A DNA stretch of 59,941 nt from a virus. The notes beneath the pieces were generated by a model. That model had not been told where the DNA came from, did not search any database, and saw nothing but the letters and a program-made list of their open reading frames with translations. Of this stretch, positions 1 to 59,941 are shown one piece after another (position 1 is the first letter of the stretch; every line of letters starts with the position of its first letter). The stretch lies in the IMG/VR virus record IMGVR_UViG_3300037502_003163, positions 1 to 59,941 of that record; one strand, 5' to 3'. The position numbers and the translations under genes are program-made.

Positions 1-110
1 GAGGGGGGAAACAGACTGACTAATCTTCACTATTCTCCCCAATTTTAACTACTTAGTCCAGGTTGGCCCATCTGTTGCATGGTGCACAAAGGATGCCAGC
101 TTAGACCATA
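1..110. repeat. Terminal direct repeat, left copy
   Basis: Bases 1-110 match 59832-59941 at 109 of 110 positions; base 11 is A here and G at 59842. The repeat runs exactly to the window end. It either reflects a circularly permuted genome closed on itself or is part of a genuine direct terminal repeat. It lies in the divergent intergenic region and contains no convincing gene. Confidence 0.9.
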
Positions 111-136
111 TCCTTATTAGGGGGGTAGGGTTTCAC

Positions 137-245
137 GCTCCGCAGGAAAAGAGGGAAGCAAAATATTTTTTGCGCTCCCTATTAAGTTTTTTCGCGGTAT
201 GCCGATAGGTAAGTATATGGTGCAGGACATGATGACTCAGTACTT
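137..245 (+). promoter_or_regulatory. Duplicated intergenic module, copy A (terminator plus leader)
   Basis: This stretch shares ordered blocks with 1242-1350: GCTCCGCAGGA, then GAAGC, AAGTTTTT, TGCCGA, TAA-TATA and finally GCAGGAC. Inside copy A, bases 153-179 fold as a GGGA/TCCC plus GCAAAA/TTTTGC hairpin, and a T run follows at 187-192, as in a rho-independent terminator. The TGCCGA-containing part downstream may be a promoter or leader for the gene at 302. The alternation of conserved and diverged blocks suggests an old duplication under selection. Confidence 0.5.
153..192 (+). terminator. Hairpin with T run in copy A
   Basis: GGGA and GCAAAA (153-163) pair with TTTTGC and TCCC (168-179), with an asymmetric internal loop; TTTTTT lies at 187-192. 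It acts ahead of the first plus-strand gene, so it may trim read-through around the joined ends or attenuate early transcription. Confidence 0.5.
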
Positions 246-301
246 ACCTGAACTACAAGAGTCAACACTAGAGAGTGATACACCACAGCATGGAGCGAAC
301 C

Positions 302-478
302 ATGAAAAATAATATACAAGCATTCGGTTCCTATCAAGGTCGGGAAGTTGCCATAATCGAGACTCATGCACCAGCGTACCGGAATTATAAAGTATCGTAC
401 GCCATCATCATCGAGCATACCGTACGATGGGTTAATGCTGAGGAAGTGTCCGATATCCGGTGGGTAGTTGCCGCCTAA
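302..478 (+). CDS. Small hypothetical protein, first gene of the plus arm (58 aa)
   Basis: Start ATG at 302 is chosen because GGAG (292-295) sits six bases upstream; earlier in-frame ATGs at 275 and 290 lack a ribosome site. The 58-residue product has no signal peptide or membrane segment and is not recognised. It begins a run of four small genes (302-1223) behind the leader module at 137-245, a typical place for early host-takeover proteins. That role is inferred from position only. Confidence 0.6.
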   Translation: MKNNIQAFGSYQGREVAIIETHAPAYRNYKVSYAIIIEHTVRWVNAEEVSDIRWVVAA

Positions 479-505
479 TCAACCAATAAGCGAGGGAGAA
501 CGATT

Positions 506-655
506 ATGGATATCAAAATAACCAAACTAGACTTATCGCGTTACAATAGGGTTGAGCTGGAAGTATTACTTGACCACGGTATACTCTCAGTAACTGAATT
601 CGAAGCAGAGATGAGGGAACGGGGCCTCGAGCCAAAAACAACGGTTATTATCTAA
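506..655 (+). CDS. Small acidic hypothetical protein (49 aa)
   Basis: A 49-codon gene starting MDIKITKLDLSRYNR and ending at TAA 653-655. GGGAG at 494-498 gives a good ribosome site. The predicted peptide is short, charged and probably one or two helices (residues 15-40). No family recognised. It lies between the genes at 302 and 675 on the same strand. Confidence 0.5.
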   Translation: MDIKITKLDLSRYNRVELEVLLDHGILSVTEFEAEMRERGLEPKTTVII

Positions 656-674
656 TCAACAAAAGGTATCAATT

Positions 675-1010
675 ATGCAACGTTACAATATCGCAACCCA
701 TCCCAAATTAGCTACTATCACTTGCAAACGGCGGCCCTTGCGCATGACCAGACACGCTTCATTGCGTTCCCTTGAGAAAAATATCTTAGTACCCCCATCC
801 TTGGAAATAACCGCTGGCGAAGTAGTTGAACTGGAGATTGTACAAGGCCAAGCCACAAAATTAGTAGTTCGGCGAGCGATATCAAACACTAAACATTTGG
901 TACTGGTTTTAGTGCCGGGACAAGATGAAACATGGACGGTTGTTACGTGTTGGCTTAATGCTGCCGGTGATAATCATGCCACACTCAATAAATCTCGACT
1001 ATCCGCCTAA
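675..1010 (+). CDS. Conserved-looking phage hypothetical protein (111 aa)
   Basis: ATG at 675 follows AAAGGT. The protein has a basic N-terminal third and a middle beta-rich part (GEVVELEIVQG, LVLVLVPG). Its C-terminus carries a WLN-x4-DNH-xTL-x3-SR pattern that I associate with a small-protein family seen in phages and bacteria, although I cannot name it. The fold suggests a compact alpha/beta protein without export signals. It could act on host RNA or protein, but nothing in the sequence proves this. Confidence 0.6.
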   Translation: MQRYNIATHPKLATITCKRRPLRMTRHASLRSLEKNILVPPSLEITAGEVVELEIVQGQATKLVVRRAISNTKHLVLVLVPGQDETWTVVTCWLNAAGDNHATLNKSRLSA

Positions 1011-1043
1011 AAACGAAAAGATAATGACTGGAAGGAATGAATT

Positions 1044-1223
1044 ATGAGCCGCACCTTTATTGAACGACAAGTGTCCTACTTTTATGCTATCGAGCGACGC
1101 GACGCGTGCATTGACCGGTGCCGGAACAGACCAGACTGTAGGGCAATTGCTTTGAAGCCGTACGCTAGTGCAGATGGTACGATGGTGTACCCTGTTGAAA
1201 TCACGTACTATAGTCTCGATTAA
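1044..1223 (+). CDS. Small Cys-containing hypothetical protein (59 aa)
   Basis: ATG at 1044 follows GGAAGGAAT in a leader resembling those at 3161-3183 and 3671-3695 (ACTGAAAGGAAT type). The product contains three cysteines within residues 22-32 (ACIDRCRNRPDC), which could bind a metal or form disulfides. No homology recognised. It is the last gene before the second copy of the intergenic module. Confidence 0.5.
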   Translation: MSRTFIERQVSYFYAIERRDACIDRCRNRPDCRAIALKPYASADGTMVYPVEITYYSLD

Positions 1224-1241
1224 TCAGGTAAAGGGTACAAT

Positions 1242-1350
1242 GCTCCGCAGGACAGGAAATGAGCGAAGCGAAATTTACTAAAATAGTACTCAAGTTTTTC
1301 TTTCAGTGTGCCGAAGAGTAAATATACAACGCAGCAGGACGCTGCTAGTA
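1242..1350 (+). promoter_or_regulatory. Duplicated intergenic module, copy B
   Basis: This is the diverged partner of 137-245. It keeps GCTCCGCAG, GAAGC, AAGTTTTT (1292-1299), TGTGCCGAAGAGTAAATATA (1307-1326) and the GCAG-CAGGAC block, but the strong hairpin of copy A is reduced to TACTA-AAA-TAGTA before the T run. AT-rich TAAATATA could serve as a -10-like element. Likely a regulatory leader for the 1474-2874 genes. Confidence 0.45.
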
Positions 1351-1391
1351 GATACCAAAGTACCTTCATTGTATCCGCTAGGATATGCCCC

Positions 1392-1440
1392 GGTCAAGGC
1401 CAATCACCCCAGGCTCACGGACGAGCCTCCTCCCTTGACC
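1392..1440 (+). ncRNA. Two-tier hairpin in the 5' leader of the GP88-like gene
   Basis: GGTCAAGG (1392-1399) pairs perfectly with CCTTGACC (1433-1440). Inside it AGGCTC (1411-1416) pairs with GAGCCT (1423-1428) around an ACGGAC loop. The structure ends 33 bases before the ATG at 1474, whose ribosome site is GGAGGTG. It is long and perfect enough to suggest a folded mRNA leader that controls translation or protects the message. A protein-binding DNA site is the alternative. Confidence 0.5.
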
Positions 1441-1473
1441 ACATGATACCATAATTATGTACGGAGGTGTGAG

Positions 1474-2175
1474 ATGACAATATATAATAATACCCGTCAA
1501 TTCATTCTCGACAAATACTCCATCGACCTTAACAACGAGCAGCCCGACTATCGCCTAAGTGATGGCAATACTAAGCTGAAAAAAGACGGCATTGTATCGT
1601 TCAATCTGATACCCATTGTCCACTGCCCAATGGCGGGAGCCTGTAAAAGCTTTTGTTATGCTACCGTTGGCCAGCAGGCATTCAAGAATGGGGTCCTTCG
1701 CCGTGCTCGGGCATTTCTAGCCACCCAACAAGCAGACTTCGTTCCGAGAATGGTGGCCGAGGTACAGCGAGCCGTTACTCGGGGTGCTAAGGCAGTCCGC
1801 GTTCATGATTCAGGAGACTTCTATTCTTATGAGTATCTGCTCCAATGGTTCGAGATAGCTCGAGCCAATCCGGACACCCGTTTCTACGCATACACTAAGA
1901 TGGTTTCTTTGGTTCGGATGGCATATAAAGCCGGTATCGTTCCGTCTAACTTCAGACTGATTCAATCCTTAGGCGGCATTGCAGATAAACAAGTAGACTG
2001 GTCTTTGCCTCACAGCAGGATATTCGCTTCCCTCGACGAGCTATTAGCCGCAGGGTATGCCGATGCCTCAGAAAGTGATGCACCAGCAGCGTTCAGTGAT
2101 ACGCCAAATGTGGGCTTAATTATTCACGGTGCCAAGTCTAAACGTTTCGATGCTAGTACTATGAACGTAGCTTAA
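1474..2175 (+). CDS. GP88-like phage protein (233 aa)
   Basis: The sequence resembles the phage 'gene product 88' family. A KDGIVSFNLIP-like N-terminal stretch is followed by a Cys-rich motif CPMAGACKSFCYATVG (near residues 51-66) and then a VRVHDSGDFYS motif (near 110). The spaced cysteines suggest a metal or cluster site, but the biochemical role of the family is not established to my knowledge. GGAGGTG seven bases upstream fixes the start. It is followed at 37 bases by the DUF932-like gene, a pairing seen in other phages, and is preceded by a structured leader. Confidence 0.8.
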   Translation: MTIYNNTRQFILDKYSIDLNNEQPDYRLSDGNTKLKKDGIVSFNLIPIVHCPMAGACKSFCYATVGQQAFKNGVLRRARAFLATQQADFVPRMVAEVQRAVTRGAKAVRVHDSGDFYSYEYLLQWFEIARANPDTRFYAYTKMVSLVRMAYKAGIVPSNFRLIQSLGGIADKQVDWSLPHSRIFASLDELLAAGYADASESDAPAAFSDTPNVGLIIHGAKSKRFDASTMNVA

Positions 2176-2211
2176 TAGCAGATAACACCATACAAATATA
2201 TGGAGATTCCC

Positions 2212-2874
2212 ATGAGTAACTTCTTCGCCGTCAACCACAGCCAATTGTCCGATGACTTAGCAGTGGCTTTGCCCAACTACCGGATTGCCCACTACCCTCG
2301 GACTAGTATCAGCAATAAGACTAAACAGGTAAAGGGCACCAAGCACCTTTACCGCCTACGCAGCGAGCACCTTTTCAAGGTCGGCAATGATTTAGTCACC
2401 CCGATGGTGGTGCTCCGTGACCAGACCTTCCCAGGCGCAGCGCTGAAATTGCACGTCGGGTTATACCGTCTCGTGTGTAGCAATGGCCTGCTAGGTGTTG
2501 CTATCAGCGAGCCCACTGTTCGGATACCACACTTTACTAACAGGAAGGAGCAGCTTGAGGGTATTGCCGCAGCAATCTTCGACGCCTCAGCGAGAATGGA
2601 ATCTATTATCGAGACGGCCAATACCTTGACCACTATCCAGGTAAAGGCACCGACTACTGTTGTCGAGTCGCTTGGCTTGCCTAAGACGCTGGTCGAGAAG
2701 CTATTACTCGGTGTCAAAGCCGGCAATGTCCGTCCGGAAGACGATATCACCACGGTATGGGGCCTATACAACTATATTAATGAGACGATGTTTAGCCGTA
2801 CCCGAAGCGTGTTCGCTGCAGTAGACCGGGACACGACACTGGTCAGCCAAATCATCACAGCCAATGCAGCGTAA
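2212..2874 (+). CDS. DUF932-like phage/plasmid protein (220 aa)
   Basis: The arrangement matches DUF932 proteins found on phages and plasmids. It has an N-terminal part with TKHLYRLRS, then MVVLRDQTF-like and LYRLVCSNGLLG motifs (near residues 75-95). A long helical region and a C-terminal YNYINETM motif follow. I chose the ATG at 2212 because GGAGA lies just upstream; an in-frame ATG at 2200 has no such site. Function unknown. The gene is probably co-transcribed with the GP88-like gene and ends just before a CAGGTAAAG copy and a leader hairpin. Confidence 0.75.
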   Translation: MSNFFAVNHSQLSDDLAVALPNYRIAHYPRTSISNKTKQVKGTKHLYRLRSEHLFKVGNDLVTPMVVLRDQTFPGAALKLHVGLYRLVCSNGLLGVAISEPTVRIPHFTNRKEQLEGIAAAIFDASARMESIIETANTLTTIQVKAPTTVVESLGLPKTLVEKLLLGVKAGNVRPEDDITTVWGLYNYINETMFSRTRSVFAAVDRDTTLVSQIITANAA

Positions 2875-2890
2875 TCAGGTAAAGAACACA

Positions 2891-2924
2891 ACCGTGAAGG
2901 GCACGATAGTGCCCGATACAGGAG
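2891..2924 (+). ncRNA. Ribosome-site hairpin element, copy 1
   Basis: ACCGTGAAG is followed by a GGGCAC-GATA-GTGCCC hairpin (2899-2914) and then CGATACAGGAG, the ribosome site of the gene at 2931. The same flanks with a different stem occur at 8768-8810. Changed stem bases with preserved pairing support an RNA structure next to the start codon. Confidence 0.6.
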
Positions 2925-2930
2925 ACCACT

Positions 2931-3158
2931 ATGACACCGAATCAAATCAAGAAAGCCGAACAACTCTTAGCCAAGAGAAAGGAACTATTGACGTTAAAGG
3001 ACCGGAATGGTTGCGCGGTAGGTGAAATACGTCCCGAGCTCGATAGTCGATACCAAAAACAGCCCGTTCTCGTTATCCAGACCAACACCGTCTCACTCGA
3101 AACACTAGAACGGTGGATAAAGCAGGCCAAGACTGCACAAAAAAAGAATATTCTTTAA
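2931..3158 (+). CDS. Small basic hypothetical protein (75 aa)
   Basis: ATG at 2931 follows AGGAG with a hairpin directly upstream. The product is Lys/Arg rich with an N-terminal helix (KKAEQLLAKRKELL) and a C-terminal helix (LETLERWIKQAKTAQKK). It could be nucleic-acid binding, but no family is recognised. It lies between the DUF932-like gene and the MGYTHYW protein. Confidence 0.55.
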   Translation: MTPNQIKKAEQLLAKRKELLTLKDRNGCAVGEIRPELDSRYQKQPVLVIQTNTVSLETLERWIKQAKTAQKKNIL

Positions 3159-3183
3159 CAGATAACGACTGAAAGGAATTATC

Positions 3184-3663
3184 GTGGGATACACACATTA
3201 CTGGACTTTCAATTTCAAAGCAGGTAAAGCGTCCGACCTCGAAGCGAAATATCAGAAGGCTATTCTGGAATGCCAAAAGGTAGTCCGGGCCATTGCTGAG
3301 GATAACCGAAAGGTGTATGGTAGCTCGTGTCTGAGTGGGTACACTGCCCACTGTACGCCGGGACAATACGGCGGTATCAAGGTAAACGGTAAAGGTGATG
3401 ATAGCTGCGAGGACTTCTTTCTGAGGGAGCACTTTCGCGAGAATGAGGAGAGAAACTTTTGTAAAACTAGGCAGTATACTTATGATACAGCGGTCGTGGC
3501 TTGTCTCGCTGTACTCAAGTACAGACTGGGAGATGCTATCACCATCACCAGCGATGGGACATCTCTAGACTGGGAAGAAGGGGCAAACTTTGCAGCGAAA
3601 GTACTGAAACGGAAGGTAAAGATACCATCAACTATATTCCATGTTCTCCGCTTAGCTAGGTAA
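3184..3663 (+). CDS. Conserved phage hypothetical, MGYTHYW type (159 aa)
   Basis: The GTG start at 3184 follows GAAAGGAATTATC. The protein opens with MGYTHYWTF, a signature I recognise from hypothetical proteins in diverse phages. It has three cysteines in the first half and an LRLGD-like alpha/beta C-terminal half. No catalytic motif is evident. Its leader sequence is nearly repeated before the genes at 1044, 3696 and 15184, suggesting a shared translation signal. Confidence 0.65.
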   Translation: MGYTHYWTFNFKAGKASDLEAKYQKAILECQKVVRAIAEDNRKVYGSSCLSGYTAHCTPGQYGGIKVNGKGDDSCEDFFLREHFRENEERNFCKTRQYTYDTAVVACLAVLKYRLGDAITITSDGTSLDWEEGANFAAKVLKRKVKIPSTIFHVLRLAR

Positions 3664-3695
3664 ACAGAAAAGACAATGACTGAAAGGAATTGGCT

Positions 3696-4052
3696 ATGAT
3701 TACCACTATCATCAACGTCATCGGCATCGTCATCATCACCGTCCTCCTATTAATGGGAGCCTTAAACTTGTACTTGATTGTCCGCTCCTGGTTCACGCCT
3801 CAAGTTGACCCATCCCGTCTCCAATATGCGAGACTCAGACTGGAATGGGAGAGCAATTGTGTCACGTATAAAGTAGTACCCTACTATGATGAAAAGACAC
3901 TAGAAATATCTACGATGTTGGCAGCAGCTATTTCGATGAGGGAGGAGACTGATGGCGAAGGGAAGCGCTATGTCCAAGACAAGGTAAAGGCCGTCACTGT
4001 AGTCCACAAGAATTGGCCCCGTCCCACGGCCACCGATGCCGGGGAGGCATGA
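3696..4052 (+). CDS. Single-pass membrane protein (118 aa)
   Basis: One strong N-terminal membrane segment (about residues 4-28, Ile/Val/Leu rich) is followed by a charged cytoplasmic or periplasmic tail. I chose ATG 3696 over TTG 3690 because ACTGAAAGGAAT lies upstream at normal spacing. Possible spanin, holin-like or host-membrane modifying protein. There is no further evidence, although it lies about 1.6 kb before the transglycosylase. Confidence 0.55.
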   Translation: MITTIINVIGIVIITVLLLMGALNLYLIVRSWFTPQVDPSRLQYARLRLEWESNCVTYKVVPYYDEKTLEISTMLAAAISMREETDGEGKRYVQDKVKAVTVVHKNWPRPTATDAGEA

Positions 4053-4053
4053 T

Positions 4054-4230
4054 ATGCCGACTAAGACCGAAACCTTTTATCTCGAGGTAGAGAGCGAAGC
4101 TCTACAGTTTGTGAGCAAATGTTCCGAAGAGGACATCACTGCCGTGATGTTGCCGGTCGAAGACCATGACGGCAGGAAGTACTACCCGGTAAAAGTTACC
4201 TTTGACCCCGCTTTGCTAAAGAAAAAGTAA
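4054..4230 (+). CDS. Small hypothetical protein (58 aa)
   Basis: ATG 4054 follows GGGAGG and starts immediately after the preceding stop. The product has a YPVKVTFDP motif near the end. The next gene shows YPIHLVFTDE at the matching place and a similar FxxExE start, so the two may be tandem paralogues. Function unknown. Confidence 0.5.
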   Translation: MPTKTETFYLEVESEALQFVSKCSEEDITAVMLPVEDHDGRKYYPVKVTFDPALLKKK

Positions 4231-4254
4231 CCAGTTTATACAGGAGCAAATGAA

Positions 4255-4470
4255 ATGCGCGACCTACCCGGCTTCCAAAACATCGCCTACTTTGACACCG
4301 AATGGGAACGTGATTTGTTCATCAGCAATGTTGAAGGCATACCCGAAGTGTTAATTACTAAGCTAGAAGTCATCACTAGGGATGACGTACCCATGTACCC
4401 GATTCACCTCGTCTTTACAGATGAGGAGACCCCTAGCGAGTTGCCACCCATCGTGACTACCCCTTTCTGA
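4255..4470 (+). CDS. Small hypothetical protein (71 aa)
   Basis: ATG 4255 follows ACAGGAG. The acidic alpha/beta protein resembles the previous 58-aa product: an aromatic/acidic beginning (FDTEWERDLFISN) and a YPIHLVFTDE ending. This is probably a product of local duplication. No known domain. Confidence 0.5.
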   Translation: MRDLPGFQNIAYFDTEWERDLFISNVEGIPEVLITKLEVITRDDVPMYPIHLVFTDEETPSELPPIVTTPF

Positions 4471-4481
4471 GGAGTAAAACA

Positions 4482-4718
4482 ATGAAAGATAATGAGAATC
4501 AATATCAGGGCCAGTCTTTCTTAGAGTATCAGATTGATAGTACCGCCAGTCTCCTCTGCTCCTCGCTTAGCGAGCTGGCACCATGCTCCTCGCGGACAGT
4601 GACGCAAGTAGAACTAGCACTCCGGGTAGCATTTAGGGAAGTATCTCCGGCTACTATCCAACAAGTGATAAACACGGTCAACAATTGTTTCACTGGGGAG
4701 AACGACGATGAGCCATGA
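4482..4718 (+). CDS. Small hypothetical protein (78 aa)
   Basis: ATG 4482 follows GAGGAG. The product is polar, with two Ser/Cys-rich stretches and a helical C-terminus (FREVSPATIQQVINTV). It overlaps the next gene by 11 bases, consistent with translational coupling. Not recognised. Confidence 0.5.
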   Translation: MKDNENQYQGQSFLEYQIDSTASLLCSSLSELAPCSSRTVTQVELALRVAFREVSPATIQQVINTVNNCFTGENDDEP

Positions 4719-5007
4719 AATCACTTCACCGATTCAACTCGCAGCCAGATTGACTGACGCCTTGTATAGGGAGAGCATTGTCAACTCCGACTCCGCGCAG
4801 GCTTTGTTCGACGTACTGGCCGACGCCTTGGTGGCGAGACCCGACATCGTAGCTGCGGTATCTGCTGACTTGGCCGAGAAACAGCAAGCGAAAGACGACT
4901 ATCTGGCTGACGTGATGCGGAGACTGGATGATATGGAACAGGATATGCTTCGCCGATACCACGCCACGACTGAACATGAAATTGCGAAAGGACACAACAA
5001 TGACTAA
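4708..5007 (+). CDS. Helical hypothetical protein (99 aa)
   Basis: ATG 4708 lies inside the end of the previous gene and follows GGGGAG. It is predicted to be almost all alpha-helical, and the second half (residues 50-90) is heptad-like and charged. Possibly a small oligomer. It overlaps the next gene (start 5000) by eight bases. Function unknown. Confidence 0.5.
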   Translation: MSHEITSPIQLAARLTDALYRESIVNSDSAQALFDVLADALVARPDIVAAVSADLAEKQQAKDDYLADVMRRLDDMEQDMLRRYHATTEHEIAKGHNND

Positions 5008-5095
5008 AGTAAAAACTTCCAAACTCTTCCGTATCAAATTAGTGCATGAGTTGAACCGCCGCATCAATCGACTCAGGAAGGAAGGTAAACTGTGA
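5000..5095 (+). CDS. Very small basic peptide (31 aa)
   Basis: A 31-codon gene encodes a highly basic peptide (MTKVKTSKLFRIKL...). Its ATG overlaps the end of the previous gene and its TGA overlaps the GTG of the next, so the packing itself supports translation. AAAGGACAC upstream is a plausible ribosome site. No family. Confidence 0.45.
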   Translation: MTKVKTSKLFRIKLVHELNRRINRLRKEGKL

Positions 5096-5424
5096 GCAAG
5101 GACAAAGAACAGCGGAGCAATGTGATTCCTCTCCGTCGAAAGGAACAGACTCCCCGCGATAAACTGAAGGAGACTCTGGGCAGGATTAACCGCACGATGG
5201 ACGAGTTGAAACAGATGGCTGCCGACCAAAGGGAAGTGTTCCCCTCCGAGGCAGTGGTCACGAATGCAGAACAAGTCCAACCATCAACCCTACCCTCCGA
5301 AGAAGAGATGGAACGGGAATATAGGAGAAAGCAAGATGCAGCTAAGAAGAAACGCACTAGCCACAATCACAGCGTTACTCGCGACTATAACTTGCGTGGT
5401 CCCGGCAAAAAGCCTCGCAAATGA
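5092..5424 (+). CDS. Charged hypothetical protein (110 aa)
   Basis: GTG start at 5092 overlaps the previous stop. The protein is strongly charged, with a basic N-terminus (NVIPLRRKEQTPR) and a Lys/Arg-rich tail, and probably coiled-coil between residues 20 and 50. Its last 89 bases overlap the transglycosylase start in another frame. Its end may bind nucleic acid; this is inference from charge only. Confidence 0.5.
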   Translation: MSKDKEQRSNVIPLRRKEQTPRDKLKETLGRINRTMDELKQMAADQREVFPSEAVVTNAEQVQPSTLPSEEEMEREYRRKQDAAKKKRTSHNHSVTRDYNLRGPGKKPRK

Positions 5425-5947
5425 GACTCCACCTGGAGTCTGGTCCCCGGAACTACTTGCTTGGCATGAGTGCGGGACGAAGTTACTACCCAAAGCCAAC
5501 CCTGACCAGGTAAAGGGCGCCCTCACTGCTCTGTCCTTGTACTCCGTCGACCGGTCGTTCAGCTTCCTCACCTTTGCCACCGCTGTCATGGCAGCAGAGT
5601 CCGGGTTCAACTCAGGTGCCGTATCATCTGCCGGAGCAACGGGTCTCTTCCAGCTGACTAGCATCGGAGCAAGAGAGGCAGCAATTCAATGCCGCCTTCC
5701 CTTGTCCTGGGGGGTGGACTCATCAGTCCTGACTGCCAGTTTACTGGACAGCCAGCGCAATGTCAAGTATGGTACGTGCCTCTTGCGGTACTACCTAGAC
5801 CAGGTAAAGGGCAATCACACACTGGCCCTCGTGCTTTACAACGGAGGCTATCAGCAGTTGACACGCCTCGCTGCAACAGGTACCCTTTCTAAAGAGACGT
5901 CGGAGTATGTTCTCCGAGTCAACTCATACCTCGGGAGATGTCAATGA
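5336..5947 (+). CDS. Exported lytic transglycosylase, SLT/lysozyme-like fold (203 aa)
   Basis: An N-terminal signal peptide (residues 1-28, basic start, hydrophobic core, Ala-x-Ala-type end) precedes an SLT-type domain. The catalytic Glu is E88 in AAESGFN. GATGLFQLT follows, then LVLYNGGYQ near residue 160. The enzyme would cleave peptidoglycan glycan strands in the periplasm, either for lysis or as an exported endolysin. ATG 5336 has AGGAGA upstream; the longer frame from 5264 would put residues ahead of the signal. Unlike virion transglycosylases of podoviruses, it lies in the early arm and is exported separately. Confidence 0.8.
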   Translation: MQLRRNALATITALLATITCVVPAKSLANETPPGVWSPELLAWHECGTKLLPKANPDQVKGALTALSLYSVDRSFSFLTFATAVMAAESGFNSGAVSSAGATGLFQLTSIGAREAAIQCRLPLSWGVDSSVLTASLLDSQRNVKYGTCLLRYYLDQVKGNHTLALVLYNGGYQQLTRLAATGTLSKETSEYVLRVNSYLGRCQ

Positions 5948-6657
5948 AAAAGTTTATCGCGTTACTCTGTTTACTCTTTGCTTCTATGGCGCCAGCCAAA
6001 AGCAAGGACAAGATATCTCTCGTCCCGGAACGAACCATCCTTATCTCGGGTGCGATTAGTGGTAGTATGTATCAGCCCACGATTGAAACGATGGGCAAGC
6101 TTGCCGCTACTGGTAAAGATATTGATATCATCATCTCCTCTCCTGGTGGGGAGGTGATTGCGGGTAGTCTGCTCATCGACTTCATGGAACAACTCAAGTT
6201 GGATGGTGTCCGTTTCCGCTGTGTGGTGCGGGATGTGGCAGCGTCAATGGCGTTCCAAATCTTGCTACACTGTAATGAACGGTATGCTACTCCCCACTCA
6301 TACCTACTCTGGCACCCAGTCCGGGTCTTTTATCAGGGTCCCCTAACCGGAGAGCAAGCTAGTTCTCTCGGCGTCCAACTTGCTATCGCCGATGAAGTAG
6401 CACTGCATGACCTCCGCGCATACATGACGATGCCCGAACAAGATTTAATCTGGCACTTCCAACATGAGACATTACACCAAGCCTTTACTTTGATACATTC
6501 TTCCCCTGGTTTCTTTACTGCTGTCACCAACGATGTTGAAAACCTCCGACCCGAAAAGCCTGCACTAGATACAGCAGCATTCGGTGGCCTCTTCGGTAGT
6601 AACTCTCTCATCTATATCCATGAACGGTTCCTTAACAAAGAGGGAAAAGTAAAATGA
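5944..6657 (+). CDS. Secreted ClpP/SppA-like serine protease (237 aa)
   Basis: The protein has a clear signal peptide (MKKFIALLCLLFASMAPA). A crotonase/ClpP-like core follows: SSPGGEVIAGS (residues 65-75, oxyanion region), nucleophile Ser101 in AASMAF and His124 in LLWHP. The third catalytic residue is not obvious. ClpP enzymes are normally cytoplasmic, so an exported phage version is unusual. It might process or degrade periplasmic proteins, or act with the adjacent transglycosylase. ATG 5944 overlaps the preceding TGA and follows GGGAGATG; an ATG at 5938 is also possible. Confidence 0.7.
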   Translation: MKKFIALLCLLFASMAPAKSKDKISLVPERTILISGAISGSMYQPTIETMGKLAATGKDIDIIISSPGGEVIAGSLLIDFMEQLKLDGVRFRCVVRDVAASMAFQILLHCNERYATPHSYLLWHPVRVFYQGPLTGEQASSLGVQLAIADEVALHDLRAYMTMPEQDLIWHFQHETLHQAFTLIHSSPGFFTAVTNDVENLRPEKPALDTAAFGGLFGSNSLIYIHERFLNKEGKVK

Positions 6658-6923
6658 GATTACGACTCGCCTTTAAACTACACGGTGATGAAGCGGACCT
6701 CGCGAGACAAATTGCTGAAGCTGCCGGTGTTGATGCGGATAGGATAGCCAAACTTGCAATGCAACGGTACATGGCAGATGTTCTCGACCGGGCAACTAAA
6801 CTGACCGAACAATCAAGGAACAACAACAATGGACAACCCAGCAACACCGACCCAGTACACGCTACTGGAACTGTTTCGGATGTACCGGACTCCGTTTCTG
6901 GCGAGACACCAGGACAGCCGTAA
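6654..6923 (+). CDS. Small hypothetical protein (89 aa)
   Basis: ATG 6654 overlaps the end of the protease gene. Residues 1-50 form an Ala-rich helical domain (AEAAGVDADRIAKLAMQRYM) that could be a ribbon-helix-helix-like DNA-binding fold. The tail is Asn/Gly/Pro/Thr rich and probably disordered. The last 95 bases also encode the start of the next gene in another frame. Confidence 0.5.
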   Translation: MRLRLAFKLHGDEADLARQIAEAAGVDADRIAKLAMQRYMADVLDRATKLTEQSRNNNNGQPSNTDPVHATGTVSDVPDSVSGETPGQP

Positions 6924-7065
6924 GGTGTGGCGCATCCTTGGGTTTGGACCGGAAGGTGCTTATGTCGTAGGGTGGCTGGAAGGCCACTCTTCTCCCGAAC
7001 TGGTGAAGCTATCACCCCGAGACCGGGCTTGGGTCTTTATTGCACCGGTCGGTTCCGGTGATTAG
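6829..7065 (+). CDS. Small hypothetical protein (78 aa)
   Basis: Starts inside the previous gene at ATG 6829 after AAGGAACAAC. The compact sequence has several aromatic residues (WRILGFGPEGAYVVGWLEG, SPRDRAWVFIAPV) resembling a small beta-barrel. It ends eight bases before the nuclease gene. No family recognised. Confidence 0.5.
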   Translation: MDNPATPTQYTLLELFRMYRTPFLARHQDSRKVWRILGFGPEGAYVVGWLEGHSSPELVKLSPRDRAWVFIAPVGSGD

Positions 7066-7073
7066 GAGAAAGT

Positions 7074-8015
7074 ATGTCCTCATTTAATTTAACAGCCCTG
7101 TTCTGGTCTGGCATGGACGAGGATAGGAAGGAACATATCAGTGGCGAAGCTACCAAGTTGGGTAACCTCCGCGCTGGTGATAGTGGTGGGATGACTAAAA
7201 CAGGGGACGTCATTGGTGGCTGCCATCGCCGTGCTTACCTACGCTCCTTCACCGGACTCGAAGTTGACCCACCTGATGCCGACAGTCTCATCATGTTTGA
7301 ACTGGGAAAAGCAAATGAACTGATATGGCTTGATAAGCTTCGCAGAAGCTGGCCCGGAACAATTAAGCAGGAAGAAGAGATACCCATTCAGTGGACGACT
7401 TCGGCCGGGGTCAATGTCACTGGCCGCCCTGATACTGTGCTCTGCGATGCAGCGGGTAAACCCAAACTCGGTATCGAACATAAGGCAATCTGTTCCATTT
7501 GGACTGCGAGAGATGTCTCCTTTGAAATGACTCCCAAGCTGAAACACCTGATGCAAGCTGCCCATTATATGTGGAAGTTGGACATCCCGTACAGATTGGT
7601 GTACACCCAATACGTGAACTTTGCTATTGGCGCGGATTGGATGGCCAAGATGTTTCCTGCCAGCCATCCCCTGGTCGAGCCGAATGAGAAAGGCCAACCG
7701 AAACACGTCATGCCACACACTACGGTGTACGAGATAGCCTTTACCAAAGAAGGTTTGATACAGTACCGGCTCGAGAATACCCCTACCTGGGCAGTGAGCA
7801 AGTGGGGCAGGGATGATATCGAACGGTACTATGAGTTTGTGTCAGCGATGCAGGAGCGGAAAGCTCTTGGTCCCCGGCCGAGTCCGGTCAAAGCTGACGG
7901 TAAGAAGGCTAGCTATTCCGATTGTAGTTATTGTCCCCTGCTAGATATCTGTGACAAGTATGAGAACCAATGGGAGAAGTGGCATGACGCGGTCAAGAAA
8001 CAATACAATCAATAG
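7074..8015 (+). CDS. Cas4/RecB-like PD-(D/E)XK nuclease with cysteine cluster (313 aa)
   Basis: The nuclease core reads GRPDTVL (near residue 117) followed by GIEHKAI (near 132), the D and E-x-K of the PD-(D/E)XK fold. A QAAHYMWKL motif matches the helix that follows it in RecB/Cas4 enzymes. One cysteine near the start (GGCHRR) and a C-terminal C-x2-C-x5-C (CSYCPLLDIC) would hold a 4Fe-4S cluster as in Cas4/AddB. Likely a 5'-3' or 3'-5' DNA exonuclease in replication, recombination or host DNA degradation. AGGAGAAAGT precedes the start. No CRISPR array is nearby. Confidence 0.8.
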   Translation: MSSFNLTALFWSGMDEDRKEHISGEATKLGNLRAGDSGGMTKTGDVIGGCHRRAYLRSFTGLEVDPPDADSLIMFELGKANELIWLDKLRRSWPGTIKQEEEIPIQWTTSAGVNVTGRPDTVLCDAAGKPKLGIEHKAICSIWTARDVSFEMTPKLKHLMQAAHYMWKLDIPYRLVYTQYVNFAIGADWMAKMFPASHPLVEPNEKGQPKHVMPHTTVYEIAFTKEGLIQYRLENTPTWAVSKWGRDDIERYYEFVSAMQERKALGPRPSPVKADGKKASYSDCSYCPLLDICDKYENQWEKWHDAVKKQYNQ

Positions 8016-8304
8016 CACGAACATGACAGAGGAAGAGTTGACGGAGTACTATAAGGATGCCGCATTAGATAGTCTCCTTTACTGGACGAACTCCACTGCC
8101 CAGTTGGTTGGATACAATGGTACGTTGACGTTGCTGCTCGAGATGCTGGCTACCGCGATTGAACAACTCGTTCCCCCAGACCAAGTTGACAGAGCTGAGA
8201 ATGTTATCTATCATGTGTTGGATGAAAGTTTCGAGGCAGTAAAAAATTCTTCATCCGACCCTAAAGTTTCTGTGAAAAAATCCGATAAGAAAGATATGAA
8301 CTGA
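7984..8304 (+). CDS. Acidic helical hypothetical protein (106 aa)
   Basis: The start is uncertain. ATG 7984 has GGGAG upstream and overlaps the nuclease gene, while ATG 8023 would give a shorter 93-residue product beginning MTEEELTEYY. The main body is helical and acidic, and the C-terminus is Lys/Asp rich. Not recognised. Confidence 0.5.
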   Translation: MTRSRNNTINSTNMTEEELTEYYKDAALDSLLYWTNSTAQLVGYNGTLTLLLEMLATAIEQLVPPDQVDRAENVIYHVLDESFEAVKNSSSDPKVSVKKSDKKDMN

Positions 8305-8345
8305 CAGTAATACTACTGTCGGCGTTACAACCAAGGAGTTTCTTT

Positions 8346-8663
8346 ATGGCGTACGGTAATCAAAGCAATCGTTTCTCTCCGAAATCACCTGCTTCGCAGG
8401 GCAACTCAGCTGGTGCACCTCGTACCAACGGCGGCGGCATGAAAGCCGGTCTCAATAAGCTGCTGATGTCCACTGGCCTCTTCAAGCCACGTAGTGAGAA
8501 GGTCAAGGCTGTTGCTTCTGTCGCTACCGAGATTCCTGTCGACTTGAAGGCTGGCCAACGGGTGTTCATTGACCTCCATCAGAACAGTCCTGAAGATGTG
8601 GCTGCTGGTAAACCACCCTTCTTCATCCTGATTAAGGAAGCTCCTGAGCAGAAGCGGGCTTAA
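8346..8663 (+). CDS. Small basic protein with disordered N-terminus (105 aa)
   Basis: AAGGAG precedes ATG 8346. Residues 1-35 are Gly/Ser/Asn/Pro rich and flexible; residues 50-105 form a short beta-rich domain (GQRVFIDLHQ, PPFFILIKEAPE). Position next to the nuclease and polymerase and its basic flexible arm suggest a DNA-associated protein, but single-strand binding cannot be shown. A terminator follows. Confidence 0.55.
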   Translation: MAYGNQSNRFSPKSPASQGNSAGAPRTNGGGMKAGLNKLLMSTGLFKPRSEKVKAVASVATEIPVDLKAGQRVFIDLHQNSPEDVAAGKPPFFILIKEAPEQKRA

Positions 8664-8720
8664 GGTCATAGCCTGTATGACTCTAGTACCAACGGTAGCT
8701 ATCCTTTGAGCGGGTAGCAT

Positions 8721-8753
8721 GGCAGGATGTAGCGCTCCTGCCTCTTTCTTTTC
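8721..8753 (+). terminator. Rho-independent terminator
   Basis: GGCAGGA (8721-8727) pairs with TCCTGCC (8736-8742) and is followed by a pyrimidine tract TCTTTCTTTTC. It closes the transcription unit ending with the gene at 8346-8663. Confidence 0.75.
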
Positions 8754-8767
8754 TGATAACAAACACT

Positions 8768-8810
8768 ACCGTGAAGGACGCCCGCGAAGCGAGGTGTCCG
8801 TTACAGGAGG
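8768..8810 (+). ncRNA. Ribosome-site hairpin element, copy 2
   Basis: Same flanks as 2891-2924 (ACCGTGAAGG before, CG-TTACAGGAG after) but with a different, longer stem. GGACGCC (8776-8782) pairs with GGTGTCC (8793-8799) and an inner CGC-GAA-GCG hairpin lies within. The stem is rebuilt with different bases, which argues for selection on the RNA structure. Confidence 0.6.
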
Positions 8811-8816
8811 TTAGCA

Positions 8817-8957
8817 ATGATACTAGCAGCACTCATCTACTTCTGTGCCAATCAAGGACTGTTAGTTGCCAGCCCGGTGGTAATCAATACCCTCGCCGCC
8901 GGAGCAGTCGTCACTACTTATAGCAGTAAAATCAATATCAATGTCGGTGGTCGGTAG
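8817..8957 (+). CDS. Small membrane protein (46 aa)
   Basis: ATG 8817 follows CAGGAGGT. The peptide is hydrophobic over most of its length (LAALIYFCANQGLL, VVINTLAAGAVVTTY), with one or two possible membrane spans and a short polar end. A small membrane-acting phage peptide or holin-like protein is possible. It sits alone between a terminator and the polymerase gene. Confidence 0.5.
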   Translation: MILAALIYFCANQGLLVASPVVINTLAAGAVVTTYSSKININVGGR

Positions 8958-9026
8958 CGTTGGCGGGAGGACGTTCCGCACTTGCTACTCGTAAAGAGAT
9001 AAGTTATTACTATCGTAGGTGAAGCT

Positions 9027-11294
9027 ATGGACTCAGTTACCCTCACCACTCATCCCCGTTTCGTTCTCTTAGAACCGCGCTCCGTACCTCCGCGCGTTGG
9101 CGAATCGTACCAACGGGTATGTCCCACCGGACGGGAGGTAGAGAACTTACTCCGCGCCGCGTTCCAATCACCGTTCATAGCAGTCGACTTCGAGACGAAG
9201 GGCAATGACTATTCCCTTCCCGTTGACGATGCCCACGTCATTGGTGTCGGCCTCGCTTGGGACAGGGGCAGCTGCTACTTGGACCCCTCCAGCCTATCTG
9301 CCACGGAGTGGCGTCTCCTTGACCGGATTTTCCTAGAGCATAAAGGCTTGCTTGCCCACAATGTTTACTTTGACGGGGGCTGGCTACGCCGAGACTATGG
9401 CATCCATCCCGGGTGGTACGCGTGTACGTATGGTATGTATATGCAGCTCGCTAGTGAGGGCTTTGAAGGACAGAGATGGGGCCTCAAAGATGCAATGACA
9501 GACTTGTTAATGTGGAGTAGCACCAACGAAACCGACCTCGACAATTGGTTAGTCAGTAACGGCTACAAGAATCAAAGCCATCGTCCCCTAAAGGGCGAGA
9601 TGTGGAGGGCACCATCAGATATCCTCGGGAAGTATTGTGTGCTCGATGCCGAGGCAACCTATCTACTCTTCACCGAAATCTTTCAACCCGTACTGGACAA
9701 GTTTCCATCGGTACTCCAATACCACCGCGATGACTTCCTCCCTCACGTCATGATTCACATCGACCAAAAGATGCATGGCATACTAACGGACCGCCAGCAT
9801 TGGCTGCGGTATACTTCGGAACTAGTCGGCTCCATCGCTGCCAGTGAACACGCCTTCCGCAACCATGAACGGGTCGCCCCATTGATTGCCGAATGGGAAG
9901 CGAAGAAGATGGCTACCTTCCTCGAGAAGGAACCACCCCAGTTCAAGAAAGGGAAGGAAAGGAAGGAGCCCCCCCGCCTGACTAAGAGCGGGGAAGTCAG
10001 CAAGAATTGGTTGAAGTGGTATGAGCTCAGTCAGCGGCCGCCCGAGATAAACAATAACTGGTTGAAGTGGCGAGAAAAGAAATCTCAAATTGACCGGGGG
10101 GAATTGTCCGACTACAAGTTTAACTTGCAGTCCGGGGACCACCTGAGGTGGCTCCTTTATGACCAGCTCAAGTTTCCAACCAAGCTCGAAACGGATAGCG
10201 GGTTGCCTGCTGTTAGCGAGGACGCCCTCCAGTCGATGGGAGATATCGGCCAAATACTTATTGGCCGGGCACTAAAGGTCAAGGAGTTATCCTATGTTGA
10301 GGACTATGTGGAACGTACTGAAACGAGGCCTACTCTCCATCCCTCGTTCCGGATGCCGGGTACAGTTACGGGTAGACTTGCTGGCAAGGAACCCAATCTT
10401 CAACAGTTGCCAAAGACTAAAGGAACACTTACTGGTCTCATATCCCGGCCTGGTCATTCGTTTGTGGACTGTGATGTTAACGCTTTGGAGATGGTTGTTA
10501 CTGCTGAGTTGAGTCAAGACAGGAATCTCCTTTCCCTCTACGGGCCAGGAGCGCAACCCAACGATATTTATACATTCTATGGCAGTATGATGGCAGGTAT
10601 CGGACCCAAGCTAACGTCACTAGGTTACGACCCATACAAGCCAGTTAAAGAAATACTGGATGCAACTAAAAAAGCCTTCAAGAAGGAACGTTCCATTGCG
10701 AAGCTGCTCATCCTGTCGGATAACTACGGCTCCGGTGTCAAGAAGAAACAGAAAATCTTGTCCCTCAACGGTGTGGATATGACCCTCCGGGAAGTCGAGG
10801 CTATGCACCAATCTCTAATGGAGGCCAAAGCCGGAGTCCTTGCTTACGTTGAATGGTTACGGGATGAATGGAGAGCCAATGGGGGCTGGATAGAAAACGG
10901 GTATGGACGCCCCATCTGCGTGGATGAGAAGTACGAAAAGGATTTATTAAATCGCTGCCTGGCGGCGGGCACACTAGTACACACAAAGCGGGGACTGGTT
11001 CCAATTGAGCAGGTTACTAATGATGACGTAGTTTGGGACGGACATGAATGGGTGACACATTCTGGCGTGATATTCAAAGGGGTACAAGAAGTCATAACAG
11101 TTAATAGTGTTGACATGACCCCGGACCATGCTATCTTTATTGATGAGCACAACAAGAAGGAGGCTCAATATGTCGGACAACTGGATAGCGTCCTCGAAAC
11201 CACACCCGGAAATAATTGGTCAACGCTTTGGAGACTTTGTTGTAGTGTCGCATATCTACTGGCGAAGAAATGGAAAAGGTCCTGCATACGTTGA
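9027..11294 (+). CDS. Family A DNA polymerase, N-terminal part fused to an N-intein (755 aa)
   Basis: The 3'-5' exonuclease domain shows Exo I VDFETKG (D54, E56), Exo II LLAHNVYFDGG (near 109-118) and Exo III YCVLDAEATYLLF (near 210). The polymerase domain has GRLAGKEPNLQQLP, motif A FVDCDVNALEMVV (near 480) and motif B KKERSIAKLLILSDNYGSG (near 555). The frame then enters an intein at Cys644 (codon 10956-10958): block A is AAGTLVHTKRGLVPIEQV and block B is VNSVDMTPDHAIF. Motif C is absent and lies in the gene at 11702. About 45 residues after block B look degenerate and overlap the HNH gene. The start has AGGTGAAGC upstream. Expected to be joined to its partner by trans-splicing. Confidence 0.85.
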   Translation: MDSVTLTTHPRFVLLEPRSVPPRVGESYQRVCPTGREVENLLRAAFQSPFIAVDFETKGNDYSLPVDDAHVIGVGLAWDRGSCYLDPSSLSATEWRLLDRIFLEHKGLLAHNVYFDGGWLRRDYGIHPGWYACTYGMYMQLASEGFEGQRWGLKDAMTDLLMWSSTNETDLDNWLVSNGYKNQSHRPLKGEMWRAPSDILGKYCVLDAEATYLLFTEIFQPVLDKFPSVLQYHRDDFLPHVMIHIDQKMHGILTDRQHWLRYTSELVGSIAASEHAFRNHERVAPLIAEWEAKKMATFLEKEPPQFKKGKERKEPPRLTKSGEVSKNWLKWYELSQRPPEINNNWLKWREKKSQIDRGELSDYKFNLQSGDHLRWLLYDQLKFPTKLETDSGLPAVSEDALQSMGDIGQILIGRALKVKELSYVEDYVERTETRPTLHPSFRMPGTVTGRLAGKEPNLQQLPKTKGTLTGLISRPGHSFVDCDVNALEMVVTAELSQDRNLLSLYGPGAQPNDIYTFYGSMMAGIGPKLTSLGYDPYKPVKEILDATKKAFKKERSIAKLLILSDNYGSGVKKKQKILSLNGVDMTLREVEAMHQSLMEAKAGVLAYVEWLRDEWRANGGWIENGYGRPICVDEKYEKDLLNRCLAAGTLVHTKRGLVPIEQVTNDDVVWDGHEWVTHSGVIFKGVQEVITVNSVDMTPDHAIFIDEHNKKEAQYVGQLDSVLETTPGNNWSTLWRLCCSVAYLLAKKWKRSCIR

Positions 11295-11862
11295 TGTACA
11301 GTGCGACCACGGAACAAGCAGGCAGTCAATAGACAATTTGCGGACAAGCAAGGTTAGGGGATGTAAACTTTGTTTTCAAAAACGAAATGGATTAGTTACT
11401 TTTCAAGATGAGACAGACCGTAGACTCTTTAAGCACTATAAGTCCATCTACAACCGCACTACTTACGCCGGTGTTAATGGTTACCATAACTATGGAGGAG
11501 CCGGTATTACCTTGTGTGACGCATGGAAAAACAATCCCCGCGCCTTTATTGATTATGTTAAGGAACTTCCAGGATACTCGGTAGGAAAGACTCTTGACCG
11601 AATAGATAATGAGAAGGGATACATGCCCGGCAATCTGCGGTGGGCAACGCGAAAAGAGCAAGCATACAACAGACGAGACACAATTAAAGTGAGGTGGAAT
11701 AATGAGGACATCTCTTTCAAAGATTTTGCTGAACGATATACCGACCTATCTCAGTCGCAGGCTCTTGCGCTTTGGCATAAAGGCTGGACTCTTCAACAAC
11801 TCGTCGACCACGTCCCAAAAGAAATCGGTGCCCGTGTACGATATAATAAACGCAGGGCCTAG
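11170..11862 (+). CDS. HNH homing endonuclease inserted between split-intein halves (230 aa)
   Basis: ATG 11170 follows AAGAAGGAGG inside the end of the polymerase-N frame. The N-terminal part resembles IGQRFGDFVVVS-type leaders with a Cys pair (residues 50-80). The HNH core shows YGGAGITLCDAW, KTLDRIDNEKGY and NLRWATRKEQ, the usual pattern of phage HNH enzymes. A C-terminal helical segment may be a DNA-recognition module. It occupies a third reading frame relative to both polymerase halves. Likely role: cutting intein-free polymerase alleles so the whole element is copied in. Confidence 0.85.
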   Translation: MSDNWIASSKPHPEIIGQRFGDFVVVSHIYWRRNGKGPAYVDVQCDHGTSRQSIDNLRTSKVRGCKLCFQKRNGLVTFQDETDRRLFKHYKSIYNRTTYAGVNGYHNYGGAGITLCDAWKNNPRAFIDYVKELPGYSVGKTLDRIDNEKGYMPGNLRWATRKEQAYNRRDTIKVRWNNEDISFKDFAERYTDLSQSQALALWHKGWTLQQLVDHVPKEIGARVRYNKRRA

Positions 11863-12181
11863 ACGTAGATTTACAGTTCAAGGAACTAAAACCTTTGTAG
11901 TCTCGAACTGCGTGCAATCAACAGGCCACGATATCTTACAACTTTGGGCCAGGATAACAGCGAGGCGGTTGACCGAAGCGGAGATAAACTGGAAGCCCAC
12001 AGTCTGGGATTGGCACGATGAAATCATCATCGAAGTTCCAGATAGTCAAGTGGCGTTGGCGAAACATATTATGGAAGTTGATTCTTTTGCTGAACTTAAC
12101 CAGATACTCGGAGGAACTTGTCCCTTGAAAGGGAGTGCCGCTGTGGCGAAGACACTAGCCGGCATTAAATTGGAGGAGTAA
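11702..12181 (+). CDS. C-intein fused to the C-terminal part of family A DNA polymerase (159 aa)
   Basis: Residues 1-69 end in intein blocks F and G: VPVYDIINAG, then FTVQG and TFVVSN, with Asn69 just before Cys70 (codon 11909-11911), the first extein residue. The penultimate residue is Ser instead of the usual His. The extein then continues QSTGHDILQLW, the expected partner of the N-half end, and motif C DWHDEIIIEV (H105, D106, E107). GAGGTG at 11691-11696 gives a strong ribosome site for ATG 11702, inside the HNH gene in another frame. Alone it cannot polymerise; trans-splicing with the N-half would restore the enzyme. Confidence 0.85.
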   Translation: MRTSLSKILLNDIPTYLSRRLLRFGIKAGLFNNSSTTSQKKSVPVYDIINAGPRRRFTVQGTKTFVVSNCVQSTGHDILQLWARITARRLTEAEINWKPTVWDWHDEIIIEVPDSQVALAKHIMEVDSFAELNQILGGTCPLKGSAAVAKTLAGIKLEE

Positions 12182-12185
12182 GACA

Positions 12186-12419
12186 GTGGATATAGTAATG
12201 GAAATATTTTTTTGGTCAGCGTTTACCGCGTGTTCCGAAACGAAGTTGGTGTTACCACCCGGAGCGGATGAGACGGTGGATGATAGGTCCGCCGTAGCCC
12301 GGGCCAAGCATCACTGCGCGGAGCTGTATGAAAACTCCCCGTGCGCCAGAACTGTCGAGCGGAGAAAGCATCTGTCTTACTGGGTGATATGTGGCGGGTA
12401 TGACGTGGAAGCAAAATAG
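12186..12419 (+). CDS. Small Cys-containing, possibly exported protein (77 aa)
   Basis: GTG 12186 follows GGAGGAGT just after the polymerase-C stop. A short hydrophobic stretch (MEIFFWSAFTAC) at the N-terminus resembles a weak lipoprotein signal. Three further cysteines lie in the second half. Function unknown; the next gene is a clear lipoprotein. Confidence 0.45.
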   Translation: MDIVMEIFFWSAFTACSETKLVLPPGADETVDDRSAVARAKHHCAELYENSPCARTVERRKHLSYWVICGGYDVEAK

Positions 12420-12472
12420 TCCTAAAGTCCGGGCGGTCTCCTACCGATATTATAGGTGGAGGCAGCGATACT

Positions 12473-12964
12473 ATGAAACAATTATTACTCCTTACTTTAC
12501 TTGTCGGCTGTGGTGTGGAGCAGGCTTGTCAAAGCAGTGGCAGGGTCAGTCGCCGGACACCCAGGATAGGGGACTGTACCCCGGAGCAGGTTAGTCCTCG
12601 CATCAATCCACAACTCCAGTACGCGGTAGAGCTATTCTCAAATGATGCCACCCGACACGAGGTACCCTGCCAGACTACTCCCATTGTCGGGTTCTCATCC
12701 GATATGGGCCCGGATAAGAAGAAGGGTGTGGTCGGGTACTGCATTGATAGTTGGGAGGTGCGAGTCTTGACCAGCTATTGGCAGACCGCTTCAGCTACCG
12801 ACCGACTCCTCCTCATGTACCACGAACTGGGCCATTGCGCTCTTGGTCTTGACCATCTCGATGGTGAGATTGATATCATGAATAGCTACCTCTTAGATGA
12901 CGTCACCGCTGAAAAGGAGTGGGACGATTTAGTAAACAAGATGTTTGAAAGGAAGAAGAAATGA
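12473..12964 (+). CDS. Lipoprotein zinc metallopeptidase (163 aa)
   Basis: The signal MKQLLLLTLLVGC gives a lipobox with Cys13. The body carries HELGHCALGLDH (H117, E118, H121 and H128 as ligand candidates), followed by a Met-turn-like DIMNS (M136), the pattern of matrixin/astacin-like zincins. The protein should be anchored in the envelope and cleave a periplasmic or outer-membrane protein. RBS GTGGAGG is close. Such enzymes are rare in phages. Possible jobs are superinfection exclusion, lysis or modification of surface proteins; none is proven. Confidence 0.7.
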   Translation: MKQLLLLTLLVGCGVEQACQSSGRVSRRTPRIGDCTPEQVSPRINPQLQYAVELFSNDATRHEVPCQTTPIVGFSSDMGPDKKKGVVGYCIDSWEVRVLTSYWQTASATDRLLLMYHELGHCALGLDHLDGEIDIMNSYLLDDVTAEKEWDDLVNKMFERKKK

Positions 12965-13179
12965 GCACGTACATTAAGGCCAAGACCGACCAGAAGAGAC
13001 AAAGGAAGAAAGTCTATAATGAACTCCTATTCCAAGCCGCGTCAGCCGTACTACCTTCAGTGGTCATCAAGGCCCCCGATGACGCCTCCCCTGGGGAGAT
13101 GGTAGATAACGCTATCTTACTCGCAACTAATCTCCTAGCCGAACTTGGCTATAGTTACAAGGACGATTCCGATGCGTGA
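12961..13179 (+). CDS. Small hypothetical protein (72 aa)
   Basis: Starts with ATG overlapping the preceding TGA. Basic N-terminus (KAKTDQKRQRKK) followed by a helical Ala/Leu-rich region and an acidic end. Overlaps the next gene by eight bases. Not recognised. Confidence 0.5.
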   Translation: MSTYIKAKTDQKRQRKKVYNELLFQAASAVLPSVVIKAPDDASPGEMVDNAILLATNLLAELGYSYKDDSDA

Positions 13180-13309
13180 TATCATCCACTCCTTAGCAGC
13201 TGGACTGCTCATCGTGTTTGTGGTCGGGCTCATCCTCGGTCTGGGAACGATGTTGCTACCAATTATCGGACTCTACATTTTAGGTAAACATTATAGGGAG
13301 AACTTTTAA
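13172..13309 (+). CDS. Small membrane protein (45 aa)
   Basis: The 45-codon peptide is mostly one long hydrophobic stretch (residues 7-37, Leu/Ile/Val/Gly), ending in a charged tail (GKHYREN). ATG overlaps the preceding gene and TAA overlaps the next ATG. Could be holin-like or a membrane anchor. Confidence 0.5.
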   Translation: MRDIIHSLAAGLLIVFVVGLILGLGTMLLPIIGLYILGKHYRENF

Positions 13310-13527
13310 TGAAGGTCGCGGCATTGAAATGTCCCGTGTGTGAGGAAGTAATCTGGTCTAGGGCTAGACACGACTTCAGAAACTGTGCGTGTAAGAAATG
13401 TTTCATTGATGGGGGGCGGGCCTATACTAGGATTGGTTATGACCCGAGTATCAAGCCTATCCAGGGCGTCCTTAATACGGCAACTAATGAATTCAGTCCC
13501 GATGATGAGGCAGATGTTTATCAATGA
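13309..13527 (+). CDS. Zinc-ribbon-like small protein (72 aa)
   Basis: Two CxxC-type pairs (CPVC near residue 8 and CACKKC near residue 27) suggest a small zinc ribbon. A YTRIGYDPS stretch follows. ATG overlaps the preceding stop (TAATG). Similar small ribbon proteins are common in phage genomes, with no assigned function. Confidence 0.6.
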   Translation: MKVAALKCPVCEEVIWSRARHDFRNCACKKCFIDGGRAYTRIGYDPSIKPIQGVLNTATNEFSPDDEADVYQ

Positions 13528-13784
13528 GCGAATACTACGTTACAGTAGATACCGTTGAACAGGACGGCTCGGAGTGGAACCACTTACTACGGCTCGTCAT
13601 CCGGGGCCAAGAGTATCTGGTCTCGGCTACCACGCCTACGGCGTTGGGACGGAGCGGGGACCGGCTCTGGTTGACGTGGTCCTCGATGGACTGTCACACT
13701 GTTACCACAATCGAGGAAGCTCCTGGTAAGTTTGTTACAGGTCGAATCAAACTTTGTACCGCTTTTGATGTGAGGAAGACATGA
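13524..13784 (+). CDS. Hypothetical protein (86 aa)
   Basis: ATG overlaps the previous stop. Predicted mostly beta, with aromatic residues and a conserved-looking WLTWSSMDCHT segment. Not recognised. Its TGA overlaps the resolvase ATG. Confidence 0.5.
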   Translation: MSEYYVTVDTVEQDGSEWNHLLRLVIRGQEYLVSATTPTALGRSGDRLWLTWSSMDCHTVTTIEEAPGKFVTGRIKLCTAFDVRKT

Positions 13785-14362
13785 AACAAATATCCGACAT
13801 TCATAAGACAACTAAAATATACAAGGAAGTTGAGAAGTTGAGGGGACCGTTAGTGTACGGGAACGTTCTCAGTATTGACCCGTCAATTGGCAGCACTTCT
13901 TCCTCCCCTGGATGGGCATATTACCAAGCTGGAAAGCTGATTGATAGCGGCGTCATCCATACTGGGGGTTCCCATCTCGAGCTTTGGCAGAGGGCACGCC
14001 GGCTCGGGGATGCCCTTCGCGCCTTGTGTAATGAGTATAAAGTAGACGTCCTCATTTACGAAGACATTCCCGCCACTTCCGGCTTCAATCAAAATGCTAT
14101 CGCTAGTCTTCTCAAAGCGGTCGGAGTTGTGCTATCATGTACTACCAGCTCCCACGTGTTGGGAATTCACCCCGCATCTTGGAAGAATTATGTCCGACCA
14201 GAATATAAAAAGGGAGACAAAGAAGACGCCATCGAAATCGGATGGGTCGCAATCAGTCTCGCCCAATGGATTGAAGCAATCACTACCGAGCGAAGTTCGG
14301 GTGCTGGGGAGGACGTTCAGAGTGGAGATGGCCAGCCTCGACGAAGAGGACGTGCTCGGTGA
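13781..14362 (+). CDS. RuvC-like Holliday-junction resolvase (193 aa)
   Basis: RNase H-fold motifs in order: VLSIDPSIG (D33), SSPGWAYY, LIYEDIP (E94) and KKGDKEDAIEIG (D146 or D149). These are the acidic residues of RuvC-type nucleases. It would resolve branched DNA during replication or before packaging. The final 35 residues are Arg/Gly rich and lie over the start of the zincin gene in a different frame, so the last part may not be functional. Confidence 0.75.
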   Translation: MKQISDIHKTTKIYKEVEKLRGPLVYGNVLSIDPSIGSTSSSPGWAYYQAGKLIDSGVIHTGGSHLELWQRARRLGDALRALCNEYKVDVLIYEDIPATSGFNQNAIASLLKAVGVVLSCTTSSHVLGIHPASWKNYVRPEYKKGDKEDAIEIGWVAISLAQWIEAITTERSSGAGEDVQSGDGQPRRRGRAR

Positions 14363-14597
14363 TACAGTTGGCCTCTACCGGAGGATAAGGGTCAGCCAAG
14401 ACCTGACTAGGAAGCAACAATGGACAACCTTCGTCCACGAGTGGGCACATGCGGTACTATATGTCAACGGCGTCTCATCCGTCATACCAGATGAAGTAGA
14501 AGAAATCATTGTGCAATCTATGGAACACGCGGTAGAGGAACTTCTGGAGCAAGTGGGCGAGGACTTACTGAAACACCTCTCCCTACCCGAGGACTAA
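14190..14597 (+). CDS. Zincin-like metallopeptidase, ImmA/IrrE-like core (135 aa)
   Basis: FVHEWAHAVLY gives HExxH (H83, E84, H87), and EEIIVQSMEHA downstream provides a possible third Glu ligand. The preceding EVRVLGRTFRVE strand resembles phage ImmA/IrrE-type proteins. Such proteases often cleave repressors or antitoxins. The start is uncertain: ATG 14190 overlaps the resolvase gene by 173 bases, while a TTG near 14271 would shorten it. No signal peptide, so it should be cytoplasmic. Confidence 0.65.
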   Translation: MSDQNIKRETKKTPSKSDGSQSVSPNGLKQSLPSEVRVLGRTFRVEMASLDEEDVLGDTVGLYRRIRVSQDLTRKQQWTTFVHEWAHAVLYVNGVSSVIPDEVEEIIVQSMEHAVEELLEQVGEDLLKHLSLPED

Positions 14598-14618
14598 AGA
14601 AAGTCCTTTAGTTTTTTT
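14590..14618 (+). terminator. Rho-independent terminator
   Basis: AGGACT (14590-14595) pairs with AGTCCT (14602-14607); a T7 run follows at 14612-14618. It overlaps the end of the zincin gene and closes that transcription unit. Confidence 0.75.
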
Positions 14619-14640
14619 GTGAATGTGCCGATACGTACCT
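14610..14640 (+). promoter_or_regulatory. Third copy of the T-run/TGCCGATA element
   Basis: AGTTTTTTT followed 10 bases later by TGTGCCGATACGTA matches the TGCCGATAGGTA of 200-212 and TGTGCCGAAGAGTA of 1307-1320 at the same distance from a T run. It lies upstream of the lipoprotein gene at 14658. Could be a promoter or leader signal coupled to a terminator. Confidence 0.45.
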
Positions 14641-14657
14641 TGTGTGACGGAGGTGCT

Positions 14658-14831
14658 ATGGGATACGTAGTATTAATTAGTTTGATAATAGCTGGTTGCG
14701 CCCATCCTCGGGCTGATGAATGGTGGCCTAAGGACCACTATCAGATGATGAAGGAGTGTCGGGCGATGTGCCGTAACGAGGTCAAGTCATATAGTTTGGT
14801 TGACGGCCAATGTGTTTGTCACAAACGGTGA
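14658..14831 (+). CDS. Small lipoprotein (57 aa)
   Basis: GGAGGTG precedes ATG 14658. The signal MGYVVLISLIIAGC gives a lipobox with Cys14. The mature part is short, with three more cysteines. It could be an o-spanin-like or superinfection-exclusion lipoprotein; the size fits both. Confidence 0.6.
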   Translation: MGYVVLISLIIAGCAHPRADEWWPKDHYQMMKECRAMCRNEVKSYSLVDGQCVCHKR

Positions 14832-14870
14832 ATGTACCAAAGTTTGGTAGATAAGCCAAAAGGAGATAAT

Positions 14871-15161
14871 ATGTTGAAAGCAAAGAAATACTTCCTCTTC
14901 TCCGTGGATGGGGGCGGCTCGTCCGCAAAGCTTACTAAAAACACGGTGACCATTACTCATCACGAGACTGCTTACTTCACCATTACCGATACCGGAAACG
15001 GGTACGAGATAGTAGACAAGAGTCCCGGCGGCGGGACTAAGAAGTATAGTATTGACTATGGTACAATGGCTGACCTCCTCGCCGCCTTCCGGATATTCCG
15101 ACACGATAACCACAAGTTATATGGAGATTACTGGACTGTATATGAAGGGGAGAAACTGTGA
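14871..15161 (+). CDS. Hypothetical protein (96 aa)
   Basis: ATG 14871 follows AAAAGGAGATAAT; an upstream in-frame ATG at 14832 lacks a site. Predicted beta-rich, with a SVDGGGSSAKLTKNTVTI segment and an aromatic C-terminus. Unknown function. Confidence 0.55.
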   Translation: MLKAKKYFLFSVDGGGSSAKLTKNTVTITHHETAYFTITDTGNGYEIVDKSPGGGTKKYSIDYGTMADLLAAFRIFRHDNHKLYGDYWTVYEGEKL

Positions 15162-15183
15162 TGACGACTGAAAGGAGTCAGCA

Positions 15184-15450
15184 ATGAACATCATTGAAGC
15201 AATCAAGAGCGGGAGACGGTTTCGCCGCAGAGGACAGCCACGCTACTTAGAATTATTTCACGATATCGATTTATGTCTTAGTGCTGTTGATATTACTGCC
15301 GACGATTGGGAAGTGGAAGAGAAGAAAGTGATGATTACGCAGGAGCAATTATTCAAGGCGTATTGGAACACCCTTCATACCGTTGCTTACTTAGATAATC
15401 ATAGGCGGATTGACCACATTGACGCCATAGCCAAGGAGTTGGGACTGTGA
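15184..15450 (+). CDS. Possible DUF2829/Tad2-like small protein (88 aa)
   Basis: The start MNIIEAIKSGRRFRRRG and the later DITADDWEVEEK resemble the compact beta domain of phage DUF2829 proteins, a family that includes the Thoeris anti-defence protein Tad2. The usual Trp after the basic motif is replaced and the C-terminal 30 residues are helical. This is a weak match by eye. The leader ACTGAAAGGAGTCAGC is a strong ribosome site. Confidence 0.4.
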   Translation: MNIIEAIKSGRRFRRRGQPRYLELFHDIDLCLSAVDITADDWEVEEKKVMITQEQLFKAYWNTLHTVAYLDNHRRIDHIDAIAKELGL

Positions 15451-15623
15451 AAGTCTATTTAGTTTGGTGTGACTTTGACGTTCTGGGTGTGTACGCGACA
15501 CAGGAGATGGCAGCTGATTATATTAAGCGAGAGTTGGATGAGATTGAAGCGAAGCTGGGGTTTCGGCCCGCTGCTGATTTTCGTATCTACGAACGACACA
15601 TTATAGGGGAGGACGTACCGTGA
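15447..15623 (+). CDS. Small hypothetical protein (58 aa)
   Basis: GTG overlaps the preceding TGA and the gene's TGA overlaps the next GTG. Starts MKVYLVWCDFDVLG, a short alpha/beta protein with a helical middle. Many phages carry similar 60-residue proteins with this start style; function unknown. Confidence 0.5.
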   Translation: MKVYLVWCDFDVLGVYATQEMAADYIKRELDEIEAKLGFRPAADFRIYERHIIGEDVP

Positions 15624-15934
15624 AAGGCATATTGGAATTTAATTTGCCTGAAGAGAGTGGGGAATTTGAGGACGCCATCAATGCTCCTAAGTACCGGGCT
15701 GCACTATTCGAAACCCGGCAACAAGTATTCCGTCCAGCCAGGAAGCACGGGTATGGTCGGCACGATATTCACGTCTTGCTTACCCGACTAGACGAACTGG
15801 TGCGCGATTATCACGCAGACCAAGCAAGCTGGCCGACGGATGAATACGGCCACCCTCAAGATGGTACGCACCTCGTCAGTATGCTTGAAGGATTGTTCAG
15901 TCAAATACTGGAAGAGAATGGGGTGGGGGAATGA
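15620..15934 (+). CDS. Hypothetical protein (104 aa)
   Basis: GTG 15620 follows GGGGAGGAC and overlaps the previous stop. Acidic, helical protein with two His in a RHDIHVLLTRLDEL segment. Not recognised. Confidence 0.5.
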   Translation: MKGILEFNLPEESGEFEDAINAPKYRAALFETRQQVFRPARKHGYGRHDIHVLLTRLDELVRDYHADQASWPTDEYGHPQDGTHLVSMLEGLFSQILEENGVGE

Positions 15935-16110
15935 GAATACTTCTTACAGCCAAAAATGCCATGGGAGATGTTGCTGATTACGAAGTTCACGTGGATAGTC
16001 AAGAGGATATCTACCGTGCCACCTACCGACTACTGGGTCTCCCCGGTATTGTCTCTGCCAAAGTTCATCCGGAGTATGTCGAACTGGCGCACTCTTTACC
16101 GAGAACGTAA
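15931..16110 (+). CDS. Small hypothetical protein (59 aa)
   Basis: ATG overlaps the previous TGA after GGGGTGGGG. MRILLTAKNAMGDV opens a ferredoxin-like alpha/beta pattern. Not recognised. A longer frame beginning at 15956 on the same strand is a shadow. Confidence 0.45.
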   Translation: MRILLTAKNAMGDVADYEVHVDSQEDIYRATYRLLGLPGIVSAKVHPEYVELAHSLPRT

Positions 16111-16175
16111 CAACTCGAGGGAGTCATCACTCGCGGAGCTAGTGAAGGCGACCCAACAACAATAAGGAGCATAAC

Positions 16176-16358
16176 GTGTTGTATCAATGGGACTGTAAAC
16201 AGTGTGGGAAACAAGTGGAAGTCATCCGCAAGATGGACGACCGAGACCGGGGGCCCGACGAGCCGTGCGAGCTATGTGGATGTGATGACTTTAAACGGGT
16301 AATAGCGGCAGGAGCCTTTATGCTACTGGGTGGAGGGTGGTTTCGTGACGGCTATTGA
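16176..16358 (+). CDS. FmdB-like zinc-ribbon protein (60 aa)
   Basis: CKQCGK (residues 8-13) and CELCGC (near 31-36) form two knuckles of a zinc ribbon, followed by FKRVIAAGAFML. The layout matches small FmdB-type regulatory proteins, whose exact role is unknown. The GTG start has AAGGAGC upstream. Confidence 0.65.
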   Translation: MLYQWDCKQCGKQVEVIRKMDDRDRGPDEPCELCGCDDFKRVIAAGAFMLLGGGWFRDGY

Positions 16359-16396
16359 CTTCGTTAAGGAAACAAGCAAAGCGAGGTTTACTGGGG

Positions 16397-16588
16397 ATGG
16401 GTACTAACATGTATGAACTAAAGGCATTAATCGGATTGGGACTCATTATCGGACTGGGCGGACTATCACTTCTCGTGTACAAGCTCCACCAACTCCTCCG
16501 CGCCATACAAGACTTGCATCAAGACATTAGTGTGATAAGACTAGATAATAGTAGAACGATGGCAGAGTTGAGAAGAAGACACCGTTAA
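16397..16588 (+). CDS. Small membrane protein with coiled tail (63 aa)
   Basis: A single membrane segment (LIGLGLIIGLGGLSLLVY) is followed by a charged helical tail. ATG 16397 is chosen with GAGGT about ten bases upstream; TTG 16355 and ATG 16409 are alternatives. Possible i-spanin or holin accessory; not proven. Confidence 0.5.
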   Translation: MGTNMYELKALIGLGLIIGLGGLSLLVYKLHQLLRAIQDLHQDISVIRLDNSRTMAELRRRHR

Positions 16589-16599
16589 TCTTAAGGGCA

Positions 16600-18042
16600 A
16601 TGTCTATGGAATTCAGGTCGCACTTTCCCTATCCAGTGATACGTTCCTTTCAAGAGGAGACGTTACGCTTACTTGAAGAGCGGTGGGACAATTATGACGT
16701 CTTTGTTATTGTAGCACCGACCGCCTTCGGGAAGAGTGCCATCGCCCGAACGCTAATGAATGGCGCGTACTCCGCTAGTTATATTGTACCGACCAATCAG
16801 CTCGTCGACCAGTTCCTGTCTACCTTCCCAGACACTCGCACCTTGAGACGGATGGATAGTTACTTTTGCGAAAAGTGGCGCCGCCCGTGCCCAAAAACGA
16901 AAGCCATGCTGAAGAATTTCTGTAACGGGTGTCAGTGCGGTAGCGATGTGGCGCAGGCAAAGTACCGGAACGGGCCGGGTATCTATACCTATCACGCGTA
17001 CCTTGCCCACAGGTTGTATCGGGATGTCCTCATTGTCGACGAAGCGCACCAGCTCTTGCCCATGCTCCAAAGTATGGGGGAGGTGGTATTGTGGCAGCAT
17101 GATTATAGGTATCCCTCCTCGGCCTACCGGCCTGCGGAATTGTTGCGGTGGGCCGAGAGTTTACCCAAGAAGAAGAAGGAAGGAGCGAAGCTGTCACTCC
17201 TACTTGAAAACTTACGAAGCCAGGTACCGGAATATGCAGTGTCACGTCAAAGACGTGAGTTCAACGGTAAGGGTACCCGGCGTGGGGAACCGGAGGAGAG
17301 GGACTGCGTAGTGTTGACCCCCCTGTCCGCCCGAGAACATAGTGGCAAAATGTGGCCGGGTGTCAAGAAGATAGTCCTCATGAGCGCCACGATTAACTTC
17401 AAAGATATTGAAGCTCTCGGCCTCAGCGACCGTAGGGTCGCGTACATCCACAGCCCGAGTCCAATACCAGCCGATAGGCGGCCCTTCATTGTCGATGACA
17501 TTGTGACTGTCTCCTATAACAACTTAGCTTCCTCAACGGAGACGATGGCTACTTACATCCGAGATATAATTTATCCCCGGCATGTCGGAGAGAGGGGCCT
17601 CATCCACGCTACCTATCAGATGTCCCAGCTACTCCGTAACCATTTGGTGGGACCCCAGTATCTCTTCCACGACAGGGAAAACAAAAAGGAAATGTATCAG
17701 AGGTATCTCAACATGCCCGGAGCAGTACTGATAGCTTGCGGAATGCACGAGGGTTGCGATTTACCAGACGATGCCGGACGTTGGCAGGTAGTTCTCAAGA
17801 TACCGTGGCCGAGTTTGGCCGACCCAGCTGTAGCTGCCCTCGCCCAACGCGACCCTGAGTGGTACGACTGGAGCACTGCCAAAGCCCTAATTCAAGCGGG
17901 TGGTAGGGTGTCCAGACACGAAAAAGATTTTGGTGTGACATATTGTCTCGACGGTACGTTTTTTAAACTATATGATAGAGCCCAGCATCTGTTCCCCCAC
18001 TGGTTTACAGATTGCTTAGTAGACGGGAAATACCATGACTGA
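16600..18042 (+). CDS. DinG/XPD-like superfamily 2 helicase with Fe-S cysteines (480 aa)
   Basis: Walker A is VAPTAFGKSAIA (near residue 45). Four cysteines follow between residues 89 and 112 (CEKWRRPC, CNGCQC) as in the 4Fe-4S domain of XPD/DinG helicases. The DEAH box is VDEAHQLL (near 146) and motif III reads VLMSATI (near 265). Motif VI is QAGGRVSRHEKDFG near the end. These enzymes unwind DNA 5'-3'. With no DnaB or T7-type primase-helicase seen, it may be the main phage helicase. AAGGGC precedes the start; the end overlaps the HNH gene. Confidence 0.8.
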   Translation: MSMEFRSHFPYPVIRSFQEETLRLLEERWDNYDVFVIVAPTAFGKSAIARTLMNGAYSASYIVPTNQLVDQFLSTFPDTRTLRRMDSYFCEKWRRPCPKTKAMLKNFCNGCQCGSDVAQAKYRNGPGIYTYHAYLAHRLYRDVLIVDEAHQLLPMLQSMGEVVLWQHDYRYPSSAYRPAELLRWAESLPKKKKEGAKLSLLLENLRSQVPEYAVSRQRREFNGKGTRRGEPEERDCVVLTPLSAREHSGKMWPGVKKIVLMSATINFKDIEALGLSDRRVAYIHSPSPIPADRRPFIVDDIVTVSYNNLASSTETMATYIRDIIYPRHVGERGLIHATYQMSQLLRNHLVGPQYLFHDRENKKEMYQRYLNMPGAVLIACGMHEGCDLPDDAGRWQVVLKIPWPSLADPAVAALAQRDPEWYDWSTAKALIQAGGRVSRHEKDFGVTYCLDGTFFKLYDRAQHLFPHWFTDCLVDGKYHD

Positions 18043-18571
18043 GATTTGGAAACCATTGGCGGGTCAATTTTCGCACTATCCCTATGAAGTCTCAAGTATG
18101 GGAAACGTACGGCGGGTATTAACAAATAAATACCGACCACTAAAACCATTTGTAGACACACGGTACGTGTGTGTAAACATTTACTTGAACGGTAGGGCGG
18201 TGAAGTGCTTAGTACACAGATTAGTCGCAACTGCTTTTCTGGATAACCCAGACAACAAGCCCCAAGTAAATCATAAGGATGGAGACCACACGAATAACAA
18301 CGTCTCTAATCTAGAGTGGGTCACTAGCTCTGAAAATGTACAACACTCCCTGATTGTTCTCAACAACCAGCTCAAAACTATGTATAGCACTAATACTTCC
18401 GGACACAAGGGAGTAACTCGATTACCCACGGGGCGGTGGCGGGCAGTTGTATGGCGGGACTATAAGTCGATTCATGTTGGGGTATATGCGACGATTGAGG
18501 AAGCGGTAGCCGCTCGCGATGAAGCCAGTAAAAAATTGTGGCCAGAACTTAGTGGGGGAGAAATTGTATGA
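18035..18571 (+). CDS. NUMOD4-HNH homing endonuclease with AP2-like end (178 aa)
   Basis: Residues 1-45 form a NUMOD4-like domain (IWKPLAGQ, YEVSSMGNVRRV). The HNH core has LVHRLVATAFL, QVNHKDGDHTNN and NLEWVTSSEN. The C-terminus (SGHKGVTRLPTGRWRAVV, then HVGVYATIEEAVAARD) resembles an AP2 DNA-binding domain. The ATG overlaps the helicase stop and the end overlaps the nuclease start, so the free-standing gene has been inserted between two coupled genes without visible damage. Confidence 0.85.
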   Translation: MTEIWKPLAGQFSHYPYEVSSMGNVRRVLTNKYRPLKPFVDTRYVCVNIYLNGRAVKCLVHRLVATAFLDNPDNKPQVNHKDGDHTNNNVSNLEWVTSSENVQHSLIVLNNQLKTMYSTNTSGHKGVTRLPTGRWRAVVWRDYKSIHVGVYATIEEAVAARDEASKKLWPELSGGEIV

Positions 18572-19092
18572 GCGGTAAAACGTTTTCCATGGCAGCCCAA
18601 CTCAAGAAGGGCAAGGCAGCAGAGAAGGACTTCCTCGAGAAATATGGGCAGGGTGCGATAGTCCGTACCGATGGCCGGAAGGGGGACATGATGGTCAAGT
18701 GGAGTCGGGCCATCATCGAACTGAAGACGGATTTCTATAGCAAGAGCACCAACCTCTTTATGGAACGGTGGTCTGTAGAACCAACACCCGACCGACCCGA
18801 AGGGAAGGTTGGGGGACCCTGGCAGGCGGCGTCACATAGCGCGGCCTATTACCTCTACTGGTTCCCGGACAGAGACGAACTCTTTGTCTTCAATACTGCG
18901 GTGTTAGTAGAATACTTGGAGGCCAACCTCAGCCAGTTCCGCCCTTGCCCCGTCAGGAATAAAGGTTATACCACACTAGGCTACATCGTACCGAAAGAAA
19001 AATTGCTAAAGTATCATGAAGAGAATGCCGATAAGAAACTGCTCGTCTCCTTAGACGAAGTCATATTCTTTACAGTAGGAGAAGGAAAGTGA
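18568..19092 (+). CDS. PD-(D/E)XK nuclease, possible resolvase-like enzyme (174 aa)
   Basis: Core motifs: Glu in KGKAAEKDFLEKYG, Asp in DGRKGDMMV and ELK in AIIELKTDFY, the order of small PD-(D/E)XK endonucleases. Could cut branched DNA or process termini alongside the RuvC-like enzyme. ATG overlaps the HNH stop. Family name uncertain. Confidence 0.65.
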   Translation: MSGKTFSMAAQLKKGKAAEKDFLEKYGQGAIVRTDGRKGDMMVKWSRAIIELKTDFYSKSTNLFMERWSVEPTPDRPEGKVGGPWQAASHSAAYYLYWFPDRDELFVFNTAVLVEYLEANLSQFRPCPVRNKGYTTLGYIVPKEKLLKYHEENADKKLLVSLDEVIFFTVGEGK

Positions 19093-19493
19093 AACAGTTA
19101 AAGCCAGCCGGGGACTTGTTTGAAGGCGCCATTGAAGCAATGGCTGACCCCCTATCCCACATGAAACAGCACCGATTCGAGACCCCTGAAGGGGGGACCA
19201 AACACGACGACGGCAAAGTAGACTTGACTTTAGTTCCCTTAATCGCGCTCGAGTCCGAAGCTAGAGCCTTAATGTTCGGAGAAAAGAAATATGGCCGATA
19301 CAATTACACCGCCGGTTTCGAGTCATCTCGCCTCACTGCCGCAGCATTACGCCACCTGTACGCCTACGTCAACGGAGTTGACGTGGACCCCGAATCAGGG
19401 CTACTACATCTCGGACATGCTCGTGCGTGCCTTGCCATGCATCTCCATTGCGAACAACTGGGAACTTTACGTGATAACCGGAGGGGGAAGTGA
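19089..19493 (+). CDS. DUF5664-like (dATP/dGTP diphosphohydrolase N-domain-like) protein (134 aa)
   Basis: GGTKHDDGKVDLTLVPL, GEKKYGRYNY and LRHLYAYVNGVDVDPESG with HLGHARAC match the pattern of DUF5664 proteins, common in phages. The metal-binding-looking HDD and His residues suggest nucleotide metabolism, with the enzyme activity inferred only from the family's name. The GTG start overlaps the previous stop. Confidence 0.7.
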   Translation: MKQLKPAGDLFEGAIEAMADPLSHMKQHRFETPEGGTKHDDGKVDLTLVPLIALESEARALMFGEKKYGRYNYTAGFESSRLTAAALRHLYAYVNGVDVDPESGLLHLGHARACLAMHLHCEQLGTLRDNRRGK

Positions 19494-19496
19494 GGT

Positions 19497-19829
19497 ATGA
19501 GTCTTTTCAGTATCGATACATTGTGTGACCGGTGCGGCAACACCGAAGACAAGCTAGTCCCCCGTGCCAGTGCCGCCGATTGGGACACCCTGTACACATG
19601 CGACAACTGTGGGGAGAGGGGGGTTCGCCGAATATGGTCCGCCCCGAACCTGACCAAGGAAAGCTATCCCGATGGATATAAACGGGGTGGCGATTATGCC
19701 CTGCTCAAAGAGAGTGTCAAGATGGAAAAAGACGCAGCGGGTAAAGCCGGGGCCACGAAGCGGGAACTATTGAAAGCCGCTGCCGAACTAAAGAAGTCGG
19801 CCAAGTATGAGAAGGGGAAGACACGGTGA
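19497..19829 (+). CDS. Zinc-finger protein with Lys-rich tail (110 aa)
   Basis: CDRCGN and CDNCGE form a two-knuckle zinc ribbon in residues 10-40. The C-terminal half is a charged helix. Typical of small phage zinc proteins near replication genes; function unknown. Confidence 0.6.
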   Translation: MSLFSIDTLCDRCGNTEDKLVPRASAADWDTLYTCDNCGERGVRRIWSAPNLTKESYPDGYKRGGDYALLKESVKMEKDAAGKAGATKRELLKAAAELKKSAKYEKGKTR

Positions 19830-20044
19830 ACAAAGTACAACAGTTACTTCTCGATATCAAGATGACAGAGGCCAAGCTGGAATATTGCATCAGCCGGGGC
19901 GATGACGACGACACGCCTGTGCACATCGCGGGATGGAGTTATTATGGTAACCTTATGCTATATTCCCCACCGAGAGAATTAACCCAAGCCCAGGCCCGGT
20001 CTTTCGCCGAGTGGGTACTCTCGATGTTGAGGGACGGGGAATGA
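19826..20044 (+). CDS. Hypothetical protein (72 aa)
   Basis: GTG overlaps the previous stop. Acidic protein with a helical start and a QAQARSFAEWVLSMLRDG helix at the end. Not recognised. Confidence 0.45.
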   Translation: MNKVQQLLLDIKMTEAKLEYCISRGDDDDTPVHIAGWSYYGNLMLYSPPRELTQAQARSFAEWVLSMLRDGE

Positions 20045-20169
20045 AACTATTTGTTTCCCGTTCGGGTAAAATCACAGCAGCAGGTCCCCATCTAGTGCGC
20101 AAATTATCAGTTCGGGAAATTATATCCCGCATCAAAAAGGAGTGCCAGCAATGGAAACAGTATTTATGA
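20041..20169 (+). CDS. Very small basic peptide (42 aa)
   Basis: ATG overlaps the preceding TGA after GGGACGGGGA. The product is basic, with a C-terminal helix (REIISRIKKECQQWKQYL). Its end overlaps the next gene by 19 bases. Not recognised; support comes from packing and start site. Confidence 0.4.
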   Translation: MKLFVSRSGKITAAGPHLVRKLSVREIISRIKKECQQWKQYL

Positions 20170-20546
20170 ACTTGGTGAGGGGGAACAGGTTGTCTGCCCT
20201 CATCGGACTCAAACTGGGGGACAGCCTCCTACCCAAGTACGGCGCCCAATACCAGTACGTCGAAGTCCCGGTCAAGTGTTTCCGCAAGGATGATGGAACG
20301 GAGTTAGACAAAGCCAACCCGAACCAACACCTTGAGGTAATACCCAACTGTACCATTCACGTCCGGGGAAGTCAACCGGTAATGATACACTATAATCCCG
20401 CCTTACAGGCGGTCGGTACCCATTCCGGTAGCCACATCGTATGGCCGGGAAGCGGGGAACACTGCCCAAGTTTTTACATGTCATTTCGCAAGGGTATCAA
20501 CCTATCCGACCTAGAGTGGGCTATCCGGATTTCTTTACTGGCGTAA
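20151..20546 (+). CDS. Hypothetical protein (131 aa)
   Basis: ATG 20151 is eight bases after AAGGAG; a GTG at 20142 is less likely. The sequence is compact and contains VPVKCFRKDDG and VIPNCTIHVRG strands, suggesting a beta fold. No family recognised. Ends 32 bases before the next GTG. Confidence 0.5.
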   Translation: METVFMNLVRGNRLSALIGLKLGDSLLPKYGAQYQYVEVPVKCFRKDDGTELDKANPNQHLEVIPNCTIHVRGSQPVMIHYNPALQAVGTHSGSHIVWPGSGEHCPSFYMSFRKGINLSDLEWAIRISLLA

Positions 20547-20578
20547 TCAACCATAACCTGATATAATAGGAGTCAACA

Positions 20579-20785
20579 GTGGACATCACTGGAGCATTGA
20601 ACAAGATTCGTACCATAGTCAATGACGAGAAAAAGCAGTTAGACAGTATACTAAAGGGAGCGGAATTATTAGCAGAGATGCTATCCGCAGAGAAACAAAG
20701 TGGAAACAAGGGAAAAGAACAAATCGAATATAGTGAGCCTGGACTGGAAACGGCGCGAGGTACAGGCGAGAGACACACGATATAG
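20579..20785 (+). CDS. Helical small protein (68 aa)
   Basis: GTG follows AGGAGTCAACA. Residues 8-45 are a charged helix (IRTIVNDEKKQLDSILKG). The last 86 bases overlap the next gene in another frame. Function unknown. Confidence 0.45.
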   Translation: MDITGALNKIRTIVNDEKKQLDSILKGAELLAEMLSAEKQSGNKGKEQIEYSEPGLETARGTGERHTI

Positions 20786-20945
20786 CCAGTACCGGGACAA
20801 CTCAGTAGAGGGCCGGCTTGCGGCTCTCGAACAGGAACTAGACCGAGTTATTGGCGTCTTGATTGAGACGACCGACTTGGCCGAAAGTAACCGGGACCAT
20901 CTTCTTTTACTACTTCGACGATTAAAAGAACATAAATATTTGTAA
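20700..20945 (+). CDS. Helical protein, last gene of the plus arm (81 aa)
   Basis: GTG 20700 inside the previous gene, with GAGAAA upstream. The body is a likely coiled coil (EGRLAALEQELDRVIGVL, then DHLLLLLRRLKEHKY). It resembles small XhlA- or SlyX-like coils but has no membrane segment. The hairpins at 20947-21003 follow directly. Confidence 0.5.
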   Translation: METREKNKSNIVSLDWKRREVQARDTRYSQYRDNSVEGRLAALEQELDRVIGVLIETTDLAESNRDHLLLLLRRLKEHKYL

Positions 20946-20946
20946 C

Positions 20947-20965
20947 ACCACCCTCGGTGGTTTGT
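20947..20965 (+). terminator. Terminator hairpin at the end of the plus arm
   Basis: ACCACC-CTC-GGTGGT is followed by TTGTG. It starts one base after the last plus-strand stop. Weak U tract, so partly efficient at best. Confidence 0.55.
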
Positions 20966-20977
20966 GTCCCTGAATGA

Positions 20978-21003
20978 GGGGGAGCCGACTGGTTCCCCCT
21001 TAT
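20978..21003. terminator. Strong hairpin between converging arms
   Basis: GGGGGAGCC pairs with GGTTCCCCC around GACT (nine pairs, one G-T), followed by TTATGTTT on the plus strand. It sits seven bases from the end of the last minus-strand gene (21010) and may separate both arms. Confidence 0.6.
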
Positions 21004-21009
21004 GTTTAC

Positions 21010-21327
21010 CTATTTCACACCCTTGAAGGCTTTCATGAAAGCTTTGGCACCGGCTTGATTGGCCGCTGGTTTTCTCCTACTTACACTACCACTGCTGGGG
21101 ATGGGAGGAATGGCGGTATCATCTTCAAGTTCGATATCGGGGAGTGGTTTCTTTTCTGGTTCCGGACTCTTTGCCTTGCCTGACTCCACCTTTCCTTCTT
21201 CGGTTACCGTAGCAAACATGCTATCGAATTCCCCGTTGTCAGCAGGTTCCCGTTCTGGCATCCCTTTACCGCGTAGCTTTTCTAAAATAGAAAGACTAGC
21301 TCTCCGTTTTTGTGATTCACTTAGCAT
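21010..21327 (-). CDS. Last minus-arm gene, disordered acidic/proline-rich protein (105 aa)
   Basis: Starts inside the end of the previous gene. The middle is Pro/Glu/Lys rich (PEPEKKPLPDIELEDD) and the end is Ala/Lys rich. Probably flexible; could be a minor virion protein, because it ends the ejection-protein operon. Not recognised. Confidence 0.5.
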   Translation of the reverse strand: MLSESQKRRASLSILEKLRGKGMPEREPADNGEFDSMFATVTEEGKVESGKAKSPEPEKKPLPDIELEDDTAIPPIPSSGSVSRRKPAANQAGAKAFMKAFKGVK

Positions 21328-21535
21328 TGGGTTCCCCTTTCTTTTCGTCCATGCCCCAGGCTTCTTTCGCTGCGGCTAATAGTTTATCATCTAGTTCTGA
21401 TTGTGTCTTGCTGGCTATCTTTTCCAGTCCAGAGACGATGGCAATCTTCAAAAACTTCTCAGTGAAGAGCGCCGTAAACATGGACAGTAGGACTTTTCCT
21501 AGTGCGGTGAGCATTGCTGTTAATACGATTGGCAT
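21317..21535 (-). CDS. Amphipathic/membrane small protein (72 aa)
   Basis: The first 35 residues are hydrophobic (MPIVLTAMLTALGKVLLSMF...), followed by an acidic/basic helical tail. This may be a membrane-active virion or holin-like protein. It lies between the largest ejection protein and the last gene. Confidence 0.5.
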   Translation of the reverse strand: MPIVLTAMLTALGKVLLSMFTALFTEKFLKIAIVSGLEKIASKTQSELDDKLLAAAKEAWGMDEKKGEPNAK

Positions 21536-21548
21536 ACTTTAGTTTTCC

Positions 21549-24500
21549 TTATTGATAAAATTCTAAACCTTCGATTACGTCTTTGGGACGTGTTCCATCT
21601 CCAAAATATAATGGAATATCTTTCAGTAAAAAGTTGGCGAGAAATCCACCAGGGGCAAAGGTTTCGGCAGCCTTTAGTCCCCCTTTAGCTAGCGCTTCCG
21701 TATCACCGTCAAGGATGGGGGCTAGTATGCCACTATAAAAAGTATCATAAAGTGGGGGAGTGAAAAGACTCTTCTCTGCTGGTTCCCCCTTTTTAGGCGG
21801 CACGAACGCCTTTAGTGATTCAATTGGTGCCATACTAGTAAATCCCCCAGCACCGAACACCCTCCGTGCTCCATCAGAAAGATTCTTGAATTCGGGATTG
21901 ACTTGTAAGTCCTCATCGGTAAGGAGAGAATATGTGATACTGTCCATAGTCTTGGCCAGGAGATAGACTGCGAGATACTTTTCCGCCACTCTGGGTATTG
22001 ATTTAAAGACGCCCTTCGTTCGCATATCGGCTAAGATGTCCCCGCTGATAGCGAGCGGCCACTTAGTAAAGGTGGAGAAGAGGGGACCGAGTGTGACCCC
22101 TATCTCGGACATACTAGCCCTATTATAGTTGAACTGGGTCGCGGCGTTGAGATGGGTAGCTATGGCTTTCAGTTGGGCCAAGTCGTTACCTTTATTGGAT
22201 AGCACCTGCCTTCGGACAGATATCGGCATCCTGCTCAAAGCTCTCATCGCGGCCGGTTCCCCAGTTGCAATATCAGTTACTAGTCGTTTCGACATGTCAA
22301 GGGTGACTGCCCGGTTAAGGGTATCCATCTTGCCATATGACCACATGAAAGCGTCAGCCATGTTGCGGATTACTTTAGCGGGTACCGAGAATCCGATACT
22401 GGCCTCGAGACCTTCAGCCAGGCCTTCCCGTGCCTCCCTGACGTAGCCACTCGGCTCGAGACCGAGCGCCTTTACCTGTCCGTAAAATTCTTTCCGGCCC
22501 TCTTTGGTGGCGAGTTTGATGAGGGCATTCGTCATCGATTTCATCGCGGAAGTATACCCATAAGTGCCGCCCATCTCGGGAGCAGTCTTGAAAAGAACCT
22601 GCGTCAGCTGGGCTAGGTGCGCCCTCGGATTCATACCCAAGACGTTTGGATAGATATTGTACTGGAGATTGGCTGCCATCTCGGGCAGGAAGCGGAAGCC
22701 GGCCAGGACCGATTCCCGCCGCTCATCGTCCTTGATTACTTTCCGTAACGCACTATCTAATGTTTCCGCGAAAGCGATTCTGGCTTGATTGCCGATTCGG
22801 GCCATCGACTTCTGCCTGATGCCAAGGTTATCTTGTACAAAGCGGCGAACAAAGTCAGCTTCGTCTTTCGCCCCGATACCGTCTAACAGTTTCGCTTTAT
22901 CCACCATTCTCGATAACGGCTCCCGGAGGTATAGCTGTCTGCCTGTTCCCTCAGAGTAATTGGTCATCAACTTAAAGATGTTCCTCTCCCGAAGGAAATC
23001 AGGAATGACACCTTTTCGGGGTAGGGTAGTGGAAGCTAGTCGATATAACCTGGGTGCGGTTCCGCCCTTATTAGTGGCATCTTGAAAGGCACGGACCATT
23101 TCTCTGCCGTTAGTAACCGGCATATCGCTAGCCAATTCGATACCTATCTTGAGGTCACGCAACTCAGGACGAACATTGACTTCCCGCATAAAGGTTTCCG
23201 TGTCCATGTCTTTCAGATTGGGTACAGCCTTTTCTACATCGGACAGTTTCTGTCTCATCCGAATCACGTAATCAACTGGCTTTACCATCATCTGGGGAGC
23301 GACGAAGTCGGGACGATATGGGATATTCATTGGGGAATATCCGTCACCACGGGCCGAGTTAAAGAACTGTCTTTGTTTCTCAAAGTAGTCACGCATTGCG
23401 TTAGCTACTTTCTGTTCTCCAGGGGAGAGCGGACTACCTGCCTCCAGTTTCTGATAGAACTCTTCCATGGCGCGGGTTTTGTTTAGCCCATTCTCTTTTG
23501 CCAACTTGAATACCTTGGCCACATCTTTGGCGGCGGCCTGTTTAAAGGCGGTGAACAAGTTGTAATTAGTGTTGACTTGATAGAAGTCACTTAGTATATC
23601 CCCACCATACCTTTCGTCCATGACTTTGAAACCGAACATCCTGTCCGTGGCAAAGTTGATAACTCCCTTACCCAGAGCATCGGCATTGGGGTCGACTTTC
23701 ACTCCAGCATCTTGCAACTTGGATAGGGCAATGTTACCCGCCGTCCAGCTGTCATAGTTCCGTTTAAGATTCTCAGGCCCGCTCCTAAGTAGGTTTTCTA
23801 ATACTTCATCGTTAGTAGCGCGGAGTCCCCTGGCTTGAGCGTCGGCTTGGATGAAACGTATCTCAGGAGTCCGGTTGGCTAGTTCCTCTACAAATTCATC
23901 CTTCCTCATCCGGACTACTTCTTCAGCAATCTTGAGGTCGGACGTGGCATCGTCCAATCCCGCAAACGATTTCCCTTCCTTGACCATCTGCTTCGCAGCG
24001 GCTTGCTCTTCAGTGGGAAGCTGTTGGATGAACCTATCCCTCAAGGAACTCTTGATGATTTCCTTTGTGTCGGGGGAGACTTGTTGCTCGAGAATAATAG
24101 CAGCATCATCTTCATCGATTGGTTTCTTTTCGATAAAGGCATCCCGCATCTTGTCATGGCTGGCCTTGACTTTCGAATATTCTTGAGCCGTGGTCTGGGT
24201 CAAGTCTTCGCCGGTAATCGTCTTGAAATTTGTAGCAGCTTCGTCAATATTCTTTTGTGTCTCGGGGTCGATATCTATCTTCTTACCCCGGTTCGAGAAC
24301 AGCTTTTGAAGACCGAGACCGGCAGCTCCTAACCCGGCACCGACCACGGCCGAGGTAGCGGCGCCCTCCGCTTCCTTACCTTCCTTACTGCCAGCTAAAC
24401 CGTATAGTCCACCTGTGGCGGTGGAACCTGCGATAGCGGCAGCCTTCCCGAACTTGGCAGCCTTGGCAAAGCCTACACCCGGCATCGCAATCCCGATTGC

Positions 24501-25073
24501 CGTTTCTGCGAGACCTGCTCGCCCGTCGGCTAGTTCCCCGATATCGTCAAGGAATGCCCTCAGTTTCGGGTCATCGGTCAGGGTTTTCTTCCCGAGCCAG
24601 CCGGCAAGGTTGCCTGTGGCGATATTGAGTTTCCCGGCAGCTGCCTCAAGTAACTCACCGACTGAATCAATTTGACTCATCGGCGGCACAGCGCCGCGAA
24701 GGGTAGCTAACTTTCGTGCCGTCTCAAAGTCGAGACCATAATGGGCGGCATACGCCTTCACTTCATCGTCGGCCACACCCCGACTGGCAAGGATGTTCCC
24801 GCCTCGAGATTCGATAGCCGCTGGTCTCAGACTATCAAACAGGCCATAGTTTTCTTTTTCTTTCTGTAAATCCCAATACTTTTTCTGGTCCGGGGATAGC
24901 TTGGGCAAGGATAGGGTGTCGAGAGGATTGGCTCCGTCGGTCGGTAGGGGTAAGGTATCTAGGGGATTGGATTGCGCTGCCGGGGGTTGCCCTGTCTGGG
25001 CCCCAGCCTGCGCTTGCGCCTGACGCAGTTCCTCTGGAGAGGGCAGTATTAAGCTATCGAGAGGGTTGCTCAT
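21549..25073 (-). CDS. Large internal virion (DNA-ejection) protein (1174 aa)
   Basis: An N-terminal region has repeated NPLDTLxLP modules (first 60 residues). Ala/Gly-rich segments with possible membrane helices follow (near 190-260), then a long helical middle. The C-terminal region (MSEIGVTLGPLFSTFTKWP and on) resembles large internal proteins of podoviruses. I see no clear catalytic transglycosylase motif. As the largest of four consecutive alpha-rich proteins at the end of the virion operon, it likely forms the trans-envelope channel with its neighbours. Confidence 0.65.
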   Translation of the reverse strand: MSNPLDSLILPSPEELRQAQAQAGAQTGQPPAAQSNPLDTLPLPTDGANPLDTLSLPKLSPDQKKYWDLQKEKENYGLFDSLRPAAIESRGGNILASRGVADDEVKAYAAHYGLDFETARKLATLRGAVPPMSQIDSVGELLEAAAGKLNIATGNLAGWLGKKTLTDDPKLRAFLDDIGELADGRAGLAETAIGIAMPGVGFAKAAKFGKAAAIAGSTATGGLYGLAGSKEGKEAEGAATSAVVGAGLGAAGLGLQKLFSNRGKKIDIDPETQKNIDEAATNFKTITGEDLTQTTAQEYSKVKASHDKMRDAFIEKKPIDEDDAAIILEQQVSPDTKEIIKSSLRDRFIQQLPTEEQAAAKQMVKEGKSFAGLDDATSDLKIAEEVVRMRKDEFVEELANRTPEIRFIQADAQARGLRATNDEVLENLLRSGPENLKRNYDSWTAGNIALSKLQDAGVKVDPNADALGKGVINFATDRMFGFKVMDERYGGDILSDFYQVNTNYNLFTAFKQAAAKDVAKVFKLAKENGLNKTRAMEEFYQKLEAGSPLSPGEQKVANAMRDYFEKQRQFFNSARGDGYSPMNIPYRPDFVAPQMMVKPVDYVIRMRQKLSDVEKAVPNLKDMDTETFMREVNVRPELRDLKIGIELASDMPVTNGREMVRAFQDATNKGGTAPRLYRLASTTLPRKGVIPDFLRERNIFKLMTNYSEGTGRQLYLREPLSRMVDKAKLLDGIGAKDEADFVRRFVQDNLGIRQKSMARIGNQARIAFAETLDSALRKVIKDDERRESVLAGFRFLPEMAANLQYNIYPNVLGMNPRAHLAQLTQVLFKTAPEMGGTYGYTSAMKSMTNALIKLATKEGRKEFYGQVKALGLEPSGYVREAREGLAEGLEASIGFSVPAKVIRNMADAFMWSYGKMDTLNRAVTLDMSKRLVTDIATGEPAAMRALSRMPISVRRQVLSNKGNDLAQLKAIATHLNAATQFNYNRASMSEIGVTLGPLFSTFTKWPLAISGDILADMRTKGVFKSIPRVAEKYLAVYLLAKTMDSITYSLLTDEDLQVNPEFKNLSDGARRVFGAGGFTSMAPIESLKAFVPPKKGEPAEKSLFTPPLYDTFYSGILAPILDGDTEALAKGGLKAAETFAPGGFLANFLLKDIPLYFGDGTRPKDVIEGLEFYQ

Positions 25074-25075
25074 AA

Positions 25076-27244
25076 TTAGTCTTTAATAATGAATCCGGCA
25101 GCTTTGGCTTGTTGCTCGATATATGCTTCGGGGAGGCCGGTTTGTTTAGCCTTATCAGCGACATCTTTCCTGGTCACTACTTTACCACCGGCAGCTGGTT
25201 TCTGTCCAGCGGGTTGTGTCGGAGCGGGGGTCGGAGCAGGTACCCCACCCAAAAGGATTTCCTCTCTTCGAGCGGTAGTATCCGCTTTCTGTTGGCGGAG
25301 ATTAGCAATCTGTTGTTTTAGTTCCTCGACATTAGTCGTGGCAACCGCAATAGCCTGGTCCTTGTCAAACTTGGTACCGCCAAACCACTTCTCTTTCTGA
25401 AACTCGGGAGCTTGTTTAGTGACTCCCTTGTCTGCGGCGTATGCATTAAATGCCCTGTCAAAGGCTTTTTGGTCAGAGCCAGAGTTGGCCAAGGTAGTAG
25501 CTAAGGCCAGCTTCTTTTCAAGTCCTTTAATCAAGTTATCGGTTTCTTTAATGGACTGGTCGAGGAGACTGGCTTGGGTTTTGCCTGTAGCAGTGGCCGC
25601 TTTAGCTGCCTTTTCTTGCGCCCTATTAGTGGCGGCTGTAATGGCGCGAGTATCCCTAATATTGGCTATTTGTAATTGGGTAGCCCGGTCCTTCTCCCTT
25701 TCCGCTTTCCTGTCAGCAGCTTCGAGTTGGCGCTCCCCATAAGCAGCCAACCGTTCCAAGGAACGCTGCTGCCGTTCTGCTGCTTGCTCCGCTGCCCTCT
25801 GTCCCCGCTCTACGCCCCGTTCTACCAGTCGCTCCTGGTCGGAAAGAGTCGAAAGTTCGGTTTGATATTCACGGAGGGCACCCATTGTCCTCGCGTTATA
25901 GTCGACATTGGGGAGGGCGAGAGCCCGGTCAGCGACACCTCGCATCGCAGCAACGTAATTGGCAACCGCGTTACCCACCGTCTGGGCGACCTCCGCCCAC
26001 TGATTGAGGGTTGCCTGTTCCCGGTAAGCGCGTCTCGCTTCTTCACGAGCTGAAGCAATCTGCTTCATCAGCGCCGGGTCGGCGGAAACCTCTTGTGGTT
26101 TGATTGCTTCAATCCGTTCATAAAGAGATTGGATATCGGCACGAGTAATTGGTTGTCCTTGACTAATCTTGTCCTGGACATCGGTAGCACTTTTTTGGGC
26201 AGCGATACCTTTTACTGCTTGACTTGCGGACTTTTCTACATCAGACTCACTGATGGGAGCCTTAGCTGGTTGCCCACCCCCACGAACGGGAGGCGGTACA
26301 TTTGCCGTCTCCTGTTTTAGTGTTGGCGCGGTAGGCTGGACTGGGCCTTCTTTTAATCCAAGTAGTGGTGCAAACTTCCCCGGTTCCAGTACGAGAGGTA
26401 CAGTACTTGTAGGACGTGTGGTCTCCTTGGCCTGGGGAGCCATTGACCGCAGTTCGGATAAGAAATCTTGGGCGCGTTGAATTTTGATATTGACGTCGGA
26501 ACGACTTGCTGTTAGCGGCCTCTCTGCTACCTGCTTATTGAGGTCTTCGTAAGTATTCCAAAGGCGGCGAACTTCGTCACTACCGCCCCGACTATTGGCA
26601 GCGTCCAACTCGGCCGGGGTCGGCTCTAGTATACCCTCTTCAGTGATGCGGGGATTCACGTTGTAGACAGGGATGGGCCGCTCTTCGGGTTGTTTTTCTT
26701 TTTCGAGAGCCTTCCCTACAGCACCAGCGGCTACCATTCCAGCCCCGACTTTGCGGGCGGTGCCAAAGGTGGGTCGAACTGATTCAGTAGGTATCGTCCC
26801 TGGTGTTGATTGGGTGGCGGTTGGTGCTGCCTCTGGTATGTCTGGCTCTACCCTAGATGGGCGGCCTTCTTTCAGTGCGGCACGTTTTGCTTGGTCGGCG
26901 CGGTATCTATCTGCTGCTGTTTCCAGCGGTCCTACTACTACTCCCTCAGTGGTTGGCTTAGTGTATGGCACAAGAGCACGAGAACCGGAGGGAACGAGTT
27001 CCTTACCCGATTCGACTTCGCGACTGGCCCCGACAGCAACGCCCCTAGTAGCTTCAACCGCTTGTTTATTGGCTTCAATTGCTTCAAGGATGGTCTTGTC
27101 CGACGCCCCGGGAACTTTATTTGAAACCGCTTCAACAATCTCATCGGTACTCTTGCCTTGGGAAAGCAGTTCAGAAGCGAGCTTGTTTATTTTAGTAGCA
27201 GCCTTCCCGACTATCTTACCACCAGCTTGATAAATATTCGCCAT
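25076..27244 (-). CDS. Internal virion protein, coiled-coil/Ala-Gln rich (722 aa)
   Basis: Start at 27244 (MANIYQAGGKIVG) after AGGAGAT; an upstream in-frame ATG at 27355 would overlap the previous gene by 110 bases. The sequence has low-complexity Pro/Thr/Ala linkers. Residues 470-620 form a long coiled-coil with many Arg/Glu/Ala (QRAAEQAAERQQRSLERL). It ends in a Pro/Ala linker and a small domain. Probably a DNA-ejection component. Confidence 0.65.
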   Translation of the reverse strand: MANIYQAGGKIVGKAATKINKLASELLSQGKSTDEIVEAVSNKVPGASDKTILEAIEANKQAVEATRGVAVGASREVESGKELVPSGSRALVPYTKPTTEGVVVGPLETAADRYRADQAKRAALKEGRPSRVEPDIPEAAPTATQSTPGTIPTESVRPTFGTARKVGAGMVAAGAVGKALEKEKQPEERPIPVYNVNPRITEEGILEPTPAELDAANSRGGSDEVRRLWNTYEDLNKQVAERPLTASRSDVNIKIQRAQDFLSELRSMAPQAKETTRPTSTVPLVLEPGKFAPLLGLKEGPVQPTAPTLKQETANVPPPVRGGGQPAKAPISESDVEKSASQAVKGIAAQKSATDVQDKISQGQPITRADIQSLYERIEAIKPQEVSADPALMKQIASAREEARRAYREQATLNQWAEVAQTVGNAVANYVAAMRGVADRALALPNVDYNARTMGALREYQTELSTLSDQERLVERGVERGQRAAEQAAERQQRSLERLAAYGERQLEAADRKAEREKDRATQLQIANIRDTRAITAATNRAQEKAAKAATATGKTQASLLDQSIKETDNLIKGLEKKLALATTLANSGSDQKAFDRAFNAYAADKGVTKQAPEFQKEKWFGGTKFDKDQAIAVATTNVEELKQQIANLRQQKADTTARREEILLGGVPAPTPAPTQPAGQKPAAGGKVVTRKDVADKAKQTGLPEAYIEQQAKAAGFIIKD

Positions 27245-27245
27245 C

Positions 27246-28100
27246 CTATATCTCCTCTTGTCCTGCTTGTTGTGCTCCGATAGTGCCGAAGAGGGCACCC
27301 CCTGCTTTGGCTCCGGCCATTGCTCCAGCCGGGTTTCCACCACTGAGTACGCCACCCGCTACTGCCCCACCAACTGTTCCGACCATTGTCCATCCGGCAA
27401 CAGCTTTGGCTGCTCGCTCCTTAGCGTCCCGAATACGACGTTCGGTATCCTTTTGGAGGGCTATGATTTCCCGTTTGGCGTCTTGGTCTAACTTCTGTTC
27501 CCCGACCATGAAGTCGTTTTTGGCGATTTCGGCCAGCTTATTGTATACTGCTTCTAGTGAAGCGATGTTGCGTTTATGTAAGTTCTGAGCAGTGTTGGCC
27601 CAATTGCGGTATTGTTCATCGCTGGTAGCGGCTTGTCGTTTATAATCAGCGAGCTGCCTTTCAGTAAAGAACGTATTGTTAGCGGCGTCTTTTTTGAACT
27701 GAAGCTCGTTATCGAAAAGCTCCTTCTTCGCGGTGGCGTCGAGTTTGGCCAACCGGTCCACCTGTGCTAGGGATTCCTTGCGGGCCTCTTCTTGCAATGC
27801 GCCCACTCTCTGTTGTCCGGCTAATGCTTCCGCACCAAGACCGGCTCTAGCAATCTGTCCGGCCTGTTCTACAGTTTGGGCTGCCCTACTGACAGCTTGT
27901 TCCCCGGCCTGAGCTGCCATCGTGGCGCCCATCTGTGCAGCTTGTCCAGCGGTAGGAGCAGCTTGGGGTCCCATACGAGATACTGCTTGCTGGAGCTGGA
28001 GCATTCTGGCCGCCCGTTGCTGGTCGGCAATAGTCTGGTTCCGGACTGGCATTTGTCCGGCCAGTGTACCCAAAGCGGAGGATGTTACTGTTTCGGCCAT
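27246..28100 (-). CDS. Internal virion protein with Gly-rich membrane-like end (284 aa)
   Basis: Mostly helical (Ala/Gln/Glu/Lys). The C-terminal 60 residues are Gly/Ala rich (VGTVGGAVAGGVLSGG, GAKAGGALFGTIGAQQAG), typical of small podovirus ejection proteins that insert in a membrane. Closely packed with both neighbours. Confidence 0.65.
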   Translation of the reverse strand: MAETVTSSALGTLAGQMPVRNQTIADQQRAARMLQLQQAVSRMGPQAAPTAGQAAQMGATMAAQAGEQAVSRAAQTVEQAGQIARAGLGAEALAGQQRVGALQEEARKESLAQVDRLAKLDATAKKELFDNELQFKKDAANNTFFTERQLADYKRQAATSDEQYRNWANTAQNLHKRNIASLEAVYNKLAEIAKNDFMVGEQKLDQDAKREIIALQKDTERRIRDAKERAAKAVAGWTMVGTVGGAVAGGVLSGGNPAGAMAGAKAGGALFGTIGAQQAGQEEI

Positions 28101-28103
28101 AAA

Positions 28104-29081
28104 CTATGTCTCTCCGATGCCCGGACGTTTCTTCTGTTTGGGCAAGAAACGGTGAGCTGAAGTTTTATCTTTGTCAATCGTAGTCACGGTCGGACTAACC
28201 GAAGGTGACGAGGTCAGGCCAGGGCTGGTTGTGGCTTGGTTTTGCTGTGCCGACCACGCAGTAAAGCTCATTGGCCTCTCACCCTGGGGTAGGCTATCAA
28301 CATAACTTTGATAACCGCCACTAAAGCCGCCGGCTTGTTGGGTACCATACGCTTCCAGTCCGACCGGAATCAAGCTTGTCACCCCAGCAATGACCGCCCG
28401 CTCACTATCCGCTCTCATATTATCCCGGGCTGCCTTTATCGCATCAGCAGCATCCATCTTGGCGAGTTCTTTTCGGAAATCCCGGTCAGAGGCAGAAAGT
28501 AGTGATTTATTTTTGAGCTGCATATTGAGTAAGGCTTGGTTATTCTCGAGGATACTTTTTTGTAATTGTTCCCCAAACGAGATGTCCTCTTGTAGTCTAG
28601 CCTTTTCCCCTTCCCGGCGCAAGTCATCAACGTACTTAGCGTCGGCTAGTCGGAGATTGGCAGCGGCCATCTCTAGTCCAAGCTGTCTATTCTTTTCTCC
28701 GAGTTCGGCCCTACCCTGCTCGAGGCCGCGTAGGATGTTCTCGGTTTGGATTCTATTCTCGAGAGCCCGCTCCTGCTTCTGTCCTTCTAATGCAGCTTCC
28801 CTTTGTTTTTGTTCCTCGGCCTGTCCGGCAAAGGCTTGTTCAATACCGGTCGCTTGCAATTGGGCAGCTTGGCCAATTTCAGCTAGCTTCTGTTGGGCGG
28901 GTTGCTGGGCGGCGACCTCAGCGACTGCTAGCCCTTTAGGTCCCAACGCAGTAGCCGGACCAGTGATGCCCTTCCTCGCGGCGAGGAGTTGTTGTACAGT
29001 GCCGGTCTCATCTGCGACGGGAGCGGTTTGTGCTGCGACCCCGCCCAAGTTCTGTTTTAATTTGTCAAGTAAGGTTGCCAT
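28104..29081 (-). CDS. Internal virion protein, Ala/Gln rich (325 aa)
   Basis: Start MATLLDKLKQNLGG at 29081; an in-frame ATG at 29123 would run over the previous gene. Residues 85-190 form a long helical coil of Gln/Glu/Ala/Arg. A 50-residue Pro/Ser/Thr tail follows. Likely an ejection protein by composition and context. Confidence 0.6.
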   Translation of the reverse strand: MATLLDKLKQNLGGVAAQTAPVADETGTVQQLLAARKGITGPATALGPKGLAVAEVAAQQPAQQKLAEIGQAAQLQATGIEQAFAGQAEEQKQREAALEGQKQERALENRIQTENILRGLEQGRAELGEKNRQLGLEMAAANLRLADAKYVDDLRREGEKARLQEDISFGEQLQKSILENNQALLNMQLKNKSLLSASDRDFRKELAKMDAADAIKAARDNMRADSERAVIAGVTSLIPVGLEAYGTQQAGGFSGGYQSYVDSLPQGERPMSFTAWSAQQNQATTSPGLTSSPSVSPTVTTIDKDKTSAHRFLPKQKKRPGIGET

Positions 29082-29085
29082 AGGA

Positions 29086-31320
29086 TTACCAAAGTTTCTT
29101 TTTTCCAGTGAAGAATTGGGCAATTTTTCCTGTAGCTCCAGAGGATACAGGGAGGGCTTTTGTTATAAAATTACCAACTTTTTCAATAGCATCAACATCA
29201 CCCTGTAGTGCACGACGCGCTATATCTCCGCCAGATTCAATTGCTTTAAAAAACTCGGGACGCTTATCTTCTGGTATACCCATCTGATTGGCCAAGTCCA
29301 ATTTACGCTGTTCATTCTTGGCACGGTTTGCTTCATCAGCACGTCGTGTTCTAATGATTTCGGCCAGCGGCTCCTGAAAGCGGGGAGCGGCATTGGGTAT
29401 AGTATCTAATAGTTTTTGTAAATCATCAATGCTAAGATTCGCTTGATTGATTTCTTCCATAGTCACACGACCGTCTGCGTTCCATCCAGCAAACGTGTTC
29501 ATAGCATTTTTCTGGTCTTGACTCAACCCGGCCTGGACTGATTGAATGTTCGGACGGAAAGTATTAAACCCAGGCTGGATAGCTGCGCCGGACGCGACTT
29601 CGGCCAATGAGGGAACGGAGAGTTTACTTCGCATTCCTGCAATTTCGGAATCACTAAGTTTACCATCCCGGTTAGTATCAATTTCTCCAAAATTGGAACC
29701 GCCAAAACCCAGGCCAATCGACATGATATCGTCTGTTAGTGCTTTTTCAATATCGCCAATACCCATATCCTCAGCAAAATAAGCATTCAGTACAGCTTGG
29801 TTATTGTTTAAATCTCCGGCATTCTTTACTAAGGTCTGGGCAGCAAGCCACTGAGCAGCCGGGCCATTGGCGTCCTCTGGTCGTAGGTTCTTTATTTGTT
29901 CCGGGGTGAGCGACTTGACGTTGCCTGCACCGAGGGCGGATAGTCGGTCAGCTGCTGCTGCTTGGGCGCCGGGGGGCTGCGTTAATACATACTGTGCCGA
30001 CGGAGGTAAGTCTTCGAGTTTGAGTTCCTTAGTTGAGAGTGCTCCGATATCAATACCGATATCTTTAAAGAAATCTTTATTGGCGGCTAACGGTTTCAGG
30101 AGGGCGATATTCTTTTGTTGGACATCACGGAAGGCACCAGCGGAGGTGGCTGTACCTTTGACCAATTGCTCCAAGCCGTCTTTACTAGACCGGACCCAAT
30201 TATAAAGGTCGGGATTCGTTTCCTTGAGTGATTTCACAAAATCAGTTTTAGCGTCGGGGTCTGCCAATACTTGCGTGACGATGTCTGTCATTGCGGGAGC
30301 GGAGAGCAATTCTTCGACAGTATATATCTCGTTCCCGATTTGGACCTGTCTCCCGTCCGCGATATCCTTACCAATTTGTCCGACTTGGAATTCGGCACCC
30401 GCCAGTCCGGTCTCTTCCATTGTGGCAAGAACGTCGCGGAGGGCGGACCGTTCGGTAGAGGAAAGAAGACTTGATGCCATCCCAGCCTGGACATCTTGCG
30501 ATGCTCCGAACTCCGATTGCTGTCGGGCAGCAATCTTATTCTGCAAGTCGGTGATGGTAAGATTGGCTACTTCAGCCGGGTCGATGCCGAGCAGGGAAGC
30601 CAACTCCTCTTGAGAGGTACCAAGCTGGCCCAAGTCCTCAAGAGTTAGTTTCTCCCCAATGCCTTTGGTGACGGCTGTCGCGGCGGCTCCTTTTACCGTC
30701 TCCGGAGCGGCTGCCATAAAGGCCGGTACTTCTTCAGCGGTGAGTGCCGATTCGGCAGTCCGGCCCAGCTTCTCATTAAGTTGGCGTACCAGTTCAGCTT
30801 TTTGTGCCGGGTCGGTAGTGGACCCAATTTGGGCGACGAGATTGGCGATAGCGTCTTGTTCGGCCGGAGCGAACTTCTTGACCACCTCGGCGGCCGAGTT
30901 GACTTTCAGCTGGAGGCCACTGCCCTCTGTTTCCACTTTTTGCTGGGTGATATTGGCCATCGCGGCATCAACCAACTGATTGACTTTGTCTCCCATCGGA
31001 CCGAGGGCGCCAGCCAAGGCAGCAGCCTGCCTCTTCTTTGACTCCTCTTCGGGGGTAGCTACTGCAGGTGCTCTCAGCTTCGTGGCTTGTTCGAGCGCGG
31101 ACTCTCCTGTCGGAGCTGCAATGCGGGCCCCCTTTTGGGCGGGAGTCCCCATCATCTTGACTTGGTCAGGGGTAGCTAATGGGGGAGCCGTTACAGCGGA
31201 CGTGCCGGGTTGGACAGAAAAGGCATCACCAAGCTGGTTTACAGTGGGTGTCTTAGCCTCACTGCCAACTTGTTGACTTCTCTTGACTCTTTCGAGAACT
31301 GTCATTCCGGTACGTGCCAT
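29086..31320 (-). CDS. Internal virion protein with EF-hand motif (744 aa)
   Basis: A helical protein with a Pro/Ala-rich N-terminal 90 residues. Near residue 550 it carries DTNRDGKLSDSE, a complete EF-hand loop (D1, N3, D5, G6, L8, E12). About 65 residues later GWNADGRVTMEE is a partial loop. A Ca2+ site suggests regulated folding or assembly. It is first in the ejection-gene run, downstream of two promoters and the GTAC array, so its expression is probably separately controlled. Confidence 0.65.
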   Translation of the reverse strand: MARTGMTVLERVKRSQQVGSEAKTPTVNQLGDAFSVQPGTSAVTAPPLATPDQVKMMGTPAQKGARIAAPTGESALEQATKLRAPAVATPEEESKKRQAAALAGALGPMGDKVNQLVDAAMANITQQKVETEGSGLQLKVNSAAEVVKKFAPAEQDAIANLVAQIGSTTDPAQKAELVRQLNEKLGRTAESALTAEEVPAFMAAAPETVKGAAATAVTKGIGEKLTLEDLGQLGTSQEELASLLGIDPAEVANLTITDLQNKIAARQQSEFGASQDVQAGMASSLLSSTERSALRDVLATMEETGLAGAEFQVGQIGKDIADGRQVQIGNEIYTVEELLSAPAMTDIVTQVLADPDAKTDFVKSLKETNPDLYNWVRSSKDGLEQLVKGTATSAGAFRDVQQKNIALLKPLAANKDFFKDIGIDIGALSTKELKLEDLPPSAQYVLTQPPGAQAAAADRLSALGAGNVKSLTPEQIKNLRPEDANGPAAQWLAAQTLVKNAGDLNNNQAVLNAYFAEDMGIGDIEKALTDDIMSIGLGFGGSNFGEIDTNRDGKLSDSEIAGMRSKLSVPSLAEVASGAAIQPGFNTFRPNIQSVQAGLSQDQKNAMNTFAGWNADGRVTMEEINQANLSIDDLQKLLDTIPNAAPRFQEPLAEIIRTRRADEANRAKNEQRKLDLANQMGIPEDKRPEFFKAIESGGDIARRALQGDVDAIEKVGNFITKALPVSSGATGKIAQFFTGKKKLW

Positions 31321-31343
31321 AGCGGCGGGTCCCCTTTAGATTG

Positions 31344-31374
31344 GGTATGTACAGACTAGCATATAGTACATACC
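31344..31374. promoter_or_regulatory. Inverted-repeat operator around the second ejection-gene promoter
   Basis: GGTATGTAC (31344-31352) and GTACATACC (31366-31374) are perfect inverted arms separated by 13 bases. The -10 and most of the spacer of the promoter at 31353-31381 lie within the repeat. A dimeric regulator bound here would block or control the promoter. Confidence 0.6.
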
Positions 31375-31381
31375 GTGTCAA
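31353..31381 (-). promoter_or_regulatory. Sigma70-like promoter for the ejection-protein genes
   Basis: On the minus strand TTGACA (31381-31376) is followed after 17 bases by TAGTCT (31358-31353), with TGC directly before it as an extended -10. It begins about 35 bases upstream of the 744-aa gene. Confidence 0.65.
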
Positions 31382-31419
31382 GGAAAGTAGGTGGTTACCG
31401 GACCGTACTATCGGGGGGT

Positions 31420-31508
31420 GTACATATATGTACCGTACTAATATGTACAGTACAGATATGTACAGTACAGATATGTACAGTACAGATATGTACAGTACAG
31501 ATATGTAC
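31420..31508. repeat. Phased GTAC array, copy R1
   Basis: Twelve GTAC tetramers start at 31420, 31430, 31435, 31445, 31450, 31460, 31465, 31475, 31480, 31490, 31495 and 31505, strictly alternating 10 and 5 bases. The core is four perfect copies of the 15-mer ATATGTACAGTACAG (31441-31500) plus one diverged copy before and a partial after. Six overlapping GTA-N8-TAC palindromes result. The array lies about 30 bases downstream of a consensus promoter and upstream of the ejection genes. Likely a cooperative protein-binding site. Confidence 0.9.
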
Positions 31509-31545
31509 CCCGCCTACCGAAGCTAAATGTGCAAAGCGTGGTTTG

Positions 31546-31573
31546 ATTATAACTCGGATTGTAGTTTTGTCAA
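31546..31573 (-). promoter_or_regulatory. Perfect-consensus sigma70 promoter
   Basis: On the minus strand TTGACA (31573-31568), 16 bases, then TATAAT (31551-31546). Both boxes match the sigma70 consensus fully. Transcription would start near 31539 and run through the GTAC array into the ejection genes. Confidence 0.8.
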
Positions 31574-31588
31574 TGGTCAGCCAGAAAG

Positions 31589-34500
31589 CTATTCCGTTTC
31601 AGCAGCTTGTTTCACTCCGGCCGTAGACAAGCCAGCCACACTATACGATATGCCCGCAATCTCGACATTTTCATTGCGGCCAATATTAGTAATCCGGACA
31701 GCCATATACATGCAACGTCTCCGCCCAATAGAGTGCATTATAGAGACGATTTCTTGTCCCGATACAGTGCTCAGCCCATCTACCAGTCCCGGCTGACTAA
31801 TGACCCGGAATGCAGTTGAGGGTGAGTATTCCCGGTTGAGGTCTACTGAAGTCTCGACCGAGGTACTATCACTATTGGACCCGGAACGGTAATTGACCAC
31901 AACGCTGGCCACAACCTTCCTAACAGCGGTATTGCCAAAGGAAGTTGCCCTGCCGTCCAAAATCGATTCTATTGCGTTAGCACCGTCCTGGTAATCATAC
32001 TCCTCACCCAGGTTGCGCAAACGCATTACAGACCCATTTACGCTCGCGTAGAAGGCATCCTGGAAAAGATTTGCCCACCCGGTGACGGGGTGATTCGTGT
32101 ACCGGCCCCACCCACCGAGGTTATCGGCTTCTTCGCCGGTGTGGTTGTAGACGTAAACTTGACTATTTTGAGCATAGTCGAGACTGCCCTCTCCGGTAAT
32201 AGGAACGGAGAGTTTATACTGACGGCCGACACCATAATGGTGACCTTGGACAATATCTAAGAAATCCTTCCTTACTGCTCCCTGCCAGAGCCGTTCAATG
32301 AACCGGCCCAGGTACTCTATTCGCTGGTTACGGCGGAGGACGTAGATGCCCGAGTCATTGGCAAACGCGATACCGTCCTTAGTGGGGGCAATACTGTATG
32401 GTGCTGTACACCCGAGGCCTTGGGTCTCCAAACGTTGCACGGCGTTCTGACCCGCAGCCTTCGCAGCGAGGTCGACTAGATAGATACTATTTTGTTTGAA
32501 GACGACGAGTACCCCGGACTGGAGCGAGGCTCCGAAAGCACTTTCGCCGAAAAAGGGAATCACGCCAGTAATTTCCTGCCCATCGGCAGAGTTGACATCA
32601 ATCACACTGGCCGAGCCATCCGGGTTGACCGTCCACAAGTTGTCAAATATTTCCGGATAGTTTTCATAGCTGACAGCCAATCGACTCGGGTACCGGGTTA
32701 CCGCTGCTGGAATAATCTCAGTTCCGGTCTTGACCGCAGCACCATTGACATAAGCTGAGATGCCGGCCACGGTCGAGATGCTCACCGCCGGGAGGAGAAC
32801 TTCGGCCCTGGGCTGCGTTACAAGTAATCGATTCCCCGTATCGGATTCAGACCGGGCAATCAGCCAAGGAGTAAATGTAGTATAAGCTGGTAGGGTAATG
32901 TCCACCATCCTCATTGTGGTGTTGATAGCCATCCCAATCCGACGAATGATTCTTGTGATGGGTGCTTCAAAGTTGACCGTCTGTCCATTGAGCATCCCCA
33001 TGTTTTGGTCAGCATTGATATTGACCGGAATATCTTTGGCGGTAGTTGCAAAGAGCGCGGAGACGTAATGAGTGGTCAAATCGGGAGCCACCAACGTACC
33101 ACTACATTTTACCGTACATGTGACGGGGTTACCAGCGGTATAGGCCGTTGCCGAGGCTATTTGCCACCAGCCGCACACAGATAGAGGATGCCCCCCTGCC
33201 GTGGTAAAATACAAGTATACCCAATCCCCGGATACAATTTCCCGCGTCGGGATAGTTGTAAAAGTAAATTGACCAGCCGTGGGAACGATTGCGCTGACTG
33301 AAGTTGCTCCGGTATTGCGCAATTCATAGCTAATAAAATCAGTCATATTTGTCGTCGGGGACAGCGTCGTATTGGATGCATCCTTACGGAATGTAATTTT
33401 CTGTCCCGCAAACGTACTTTGTGTTGTGGTTGGGGAAAGGTATGAGATGTCAAGAGTGGGCCAATTTGTGAGGTTGGCTAGCACTAATCGGTTCCCTGCC
33501 GTTGTGATATACTTTGCTTTTGGTGGCTCGTCCCAAGCGGCCGGTATCGTATCCGGACTTAGCGTCCCCACAACAACATCAGTCAGGGACAGTGTCCTAT
33601 TACTATAAGTGTCAACAATATCAATATAGCCATCCGGTCCGGCAAAGGTAGCAATCTTGGTCGGGGGCAGGCGGTAAAATACCGGTACTTCACCTACTGC
33701 AGCGGTCGTCCACAAAGTCCGATATGTCTCTATTTCAACGTTCTTATTCGTAAAGTCGTATTGGTCCCATGCGGGGAGGTTGACTAAGCGTAGATTAATT
33801 TTGTACTGAGTCGGTGTTGTAGGAGCGATAACCGCGACAAAGTCTTCGGCACCGGTAACGGCGCTAGCAGTGGTGACCCCATTGACATCTTTAATATTGA
33901 GGCGAAAATAATACCTAGCTTGGTAGGTGGTAATCATCTGCACAGTTGAGCCGCTACCTAGTGACGTAAATGGTAACGGCTCTTTGAATGTGAAAAAGCT
34001 ATGAGTACCAGATGTTTCAGTATCAATAGATTTAATTGTTAAATAGTGGTCAATTGTCGGGGAGACAGTACCATCCCGAATAATAACCAAATCATTCAGT
34101 GAAAAAGCTTCGGCATGTGCTTTATCGACTTTAATTCGACTTCCGATAAGTTCTAATGTATTTCCGCTGGCATCATCTGCAATTGCCGATGCTAGTGGTA
34201 TCCCACCGCTGGCCGTCGTCTCTGTGGTGAGGAAAAGACCCGGTTGCCAGGGTATCATGCCAGCCCGGTAGAAGTTGTAGCCATCATACTTATAGACTTC
34301 GTCATCACCATTAGTCAGATAGAGATTATTCTGCACCATGGCCGAGCGAAGGAAGGGCTGGTTATCATATGTGTTTGCCGATAGTTGCTGGACTACCGTC
34401 TTCGGAATGAGAGCGTAGTTTGCGTAATCGGGGTCCGTTACTGGTGAGACCGGCACCTCAGCAGGGAGCCATCGACCGACAACAGAGAGGGCGGTAGGTA

Positions 34501-36751
34501 GGGCAAGATTGTCCTCCCACGTAAAGGATTCATCTACCACAATCGTATCGGGAGCAGGCTGTAAATTGCCTTCACTATCCGGCACCGCCCCAACATGTAG
34601 TACTTGCAATGGTCGGTCAAAATCAGAACAAGAAAGGGTATCACCCACAACAAGATTCGTGCTGGCTGGATTATTGCTCCGGTCTCGGAGGGGTATCACA
34701 TTGGACGTCCTCCGACCGAGAATCGTCAAGCCGGGACTGAGTTCGATTGGAGAATAAAGCTGTCCTACTACGCTGATATCATTCAATGTAGACAAGACTA
34801 CGGGCAGCGAAGCATCACCCCAAGCTGAGGAGAGCAGGTAGTCCCCGGCTAGGAATGGTGAGGCAGCAGCAAATTGTACTTGGTCCGTAAAGACCCCAGC
34901 TAGGCCAATCTGCTCTGTACCAGGAACTTCGTCGTCATAGTCTCCCGACCCGACGGCGGGATTGATAACATCAAGGGTGAGTAGAGACAGGAGACTATTA
35001 TAGAACACTGACGTAATTTTAAAGGTACCGTTGTGCCGGGAATGAGACGCCCCTTTAATTGTCAGCCAATCTTCTTTTCCCGAGACGGTTGAAATGACAT
35101 TACTAATATTTCCAGTTCCGACAATGGCAGAACTATTAACGCGAAGATAATAACGGATGGTATTCCCGCTGACGTACTGCATCTTGTACAGCGGGGCCCA
35201 CCCCGTACTGCCGCCGGTAAAGGTCAGAACAGGTCTTTGTCTGTCTGGCGTCTCACCCGTCCCGTAGAAGGCCGGTCCCACATGAGGCCTACTCAAGTCC
35301 CAAGTCGAGATAACTCGTTCGTTCAGTCTGGGATAATAGGTCGGCATTGCTGCCGCCATTGGCAGGGGTAAGCCATTTTGCGCGTACATTTGGTCCGGTC
35401 TGAGTGCTGCAAAAAGATTCCCACCCAGTCCGGCTACCATATGAGTCGTGCTAGGACTCCGGTAAGAGTCAAGATGAGTAACCCATCCCCTCCGATTTAC
35501 TTCCTTTTCACTACCATAAATCGTGCTGTGGTCGAGACCGTAAACCGTGAGCTGGGGTACTGGGTCCGAGTTGGTTACTGAAAGACTGTTACCCAAAACA
35601 TACAGTTCATTGGCCCGAATCGTGCCATAATCATAGTGGACGACGATATTTTTACCGGCAGTTGTTGGGTCAAATCTTAGTTCGAGTTTCTTATTGACAT
35701 CATCATACCACACTTCATCTGGTACAATCTCGTCCAACACTACTGGATTGAGTGCGTTTTTTTCATAAACAGTATAGAAGAGATAAGGCTGCGTTACATC
35801 ATTGATGACCGCGCCAGTGAAATTGGTTTCACCAGTAAAGGCAAAAGGTATCTGGCTAGTGACGTTTCCCAAATTAGTATCAACGGTCTGATTCTGGGGT
35901 ACGGTAGCCAAGATGACTTTGTACGTACCAGCAACTGCTCCGGCCAAAGTAATAGTCACAGCACCGGTGGACTGGTTGACTGAGAACCCGTCTGGCGTTA
36001 CTTTAACCCAGTCAGCTCCATCCTGTTTAAAGAACGTATAGCGAATATTCGTACTGTTGAGATTGTGCTCACTTTGGAGTATGGTAATAGTACTTGCACC
36101 GGTAATACTATCTTTAACAAACACTTCTCCGACGATGGGCGTCCCATCCCGGTAAAAGAGATAGGTATCGATATCATTCGGGGTGCCATTGGTATAGTCA
36201 ACGTTAATGGCGTAAGTACTGGCGTTGATTCTGGTGTCGGCCAAGTAACTGTAATTGGTCAGGTTGGTTGCGGTATCAGGTTTCCCAGCTAGGCCAGTAA
36301 AGATATCGCTTGTGGTAATGTTGTGTTCTGACACATCGGCAGTGATGGTGCCTGTCGTGTTGGCCGTTAGCACTTTGGTAATGTTTGTGAACCATTCAGT
36401 GTAGTAACGAGCCCGGTCAATCGAGGTAGAGAATGAATTAGCATCATTAATGTTACTACTCCGTCCGTAGACGAGGAGCGGACTGCTAGTCAACCGAGAT
36501 AGGTCGATGCTGCTATCAAAGCGGAAGTAAATGCGTTGAGTGGCGCCACCTACTTGACGAAAGGATGTTACTCTGACGGGAATCTTTCCAGCAAAGTCAG
36601 CACTCCCTTTCCGTTTCCGGACTCGACCCTCGACAATGTCGGCATTGACCAAATCACGAACAAAGCCGTCCCGAATTTGATTTTCGGCCGACCGGGCATC
36701 AATGCCCCGACCAAAGGACGGTTCCTCAATTGTAGTGAATTGGAGTGCCAT
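31589..36751 (-). CDS. Very large tail protein, nozzle/stopper-like (1720 aa)
   Basis: The N-terminus (GIDARSAENQIRDGFVRDLVNADIVEG, described here in parts: GIDARSAENQ and GRVRKRKGS) resembles podovirus tail-nozzle proteins. Beta-rich modules fill the middle. A likely beta-propeller with SGVLVVFKQNSIYLVDL and GIAFANDSGIYVLRR lies near residues 1400-1500. The protein is about twice the size of T7 gp12. It follows the adaptor gene and precedes the ejection genes, the usual nozzle position. It may also carry receptor-facing domains. Confidence 0.6.
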   Translation of the reverse strand: MALQFTTIEEPSFGRGIDARSAENQIRDGFVRDLVNADIVEGRVRKRKGSADFAGKIPVRVTSFRQVGGATQRIYFRFDSSIDLSRLTSSPLLVYGRSSNINDANSFSTSIDRARYYTEWFTNITKVLTANTTGTITADVSEHNITTSDIFTGLAGKPDTATNLTNYSYLADTRINASTYAINVDYTNGTPNDIDTYLFYRDGTPIVGEVFVKDSITGASTITILQSEHNLNSTNIRYTFFKQDGADWVKVTPDGFSVNQSTGAVTITLAGAVAGTYKVILATVPQNQTVDTNLGNVTSQIPFAFTGETNFTGAVINDVTQPYLFYTVYEKNALNPVVLDEIVPDEVWYDDVNKKLELRFDPTTAGKNIVVHYDYGTIRANELYVLGNSLSVTNSDPVPQLTVYGLDHSTIYGSEKEVNRRGWVTHLDSYRSPSTTHMVAGLGGNLFAALRPDQMYAQNGLPLPMAAAMPTYYPRLNERVISTWDLSRPHVGPAFYGTGETPDRQRPVLTFTGGSTGWAPLYKMQYVSGNTIRYYLRVNSSAIVGTGNISNVISTVSGKEDWLTIKGASHSRHNGTFKITSVFYNSLLSLLTLDVINPAVGSGDYDDEVPGTEQIGLAGVFTDQVQFAAASPFLAGDYLLSSAWGDASLPVVLSTLNDISVVGQLYSPIELSPGLTILGRRTSNVIPLRDRSNNPASTNLVVGDTLSCSDFDRPLQVLHVGAVPDSEGNLQPAPDTIVVDESFTWEDNLALPTALSVVGRWLPAEVPVSPVTDPDYANYALIPKTVVQQLSANTYDNQPFLRSAMVQNNLYLTNGDDEVYKYDGYNFYRAGMIPWQPGLFLTTETTASGGIPLASAIADDASGNTLELIGSRIKVDKAHAEAFSLNDLVIIRDGTVSPTIDHYLTIKSIDTETSGTHSFFTFKEPLPFTSLGSGSTVQMITTYQARYYFRLNIKDVNGVTTASAVTGAEDFVAVIAPTTPTQYKINLRLVNLPAWDQYDFTNKNVEIETYRTLWTTAAVGEVPVFYRLPPTKIATFAGPDGYIDIVDTYSNRTLSLTDVVVGTLSPDTIPAAWDEPPKAKYITTAGNRLVLANLTNWPTLDISYLSPTTTQSTFAGQKITFRKDASNTTLSPTTNMTDFISYELRNTGATSVSAIVPTAGQFTFTTIPTREIVSGDWVYLYFTTAGGHPLSVCGWWQIASATAYTAGNPVTCTVKCSGTLVAPDLTTHYVSALFATTAKDIPVNINADQNMGMLNGQTVNFEAPITRIIRRIGMAINTTMRMVDITLPAYTTFTPWLIARSESDTGNRLLVTQPRAEVLLPAVSISTVAGISAYVNGAAVKTGTEIIPAAVTRYPSRLAVSYENYPEIFDNLWTVNPDGSASVIDVNSADGQEITGVIPFFGESAFGASLQSGVLVVFKQNSIYLVDLAAKAAGQNAVQRLETQGLGCTAPYSIAPTKDGIAFANDSGIYVLRRNQRIEYLGRFIERLWQGAVRKDFLDIVQGHHYGVGRQYKLSVPITGEGSLDYAQNSQVYVYNHTGEEADNLGGWGRYTNHPVTGWANLFQDAFYASVNGSVMRLRNLGEEYDYQDGANAIESILDGRATSFGNTAVRKVVASVVVNYRSGSNSDSTSVETSVDLNREYSPSTAFRVISQPGLVDGLSTVSGQEIVSIMHSIGRRRCMYMAVRITNIGRNENVEIAGISYSVAGLSTAGVKQAAETE

Positions 36752-36756
36752 GGTAA

Positions 36757-36900
36757 TTATTTCTTTTTGGATTGTTTCTTACTTTTTCCCGCGCTCTCCA
36801 GGGCGATGGCGATACTCTGCTTTTGTGGGTAGCCTTCGTCCATTAGCTTCTTGATATTGCTGCTAACAACTTTGTCTGATTTACCCTTCTTAAGCGGCAT
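36757..36900 (-). CDS. Small Lys-rich virion-cluster protein (47 aa)
   Basis: A 47-codon gene beginning MPLKKGKSDKVVSSNI and ending in a Lys-rich tail. The pattern NIKKLMDEGYPQKQSIAIAL matches a small family I recognise from many phage virion clusters. Upstream AAGGAA serves as ribosome site. Sits between the adaptor/84-aa genes and the nozzle gene. Confidence 0.6.
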   Translation of the reverse strand: MPLKKGKSDKVVSSNIKKLMDEGYPQKQSIAIALESAGKSKKQSKKK

Positions 36901-36917
36901 AAAAAATTCCTTAAATG

Positions 36918-37172
36918 TTACCACGCTGGGCTACGGCATGCCCAGTATCCTGCAGTCAATTTATCTTTTTTCTCGTCACAGTTGTGTCTGTCTCGGAAGG
37001 CTTTACGTCTTTTGGGGTCATCGGGGTGATTGGGCATATCAGCGTCACCATACCGAATTAGCTTTTCCTTGTCCCCGACCTTCGCTTTCACAATATAGTC
37101 ATGCTCGCCGTCATTGGCGCGGCGGGGCTGATTGGCTGGCATCCTATCTTTGAGTGATTTTACCGATGCCAT
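36918..37172 (-). CDS. Small basic protein (84 aa)
   Basis: Start MASVKSLKDRMP, two bases before the end of the adaptor gene. It contains a D-x2-Y-IVKAKVGDKEKLIRYGD beta motif and DPKRRKAFRDRHNCD, a pattern known from small proteins in phage structural regions. Possible DNA-binding or virion-associated role. Confidence 0.6.
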   Translation of the reverse strand: MASVKSLKDRMPANQPRRANDGEHDYIVKAKVGDKEKLIRYGDADMPNHPDDPKRRKAFRDRHNCDEKKDKLTAGYWACRSPAW

Positions 37173-37173
37173 A

Positions 37174-38154
37174 TTAGTCCCTACTCCGGAGGTAGTAGTT
37201 GTAGGGAGGGAGGCCGAACGAAGCACTCCGTTTCGAGATGCGGATGGTGGTTTCCCTACCCGCCCACGTGCGTTTGACCTGGTCCTCAAACTTGGCCAGG
37301 ACTTGTTCCTCTTCAACTGAGTTGATACCTAGCTGGCGGGACAACTCTGCTACCGCGTATTGGATGAGGAAGTTACTGGTCGGACTCGCTAAGTACGGGA
37401 CGCAAGTTCCGGCCGCTACACAGACGTAGTCGTCTTTACTGACTCCGGTGTCAGCGAGTGAGGTCAAGATTTCCTTACCGAAAACTGAAGTTCGGCCATT
37501 GGGGGGTAGCGCGGTCCGGATTGTTATCCGACCATCATCGATGGCAGCAATTTGAAAGGTGCCACGAACTTCCCCGGTCCGGCTATTAATGATGTTAATA
37601 AAGTTATCTAATTGGTCGGTTTCAGTTGTGAGGTCGGAGCCTACCGTGTCTACGACGACGTAATTGTTATTGCTTCCCACGGTTGTTATCCTACCTTGAG
37701 GGAGGACTAACTGTTCGGGATACTTCACATACCACAACCTGGCGTCATATGTACCAGACGGGGTTGGGAGGAGGCGTATCTTTCTACCTACCACGGCATA
37801 ATAGTACGGTGTCGGGCTATTGCTACCTGATTCATAATTAGTAATATCCCTGTAAGATATCCGTTCCACTTCTTGGTAGATACCGCCGCCAATTGCCATT
37901 TCCAACTTGACTATCCTGTCCTCGTAAACATCTTCGGGGAGGGAATATTCGGTATCAGTGGTAATGTCGAGAGTAGTGTACGCCAAGAAGGGGTCAACAT
38001 AATGTTTGGCGTAAATGTCAACAGCGTACTCGAGGGCGCGATTGAGCGCAGGAACGATGTCCCGCTCCGTGTCGATAGTGTCCCGATTGAGTTCATCAAT
38101 ACGGGCTCGAACCGACTCGGCCATCTGTTCTACGGTGTAAAGCGGCCTAGCCAC
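37174..38154 (-). CDS. Head-tail adaptor (connector)-like protein (326 aa)
   Basis: N-terminal helical part (ESVRARIDELNRDTIDTERD, ALNRALEYAVDIYAKHYVDP) followed by YSLPEDVYEDRIVKLEMAIGG and a beta domain, and a C-terminal helix (LAKFEDQVKRTW). This layout is typical of podovirus adaptor/gp6-type proteins that contact the portal. Directly followed by the small genes and nozzle gene. Confidence is from pattern and order, not alignment. Confidence 0.65.
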   Translation of the reverse strand: MARPLYTVEQMAESVRARIDELNRDTIDTERDIVPALNRALEYAVDIYAKHYVDPFLAYTTLDITTDTEYSLPEDVYEDRIVKLEMAIGGGIYQEVERISYRDITNYESGSNSPTPYYYAVVGRKIRLLPTPSGTYDARLWYVKYPEQLVLPQGRITTVGSNNNYVVVDTVGSDLTTETDQLDNFINIINSRTGEVRGTFQIAAIDDGRITIRTALPPNGRTSVFGKEILTSLADTGVSKDDYVCVAAGTCVPYLASPTSNFLIQYAVAELSRQLGINSVEEEQVLAKFEDQVKRTWAGRETTIRISKRSASFGLPPYNYYLRSRD

Positions 38155-38157
38155 TTG

Positions 38158-38445
38158 TTACCCCATCATCTCGTCGTCGTACTCTTCGACGTCTTCTTCA
38201 CCCATTTCGGACATTTCCATGTCCTCTTCGCCGCCCATCTTGCTCATGAGGCCACGCTTTTTCAGCTCGGCCATCAGCTCTTCGTCAGAGATGGTATCAA
38301 GGGAGGGAGCTTCAGCGGAAGGTTCCATTTCGGCAGTAGTTGCACTTTCTTCGGACATGTCCGCTTCGGGACCCATCTCCGCATCAAGCTCTTCGATATA
38401 GATTTCTTCCCGTTTAGGCATCTTCATTTTCTTTAACATGGGCAT
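38158..38445 (-). CDS. Highly acidic small protein (95 aa)
   Basis: About a third of residues are Asp or Glu, with Met-rich ends and a TISDEELMAELKKRGLMSKM segment. Likely disordered and DNA-mimicking or assembly-related. It lies between the holin candidate and the adaptor. Confidence 0.55.
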   Translation of the reverse strand: MPMLKKMKMPKREEIYIEELDAEMGPEADMSEESATTAEMEPSAEAPSLDTISDEELMAELKKRGLMSKMGGEEDMEMSEMGEEDVEEYDDEMMG

Positions 38446-38449
38446 ATTA

Positions 38450-38665
38450 TTAGGCTCCTTTAAAGTAGAGGCTAGCCAGAAACCCGGCTGCTGCTAGTAT
38501 TAACGTGGTGATAATTTTGGCGTGACCCCGTAGCCACTCAATGGAGGCCTCGGCCGAGGATAGGCGACCCAGGTGGTCATCGAGCTTTTCTTCAACTCGT
38601 TCCAACCTCTTGTCAACACTATCAAATCTGCTGTCTAAGTGTTCTCTTAACTCAGAATCAGACAC
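38450..38665 (-). CDS. XhlA-like holin or membrane coiled-coil protein (71 aa)
   Basis: Residues 1-45 are a charged coil (RLERVEEKLDDHLGRLSS), followed by IEWLRGHAK and one C-terminal membrane segment (IITTLILAAAGFLASLYF). This is the layout of haemolysin XhlA proteins, which often work as holins. A TTGACA promoter lies 33 bases upstream. Confidence 0.65.
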   Translation of the reverse strand: MSDSELREHLDSRFDSVDKRLERVEEKLDDHLGRLSSAEASIEWLRGHAKIITTLILAAAGFLASLYFKGA

Positions 38666-38697
38666 GGCACGGGGACCTCCGGGAAAGGGGTATGGTC

Positions 38698-38726
38698 AGA
38701 TTAACACGGTAACTACTTGATGTCAA
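38698..38726 (-). promoter_or_regulatory. Sigma70-like promoter ahead of the holin/adaptor genes
   Basis: On the minus strand TTGACA (38726-38721), 17 bases, TAATCT (38703-38698), with TGT before the -10. It reads into the gene at 38665. Confidence 0.65.
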
Positions 38727-38730
38727 GCGG

Positions 38731-39594
38731 TTACTTTTCTATAGTTGGTGCCCGGTCGAGGATGATTCTTGCCGCCAGTAGCCAATGCACTAAGTGATAA
38801 CTATGGTGGCCCCTGACATAGGAAGGGGAAATATAGTCAGACGTCAGCAAAAGGGCCCCCATCATGTACTTTCCGGCCACAGCTTGGGCAAGGGCATCGG
38901 TGGGGAAGGTAACTGCTAGATATTGTTCAGTGGCTTCGTTGCCATACTGGGGACCACCTAGCTCCTGTTCCATATAGCGGGACAGTAACGCGAGATGACT
39001 TTCATAATCACCGTCAGTGGGGCCGTATATCAGGGGGGCATGTCTGACGGCATAGTCTCTTTTTCCATCGGACAACTTGTACAGTATTCGGGCCATCAAC
39101 GTAATCCCGTTCGGACGCAGAATGACCCTACTCACATAATACTCTGGGTAGCCCATTATCCAGTTATGGTCTTCGCCGTAAGTATATATCCTATGGACGG
39201 TATCGGCATCCCCGGAGGCCAGGAGGCCGAGGATTAGACCCGTTATCATATCATTGCTAGTCGAGGTGGCACTCTCCTCAGGTACCACACAATCCCGAAG
39301 GGGGCGTCTCGTCGTCCGGCCGTCGGGACGGACACCCGCGTCTACTTCGACCCAGTCCGCACCAGCAGCTCGGGCCACCCCAGCCCATAGGGCAGAGTCA
39401 CAGTCGTGGTCAGAGGGCCACTTCGATATGTGTTCCCGTGATAAATCACGGAGTTCCCCCAGTTTACTGACGTATTGCGCCGATAGGCGGTCGCGCAAAG
39501 ACGGACTCACTGGCTGAGGCTTTCCGCAGGCGGCGGCTGTGAAAAGTAAAATGAATGCTTTTACGAGAAAAAGAAACAAATATGGTAATTTCAT
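38731..39594 (-). CDS. Exported lipoprotein-like hypothetical protein (287 aa)
   Basis: An N-terminal signal of hydrophobic residues (KLPYLFLFLVKAFILLFTAAACGK) is presented here in parts: LPYLFLFLVKAF, then FTAAACGK with Cys23 as a probable lipid site, though the usual Leu at -3 is missing. The mature protein is helical with several Trp/His. No enzyme motif. As a virion-arm gene between a fibre terminator and the holin candidate, it may be an envelope protein made late, such as an exclusion or lysis factor. Confidence 0.55.
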   Translation of the reverse strand: MKLPYLFLFLVKAFILLFTAAACGKPQPVSPSLRDRLSAQYVSKLGELRDLSREHISKWPSDHDCDSALWAGVARAAGADWVEVDAGVRPDGRTTRRPLRDCVVPEESATSTSNDMITGLILGLLASGDADTVHRIYTYGEDHNWIMGYPEYYVSRVILRPNGITLMARILYKLSDGKRDYAVRHAPLIYGPTDGDYESHLALLSRYMEQELGGPQYGNEATEQYLAVTFPTDALAQAVAGKYMMGALLLTSDYISPSYVRGHHSYHLVHWLLAARIILDRAPTIEK

Positions 39595-39640
39595 TCTATA
39601 CCCCTGTAACGGGCACTGACGTGCCTTTTGCTTTGTGTTC

Positions 39641-39682
39641 TAGAAACAGAAAGGCCCCCGCAGCTATGATGCCACGGGGGCC
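39641..39682 (-). terminator. Rho-independent terminator after the 912-aa fibre gene
   Basis: GGCCCCCG (39653-39660) pairs perfectly with CGGGGGCC (39675-39682); on the minus strand TTTCTGTTTC follows. It lies 49 bases past the fibre stop. Confidence 0.8.
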
Positions 39683-39730
39683 ACAGATTGTCTACAAGAG
39701 GTTACGCGATAGCCACCTTTGGTGTCTTTG

Positions 39731-42469
39731 CTACGCGATGCGGATAGCAAACCCAGAAATGGTAACGTTTCTGGCTATACCACCCGAGTAACTTTTAGCA
39801 TAAATAGCTTGCGTACTAGAAACAACCATAACCTGTAAGCAAGACAGAGGCATGTTGCAGGGCTCAGTGGTTGCTGTGTAACTAAATGGCAAATCCAAGT
39901 AAGCTACGGAACCACTGAAGTCGTTATTATTGTTTGTAGCACAATACGCCTTCATGTTGGTAATCGAGGTTGAAGGAGTAAATGATGCCCTAGGGACGAG
40001 TAACCATACACCAGCCGTCAGCGTTGTCAACGCAGTCGGTGCAGCAACAACGGAGTTTAGTACGCCAGTAGTTGTTTGTGCAGTAAATGAAAGTACTTCA
40101 CCCACATACCCGCCCGCAATGGCGTTACCCGTAGTATTGCCTGCCAGACCGGCTGCAGACACCAATCCAGCGGAAACGCCGGGTTGGACCAGGCCAAAAC
40201 CAACAGCTGCTCCGGCCTTTTCCTTTTTCACTCGCCAATACGTTGTTGCCGGAGTAGTCCAAGACGTTGTTACCCCACTGGAATATCTACCAAAAAATAC
40301 ATGGACATCTGTCGCGGCCAGCGTTCCGGGACTCCACAAACCAACGCCAATGTTATTGGTTCCGTCAAAGCGAAGAGTATCGACGTTAACCCCGCTTGAA
40401 CCAACCAATGCCCCTGCTGGGTACCATGTTTTTTGGTCAGTACTTAGTTCAACGGTTAGTTTATCGCTTGGTTGAATCGGTGTAGGAAAACGAACTTGCC
40501 GTTTAAGCTGGGCAGTAATCGCTTGGATTTGGGCACCCGATGGTCCGTAAGCGAATGATGAGGTGTCGTCGGCTGAGGTAGATGTACTGCTGTTGTAAGC
40601 ATACTCCACATCATTTTGGGCCAGCTGTACCGTACCACTGCCCGCCCATTCTGCAACTTTACATTCGGCAGTAAACCAAATAACATCTCCGTTTGCTACG
40701 GAAGTACCAACAAGAGATTGGTCAGCTACGTTATACGTAGGCATAAACCGAAAACCGGTAGTTGATACAGCAGTCGAGTGGTTAATAATTAAACTTTTTT
40801 CATTTGAGGCGTTAAACCAGGTACCGTTACCAACTGCCACGGTTCCGCTATCCACTGCACTGATAGTCAGACCTGCGGGCAATGACCATATAATGGCTCC
40901 CGAACCAGCTCCCGTAGCCGTAACATTTAACCGACCACGGACTTGAATTTGGTCGCCACGCCGTGCATACTCTGCGTAACCAATGGTATAAGCAGAGGTA
41001 AGACCAGTAATAGTCGGAGTGTAATTCGTCCAAGCACTAACAACCGCACCTTGAGGCTGGATTCCTGGTCCACAAACTACGTTTGCTAAGTAGATAGTGG
41101 CTGCACTCGCTGCTGTACGGACGAGTCTTATTTCATAGTAATCCGCCGTTGCCGTATCAAACGTCGTGGAATACTTCCCATTGAGGTTGGGGATACTACT
41201 CGTGCCAGAGCTGTCGGTAGATAGTGCCAGCTCCGTATAGGCACCACTGTAATCAGACGAGGCATTGGTATAGACTTCGACCTTATAAGCTCCCGACGAG
41301 AGGCTGGAGGCGATTTGAAACCATTCCAGTTTCAGCTTCCGGTTCTTGAGAGCGGACGGCATCGTGAATCTGGTACGGGCATACCCGTTCAGTGTTGAAG
41401 ACGCGATGCTGATACTGCTGTCGATGACTCCAGCCAAGGGATTGTTGGCCGCGGTAGTGTTGGTAGTGACGGTGGCGTTGACACCAGTCCATTGGCCGGC
41501 ATCTGAAGGAGTATCAACAAGATTGACTTCCCCACTCCCACTCGCACCCAATTCCTCAGCAGAGGCTGAACCGGCTTTCCTGACGTAGATTTTCCCGTCA
41601 GTACCGGCAAATAGTCTAGCCTCACCTGTAGTGGGGGCTGCCGGGGTAGATGATTGCCCTTCCAACTCAACAAAGCCCATCCCAGCCGTACCATTAATGT
41701 ACGCGAATTGGAGTAAAGATTGACCTGTCGCTTCGAGGTTGGCAGTAGTCAAGTTGCCAGCCACACCAAGAGCGGAGAGGTTGGTCGCCCCTGCTCCGTC
41801 TCGGGAGACGATGGTCGATGGGGTAGCTGATGAGGTAGCTGTAGTAGCGGAGTTCGCCACTTTACCAGCTGTGGAAATAGTAGCTAGCTTTGTGTCGGCA
41901 ATAGCCGCTGCCGAAGCAATATCCGCGTTGACGATACTACTTGCAAGATTGAGTTTACTGTACGCGATAGCAGCAGTCGACTTGATGTTGGCGTTATCAA
42001 TGACGTCGTCAGCGACAACAGTAGCAGATTGGGTGCCGGTCACTTCTCCCGACAAACTGCCACTGAACGAGGTAGCCGTTGTTGCGGTAGACGCGTTTCC
42101 GGAAAGCGAAGCGGTAATGGTGCCGGCGCTGAAGTTCCCACTCCCATCTCGAGCCACGATAGCGGAAGGGGTATTGGCGTCGGTAGCAGTGGTAGCGGAA
42201 TTGGATACTTTGCCAGCCGTGCTAATGGTGGCCAGTTTCGTGTCGACGATACCCGCTCCTGCGGCAATGTCGTCGTTATCAATTTGGGCCAAGTCCTTGA
42301 CAATGATGTCTTTGACTACGGCACTGCCGGAGTTGTTAACCAAGTCAGGCAACCGAAAGGTAACATCCGTTTGACTTCCTGTTTGTTGTGCCGCGTCAAG
42401 TTTTGTTTCCCGGCCGCCGGACCGGAAGACAATTTTAACTAACTCAGATAATGTTCCATAGAGGCGCAT
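39731..42469 (-). CDS. Large tail fibre or spike-like protein (912 aa)
   Basis: After a 50-residue anchor (MRLYGTLSELVKIVFRSG), residues 60-300 contain internal repeats: IVDTKLATISTAGKV with TPSAIVARDGSG, and again IADTKLATISTAGKV with TPSTIVSRDGAG. The repeated Ala/Thr/Ser texture is typical of trimeric shaft regions. The C-terminal 550 residues are beta-rich, likely receptor-binding modules. It closes a transcription unit (terminator at 39641-39682). The GIY-YIG gene lies just upstream. Confidence 0.65.
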   Translation of the reverse strand: MRLYGTLSELVKIVFRSGGRETKLDAAQQTGSQTDVTFRLPDLVNNSGSAVVKDIIVKDLAQIDNDDIAAGAGIVDTKLATISTAGKVSNSATTATDANTPSAIVARDGSGNFSAGTITASLSGNASTATTATSFSGSLSGEVTGTQSATVVADDVIDNANIKSTAAIAYSKLNLASSIVNADIASAAAIADTKLATISTAGKVANSATTATSSATPSTIVSRDGAGATNLSALGVAGNLTTANLEATGQSLLQFAYINGTAGMGFVELEGQSSTPAAPTTGEARLFAGTDGKIYVRKAGSASAEELGASGSGEVNLVDTPSDAGQWTGVNATVTTNTTAANNPLAGVIDSSISIASSTLNGYARTRFTMPSALKNRKLKLEWFQIASSLSSGAYKVEVYTNASSDYSGAYTELALSTDSSGTSSIPNLNGKYSTTFDTATADYYEIRLVRTAASAATIYLANVVCGPGIQPQGAVVSAWTNYTPTITGLTSAYTIGYAEYARRGDQIQVRGRLNVTATGAGSGAIIWSLPAGLTISAVDSGTVAVGNGTWFNASNEKSLIINHSTAVSTTGFRFMPTYNVADQSLVGTSVANGDVIWFTAECKVAEWAGSGTVQLAQNDVEYAYNSSTSTSADDTSSFAYGPSGAQIQAITAQLKRQVRFPTPIQPSDKLTVELSTDQKTWYPAGALVGSSGVNVDTLRFDGTNNIGVGLWSPGTLAATDVHVFFGRYSSGVTTSWTTPATTYWRVKKEKAGAAVGFGLVQPGVSAGLVSAAGLAGNTTGNAIAGGYVGEVLSFTAQTTTGVLNSVVAAPTALTTLTAGVWLLVPRASFTPSTSITNMKAYCATNNNNDFSGSVAYLDLPFSYTATTEPCNMPLSCLQVMVVSSTQAIYAKSYSGGIARNVTISGFAIRIA

Positions 42470-42474
42470 AATTA

Positions 42475-43146
42475 CTATCCTTTTTTCTTTTTGTATTTGG
42501 TTCGAGCACTATTACTCTCCCCGTTAAGATACCAAAAATTTAACTTGTGTCGAGTAGAACTTGCTTGTGTATACCCGATTAATACTCGACTAATACTAGC
42601 AGCTGGAATTTTGAGGTCATTTTCGGCAGCTAAAAGACTGTCGTAAGTTTTTCCATTCGAGCAACCGATTGGTGTATTAAATTTGGCACGAATTGATTGG
42701 GCTCGGCGGGCTAACACTTCAGGACCAAATTCCTGCTTTTCTCGTGCTTCCCTAATCCTTTCCCTGGTTTCTTCTGATACTTTACGGTTTCTCATCCGGG
42801 CTAGTGTTTCCTCAGAAAGTTTGGCACCGAGGCGAGTTACCGTGTTAGTATTCAAATTATACTCAGGGGATGCCATTTGAATCCACCAGTGTTCCATTCC
42901 AGCACAATACTCGGGTTCATGTTCTTCGATTACCCAAAACACAAAAGCTTCTGACCCGTATTTGTTCCAAGCATTTTGTAGATATCTATTGCCGTGCTTA
43001 TTTTTATTCAGGTCACTTTTGTGCTGATGGAATCTAAGATAAAGACACCGAGCAGCACTCCCAATGTACCGGTTTCCTGTCACATGATTTTCTATCATGT
43101 AGATTCCCGTTTTCTTTTTCCATGTAATACCATTGTCGAAATTCAT
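42475..43146 (-). CDS. GIY-YIG homing endonuclease with NUMOD repeats (223 aa)
   Basis: Start MNFDNGITWKKK at 43146. The GIY-YIG core reads KTGIYMIEN, GNRYIGSAARCLYLRF and YGSEAFVFWVIEE. Later helices (LSEETLARMRNRKVSEETRE) resemble NUMOD3-type DNA-binding repeats, and a GCSNGKTYDSLLAAENDL end resembles a NUMOD1-type unit. It sits between two fibre genes in the same orientation, with no evidence of an intron. Confidence 0.85.
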   Translation of the reverse strand: MNFDNGITWKKKTGIYMIENHVTGNRYIGSAARCLYLRFHQHKSDLNKNKHGNRYLQNAWNKYGSEAFVFWVIEEHEPEYCAGMEHWWIQMASPEYNLNTNTVTRLGAKLSEETLARMRNRKVSEETRERIREAREKQEFGPEVLARRAQSIRAKFNTPIGCSNGKTYDSLLAAENDLKIPAASISRVLIGYTQASSTRHKLNFWYLNGESNSARTKYKKKKG

Positions 43147-43242
43147 GCATAGGACACCTTTCTGTGGGGTTGCTGCCCCGGTTATACTAACCGCCCTCCA
43201 TGGGCGGCTCATTCCCCTTATCGGCTGATAAGGGTCTTAGCT

Positions 43243-44064
43243 TTAGCACTTTATGAGGACGACCCTGTAATTCGGGGAGATGCCAGAGGGTACCGATAGT
43301 GTCAAGCTATTGACGTCAGTCGTTCTATCCACGTTGTCGAAGTATATCGGTTCCCCAGTACTCTTGTCCCAAGCGGCTAATTGGACGTCAGCTGTACCCA
43401 AGTTATGATTGAGGGTTATCGATGACCCGCTGGTCCAATCCGCCTTGTACGTTTCCATCCCGCTGCCGGTAGAGGAAACCGTTCCCCACTCCAGCGATGA
43501 CCCATCCGAGCTGAGTTTCAAATACTTGTCACTATTCCCATCAAAGGAGGGCAAGAGGCTACCTGATAGGCTGCCCGTGATGGCCGACACATTGACTTTC
43601 CCAGTACTCGCAATCGTGGCCAGCTTCGAGTCGTCGATTGCTGCGTTTGCGGCGATGTCACTGTTCTTAATGCTGCCGGATAGGAGGAGAGACGCATAAC
43701 CGATATTACTGAGCAAGTTGGTACTACCACTAATTGACTTATTGGTCAGGGTATTAAGGGAGTCTTCGGTCAGAAGTGCGCCAGCCCCACCAGCAACGTC
43801 GAAGCTAGAGGCAAAAAACTTGACAGCGACCGGCTGGGCAGAAGTTCCGATATGAACCTCGCCACCACTAGCAGAACCCCCCACTTCGCTGGCTTCCGGC
43901 TTGAGGACGATATTGCCTCTGGAGCGTAGCTCGAGGTCGTCAGTTTCCCCGACGGCAAAGGAATTGCCCAAGGCGTCTAGCCTCGCTAGATTGACACTAG
44001 CCTGTTGAGATAGGTCAGTCCTGATTTTGAGGCGTAGATATCGAGTAAGTGTTGAGAAGGCCAT
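43243..44064 (-). CDS. Tail fibre-like protein, shorter paralogue (273 aa)
   Basis: The first 50 residues (LTRYLRLKIRTDLSQQASVN, LDALG, ETDDLELRSRGNI) match the start of the 499-aa neighbour. The C-terminal 70 residues (ITLNHNLGTADVQLAAWD, VDRTTDVNSLTLSVPSG) match its end. The middle has SKLATIASTGKV, as in the 912-aa fibre. Probably a duplicate fibre in which the middle was shortened. Promoter at 44105-44133. Confidence 0.6.
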   Translation of the reverse strand: MAFSTLTRYLRLKIRTDLSQQASVNLARLDALGNSFAVGETDDLELRSRGNIVLKPEASEVGGSASGGEVHIGTSAQPVAVKFFASSFDVAGGAGALLTEDSLNTLTNKSISGSTNLLSNIGYASLLLSGSIKNSDIAANAAIDDSKLATIASTGKVNVSAITGSLSGSLLPSFDGNSDKYLKLSSDGSSLEWGTVSSTGSGMETYKADWTSGSSITLNHNLGTADVQLAAWDKSTGEPIYFDNVDRTTDVNSLTLSVPSGISPNYRVVLIKC

Positions 44065-44104
44065 GTGATTTCCTTACCTAGGTGTTGGTAGTGATATGGG
44101 GTGT

Positions 44105-44133
44105 ATTTTATCACAGATAAGGACAAATGACAA
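44105..44133 (-). promoter_or_regulatory. Sigma70-like promoter for the 273-aa fibre gene
   Basis: On the minus strand TTGTCA (44133-44128), 17 bases, TAAAAT (44110-44105) with TGA before the -10. Both boxes match at 5 of 6 positions. About 40 bases upstream of the start. Confidence 0.7.
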
Positions 44134-44140
44134 CCACCGG

Positions 44141-45631
44141 TTATGGTCGGATAATCACAGTCCAATTTCCTGTTGGTGCAACGGAACTGGTTAATGATAC
44201 TGCATTGGAGCTGGTCCGGTCAATAGTATCAACAAAAATATCCTCACCATTTTCGTCATAAATCGACACGGAAACGGTAGTCTTGTTCAGGCTGTGGGTA
44301 ATACTTTTTGTCGCCCCGTCGGCGGTAGACCAAGTATATCCAACCGAGCCGCCGCCTTGTGCCGCGACATAGGACTTCATCGACGCTACGCTGGGCGCCT
44401 GGTCCGTTTCGTTACCGGCGGTAGAGTCGATTACCGGAGAATACCATGTCTTATCCCCACGCCAATATTGGCTAGTCGTCCCAGCCGTAATCGTGGGCTC
44501 CTTACCAGATAATGCGGTCGAGACGGCAGTTGAGACGGGCTTATCGGCATCACTAGTATTATCGACATTACCTAAACCGACATCTGACTTGGTAACGGAA
44601 GCAAAGGTTTTGTTCCCGTTCCAAAATTGAGCAGGGTTGCCACTGCCCGTAATTGTATTCTCTTTCGAGGTGGCGTAGCCGGTAAATGTTGTCCGGTCTA
44701 TGGCTGAAAGATAACCGTCTTGTAAATTGGTCGCGACGGGGATGCCGATTGTTTTCCTGTCCAGGCTGAGCGTGAGCGGCGCAGCTACTGCATCAACTGT
44801 ACCGCCTGCGGCGAATGTCTTCCATTCCAGCGCGGTGCCGGTACCATCGAGTCCTAGAACTTTATTGTTGTTGGTAGCGTAAGCGGGAAGGAAGCCTTCA
44901 ATGGCGGCACTAGCAGTGGTCTGTCCCGTACCGCCACTGGCGATGGGCAAGATGCCGGTGACGTCTCCGGTGAGGGAAACCGTATTTTGGCCAGCAAGGG
45001 TACCGAGTCCATTCCCAACAACCGCAGTAAGGGGACCACTCAACTTAGACGTGGCAATGGCAGCCGTGGTCGCGATGTCAGTATTTGTAATATTACCGGT
45101 CAGGAGTAGGGAGGAATAGGCAATATTGCTTAAGGTGTTGAGGGAGCCATTGATTGTTTTACTTGTGAGGGCTTGAGTGGCGTCCTCGAAGACAATTCTA
45201 CCACTATGGCCGATGATGATGGACCGGCTTGCGGCAACATCACTATCATCCTTCATGCTGATGGTCAGTGTCGTATTGACGTCATCTTCAGCAGAAGACA
45301 GTCCCAGGTAAGTGTCATTACTACCATCATTGCCACTCGGCAACTTTAGTGCGGACCGGAGTCGGAATTCGGTAGTATATGCGGTAACTGAAACAGTATT
45401 GTTACTATCCCCTAGAAAGATTTGCCCCGAATTATCGCCGCTGCCCCCGATGGACGGCTCTTGCGCGAGAAGAGAGATATTGCCTCGGGACTTAACCAGT
45501 AAGTCATCGTCATCATTGACAACAGTCGAAGCACCAAGACTGTCAATTTGGGCTAGGTTATATTTGGCATCGGCGGATAGTTCATCCGCGACTTTCAACT
45601 TGAGATATCTGGTAAGTGTTGTTGCCATCAT
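44141..45631 (-). CDS. Tail fibre-like protein (496 aa)
   Basis: Starts MMATTLTRYLKLKVADEL; I take ATG 45631, while a TTG at 45640 is also in frame. Anchor-like N-terminus shared with the 273-aa paralogue; central repeats of Ala/Gly/Thr (ASGGTGQTTASAAIEGFLP, a common fibre motif); a GNKTFASVTKSDVGLGNVDNTSD-type segment is seen in parts (SVTKSDVGLGNVDNTSD), typical of phage tail fibres. Beta-rich C-terminal domain. Promoter directly upstream. Confidence 0.65.
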   Translation of the reverse strand: MMATTLTRYLKLKVADELSADAKYNLAQIDSLGASTVVNDDDDLLVKSRGNISLLAQEPSIGGSGDNSGQIFLGDSNNTVSVTAYTTEFRLRSALKLPSGNDGSNDTYLGLSSAEDDVNTTLTISMKDDSDVAASRSIIIGHSGRIVFEDATQALTSKTINGSLNTLSNIAYSSLLLTGNITNTDIATTAAIATSKLSGPLTAVVGNGLGTLAGQNTVSLTGDVTGILPIASGGTGQTTASAAIEGFLPAYATNNNKVLGLDGTGTALEWKTFAAGGTVDAVAAPLTLSLDRKTIGIPVATNLQDGYLSAIDRTTFTGYATSKENTITGSGNPAQFWNGNKTFASVTKSDVGLGNVDNTSDADKPVSTAVSTALSGKEPTITAGTTSQYWRGDKTWYSPVIDSTAGNETDQAPSVASMKSYVAAQGGGSVGYTWSTADGATKSITHSLNKTTVSVSIYDENGEDIFVDTIDRTSSNAVSLTSSVAPTGNWTVIIRP

Positions 45632-45651
45632 TTTCCCCAATTAACTCACTA

Positions 45652-45680
45652 ATCCTAACATGGTCTAGTAGTCGTGTCAA
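45652..45680 (-). promoter_or_regulatory. Sigma70-like promoter for the 496-aa fibre gene
   Basis: On the minus strand TTGACA (45680-45675), 17 bases, TAGGAT (45657-45652) with TGT before the -10. It immediately follows the T tract of the terminator at 45681-45709, so termination and re-initiation are adjacent. Confidence 0.65.
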
Positions 45681-45709
45681 CAAAAGAAGCCGGCCCGAGT
45701 GGGACCGGC
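45681..45709 (-). terminator. Rho-independent terminator after the decoration-like gene
   Basis: On the minus strand GCCGG (45709-45705) pairs with CCGGC (45693-45689), with extra G-C pairs in the loop, followed by TTCTTTTG. It separates capsid genes from fibre genes. Confidence 0.65.
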
Positions 45710-45891
45710 TCCTGGCAGGGATTTGCTCCCTGTTATCCCCGGACATCAAACATGGCCCGGGGTGGTAGGCCCCCCGAAGGGGGTGGTAGGGGACTCTCCC
45801 CCCGTGTCACACCACTATCACATCGGCACGCAGCCTCTCGCAGGTGTCGCGAGCAGTCTCATCCGGCTTTCTTTACAACCGGTTGAAAACC
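45710..45891 (-). other. GC-rich hairpin-dense intergenic region
   Basis: Read on the minus strand, the region contains CTCGC/GCGAG, GGGG/CCCC around AGAGT, CCCCCTTCGGGGGG, CCCCGG/CCGGGG and CAGGG/CCCTG hairpins in a row. CTACCACCCC is repeated on both sides of the TTCG loop. No gene is supported on either strand. It could be a structured non-coding RNA, an mRNA 3' stabiliser or a remnant of an inserted element. Confidence 0.45.
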
Positions 45892-46305
45892 TTATGGTTT
45901 CTTCATGTACTCAACATAGACACGGACTTTACCGGCAGTCGGAGCAGCACTAAGGGTAGCTCCCAATTCTGACGTTGCTGATACTTTGATACCAGCAGCG
46001 GTGGAAAGGGCTGGTTTTGTGACGGCAGACGAGGACAAAGTTTGAGCTGCGGTCAGGGCAGTAGCACCAGCTGTAGGTTGGAACGTGGCACCGGCGACTG
46101 GGGTGATGGTGTCCAGCCAACAGTCAGTGACAACGCAGTCAGAGGGTAGTTTCACGCCGAAGGTAGGGGATGTCCCGTTCCCGTCAACGCTAAAGTCCCA
46201 CTCCACACAGATGAGCTGCTTTGCAAACTCGAGAACGGCCGCTTCACGGGCGTTGATGCTGCCGTTGGCTAATTGACCCGGAAGTTTTCTTTGAGGAGAT
46301 TTCAT
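45892..46305 (-). CDS. Decoration-like capsid protein (137 aa)
   Basis: Basic start (KSPQRKLPGQ), then an alpha/beta domain with CVEWDFSVDGNG and an Ala/Thr-rich beta end. Composition and place next to the major capsid gene suggest a head-decoration or minor capsid protein. It follows the HNH gene and a possible attenuator. Confidence 0.55.
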   Translation of the reverse strand: MKSPQRKLPGQLANGSINAREAAVLEFAKQLICVEWDFSVDGNGTSPTFGVKLPSDCVVTDCWLDTITPVAGATFQPTAGATALTAAQTLSSSAVTKPALSTAAGIKVSATSELGATLSAAPTAGKVRVYVEYMKKP

Positions 46306-46319
46306 GTTAGTGTCCTTTC

Positions 46320-46365
46320 AAAAAAGAGGGGACCAAGGGGACACTAGACCCCTTGCCCCTAGTGT
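46320..46365 (-). promoter_or_regulatory. Attenuator-like pair of competing hairpins
   Basis: On the minus strand ACACTAG (46365-46359 read as its partner) can pair with CTAGTGT (46347-46341). Alternatively CAAGGGG (46355-46349) can pair with CCCCTTG (46340-46334). Each stem is seven perfect pairs but they share bases, so they exclude each other. A CTCTTTTTTG tract (46326-46319) follows, just before the ribosome site of the 137-aa gene. This resembles a terminator/antiterminator switch. Confidence 0.5.
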
Positions 46366-46922
46366 TATGCTTGCAGGTGATTATACACCCGACGAATCCA
46401 AATTACAAATTCATCGTATGTCCGAGTTCCTTTAGCTATATTACACTCAGCACACGATGTAACGCAGTTATCTAAAACATATCCGACTTTAGAATTTATT
46501 CGGTCAATTCCGTTATAAATATACTTTCCATATTCTAATTGATTGCCCCGAGACCCGTAGCAGATACTCGCTGGGGCTCCTCCACAATACACACAAGGAG
46601 CCTGATTTAGCTTCTTAAATTCCTCTTTTGTTAGAGTAAATTCAAGATTTCGTCGCTTTGCTCCTTGCATGTAGTTTTGGTATAAACTATTAAAGCCGGA
46701 ATGTCCTGGGGGAGTACGAACTCCGGAGCTGCCTTGAAGGCAACCGCAACTCTTCATCCCCCCTTCCTTTAACTTAGTCGAAGCAACAAGTACAATAGCG
46801 CCACAGTTTAAGCACTCACAACGCCACATGATGGTTTTATTGTGATTTCGTTCCTCAGTAGCCTCAATTGCTCGAAGCTTTCCGAATACTTGATTTGTTA
46901 AATCTGAGGCGGCCATTGCCAT
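46365..46922 (-). CDS. HNH homing endonuclease (185 aa)
   Basis: An N-terminal zinc-finger domain has CECLNC and SCGCLQG. The HNH core has APCVYCGG, YNGIDRINSKVGYVLDN and VTSCAECNIAKG. Starts MAMAASDLTNQVFGKLRA after AAGGAAG. Free-standing between capsid and decoration genes. The arrangement of paired CxxC motifs around the HNH matches enzymes of the same type at 59050-59658. Confidence 0.85.
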   Translation of the reverse strand: MAMAASDLTNQVFGKLRAIEATEERNHNKTIMWRCECLNCGAIVLVASTKLKEGGMKSCGCLQGSSGVRTPPGHSGFNSLYQNYMQGAKRRNLEFTLTKEEFKKLNQAPCVYCGGAPASICYGSRGNQLEYGKYIYNGIDRINSKVGYVLDNCVTSCAECNIAKGTRTYDEFVIWIRRVYNHLQA

Positions 46923-46933
46923 TGTAAACTTCC

Positions 46934-48340
46934 TTAAGTATTCACAAATCCGTGGATGACGCCTATGGCCTTTGGATGCTTGGCAATCAGGACGCCCGTC
47001 GCGAGAAGGTAAGATACCATCGCGTTGGTGTATGCTGCGCCGCTGCCGCCTTGACCCACACCCACTTTGAGGTGGAAGTCAGACATGTCTTGACCTTTCA
47101 CCGTTTCAAAGTCAGAACCATGATACTCGAGAACTTTCTCACCAGCCTTCGTTTCCGGCATGCAGTAGATTCTGTTCTGTGGCACGAATTCAGACGTTAC
47201 ACATTCGAGGGTGTCATTGCCATGGACGTAAGCGAAGAACTTGACACCGCGCTTATTGTCTTCGATTGTTTGGAAACGGCGGTCGGTTTCCCGGCTTTCA
47301 ATCAAGGAAGCGTGGCTTTCCGGTGCCATATTGAGGGCTTTCCAACGGTAACGGTCTTGACCAACGGACAGCTTCACTTGGTCGAGTAGCTTCTGAATGT
47401 GTTTGACATCGAGTGGGTTCCCACCTGCATCATATCTCGAGCCACCGGTAGGACCACTCATCGTGATACCGTGAACGAGACGGCCGTCGTTAGCGGTCAA
47501 CGTTTCCAGTCCGGCGATAACTTCAGACACCGTGCCGTAGTCAGAAATCGAGGACAGGTTGATGTCTTGGGTAGGTTGGCCAGTTCGGTAGAACACTTCG
47601 CCAGCGGCTGGTGCCCAGCTGTTAACAACCAAAGCTGCTCCAGCAGAGTTCACGGCTTGGAGGGTAACGGTGTTTGCTGTGCGGTCTTTATCCAAAACAG
47701 ACCAGTTAGCAAACGTTCCCGAAGCGAGGGTAGGAGCGGTACCAGCTGTACCAGCAGCTGCTTTGTGCACGAGCAAGTCATAGAATTCGAAGAAGCCGAC
47801 ATGGCCGCGAGCTGAGTTGGAGGAGGAAAGGGTGACCACTGCCAACCCGCCAGAGACGGAAACAGAGGCAATGGTGCCGATAACGCCCGTTCCGTCACCG
47901 TAAAGGTCAGCGGCGAGGCGTCGTTTAGCTGCGGACATCTTGCTATCAATTTCGATAGCTAGTGGCTCCGCATACTTCTCAGGAGACTTACGAGCGCGGT
48001 CAAAAAGGTTGTACTCGAGTTCGATGGTAGCTTGAAGCTCCTTCATCACTGCGGTATTTTCTTGTACTTTGACTTGTTGGGCGTTCGGGAAGGTCCGGCC
48101 AGCGCCAGCACCTGGATTGGCGTACTGGATAGCGGCTGCTCCCAGAGACGTCTGGAACATGAATCGCAATTCGCGGGGAAGAGAGCCTGCCACTTTAGCG
48201 CGTTTGATATGCTCAAAGTCGCGGAAGTCGACAGAAATTTGGTTCCGGATGCCTTCGCTGAAAGCGATTTGGAGGATAAGGCCAAGGGGGAGGTTGCCCG
48301 TTTGACCGCCGATAGGAGTTGTTAAGTTACTAAATGCCAT
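46934..48340 (-). CDS. Major capsid protein, HK97-like (468 aa)
   Basis: Begins MAFSNLTTPIGGQTG. A helical N-terminal part (ELQATIELEYNLFDRARKS, near residue 95) and a long central beta domain follow. The conserved-looking C-terminal section includes YRWKALNMAPESHASLIESR and CVTSEFVPQNRIYCMP. Size, place downstream of the scaffold and the two-domain pattern suit an HK97-fold capsid protein. It is likely the most abundant virion protein. Confidence 0.7.
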   Translation of the reverse strand: MAFSNLTTPIGGQTGNLPLGLILQIAFSEGIRNQISVDFRDFEHIKRAKVAGSLPRELRFMFQTSLGAAAIQYANPGAGAGRTFPNAQQVKVQENTAVMKELQATIELEYNLFDRARKSPEKYAEPLAIEIDSKMSAAKRRLAADLYGDGTGVIGTIASVSVSGGLAVVTLSSSNSARGHVGFFEFYDLLVHKAAAGTAGTAPTLASGTFANWSVLDKDRTANTVTLQAVNSAGAALVVNSWAPAAGEVFYRTGQPTQDINLSSISDYGTVSEVIAGLETLTANDGRLVHGITMSGPTGGSRYDAGGNPLDVKHIQKLLDQVKLSVGQDRYRWKALNMAPESHASLIESRETDRRFQTIEDNKRGVKFFAYVHGNDTLECVTSEFVPQNRIYCMPETKAGEKVLEYHGSDFETVKGQDMSDFHLKVGVGQGGSGAAYTNAMVSYLLATGVLIAKHPKAIGVIHGFVNT

Positions 48341-48376
48341 GATGTTTTACCTGTTCTTTCTGAAAATGATTATTCG

Positions 48377-49501
48377 TTATTTGAATGCTTTACTGTACTT
48401 GCCCCATCCTTTAAAGAGGCCAGCAATGTTGCCTCCCTTGATGAGGTCTTCTGCTTCACGTGCTACGCTAGGTGTTTTGTAGCCGGACGAGACAGCAGCC
48501 TGAACGTTTTCAGTCGCTTCCTTCTTCCGTTGTTCAACTACCTTAGCCGCTTTCTTATCTGCTTGAACGTTAATTCGTTTACGGAGAGCTACTGCTACCG
48601 CTTTGAATTCCCGCTCGATGAGGTCGGAAGTTAGTGGTACTCCCTTATCCTCGTATGGTTCCAGCCGTTTTAGTGCGGATGTCCAAAGCATCTCGTCGAA
48701 CATTTGTTCGGTATCGCTATCGCCAAGTTTGTCAGCGAAACGGTACCGGTCAAATACTGGGTGAACGCTACTTTCAAGAGATTTCAGTTCCGCCTGTTCC
48801 CGCTCTTGCGATACTTTGGTACGGAATTCTTCGTTCTCTTTTCGGATTCGCTCGATTTCCCGTTGACGAGTAATCTCTCTTTCTTTCGCTTCAAAGAGTT
48901 CTCTCTCGGCGGGGGACGCCTTTTTCAGCATCTCATACCGGTCAAGTCGGGATTTCTCCCACTCATTAAAAGCACCCTGCCGACCTTCAAGGAGGTCCAC
49001 CAATCCTGCAATTCCATCTGCCTGATAGGTCTGTTCCAGAACGTCCCAATTTGAACGGAGGTCGGAATACTTAGTTTCCACCTCTTTCGCCTTGGTCAGG
49101 GCTTGGTCTCTTTCGGCTTGCCACTTTCTGGCGCCGTGAGCCATTTGAACATACTTCTTCAGTTGTTCTTTATTGTTAAAGTCTACCTCGATTTTTCTCT
49201 TTCCCTTGTCATCCGTCACGACGATTGATTCTTTCCCGGTCGATACAACTGGCTTTGCAGTGGGTTCTGCGGACCCGGCCTGTTGGTCTCCGGAGGTATC
49301 ACCCTCGCTGTCGTCTGTTAGTGAAAAAGACGTCTCTTCTGACTGGCTGCTGTCTACTGAATACTCATCCGTCTCGGGGTCGTAAGCACGTACCTCGGGA
49401 AGGGATGGTCCAGTAGACGGGGACTGGGTTGCTGCTGCTGCTCCGCTACCTTGCTGTAATGACTGGACAATGTTCGCTAGATTCTGGGCTGAAAATGACA
49501 T
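48377..49501 (-). CDS. Scaffolding protein (374 aa)
   Basis: Acidic, disordered N-terminal 100 residues (Ser/Glu/Asp rich). From about 110 to 330 it is a charged helical protein with long Glu/Lys/Arg coils (EREITRQREIERIRKENEEF), ending in a basic tail (GGNIAGLFKGWGKYSKAFK). This is the usual composition and position of scaffolding proteins, between portal and capsid genes. Promoter at 49564-49592. Confidence 0.75.
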   Translation of the reverse strand: MSFSAQNLANIVQSLQQGSGAAAATQSPSTGPSLPEVRAYDPETDEYSVDSSQSEETSFSLTDDSEGDTSGDQQAGSAEPTAKPVVSTGKESIVVTDDKGKRKIEVDFNNKEQLKKYVQMAHGARKWQAERDQALTKAKEVETKYSDLRSNWDVLEQTYQADGIAGLVDLLEGRQGAFNEWEKSRLDRYEMLKKASPAERELFEAKEREITRQREIERIRKENEEFRTKVSQEREQAELKSLESSVHPVFDRYRFADKLGDSDTEQMFDEMLWTSALKRLEPYEDKGVPLTSDLIEREFKAVAVALRKRINVQADKKAAKVVEQRKKEATENVQAAVSSGYKTPSVAREAEDLIKGGNIAGLFKGWGKYSKAFK

Positions 49502-49563
49502 AATACTATTTCTCCGTTGCCTGTCCGCCCATGATGGGTAGGATAAGGGTTGGTAATAGTAGT

Positions 49564-49592
49564 ATGTTACAGAGAATTATTGGGATTGTCAA
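49564..49592 (-). promoter_or_regulatory. Sigma70-like promoter for scaffold and capsid genes
   Basis: On the minus strand TTGACA (49592-49587), 17 bases, TAACAT (49569-49564). About 60 bases before the scaffold start. The -35 lies at the end of the M15 gene. Confidence 0.65.
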
Positions 49593-49990
49593 GGTATGAA
49601 AACTCTCTTGCCTGATTTGGTCGGTCTGACCTGGAGATGAATCCACCTCTTCCCAGGCGGTTCGTGGGTATGGGTAGGACTTTCCATATAGAGTCCGTAC
49701 TTTTCCAGGAGGTCGAGATTGTTTAGGCACCATTTACCAAATTCACCGTCACTATCTCTAAAGTCGACTGCTTCACATGTCATGTGCGCGGATTTCTTGG
49801 CTCCCTTAGCTGATTTGTTGAAGTGTCCAGGCCTATAACCTGAAGTGACCACTAGAGGTTTCCCGTAGTCAAGTCTTAACTTATTAACCGATTCGAGTAG
49901 GCGAGTCAAGTTTGCTTCCAGTTCGGGAGTCAGGGGGTAATCCCTGTCCCGTCCCATTAGTATTTCGTCTCTGGTGATGAACTGTTTCAT
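49589..49990 (-). CDS. Peptidase M15-like endopeptidase or carboxypeptidase (133 aa)
   Basis: Zinc ligands fit the M15 pattern: VVTSGYRPGHFN, then SAHMTCEAVDFRD (H69, D76) and RWIHLQV (H118). M15 enzymes cut D-Ala-D-Ala or related peptide bonds of peptidoglycan. No signal peptide. Its place between portal and scaffold suggests a virion-associated peptidase or an endolysin whose export depends on a holin. It overlaps the portal gene by four bases. Confidence 0.75.
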   Translation of the reverse strand: MKQFITRDEILMGRDRDYPLTPELEANLTRLLESVNKLRLDYGKPLVVTSGYRPGHFNKSAKGAKKSAHMTCEAVDFRDSDGEFGKWCLNNLDLLEKYGLYMESPTHTHEPPGKRWIHLQVRPTKSGKRVFIP

Positions 49991-52011
49991 TGATTCGCCA
50001 TGGGCAAGGCTAAAGGTGGCTGTCCGGGCTCAGGGGTTGGCGAAGGCGGGACGCCTGGCACCGGTCCTGGGGTAGCTCCGGGTGGGGGTCCGGCTAAAGC
50101 TGCCTTCTCTTGGGCGGCGAGTTGGACCCGGTCTCTGATATGCTGTTTACATAATTCCTTTAGCTCCGATTCCAAGAATTGGAACTCAGCCGTCATAAAG
50201 TACTCTAGTGCCCACCCTATCATATTCTCGTGGTCGAGCAAGTCTTCGGGTGGGATATATTTGCCGGTAGCAATCATCTCGTCGAAGACCTCTCGCTGCC
50301 GATTTTCGGCCAAGCTTAAGCGGTCATACATCCCTTCCAGCTCATTCAACTTCATAAGTTTGAGAGAGGTTCGAGTCGGAACTCCGGCCTTCTCGAAGAG
50401 GGGTTGTAACATTAAGATTTCCTCACGTCTCGACATGGGGTCGAGCGAAAGCGAAACACCGTACTCCCCAATAACGTCATATCCGCCATCAATATCACTA
50501 CCTTTGAGGTCAATACTCTCGAGGGCGTTCTCTTTACCGAGGACGGAGATGGTGCGGCTAACCGGCCAATGTTTGACTACCAGTTTAAGGAGTGATTTAT
50601 ATACCGACTCAACAACGAGAACATATTTGTTGAACAGGCGGCGTCTTATCATATTGCCTTGGTTCGTGGCGTAGTTCATGCTCGTACCCGAGGTCTCCCT
50701 CTTCTGTACGCCGAACATCGCATCATTGACACCGAAGCCGTCATTGATGCCTTGTATCAGGTTGAGGCGGGTGGCGACCATTTCGGGCATCAATTGGGGC
50801 ACTTCCATGAAGTAGGGCGGCTGATTACCGGCAATCTTGGTAACGTCCCAAGGGGAATTGCTCAAATTTTCCGCTACTTCTGCCGTGTCTGGGACGACTA
50901 GTCGAGCCACCCCATGCGCTTGGATATTGTCCATAACGGCGGTATCGATGCGGAGTAGATTCTCTTGCAGCTGGGCTACATATTCTACATTGCTCCGGCC
51001 CCACACCAAGTTCGGGACGTCAATATCGGTCAGGATATGATAAGGCAATTCAGCCTGCTCGGGTAATTTAGCTAGTTGCTCTTCAAGTACGTCATCGGGT
51101 AGGTTCTTTTCCATGAGACGGCGTACCGTTCCCGCTTTCTTGAAACGAAAAGGATTGGGTCGACACGGCTCGACTACCCCACCACCCGCAGTCATGACAC
51201 AATACCGACCAAGGTAGCCATTAGTAGGGAGTCCAGTTTCCCAATACTCGAGCAGTTCTACAGAGTTGAAACGGGTATCATTGAGGGCAGACGTCTTGGA
51301 GTTAGTTTTAGCATATGTACCATCACGTTGGACGCGGGCTGCTTCGAGTTCGTCTTTCTTGTCTGGCCACCTGGCGATAGCTTCCTCATAGTCAAGGTAG
51401 ACCTTTTCAATGACCCACTTGACCTCTTTCCACGTCCTGGCATCGGGGTCTAAAAAGATATTCCAAATGAAGGGGACGCCAATTGAGATATCACCCTCAA
51501 GAGTGAGTTCCCCACTTTCCTCATTGAATTCTACAATGTCACCCTTTGTCGGGTCCCAGGTCGTCTTGATGAGACCGGTACCATAAACAAGGGTATTGAG
51601 TGTGAGATTGTCAAAGTTCTCCTGCATGAGATACTGACGAATCATATAGCGGACGGTGCGGTCAGCGGCGTCGGCGCGGCGATGGTCCTCTTGGTCGGAG
51701 GAGGTCGGTCTCATGACAACAGATGGGGGGTTGGCGCTCATTTGGGCGTGAAGGAAGCGAACATTCTTGAAGACGTAGACATTGTTGGTATCGGCATCAG
51801 ACTGGTCGATGCCTGGAGTTCCGTTAGTAAAGAGACCAGTTAAGCCGGCAGCATAGTTGGCTACCGAGCTGTTGTTCGTCGAGTAGACGGAGTATTCATT
51901 TAAAAGCCACCTCTGCTCAATATTGGTCCGTTGAGTTTGGGCGTTCTGGTAACGTTTCATTACCTCCCGCTTTGTCATCCCGTCGTCCCAGGTTGTGATT
52001 TTGAGTGGCAT
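49987..52011 (-). CDS. Portal protein (674 aa)
   Basis: N-terminal segment KREVMKRYQNAQTQRTNIEQ, then FLHAQMSANPPSVVMRP and VRYMIRQYLMQENFDNLTLN, typical of podovirus portals that hold a wing and clip. A large C-terminal helical region ends in a Pro/Gly-rich tail (GPPPGATPGPVPGVPPS). It is followed by M15, scaffold and capsid genes, and preceded by TerL plus one small gene. Length fits T7/P22-type portals. Confidence 0.75.
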   Translation of the reverse strand: MPLKITTWDDGMTKREVMKRYQNAQTQRTNIEQRWLLNEYSVYSTNNSSVANYAAGLTGLFTNGTPGIDQSDADTNNVYVFKNVRFLHAQMSANPPSVVMRPTSSDQEDHRRADAADRTVRYMIRQYLMQENFDNLTLNTLVYGTGLIKTTWDPTKGDIVEFNEESGELTLEGDISIGVPFIWNIFLDPDARTWKEVKWVIEKVYLDYEEAIARWPDKKDELEAARVQRDGTYAKTNSKTSALNDTRFNSVELLEYWETGLPTNGYLGRYCVMTAGGGVVEPCRPNPFRFKKAGTVRRLMEKNLPDDVLEEQLAKLPEQAELPYHILTDIDVPNLVWGRSNVEYVAQLQENLLRIDTAVMDNIQAHGVARLVVPDTAEVAENLSNSPWDVTKIAGNQPPYFMEVPQLMPEMVATRLNLIQGINDGFGVNDAMFGVQKRETSGTSMNYATNQGNMIRRRLFNKYVLVVESVYKSLLKLVVKHWPVSRTISVLGKENALESIDLKGSDIDGGYDVIGEYGVSLSLDPMSRREEILMLQPLFEKAGVPTRTSLKLMKLNELEGMYDRLSLAENRQREVFDEMIATGKYIPPEDLLDHENMIGWALEYFMTAEFQFLESELKELCKQHIRDRVQLAAQEKAALAGPPPGATPGPVPGVPPSPTPEPGQPPLALPMANQ

Positions 52012-52021
52012 CTTTTACCTC

Positions 52022-52330
52022 TTAAAAGTAATAACCGAAACGGCGCATAACTGGTTCAATCATATCAAGGAGATTCTTCATCCGGGGTGTAATCTTCTCC
52101 TTGGATTGAATAGCTGCCTTCAGCTTCTTCAATGTTAAAAAGTCTACCTCATTACCGCAACCATTGTCAATTCTCTCGATGCAGGAGCGGACTCGGTCTT
52201 CGACAGAGGGGGTTCGTTCTTGTTCCCCACCGTGATGTCCTTCTCGACGCTGGGGTGGGGGAGGCGGAGTATTGACCATAAGGGAGATACCGATAGTGGT
52301 TCCCCTGTTTTTAACTAAAGCGTCTGACAT
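52022..52330 (-). CDS. Small hypothetical protein between TerL and portal (102 aa)
   Basis: Start MSDALVKNRGTT at 52330, overlapping TerL by 20 bases. Pro/Arg/His-rich middle (NTPPPPPQRREGHHGG), then a helical charged end. Possibly a chaperone or minor packaging protein. Not recognised. Confidence 0.5.
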   Translation of the reverse strand: MSDALVKNRGTTIGISLMVNTPPPPPQRREGHHGGEQERTPSVEDRVRSCIERIDNGCGNEVDFLTLKKLKAAIQSKEKITPRMKNLLDMIEPVMRRFGYYF

Positions 52331-53768
52331 AGTTACGTCCCCTCTTCGCAATGGCTCGTTTCAGTAACCTTATCGCCTTTTCCTCTTCGAGTTTCTTCCG
52401 CTGGATGTGAGATTGATAGAGTGCTCCCTGCCAGGATAGACCAGTCTGAGGTGCCGTTTCTTTTTTCGGCTTAACATCATGAAAATATTGACTACTATCA
52501 AGTAAATGATAATCGCTGCCACTAGCAATTTTTCCGTCACGGGTGTCACTCCATCTAGCTGAAGTAATTTCCTCAATTAATTTGTCGGCGGTTGGGGCAA
52601 TCCGGAGCTGGCCACCTAACCCTTCCTGAAAGTTCTTTATCAGTTCCGCTTTCCTAGAGTTCTTGTCATATACTCCACTATAGGAGATGCCCATACTAGC
52701 TGCGGTATGGATATACCAACTCTCATGGGGGTCGGATATCCGGCGAACGATATTGTAGCCAGCTGACATCTTAGCTACGGTATTGACCAATTCGGTCGGA
52801 ACGTAGACACCTTTGACGTATTCCGCCTTGACGCAGTACCAGACTCCCGTTGATGGCTCTTCAGCCCAAAGGGTGTAGCCTAGGGCGGACTTGATGGCGG
52901 GGTCAACTGACTCGACATGCCGCCAAAGGGGGGAATAGTCAGGGGGCATCCCTACCATAGTAGAGTAGTCGAAATGGAAGACAGCGTTATCGTCTGACAT
53001 CCACTCCCCATACAGCCTCGAGTTCCTGACGTGTTCGGGCAAATGGGACAGCGATGAGAGGATTTCATCTTGTCTCTGTTTATCCGCGTAAAGGGGATTG
53101 TCCAACATCCGAAATCTGTACGTCTTGGCTAGGGGCTCCGTAAGATTATCCACAAATTTCTGTACTTGGACGTTTCGTACTAGGGGGGTAAAGGAAGCGA
53201 GGAAATAACCATTCCTAGCTTGTACCCGGCGAAGTAACTCGTCCATGACGTCGACAGTAGGGGGTAGCTCATCAATCCAAGCGATATGGGCAACGTAAGA
53301 TTGAATCCTCTCCCGAGCCATGTTCGGGTTCTCTAAGGATTGGAACACAATTCTGTTACCATTATCAAGTTCCAGCCGCTGTATAATGTTCCCGATACGG
53401 ACTTCCTTAAAGGTTCCAGGCTCGAGGTAGCTTCTGATTTTGGGCAGTAACGATTCCTCAATCTGCTTACCGGTACGACCTGCCACGATGGCAAGTAACG
53501 GTTCCGAACCCCATTCAATGGGCCGTTTCCAATTGGGATGGGTGTCAGTCAGTACCCAGGTCATAAGTCTCGAACATGTTTGGGATTTTCCTGCCTGCGT
53601 ACCCGAGCGAATTACTTGGACTTTTACTTTGCCGAAGTCTGAAATGACAGCTTGCTGGGCCTGGGTCGGCTTACTATCCGGACTAGCTGGGTCAAAAGCC
53701 TCTTGTCGACGGAGCTTTTCAAGCTTCTCCATCGCGGCAAGGAGGAATTTATCCGGCTTTTTGGCCAC
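52311..53768 (-). CDS. Terminase large subunit (485 aa)
   Basis: Walker A is VIRSGTQAGKSQTCSR (near residue 55). Walker B with catalytic Glu is AHIAWIDELPP (near 165), and a motif III-like LASFTPL follows. The nuclease domain contains VESVDPAIKS and ASGSDYHLLDSSQY with acidic residues. ATP-driven DNA packaging and cutting at the portal. The 129-aa structural gene lies just upstream and TerS is separated by several virion genes, an uncommon order. Confidence 0.85.
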   Translation of the reverse strand: MAKKPDKFLLAAMEKLEKLRRQEAFDPASPDSKPTQAQQAVISDFGKVKVQVIRSGTQAGKSQTCSRLMTWVLTDTHPNWKRPIEWGSEPLLAIVAGRTGKQIEESLLPKIRSYLEPGTFKEVRIGNIIQRLELDNGNRIVFQSLENPNMARERIQSYVAHIAWIDELPPTVDVMDELLRRVQARNGYFLASFTPLVRNVQVQKFVDNLTEPLAKTYRFRMLDNPLYADKQRQDEILSSLSHLPEHVRNSRLYGEWMSDDNAVFHFDYSTMVGMPPDYSPLWRHVESVDPAIKSALGYTLWAEEPSTGVWYCVKAEYVKGVYVPTELVNTVAKMSAGYNIVRRISDPHESWYIHTAASMGISYSGVYDKNSRKAELIKNFQEGLGGQLRIAPTADKLIEEITSARWSDTRDGKIASGSDYHLLDSSQYFHDVKPKKETAPQTGLSWQGALYQSHIQRKKLEEEKAIRLLKRAIAKRGRNYVRRFS

Positions 53769-53777
53769 GTTAGTATC

Positions 53778-54167
53778 TTACTCTTCTTGAAGGGACTGAA
53801 CGGTAATGGCAGAGGCAGTAACACCAGCGGGGGTTGACATCACAACCTCACCTAAGGAGAGGAGTGGCAAGTAAGTCTGGTCACCAGCCACGTCACTGTT
53901 TATTTTGTAATAAACTGTCTGACTACCAGCACCGGCAATGGCGTAAGTGACTTCTTTCGCGTCAGAGGTGGAGCCAGAACCGAGGCTAGTTCTCAATTTG
54001 ACCTTATAAGAACCGGCACCGGAAGCAGTGAAGGTCACAGCAATGACTAAGTTTTTGCTGCCACCCGCAGTGATGGCAAACTTGCGACTGATGACGTAGT
54101 CAGTTTGGCTTGCTGGTACAGTGCCAAGCCCTTGTAATGCTATATTATTTGGTACCCAAGCGTTCAT
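53778..54167 (-). CDS. Small beta-rich virion protein (129 aa)
   Basis: The sequence is rich in Gly/Ala/Ser/Thr/Val and predicted almost wholly beta (LVIAVTFTASGAGSYKVKL, QTVYYKINSDVAG). It is probably a capsid or tail accessory protein. Its own promoter (54197-54225) follows a terminator, so it starts the TerL-portal unit. Confidence 0.55.
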   Translation of the reverse strand: MNAWVPNNIALQGLGTVPASQTDYVISRKFAITAGGSKNLVIAVTFTASGAGSYKVKLRTSLGSGSTSDAKEVTYAIAGAGSQTVYYKINSDVAGDQTYLPLLSLGEVVMSTPAGVTASAITVQSLQEE

Positions 54168-54196
54168 GTAGTACTCCTATCAAGAAGACTCCTTAG

Positions 54197-54225
54197 AGAA
54201 TACCGTAACTTGGGGGAAATGGCAA
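54197..54225 (-). promoter_or_regulatory. Sigma70-like promoter for the TerL/portal unit
   Basis: On the minus strand TTGCCA (54225-54220), 17 bases, TATTCT (54202-54197). Located between the fibre terminator and the 129-aa gene. Confidence 0.6.
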
Positions 54226-54243
54226 GCCTTTTCTGGAGGCGAC

Positions 54244-54272
54244 AAAAAAGGGACCCCCCGAAGGGAGCCCCT
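54244..54272 (-). terminator. Rho-independent terminator after the 730-aa fibre
   Basis: On the minus strand GGGGCTCCC pairs with GGGGGTCCC around TTCG (two wobble pairs), followed by TTTTTT (54249-54244). Confidence 0.75.
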
Positions 54273-54292
54273 CAAACCAGAGCACAGTCGAA

Positions 54293-56485
54293 TTATGCAG
54301 GTTTGGTAAACACATTACTGACAGCCGTACCATCTTCCGTAATCATGCGGTAGTTGGTGCCGGGTTGTAGGTCGTAAACGTTGCTCATGACACCAGGAGC
54401 AGATGTGCCGCTGCCGTGGTTAATCCACATGCTTGGTCCCATTTCAAACTGGAGAATGACTGGGGAAAGAGTTGACCAAGAAAGTGTGGTTTGTCCCATT
54501 GGGGTCAATTCGCCAACAGTAACGGTGAAGTCACCGCCGCTACCACCGCCACCACCACCGCCGCCGCTACCCGAAGATTGGTCTTCGTTTTTGTAGCAGT
54601 AGCCGCAGCGGAAAAGGTCACCAGCAGCTGGGCCTTCTTCGCTGTTTTTGAAGGAAGAAGTGAAAGTAACCCGCGTTACTCCGTCAACCACAGAAAGGGT
54701 GTAATCATCTTCAGAGTGGCAAGCCAATCGGTCGATGAACACATGGACGGAAGAATCAATAGCCGAGTGGTCGAGGTCAACATATCCGTTGGAAACGTCA
54801 GTCGAAGTAAGGGTGTACCGAACTTTAGCAAACCGGGGCAGTTCGGCCGTTCTGGTGTCCGATTCTGCAGTAATAGCAGCTTCACGTGCGGCTTGTTCAG
54901 CCGAAACAGCAGCTTGTCTGTCCAAGATTTCTTGGTCAATGTCAGACTGGAGAGCAGAGTCAGCAGACGAACGGGCGTTTGCTTCAGCAGTATCGGCAAC
55001 TTGGCGAGCCGATGCTTCGTTAGAAACAGCCGTGAGGATGTTCGAAGCAAAGTTCTCGTCGTCGCCGATAGCAGCAGCTAGCTCGTTAAGGGTGTCCAAC
55101 AGAGCCGGAGCGCCATCGACCAGGTCAGAAATCTTTTGGTCGGTGTAAGCTTGGGCATCGTCAAAACCTTGGCTCATTGCAGCGTCGAGGTCAGCTATGC
55201 TTTGCTCGAGGTTGGAAACTGCCGTAGTGCGGGCGTTCGTCTCAGCGACGATAGCAGCGTCTAGCTTGCTGTCGGCATCCTTCAGGCTGACAGCTGAACC
55301 GAGGTGGGAAGAACCAACGGGAGCGGAGTAAGAACCGTCAGTACCAAGTCCGGCGCCACCTTGAGTTGCGTCGAGTTCAGATTGGAGAGCCGAATCGGCC
55401 ACCATTCTGGCGTTCTCTTCACCGGTGACAGCAGCTTGACGAGCAGCTACTTCAGCGTCGATAGCGTCTTGGAGGTCAGAGTCTGCCGACTCTCGGGCAG
55501 ATTGCTCAGCATCGACTAGACCTTGTGCGAAGTCCTTGGCATCCTTTTCTGCTTTGGCAACGGAGCCTTCAACAGAATCAGCACCTTCGATGATGTCAAG
55601 GCGGCCAGAAAGGGCACCTTCAGCAGCCATTGCTCTATCTTCTTCTGCATCGATGTTGTCTTGCAGAGTTTCGTCAGCGGATTGACGAGCAGCAGCTTCG
55701 CTGTTGATGTTGTTTTGGAGAGTCGTGTCACCGGATTGTCGGTCCGACACTTCTTGCGCTAGGGCAGCGTTATTGCTGAGGACGTAAGAAGCGAAAGCGT
55801 TGTCATTAGTCGTATCAACGCTGTTGATAAGGCTAACGATTTCAGCGAAGCTGTCTTTGTCGGCGTCGCTGGCTAGGAGGATGGCGTCAATACGGCCTTT
55901 TTCGGTGTTGACTTGGGATTGGAGGTCCGCATCACCTGCGATACGGGCAGCAACTTCGTCAGCCAATGCTTGCGCGTTGCCGGTGTCAAGAGCGTCGATA
56001 GCAGCTTGGAGCACCGCTTCAGCAGCGAGGGCTCTCGTTTCTTCGTCGTCGATGGCGGATTGGAGATTGTTGTCGGCGGTTTCGCGAGCGGACTGCTCAG
56101 CCGAGACAGCAGCAATGCGGTCAGCTTCTTCAGAATCGATAGCAGCTTGGAGGACAGCTTCAGCTGCGAGGGCGCGTGACTCTTCAGCAGCAACAGCAGC
56201 TTCACGAGCAGCTTGTTCTGCGGCGTCAGCTTGGACTCGAGCAGCAGCTTCAGCCAAGATTTGGGCGTCGACGTAAGATTTTCGAGAAACGTCATTGCCG
56301 TTAGATGGGTCGCTGCCAACTCGGGGGAGTTGCAGGAATTGGAAAAGGTTGCTGCCGTCCAACTTGAACAGCTCAACGTCGTTTCCGGAGGATGATTTGG
56401 CTCGGAACGATTCATTGTTGGAGTACTGGACTTTAGTACCGTCAACTGCGTTCGAGGCCAGAAACTTCTTTTTAATCTGTGCCAT
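54293..56485 (-). CDS. Coiled-coil tail fibre (730 aa)
   Basis: N-terminal 75 residues form a tail-attachment-like domain (FLASNAVDGTKVQYSNNESF). Then 500 residues of Ala/Glu/Asp/Ser-rich coiled coil carry repeats such as RALAAEAVLQAAID and QSAIDDEE. A beta domain (FVSNGY-like, RYTLTSTDVSNGYVDLDHS) follows near 560. A poly-Gly linker (eight Gly) then leads to a 75-residue C-terminal tip (VGELTPMGQTTLSW). Probably a trimeric fibre. Closed by the terminator at 54244. Confidence 0.7.
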   Translation of the reverse strand: MAQIKKKFLASNAVDGTKVQYSNNESFRAKSSSGNDVELFKLDGSNLFQFLQLPRVGSDPSNGNDVSRKSYVDAQILAEAAARVQADAAEQAAREAAVAAEESRALAAEAVLQAAIDSEEADRIAAVSAEQSARETADNNLQSAIDDEETRALAAEAVLQAAIDALDTGNAQALADEVAARIAGDADLQSQVNTEKGRIDAILLASDADKDSFAEIVSLINSVDTTNDNAFASYVLSNNAALAQEVSDRQSGDTTLQNNINSEAAARQSADETLQDNIDAEEDRAMAAEGALSGRLDIIEGADSVEGSVAKAEKDAKDFAQGLVDAEQSARESADSDLQDAIDAEVAARQAAVTGEENARMVADSALQSELDATQGGAGLGTDGSYSAPVGSSHLGSAVSLKDADSKLDAAIVAETNARTTAVSNLEQSIADLDAAMSQGFDDAQAYTDQKISDLVDGAPALLDTLNELAAAIGDDENFASNILTAVSNEASARQVADTAEANARSSADSALQSDIDQEILDRQAAVSAEQAAREAAITAESDTRTAELPRFAKVRYTLTSTDVSNGYVDLDHSAIDSSVHVFIDRLACHSEDDYTLSVVDGVTRVTFTSSFKNSEEGPAAGDLFRCGYCYKNEDQSSGSGGGGGGGGSGGDFTVTVGELTPMGQTTLSWSTLSPVILQFEMGPSMWINHGSGTSAPGVMSNVYDLQPGTNYRMITEDGTAVSNVFTKPA

Positions 56486-56511
56486 GAATTTCTTTCCCTA
56501 CAGGAAAAAGG

Positions 56512-56889
56512 TTAAAAAAAGTAGCTTACTTGGAGGACATCTCCAATTTCGAGTAAGCCGTCAAGACCATACCCATCCCACACAACGGAAAGACCGTCAA
56601 TGACAAAATCTTCATTAAGGAATTGAGGACAACCATTACGGGGGAGGATGGTCACATTATAACCCGAAAGGGGGGCATTTGTCAAGGTGATAGACTTTGT
56701 CTCGAGGTGGGCAGAAGTAATGGTAATTGTTTGGATTTTGGGACGGGGCAATTCGCTTTGGAAATAGGACCGGAGGTTGGCCATTGATGCCTTCCTCGTG
56801 GTCAGAGTCGAAATGTCGACCACAACGGCAAGGTCATCGCTAGTAACGGTTGATAGGTCATCTAGTTCGCTGATTCGTTTGTTGGCCAT
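56512..56889 (-). CDS. Small fibre/virion protein (125 aa)
   Basis: Starts MANKRISELDDLSTVTSDDLAV, a motif (RISELDxL) common at N-termini of phage tail fibre or baseplate proteins. The C-terminal part is beta-rich. May anchor or cap the fibre that follows. Confidence 0.6.
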   Translation of the reverse strand: MANKRISELDDLSTVTSDDLAVVVDISTLTTRKASMANLRSYFQSELPRPKIQTITITSAHLETKSITLTNAPLSGYNVTILPRNGCPQFLNEDFVIDGLSVVWDGYGLDGLLEIGDVLQVSYFF

Positions 56890-56922
56890 TATACGCTCCT
56901 TTCAGTCACTTCAAGCTGAGAC

Positions 56923-57312
56923 CTAGTATAGACCAAGGTAATCACCAGTTTCAAGCAATAAGAAACCGCTACTGTCAGAGACGCCGGCTGGACCCCAGTA
57001 GGTGAGCTCGATATCGATACCGACATCATTCTCCCAACAGAAGGTTACATTCTTGGTATTGACGCTGCCGGAAGAGTAAGTGTTAGTCGTGTAGTAACCT
57101 ACCGCGTTAAGGGCGGAATAGAATCGGGCTTCTTGTCCCAGTTGGCGGACTCGGAAGGTAATATTAGTAGAACCATCTGGAAAGGTGTAGGATATCCGGG
57201 TACCGGGATTGACTCGCAGCGCGGTGACGACAATGTTGTATGCTGGAGCAACGGCTGTATTTGTAATCTCGACAACGCTGCCCGCACTGCCAGATGGGGT
57301 GACTGACGCCAT
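56923..57312 (-). CDS. Small beta-rich virion protein (129 aa)
   Basis: Strands throughout (VVEITNTAVAPAYNIVVTAL, TNITFRVRQLGQEARFYSA), no cysteine cluster or enzyme motif. One of three small virion proteins between TerS and the coiled-coil fibre. Starts three bases after the previous gene ends. Confidence 0.55.
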   Translation of the reverse strand: MASVTPSGSAGSVVEITNTAVAPAYNIVVTALRVNPGTRISYTFPDGSTNITFRVRQLGQEARFYSALNAVGYYTTNTYSSGSVNTKNVTFCWENDVGIDIELTYWGPAGVSDSSGFLLLETGDYLGLY

Positions 57313-57314
57313 GA

Positions 57315-57944
57315 TTAGCCCCCACTTTCGATAATGCGGATATCACAGGGGCCGTCAACGGCAATAGCGTATAATTCGACTCCTGCCTGGATATCGAGGC
57401 CGAGGGCATCTTTGGGTCCGATGGGCCACCCATTGTTGATGTTGGCTTTCGCTACCGTTTCCCCTATATAGATAGTACCGGAGGAGGACCAGTTCTTGAT
57501 AGCGATAGCAGTTCGGTCAACTAAACTCGCGGGTACAAGTAAGCTAGCCACACTATTGACCGTCTTCTTGCTGACCTTTAACGTGGCACCGCCTAGGATG
57601 CGGGTATCGGAGGAACCCGTAGATACGGCCCGAGCGGACAGTTCAAAGTCACAAGCTCCGGTATGGGTTACCTTAACTCGGAGTCGGGTCGGAGCAGTGC
57701 CGGTCCTCTTCTGCAAAATTTCGGTAGAGGGGGCGTTGACTTTGGGCAGGGTTGCTAAAAGGACTTCCCGGTTGTCGGAATCGAGGATACCGTAGATTTC
57801 AACCGTGATATCGCCAGCAGTCGAGTTGACCCACAGAAGGAAGAGAGCAGCGTCGGACTGGATTGAAATATCCTTGGTCAGGACTCCACTGGTAGTGGGT
57901 GCCGACCGGAGGACAATCTCTTGTAATCCTGTCTTTAGTATCAT
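57315..57944 (-). CDS. Virion protein (209 aa)
   Basis: Two beta-rich halves: residues 1-110 and residues 125-209 with VASLLVPASLVDRTAIAIKN and GTIYIGETVAKANINNGWP. The second half resembles small virion proteins seen next to terminases in podoviruses. Follows TerS at 15 bases, so likely co-translated. Confidence 0.55.
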   Translation of the reverse strand: MILKTGLQEIVLRSAPTTSGVLTKDISIQSDAALFLLWVNSTAGDITVEIYGILDSDNREVLLATLPKVNAPSTEILQKRTGTAPTRLRVKVTHTGACDFELSARAVSTGSSDTRILGGATLKVSKKTVNSVASLLVPASLVDRTAIAIKNWSSSGTIYIGETVAKANINNGWPIGPKDALGLDIQAGVELYAIAVDGPCDIRIIESGG

Positions 57945-57958
57945 GCTGATTCCCCGCC

Positions 57959-58492
57959 TTACGGTACGGACTCATCCACTTTATCAGCCGGGGCGTCATT
58001 TGTCAATGGTTCCGCTGGCAGAGGAGCGGAAAGATATTTGAGATGTCTACTAACATAGGCTTCAAGTTCCGCTCTCGACATGGTCTCGAGCCGAGAAGTG
58101 GGAGCCGCTTCGTCCTTAGTCGGCATCTTACTGGCTGCTTCAAGGACGAGCTTTGCTGATGCTACTTTGGCTGAGGCATTCGCATCGGGGTCTACGAGCA
58201 CCTGCTCGAGGGCGTCCAAGGCGAGGTCGGCCAAGTATTCCATCCTCTCCCTGTACTCTTCCCCATTTTGGAACCACTCACTGAAACCGGGCAAGGACCA
58301 CCATTTGGCTAGCCGCTTGTCGCTGACAGTTTGTTGAACGGACGTCAACGTACTGGCAGAGTCGACCATGTTGGGATTGTCTCTTGTCTTCGACCAGAAG
58401 GCAGCCTTAACACGGCGCATATCCGGGGTGGGGGCAAACACGAGGTCCGTCTGGGCAGCAGCTAGAATTTTATTGATATCTTTGAGTGACAT
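57959..58492 (-). CDS. Terminase small subunit-like protein (177 aa)
   Basis: An N-terminal helical domain (AAFWSKTRDNP, then LAKWWSLPGFSEWFQNGEEY) followed by a long helix (EYLADLALDALEQVLVDPD) and an acidic disordered tail. This matches phage small terminase layouts: DNA-recognition fold, oligomer helix, tail binding TerL. It is first in the virion arm apart from the HNH gene and lies downstream of the GTAC array. Confidence 0.65.
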   Translation of the reverse strand: MSLKDINKILAAAQTDLVFAPTPDMRRVKAAFWSKTRDNPNMVDSASTLTSVQQTVSDKRLAKWWSLPGFSEWFQNGEEYRERMEYLADLALDALEQVLVDPDANASAKVASAKLVLEAASKMPTKDEAAPTSRLETMSRAELEAYVSRHLKYLSAPLPAEPLTNDAPADKVDESVP

Positions 58493-58519
58493 ATTCTTTC
58501 CACACAGGAGTAGCTGATT

Positions 58520-58620
58520 GTACGGTACAGATTAGTACAGTAACTGATTGTTACTGTACGGAACTGTACTGTACAGATTTGTACTGTACTTATTGTTACT
58601 GTACAGGTTTGTGCTGTAAG
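58520..58620. repeat. Phased GTAC array, copy R2
   Basis: GTAC occurs at 58520, 58525, 58535, 58556, 58566, 58571, 58581, 58586 and 58601. Near-matches (GTAA, GTTAC, GTGC) lie at 58540, 58550, 58595, 58611 and 58616. Spacing again alternates 5 and 10 with one-base slips. It shares GTACAGATTAGTAC and GTACAGATTTGTAC with the GTACAGATATGTAC units of copy R1. A perfect 10-base inverted repeat (GTACAGTAAC/GTTACTGTAC, 58535-58559) is included. It ends 28 bases before the TerS start. Confidence 0.85.
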
Positions 58621-59024
58621 TAACAAGTTGTTTCTACTAGTAGCCCCTGTCTCTGGGCAGTTCGGTACCTTTTACTCTCATCACTACTACCTATTACGAG
58701 GTGTGTCTGATGGTGAGTGTACGACTGATGGGCAGGGGCCCCTAGTTGTTACCTGTTGCTCGCTTGGACTGGGTTCCGCCTCGTATTTTGCGTCCGGGGT
58801 AATTAACCTCGGTGCCCCTGAATCGAGGAGGGCGGGGTGAAAGAATCACTAACCACACCATCCAGTTTCCTAGTTTGCTCTAAGTAACTGTCTCGAATTT
58901 GAGCCCCGATTCTTGCCTGCAGGTCTGGTACTTTCAGTTCATTACTGATTCAACAGTGATTCTAGACCCGGTAGCTTGGATTGCTCACAACCCGATGGGG
59001 TCCCTATATGGTTCCCCAGTCAGT
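58621..59024. other. Non-coding 400-base leader between HNH and TerS
   Basis: No frame on either strand has both a ribosome site and plausible protein composition. It contains AGGGGCCCCT (a perfect palindrome near 58736) and a CCTCG/CGAGG hairpin. Transcription from the promoter at 59025-59053 would run through it into the array, giving TerS a leader of over 500 bases. Confidence 0.5.
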
Positions 59025-59053
59025 ATACTACCTCATCTACGAAGGGGTGTCAA
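59025..59053 (-). promoter_or_regulatory. Sigma70-like promoter for the TerS leader
   Basis: On the minus strand TTGACA (59053-59048), 17 bases, TAGTAT (59030-59025). It overlaps the HNH stop codon and reads toward TerS. Confidence 0.65.
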
Positions 59054-59658
59054 TCCTCAAGTTGGCCTGCTGCGGCCGCTTCTTCAAGAAAGACCTTAGC
59101 CATCTTCAGTACATGGATGCGAAATTCGGACAAATCCATCGCCATCTTCATCTTATTACAGATACCACAGCAGGTCACCACATTGTCCGGAACATAGCCC
59201 AAGTGGGAGTGAATCCGGTCTATCCCGTTCATCTTCGCGGTATGGGTCCGGCCTTTTTTGGCAAACCTTCCACTGTAATCTCGAGGACTATCTTTACAGT
59301 ATGTACAGTCACCTTTTACCAAAGCCAAGAATTGTTCGGGACTTAGCCGCCACTCAATTCCACGTTTGACTGCAGACCGGATATATCGGAGATGTTGGAC
59401 TCGAATCGCTTTGGTCCACCCCCTCAGTTTCACTCCCTTTTCCGCCGCTTCCTCAAGCAATTCCGTATGATACTTACAAGCGCCGCACGTCTTGACTTTG
59501 CCCGCAGCGGCCTCGCTACCCCTCACTTCCTTAATATTGCCACAGTCGCATTTAGCCATCCAATAGATACCTTTACCCGACCCCCCACTTCGGACGGGAT
59601 AGAGCAGTGTAAGATGGCCATATTTATGACCTTTGTGGTCTCGTCGTTTAGCTGCCAT
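59050..59658 (-). CDS. HNH homing endonuclease, first gene of the minus arm (202 aa)
   Basis: N-terminal zinc domain with AKCDCGNIKE and KTCGACKYH. HNH core GDCTYCKDSP, MNGIDRIHSHLGYVPDN and VTCCGICNKMK. Starts MAAKRRDHKGHKYGH after GGAGGC. Same family as the enzyme at 46365. A helical end (VFLEEAAAAGQ) follows. It stands before the non-coding TerS leader, not within a split gene. Confidence 0.85.
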   Translation of the reverse strand: MAAKRRDHKGHKYGHLTLLYPVRSGGSGKGIYWMAKCDCGNIKEVRGSEAAAGKVKTCGACKYHTELLEEAAEKGVKLRGWTKAIRVQHLRYIRSAVKRGIEWRLSPEQFLALVKGDCTYCKDSPRDYSGRFAKKGRTHTAKMNGIDRIHSHLGYVPDNVVTCCGICNKMKMAMDLSEFRIHVLKMAKVFLEEAAAAGQLED

Positions 59659-59675
59659 AGTAGCCTCCTATGTAT

Positions 59676-59705
59676 ATGATATCATAGTGGGAAGTGTAGA
59701 GTCAA
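59676..59705 (-). promoter_or_regulatory. Sigma70-like promoter at the head of the minus arm
   Basis: On the minus strand TTGACT (59705-59700), 18 bases, TATCAT (59681-59676) with TGA before it; each box matches 5 of 6. About 20 bases upstream of the HNH start. Confidence 0.55.
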
Positions 59706-59782
59706 TGCGCGGGGGTCGTCCCCGTGTGTAACCCAGTGAGTGGAGAGGTAAATTTCTGGTACAGGGCCCCCGTCGCGCCGAC

Positions 59783-59811
59783 TTGTCACTCTTCCATTCC
59801 CCGCCCTTAAT
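59783..59811 (+). promoter_or_regulatory. Possible plus-strand promoter for the early arm
   Basis: TTGTCA (59783-59788) is followed after 17 bases by CTTAAT (59806-59811), matching the sigma70 boxes at 5/6 and 4/6 positions. It reads into the plus arm across the joined ends. The -10 match is modest, so this is only a candidate. Confidence 0.3.
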
Positions 59812-59831
59812 CATGTTTGGCTAGTAACAGA

Positions 59832-59941
59832 GAGGGGGGAAGCAGACTGACTAATCTTCACTATTCTCCCCAATTTTAACTACTTAGTCCAGGTTGGCCC
59901 ATCTGTTGCATGGTGCACAAAGGATGCCAGCTTAGACCATA
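59832..59941. repeat. Terminal direct repeat, right copy
   Basis: Second copy of the 110-base repeat at the window start, with one A-to-G difference at 59842. The match ends only because the window ends, so the full overlap may be longer. Unique genome length is therefore about 59,831 bases if the ends are joined. Confidence 0.9.

What the first reader, a model, noticed from the sequence alone, without database searches (positions are those of the whole stretch)
9027..12181. Family A DNA polymerase split by a trans-splicing intein with an HNH gene lodged between the halves
Seen: exonuclease, motif A and motif B end in an intein N-part at Cys644. A gene at 11702 begins with intein blocks F/G ending Ser-Asn, then Cys+1 and polymerase motif C HDE. 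A complete HNH gene in a third frame lies between. Known: split inteins with a free-standing homing endonuclease ('fractured genes') have been described from metagenomic phage-like data. Inference: the extein junction R-C-V-Q-S-T-G-H-D-I falls in the conserved Q-x-T-x-x-D-I region of the family, so activity depends wholly on trans-splicing.
Basis: partly seen in the sequence, partly recalled or inferred. Interest (0 to 1): 0.88.

Follow-up and report, generated by a model that had tools for sequence, protein, structure and literature searches.

The report
Phage polymerase split by trans-splicing intein
In this phage the essential DNA-copying enzyme is encoded as two separate pieces that must be stitched together after translation by a split self-splicing element, with a DNA-cutting gene wedged between the pieces in a third reading frame; comparison with about 130 relatives suggests how such split genes arise.

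Summary
Confirmed. Three overlapping + strand ORFs lie in three frames: polA-N plus intein-N (9027-11294), a complete HNH gene (11170-11862) and intein-C plus polA-C (11702-12181). Joined exteins align without a gap to an intein-free relative (L002; 733 aa, 71% identity, 83.5 kDa). Profiles built without the window hit both intein halves and the HNH. A second phage (L004, about 65% identical DNA in the exteins) has the same arrangement, so it is not a sequencing error. Intein-frame stops between the halves equal random expectation: the intein is truly split. At both overlaps HNH-frame synonymous change falls from 0.85 to about 0.22-0.26, and both frames resist amino-acid change, so all three reading frames look translated.

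The wider finding: among 134 related phage inteins fetched, 105 are contiguous with an HNH overprinted in another frame of an intein frame kept stop-free (0 stops observed, 5.2 expected each); none has the HNH in frame. Nine are broken, all in family A polymerases; two carry GIY-YIG instead of HNH. On the HNH tree the broken state needs 3-5 separate changes.

This is a 'fractured gene' (Dassa et al. 2009), a known kind, but a new variant with dual-coding overlaps and sister inteins carrying out-of-frame HNH genes. Splicing itself is untested.

The parts
9027..10955 (+). N-extein of family A DNA polymerase (3'-5' exonuclease, motifs A and B), residues 1-643
   Evidence: Pfam PF01612, PF00476; PHROG 17; aligns with L002-L005
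10956..11291 (+). Split intein N-half (Cys1, block B TPDH, then a tail overlapping the HNH gene); stop TGA 11292-11294. By the model of a contiguous relative the Hint part ends near residue 90; the rest (about 11230-11291) is an extra tail
   Evidence: leave-out profile E 9.9e-25; AF2 model of a relative; stop conserved in L004
11157..11163 (+). Shine-Dalgarno AAGGAGG of the HNH gene, 6 nt before ATG 11170
   Evidence: sequence; conserved in L004
11170..11862 (+). Free-standing HNH endonuclease gene, 230 aa, third frame; zinc-binding-like N part, DRID..N..N HNH motif, C-terminal helix-turn-helix-like part
   Evidence: PHROG 374 E 7.6e-35 and 3377; AF2 pLDDT 86; alignment with 16 other such HNHs
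11170..11294 (+). Overlap 1: intein-N tail and HNH 5' end coded in two frames, both constrained
   Evidence: HNH-frame pS 0.26 against 0.85 in the HNH-only part; N-frame pN/pS 0.11/0.22
11691..11695 (+). Shine-Dalgarno GAGGT of the polA-C ORF, 6 nt before ATG 11702; L004 has GGAG, 7 nt before its ATG
11702..11862 (+). Overlap 2: leader of the C-half and HNH 3' end coded in two frames
   Evidence: HNH-frame pS 0.22; C-frame pN/pS 0.10/0.20
11702..12181 (+). polA-C ORF: leader, intein C-half and C-extein, 159 aa
11828..11908 (+). Core of the intein C-half, blocks F and G (VPVYDIINAGPRRRF...VVSN)
   Evidence: leave-out profile E 1.5e-9; no amino-acid change against L004 in 11861-11908
11909..12178 (+). 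C-extein, Cys+1 then VQSTGHDI and motif C WHDE; 90 aa
   Evidence: gapless join with L002; PF00476 C-part

Best explanation
The phage makes its family A polymerase as two polypeptides from overlapping genes. Each half ends or begins in one half of a split class-1 (Cys1, Asn, Cys+1) intein; the halves find each other, form one Hint fold, splice out and join residue 643 to Cys+1, giving an active 733-aa polymerase. The HNH gene between them, translated from its own start in a third frame, is a homing endonuclease that would cut intein-free polA alleles such as L002 and copy the whole cassette into them. The arrangement most likely derives from a contiguous intein with an HNH overprinted in another frame: once the halves could splice in trans, the intein frame over the HNH no longer had to stay open and filled with stops. 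Shown by sequence: anatomy, homology, conservation in a second phage, relaxed intein frame, dual-frame constraint. Inferred: translation of all three, trans-splicing, homing, direction of evolution.
For: Both intein halves hit profiles built without them and keep Cys1, TPDH, Asn and Cys+1 (penultimate Ser also in 38 of 133 of the inteins compared). Joined exteins gapless against intein-free L002. Same three-frame cassette in L004, with the same N stop and the same C start carrying a Shine-Dalgarno of different sequence. Stops in the intein frame over the HNH: 18 and 16 observed against 17.3 and 16.1 expected from synonymous shuffles, so that frame is free, while 104 contiguous relatives have 0 against 5.2 expected each. 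Dual-frame constraint in both overlaps. A contiguous relative is predicted to fold as an intein with a disordered middle. Other split cases with an endonuclease gene between the halves: L040, L055, L115, L127, L133 (HNH), L126, L150 (GIY-YIG).
Against: No experiment; splicing not observed. Only two genomes carry this exact cassette, so the overlap statistics rest on one pair, and the more distant pair L040/L115 does not show leader constraint. Pfam and NCBIfam intein models hit only weakly. Penultimate His is Ser. The direction contiguous to split is inferred; the tree counts changes but is unrooted.
Confidence: 0.86

Rival explanations
1. A frameshifted pseudogene or assembly error of an ordinary contiguous intein; the polymerase is really one frame, or is dead.
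For: Relatives with one open intein frame are the majority.
Against: L004 from another metagenome has the same frames, the same stop and the same start at saturated synonymous distance. Many stops lie in each intein frame between the halves, not one indel. Exteins are under purifying selection (pN 0.19-0.23, pS over 0.8).
Confidence: 0.02
2. A self-splicing RNA intron carrying the HNH interrupts a contiguous intein, so N and C frames are joined in mRNA.
For: DNA is most conserved at the two ends of the HNH, as intron cores would be.
Against: No Rfam intron match even at E 10; no unusual RNA stability in the conserved stretches, z -0.05 to 1.38; both ends show protein-type constraint in the intein frames; over a hundred relatives carry the HNH in an intein frame that is open without any intron.
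Confidence: 0.03
3. The two polymerase pieces work as a non-covalent complex without splicing, as described for a phage ribonucleotide reductase gene split by a homing endonuclease; the intein remnants are relics.
For: Genes in pieces by endonuclease insertion, working as two peptides, are known (described and cited in PMC10448857).
Against: Intein blocks are conserved on both halves with no catalytic loss, and C-intein 11861-11908 has no amino-acid change between window and L004; relics would decay.
Confidence: 0.06
4. A rival for one step only: the strong conservation of the overlaps comes from recent recombination or a regulatory DNA element, not from dual coding.
For: Conservation begins about 26 nt before ATG 11702 and runs through the end of the C-intein.
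Against: Two separate conserved stretches stop near the N stop codon and start near the C start signals; within them both reading frames avoid amino-acid change (pN/pS about 0.5 against 1.7-1.9 in control frames).
Confidence: 0.2

Closest known systems
Fractured genes (Dassa et al. 2009, doi 10.1093/nar/gkp095; cited from references and own knowledge, text not held)
   Same: Split intein halves on two host-gene pieces with a free-standing homing endonuclease gene between them, in phage-like metagenomic DNA
   Different: Here the host is a family A polymerase, the nuclease is HNH, and both intein halves overlap the nuclease gene in other frames
Split PolB intein with HNH ORF in Pseudomonas phage MIJ3 (PMC6892783)
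   Same: DNA polymerase in two ORFs with split intein blocks and an HNH ORF between
   Different: Family B polymerase and another intein sequence; overlap of frames not described in the passages read
ShiLan domain, hidden out-of-frame HNH in a phage methylase (PMC11855218)
   Same: HNH encoded in another frame of an insertion that stays open in the host frame
   Different: That insertion has no splicing domain; the relatives found here are inteins with the splicing blocks
Contiguous phage polA inteins with overprinted HNH (L015-L022 and IMG/VR loci found here)
   Same: Same intein family, same HNH family, often the same insertion site before motif C
   Different: Intein frame is continuous; window and L004 have it closed and split
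gp41-1 split intein
   Same: Hint fold; appears among PDB matches of a contiguous relative (6qaz, E 6e-3)
   Different: Other host gene and low sequence identity (19%)

Membership tests
Fractured gene with split intein | Host gene in two non-contiguous ORFs whose joined exteins make a complete protein | tested here: met
   gapless 733-aa join against L002
Fractured gene with split intein | N-half with intein blocks A/B and C-half with blocks F/G | tested here: met
   leave-out profiles
Fractured gene with split intein | Free-standing homing endonuclease gene between the halves | tested here: met
   HNH by PHROG 374 E 7.6e-35, own ATG and Shine-Dalgarno
Fractured gene with split intein | Protein trans-splicing activity | not testable with these tools
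   needs expression
Class-1 intein | Cys/Ser1, TxxH in block B, C-terminal Asn, Cys/Ser/Thr+1 | tested here: met
   Cys644, TPDH, Asn69, Cys70; penultimate His replaced by Ser, as in 38 of 133 inteins compared
HNH homing endonuclease | Intact HNH domain | tested here: met
   PHROG hits and alignment; but no significant PDB fold match and no Pfam match
HNH homing endonuclease | Cleaves the intein-free allele and promotes homing | not testable with these tools
   empty site exists in L002, L012, L013
Group I or II intron | Conserved intron RNA core | tested here: not met
   no Rfam match

The most novel reading that the evidence does not exclude
A large phage intein clade carries its HNH homing gene overprinted out of frame inside the intein rather than fused in frame, and split inteins arise repeatedly from it when the overprinted intein frame is released from staying open. 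In this phage the out-of-frame tail and leader have then come under protein-level selection, perhaps to help the halves pair.
Probability: 0.55. Interest if true: 0.85.

Novelty: new variant of a known kind. Interest (0 to 1): 0.72.

Why it matters
How split inteins and fractured genes arise is open. Here contiguous, miniature and split forms occur in one intein family, partly at the same polymerase site, so the route can be tested directly. It also offers new natural split inteins, and shows that a standard one-frame annotation of phage polymerases can miss an HNH gene.

Tried and rejected
Group I/II intron: Rfam at E 10, nothing; RNA folds no more stable than shuffles. Sequencing error: rejected by L004. 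Near DNA relatives in the phage collection: none. Start of the C-half at GTG 11828/11834: possible, but no Shine-Dalgarno was found there, whereas ATG 11702 has one in both phages. Testing overlap constraint in a second split pair (L040/L115): too diverged, no leader constraint seen. Fold search of the HNH model: no significant PDB match. Conserved NTG start of the HNH in +2-frame contiguous inteins: may simply come from the conserved Trp codon of the intein frame, so not counted; how the HNH is started in the contiguous forms stays open. Literature for out-of-frame HNH in inteins: only the ShiLan paper in the held library; the Gosselin 2025 preprint on non-canonical intein architecture is not held and may overlap.

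Full report
Observation. The window is a 59,941-base IMG/VR virus record. Three + strand ORFs overlap in three frames: 9027-11294, 11170-11862 and 11702-12181. The first holds the 3'-5' exonuclease and most of a family A polymerase, then an intein N-part from Cys644. The second is a 230-aa HNH protein (PHROG 374, E 7.6e-35). The third holds a 42-codon leader, intein blocks F and G, Cys+1 and the rest of the polymerase with motif C.

Intein identity. Profiles built from other phage inteins, with the window and L004 left out, hit the N-half (E 9.9e-25), the C-half (E 1.5e-9) and the HNH (E 4.8e-32). Joining residues 1-643 to Cys70 onward gives 733 aa that align to the intein-free polymerase of L002 with 524 of 733 identities and no gap across the junction, mass 83.5 kDa. 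The empty site reads LNR-V-VQSTGHD in L002; the intein-bearing gene has Cys+1 in place of that V. L012, L013 and L164 also lack the intein.

A second phage. L004 carries the same three ORFs in the same frames; N-half intein 69%, HNH 79% and C ORF 76% identical in protein, while synonymous sites in the exteins are saturated (pS over 0.8). The N stop (11292) is conserved. The C start 11702 has GAGGT at 6 nt in the window and GGAG at 7 nt in L004.

Overlaps. In the HNH-only part (11296-11700) the HNH frame has pS 0.85 and pN 0.16. In overlap 1 (11170-11292) pS falls to 0.26 and in overlap 2 (11701-11859) to 0.22. The intein frames there have pN/pS of 0.11/0.22 and 0.10/0.20, against 0.35/0.19 and 0.34/0.20 for the same frames in the HNH-only part. 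Conservation drops close to the N stop and rises about 26 nt before the C start. No RNA structure signal was found and no intron family. The simplest reading is that all three proteins are made and that tail and leader are under selection; this rests on one pair of genomes, and the distant pair L040/L115 does not repeat it for the leader.

Relatives. tblastn with the N-half found the same intein type in polymerases of many phages. In eight of eight large contiguous examples an HNH ORF lies in the +1 or +2 frame inside the intein while the intein frame stays open; a ninth is a 140-aa mini-intein without HNH. Pattern scans for the block F motif together with the loci already held gave 134 distinct inteins: 105 contiguous with the HNH out of frame, none with it in frame, 20 contiguous without HNH, nine broken (some entries are near copies). 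In the 104 contiguous ones tested, 0 stops were seen in the intein frame over the HNH; synonymous shuffles of the HNH predict 5.2 each, and only 1.9 of 104 stop-free by chance. In contiguous pairs the intein frame over the HNH core is no more conserved than the third frame, so it appears to be kept open but otherwise free. AlphaFold of one (L087) gives a confident model for residues 1-95 and 263-293 with a disordered middle; the best PDB match is a DnaX mini-intein, E 3.7e-4.

Split cases. Besides window and L004: L040, L055, L115, L127 and L133 with HNH, L126 and L150 with GIY-YIG (named here from the sequence motifs, not from a family search), all in family A polymerases. In L127, L133 and L150 the C-half begins with an ATG that overlaps the nuclease gene's stop, and its first residues are already block F. 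On the HNH tree the split state needs five changes, at least three forced by well supported branches. L133 and L127 use the same site before motif C as the window, as do about twenty contiguous inteins. In window and L004 the stops in the intein frame equal the shuffled expectation (18 against 17.3; 16 against 16.1).

Mechanism. Most likely: independent translation of three overlapping genes, assembly of the two intein halves, splicing to an active polymerase, and HNH-driven homing into intein-free polA alleles. Splicing and homing are inferred, not shown.

Placement. This works like, and by every testable feature is, a fractured gene (Dassa et al. 2009); MIJ3 PolB is a close published parallel (PMC6892783). 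Out-of-frame HNH genes were described in methylase insertions that lack splicing domains (PMC11855218). I found no held paper that describes them inside inteins, but a relevant preprint is not held.

Noticed in passing
L015-L022 and about 97 IMG/VR and bacterial loci: Contiguous phage inteins (mostly in DNA polymerases) with a hidden HNH ORF in another frame; in the annotated phage records looked at, the polymerase is one CDS and no HNH is listed inside it.
   Followed up: yes
L126 (minus strand of the locus, 1092-4312) and L150 329-3751: Family A polymerases split by the same intein type with a GIY-YIG-like nuclease ORF between the halves; the nuclease stop and the C-half start overlap or nearly so.
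   Followed up: partly
L003 5932-9129, L005 5995-9129: The same polymerase with a different, large contiguous intein at another site (NLQQ|C).
   Followed up: no
12473-12964: Lipoprotein-like ORF with HELGHCALGLDH and DIMN, a metzincin-type protease signature; similar ORFs lie near the polymerase in L002, L003, L004 and L005.
   Followed up: no
13781-14362 and 14094-14597: Two ORFs overlapping by about 270 nt in different frames (RuvC-like and HEWAHAVL zinc-peptidase-like, by eye); a shorter overlap of the same pair is seen in L002, L003 and L013.
   Followed up: no
L055, minus strand 1-2924: Two inteins of this family in one polymerase: one split with HNH, one contiguous with an out-of-frame HNH.
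   Followed up: partly
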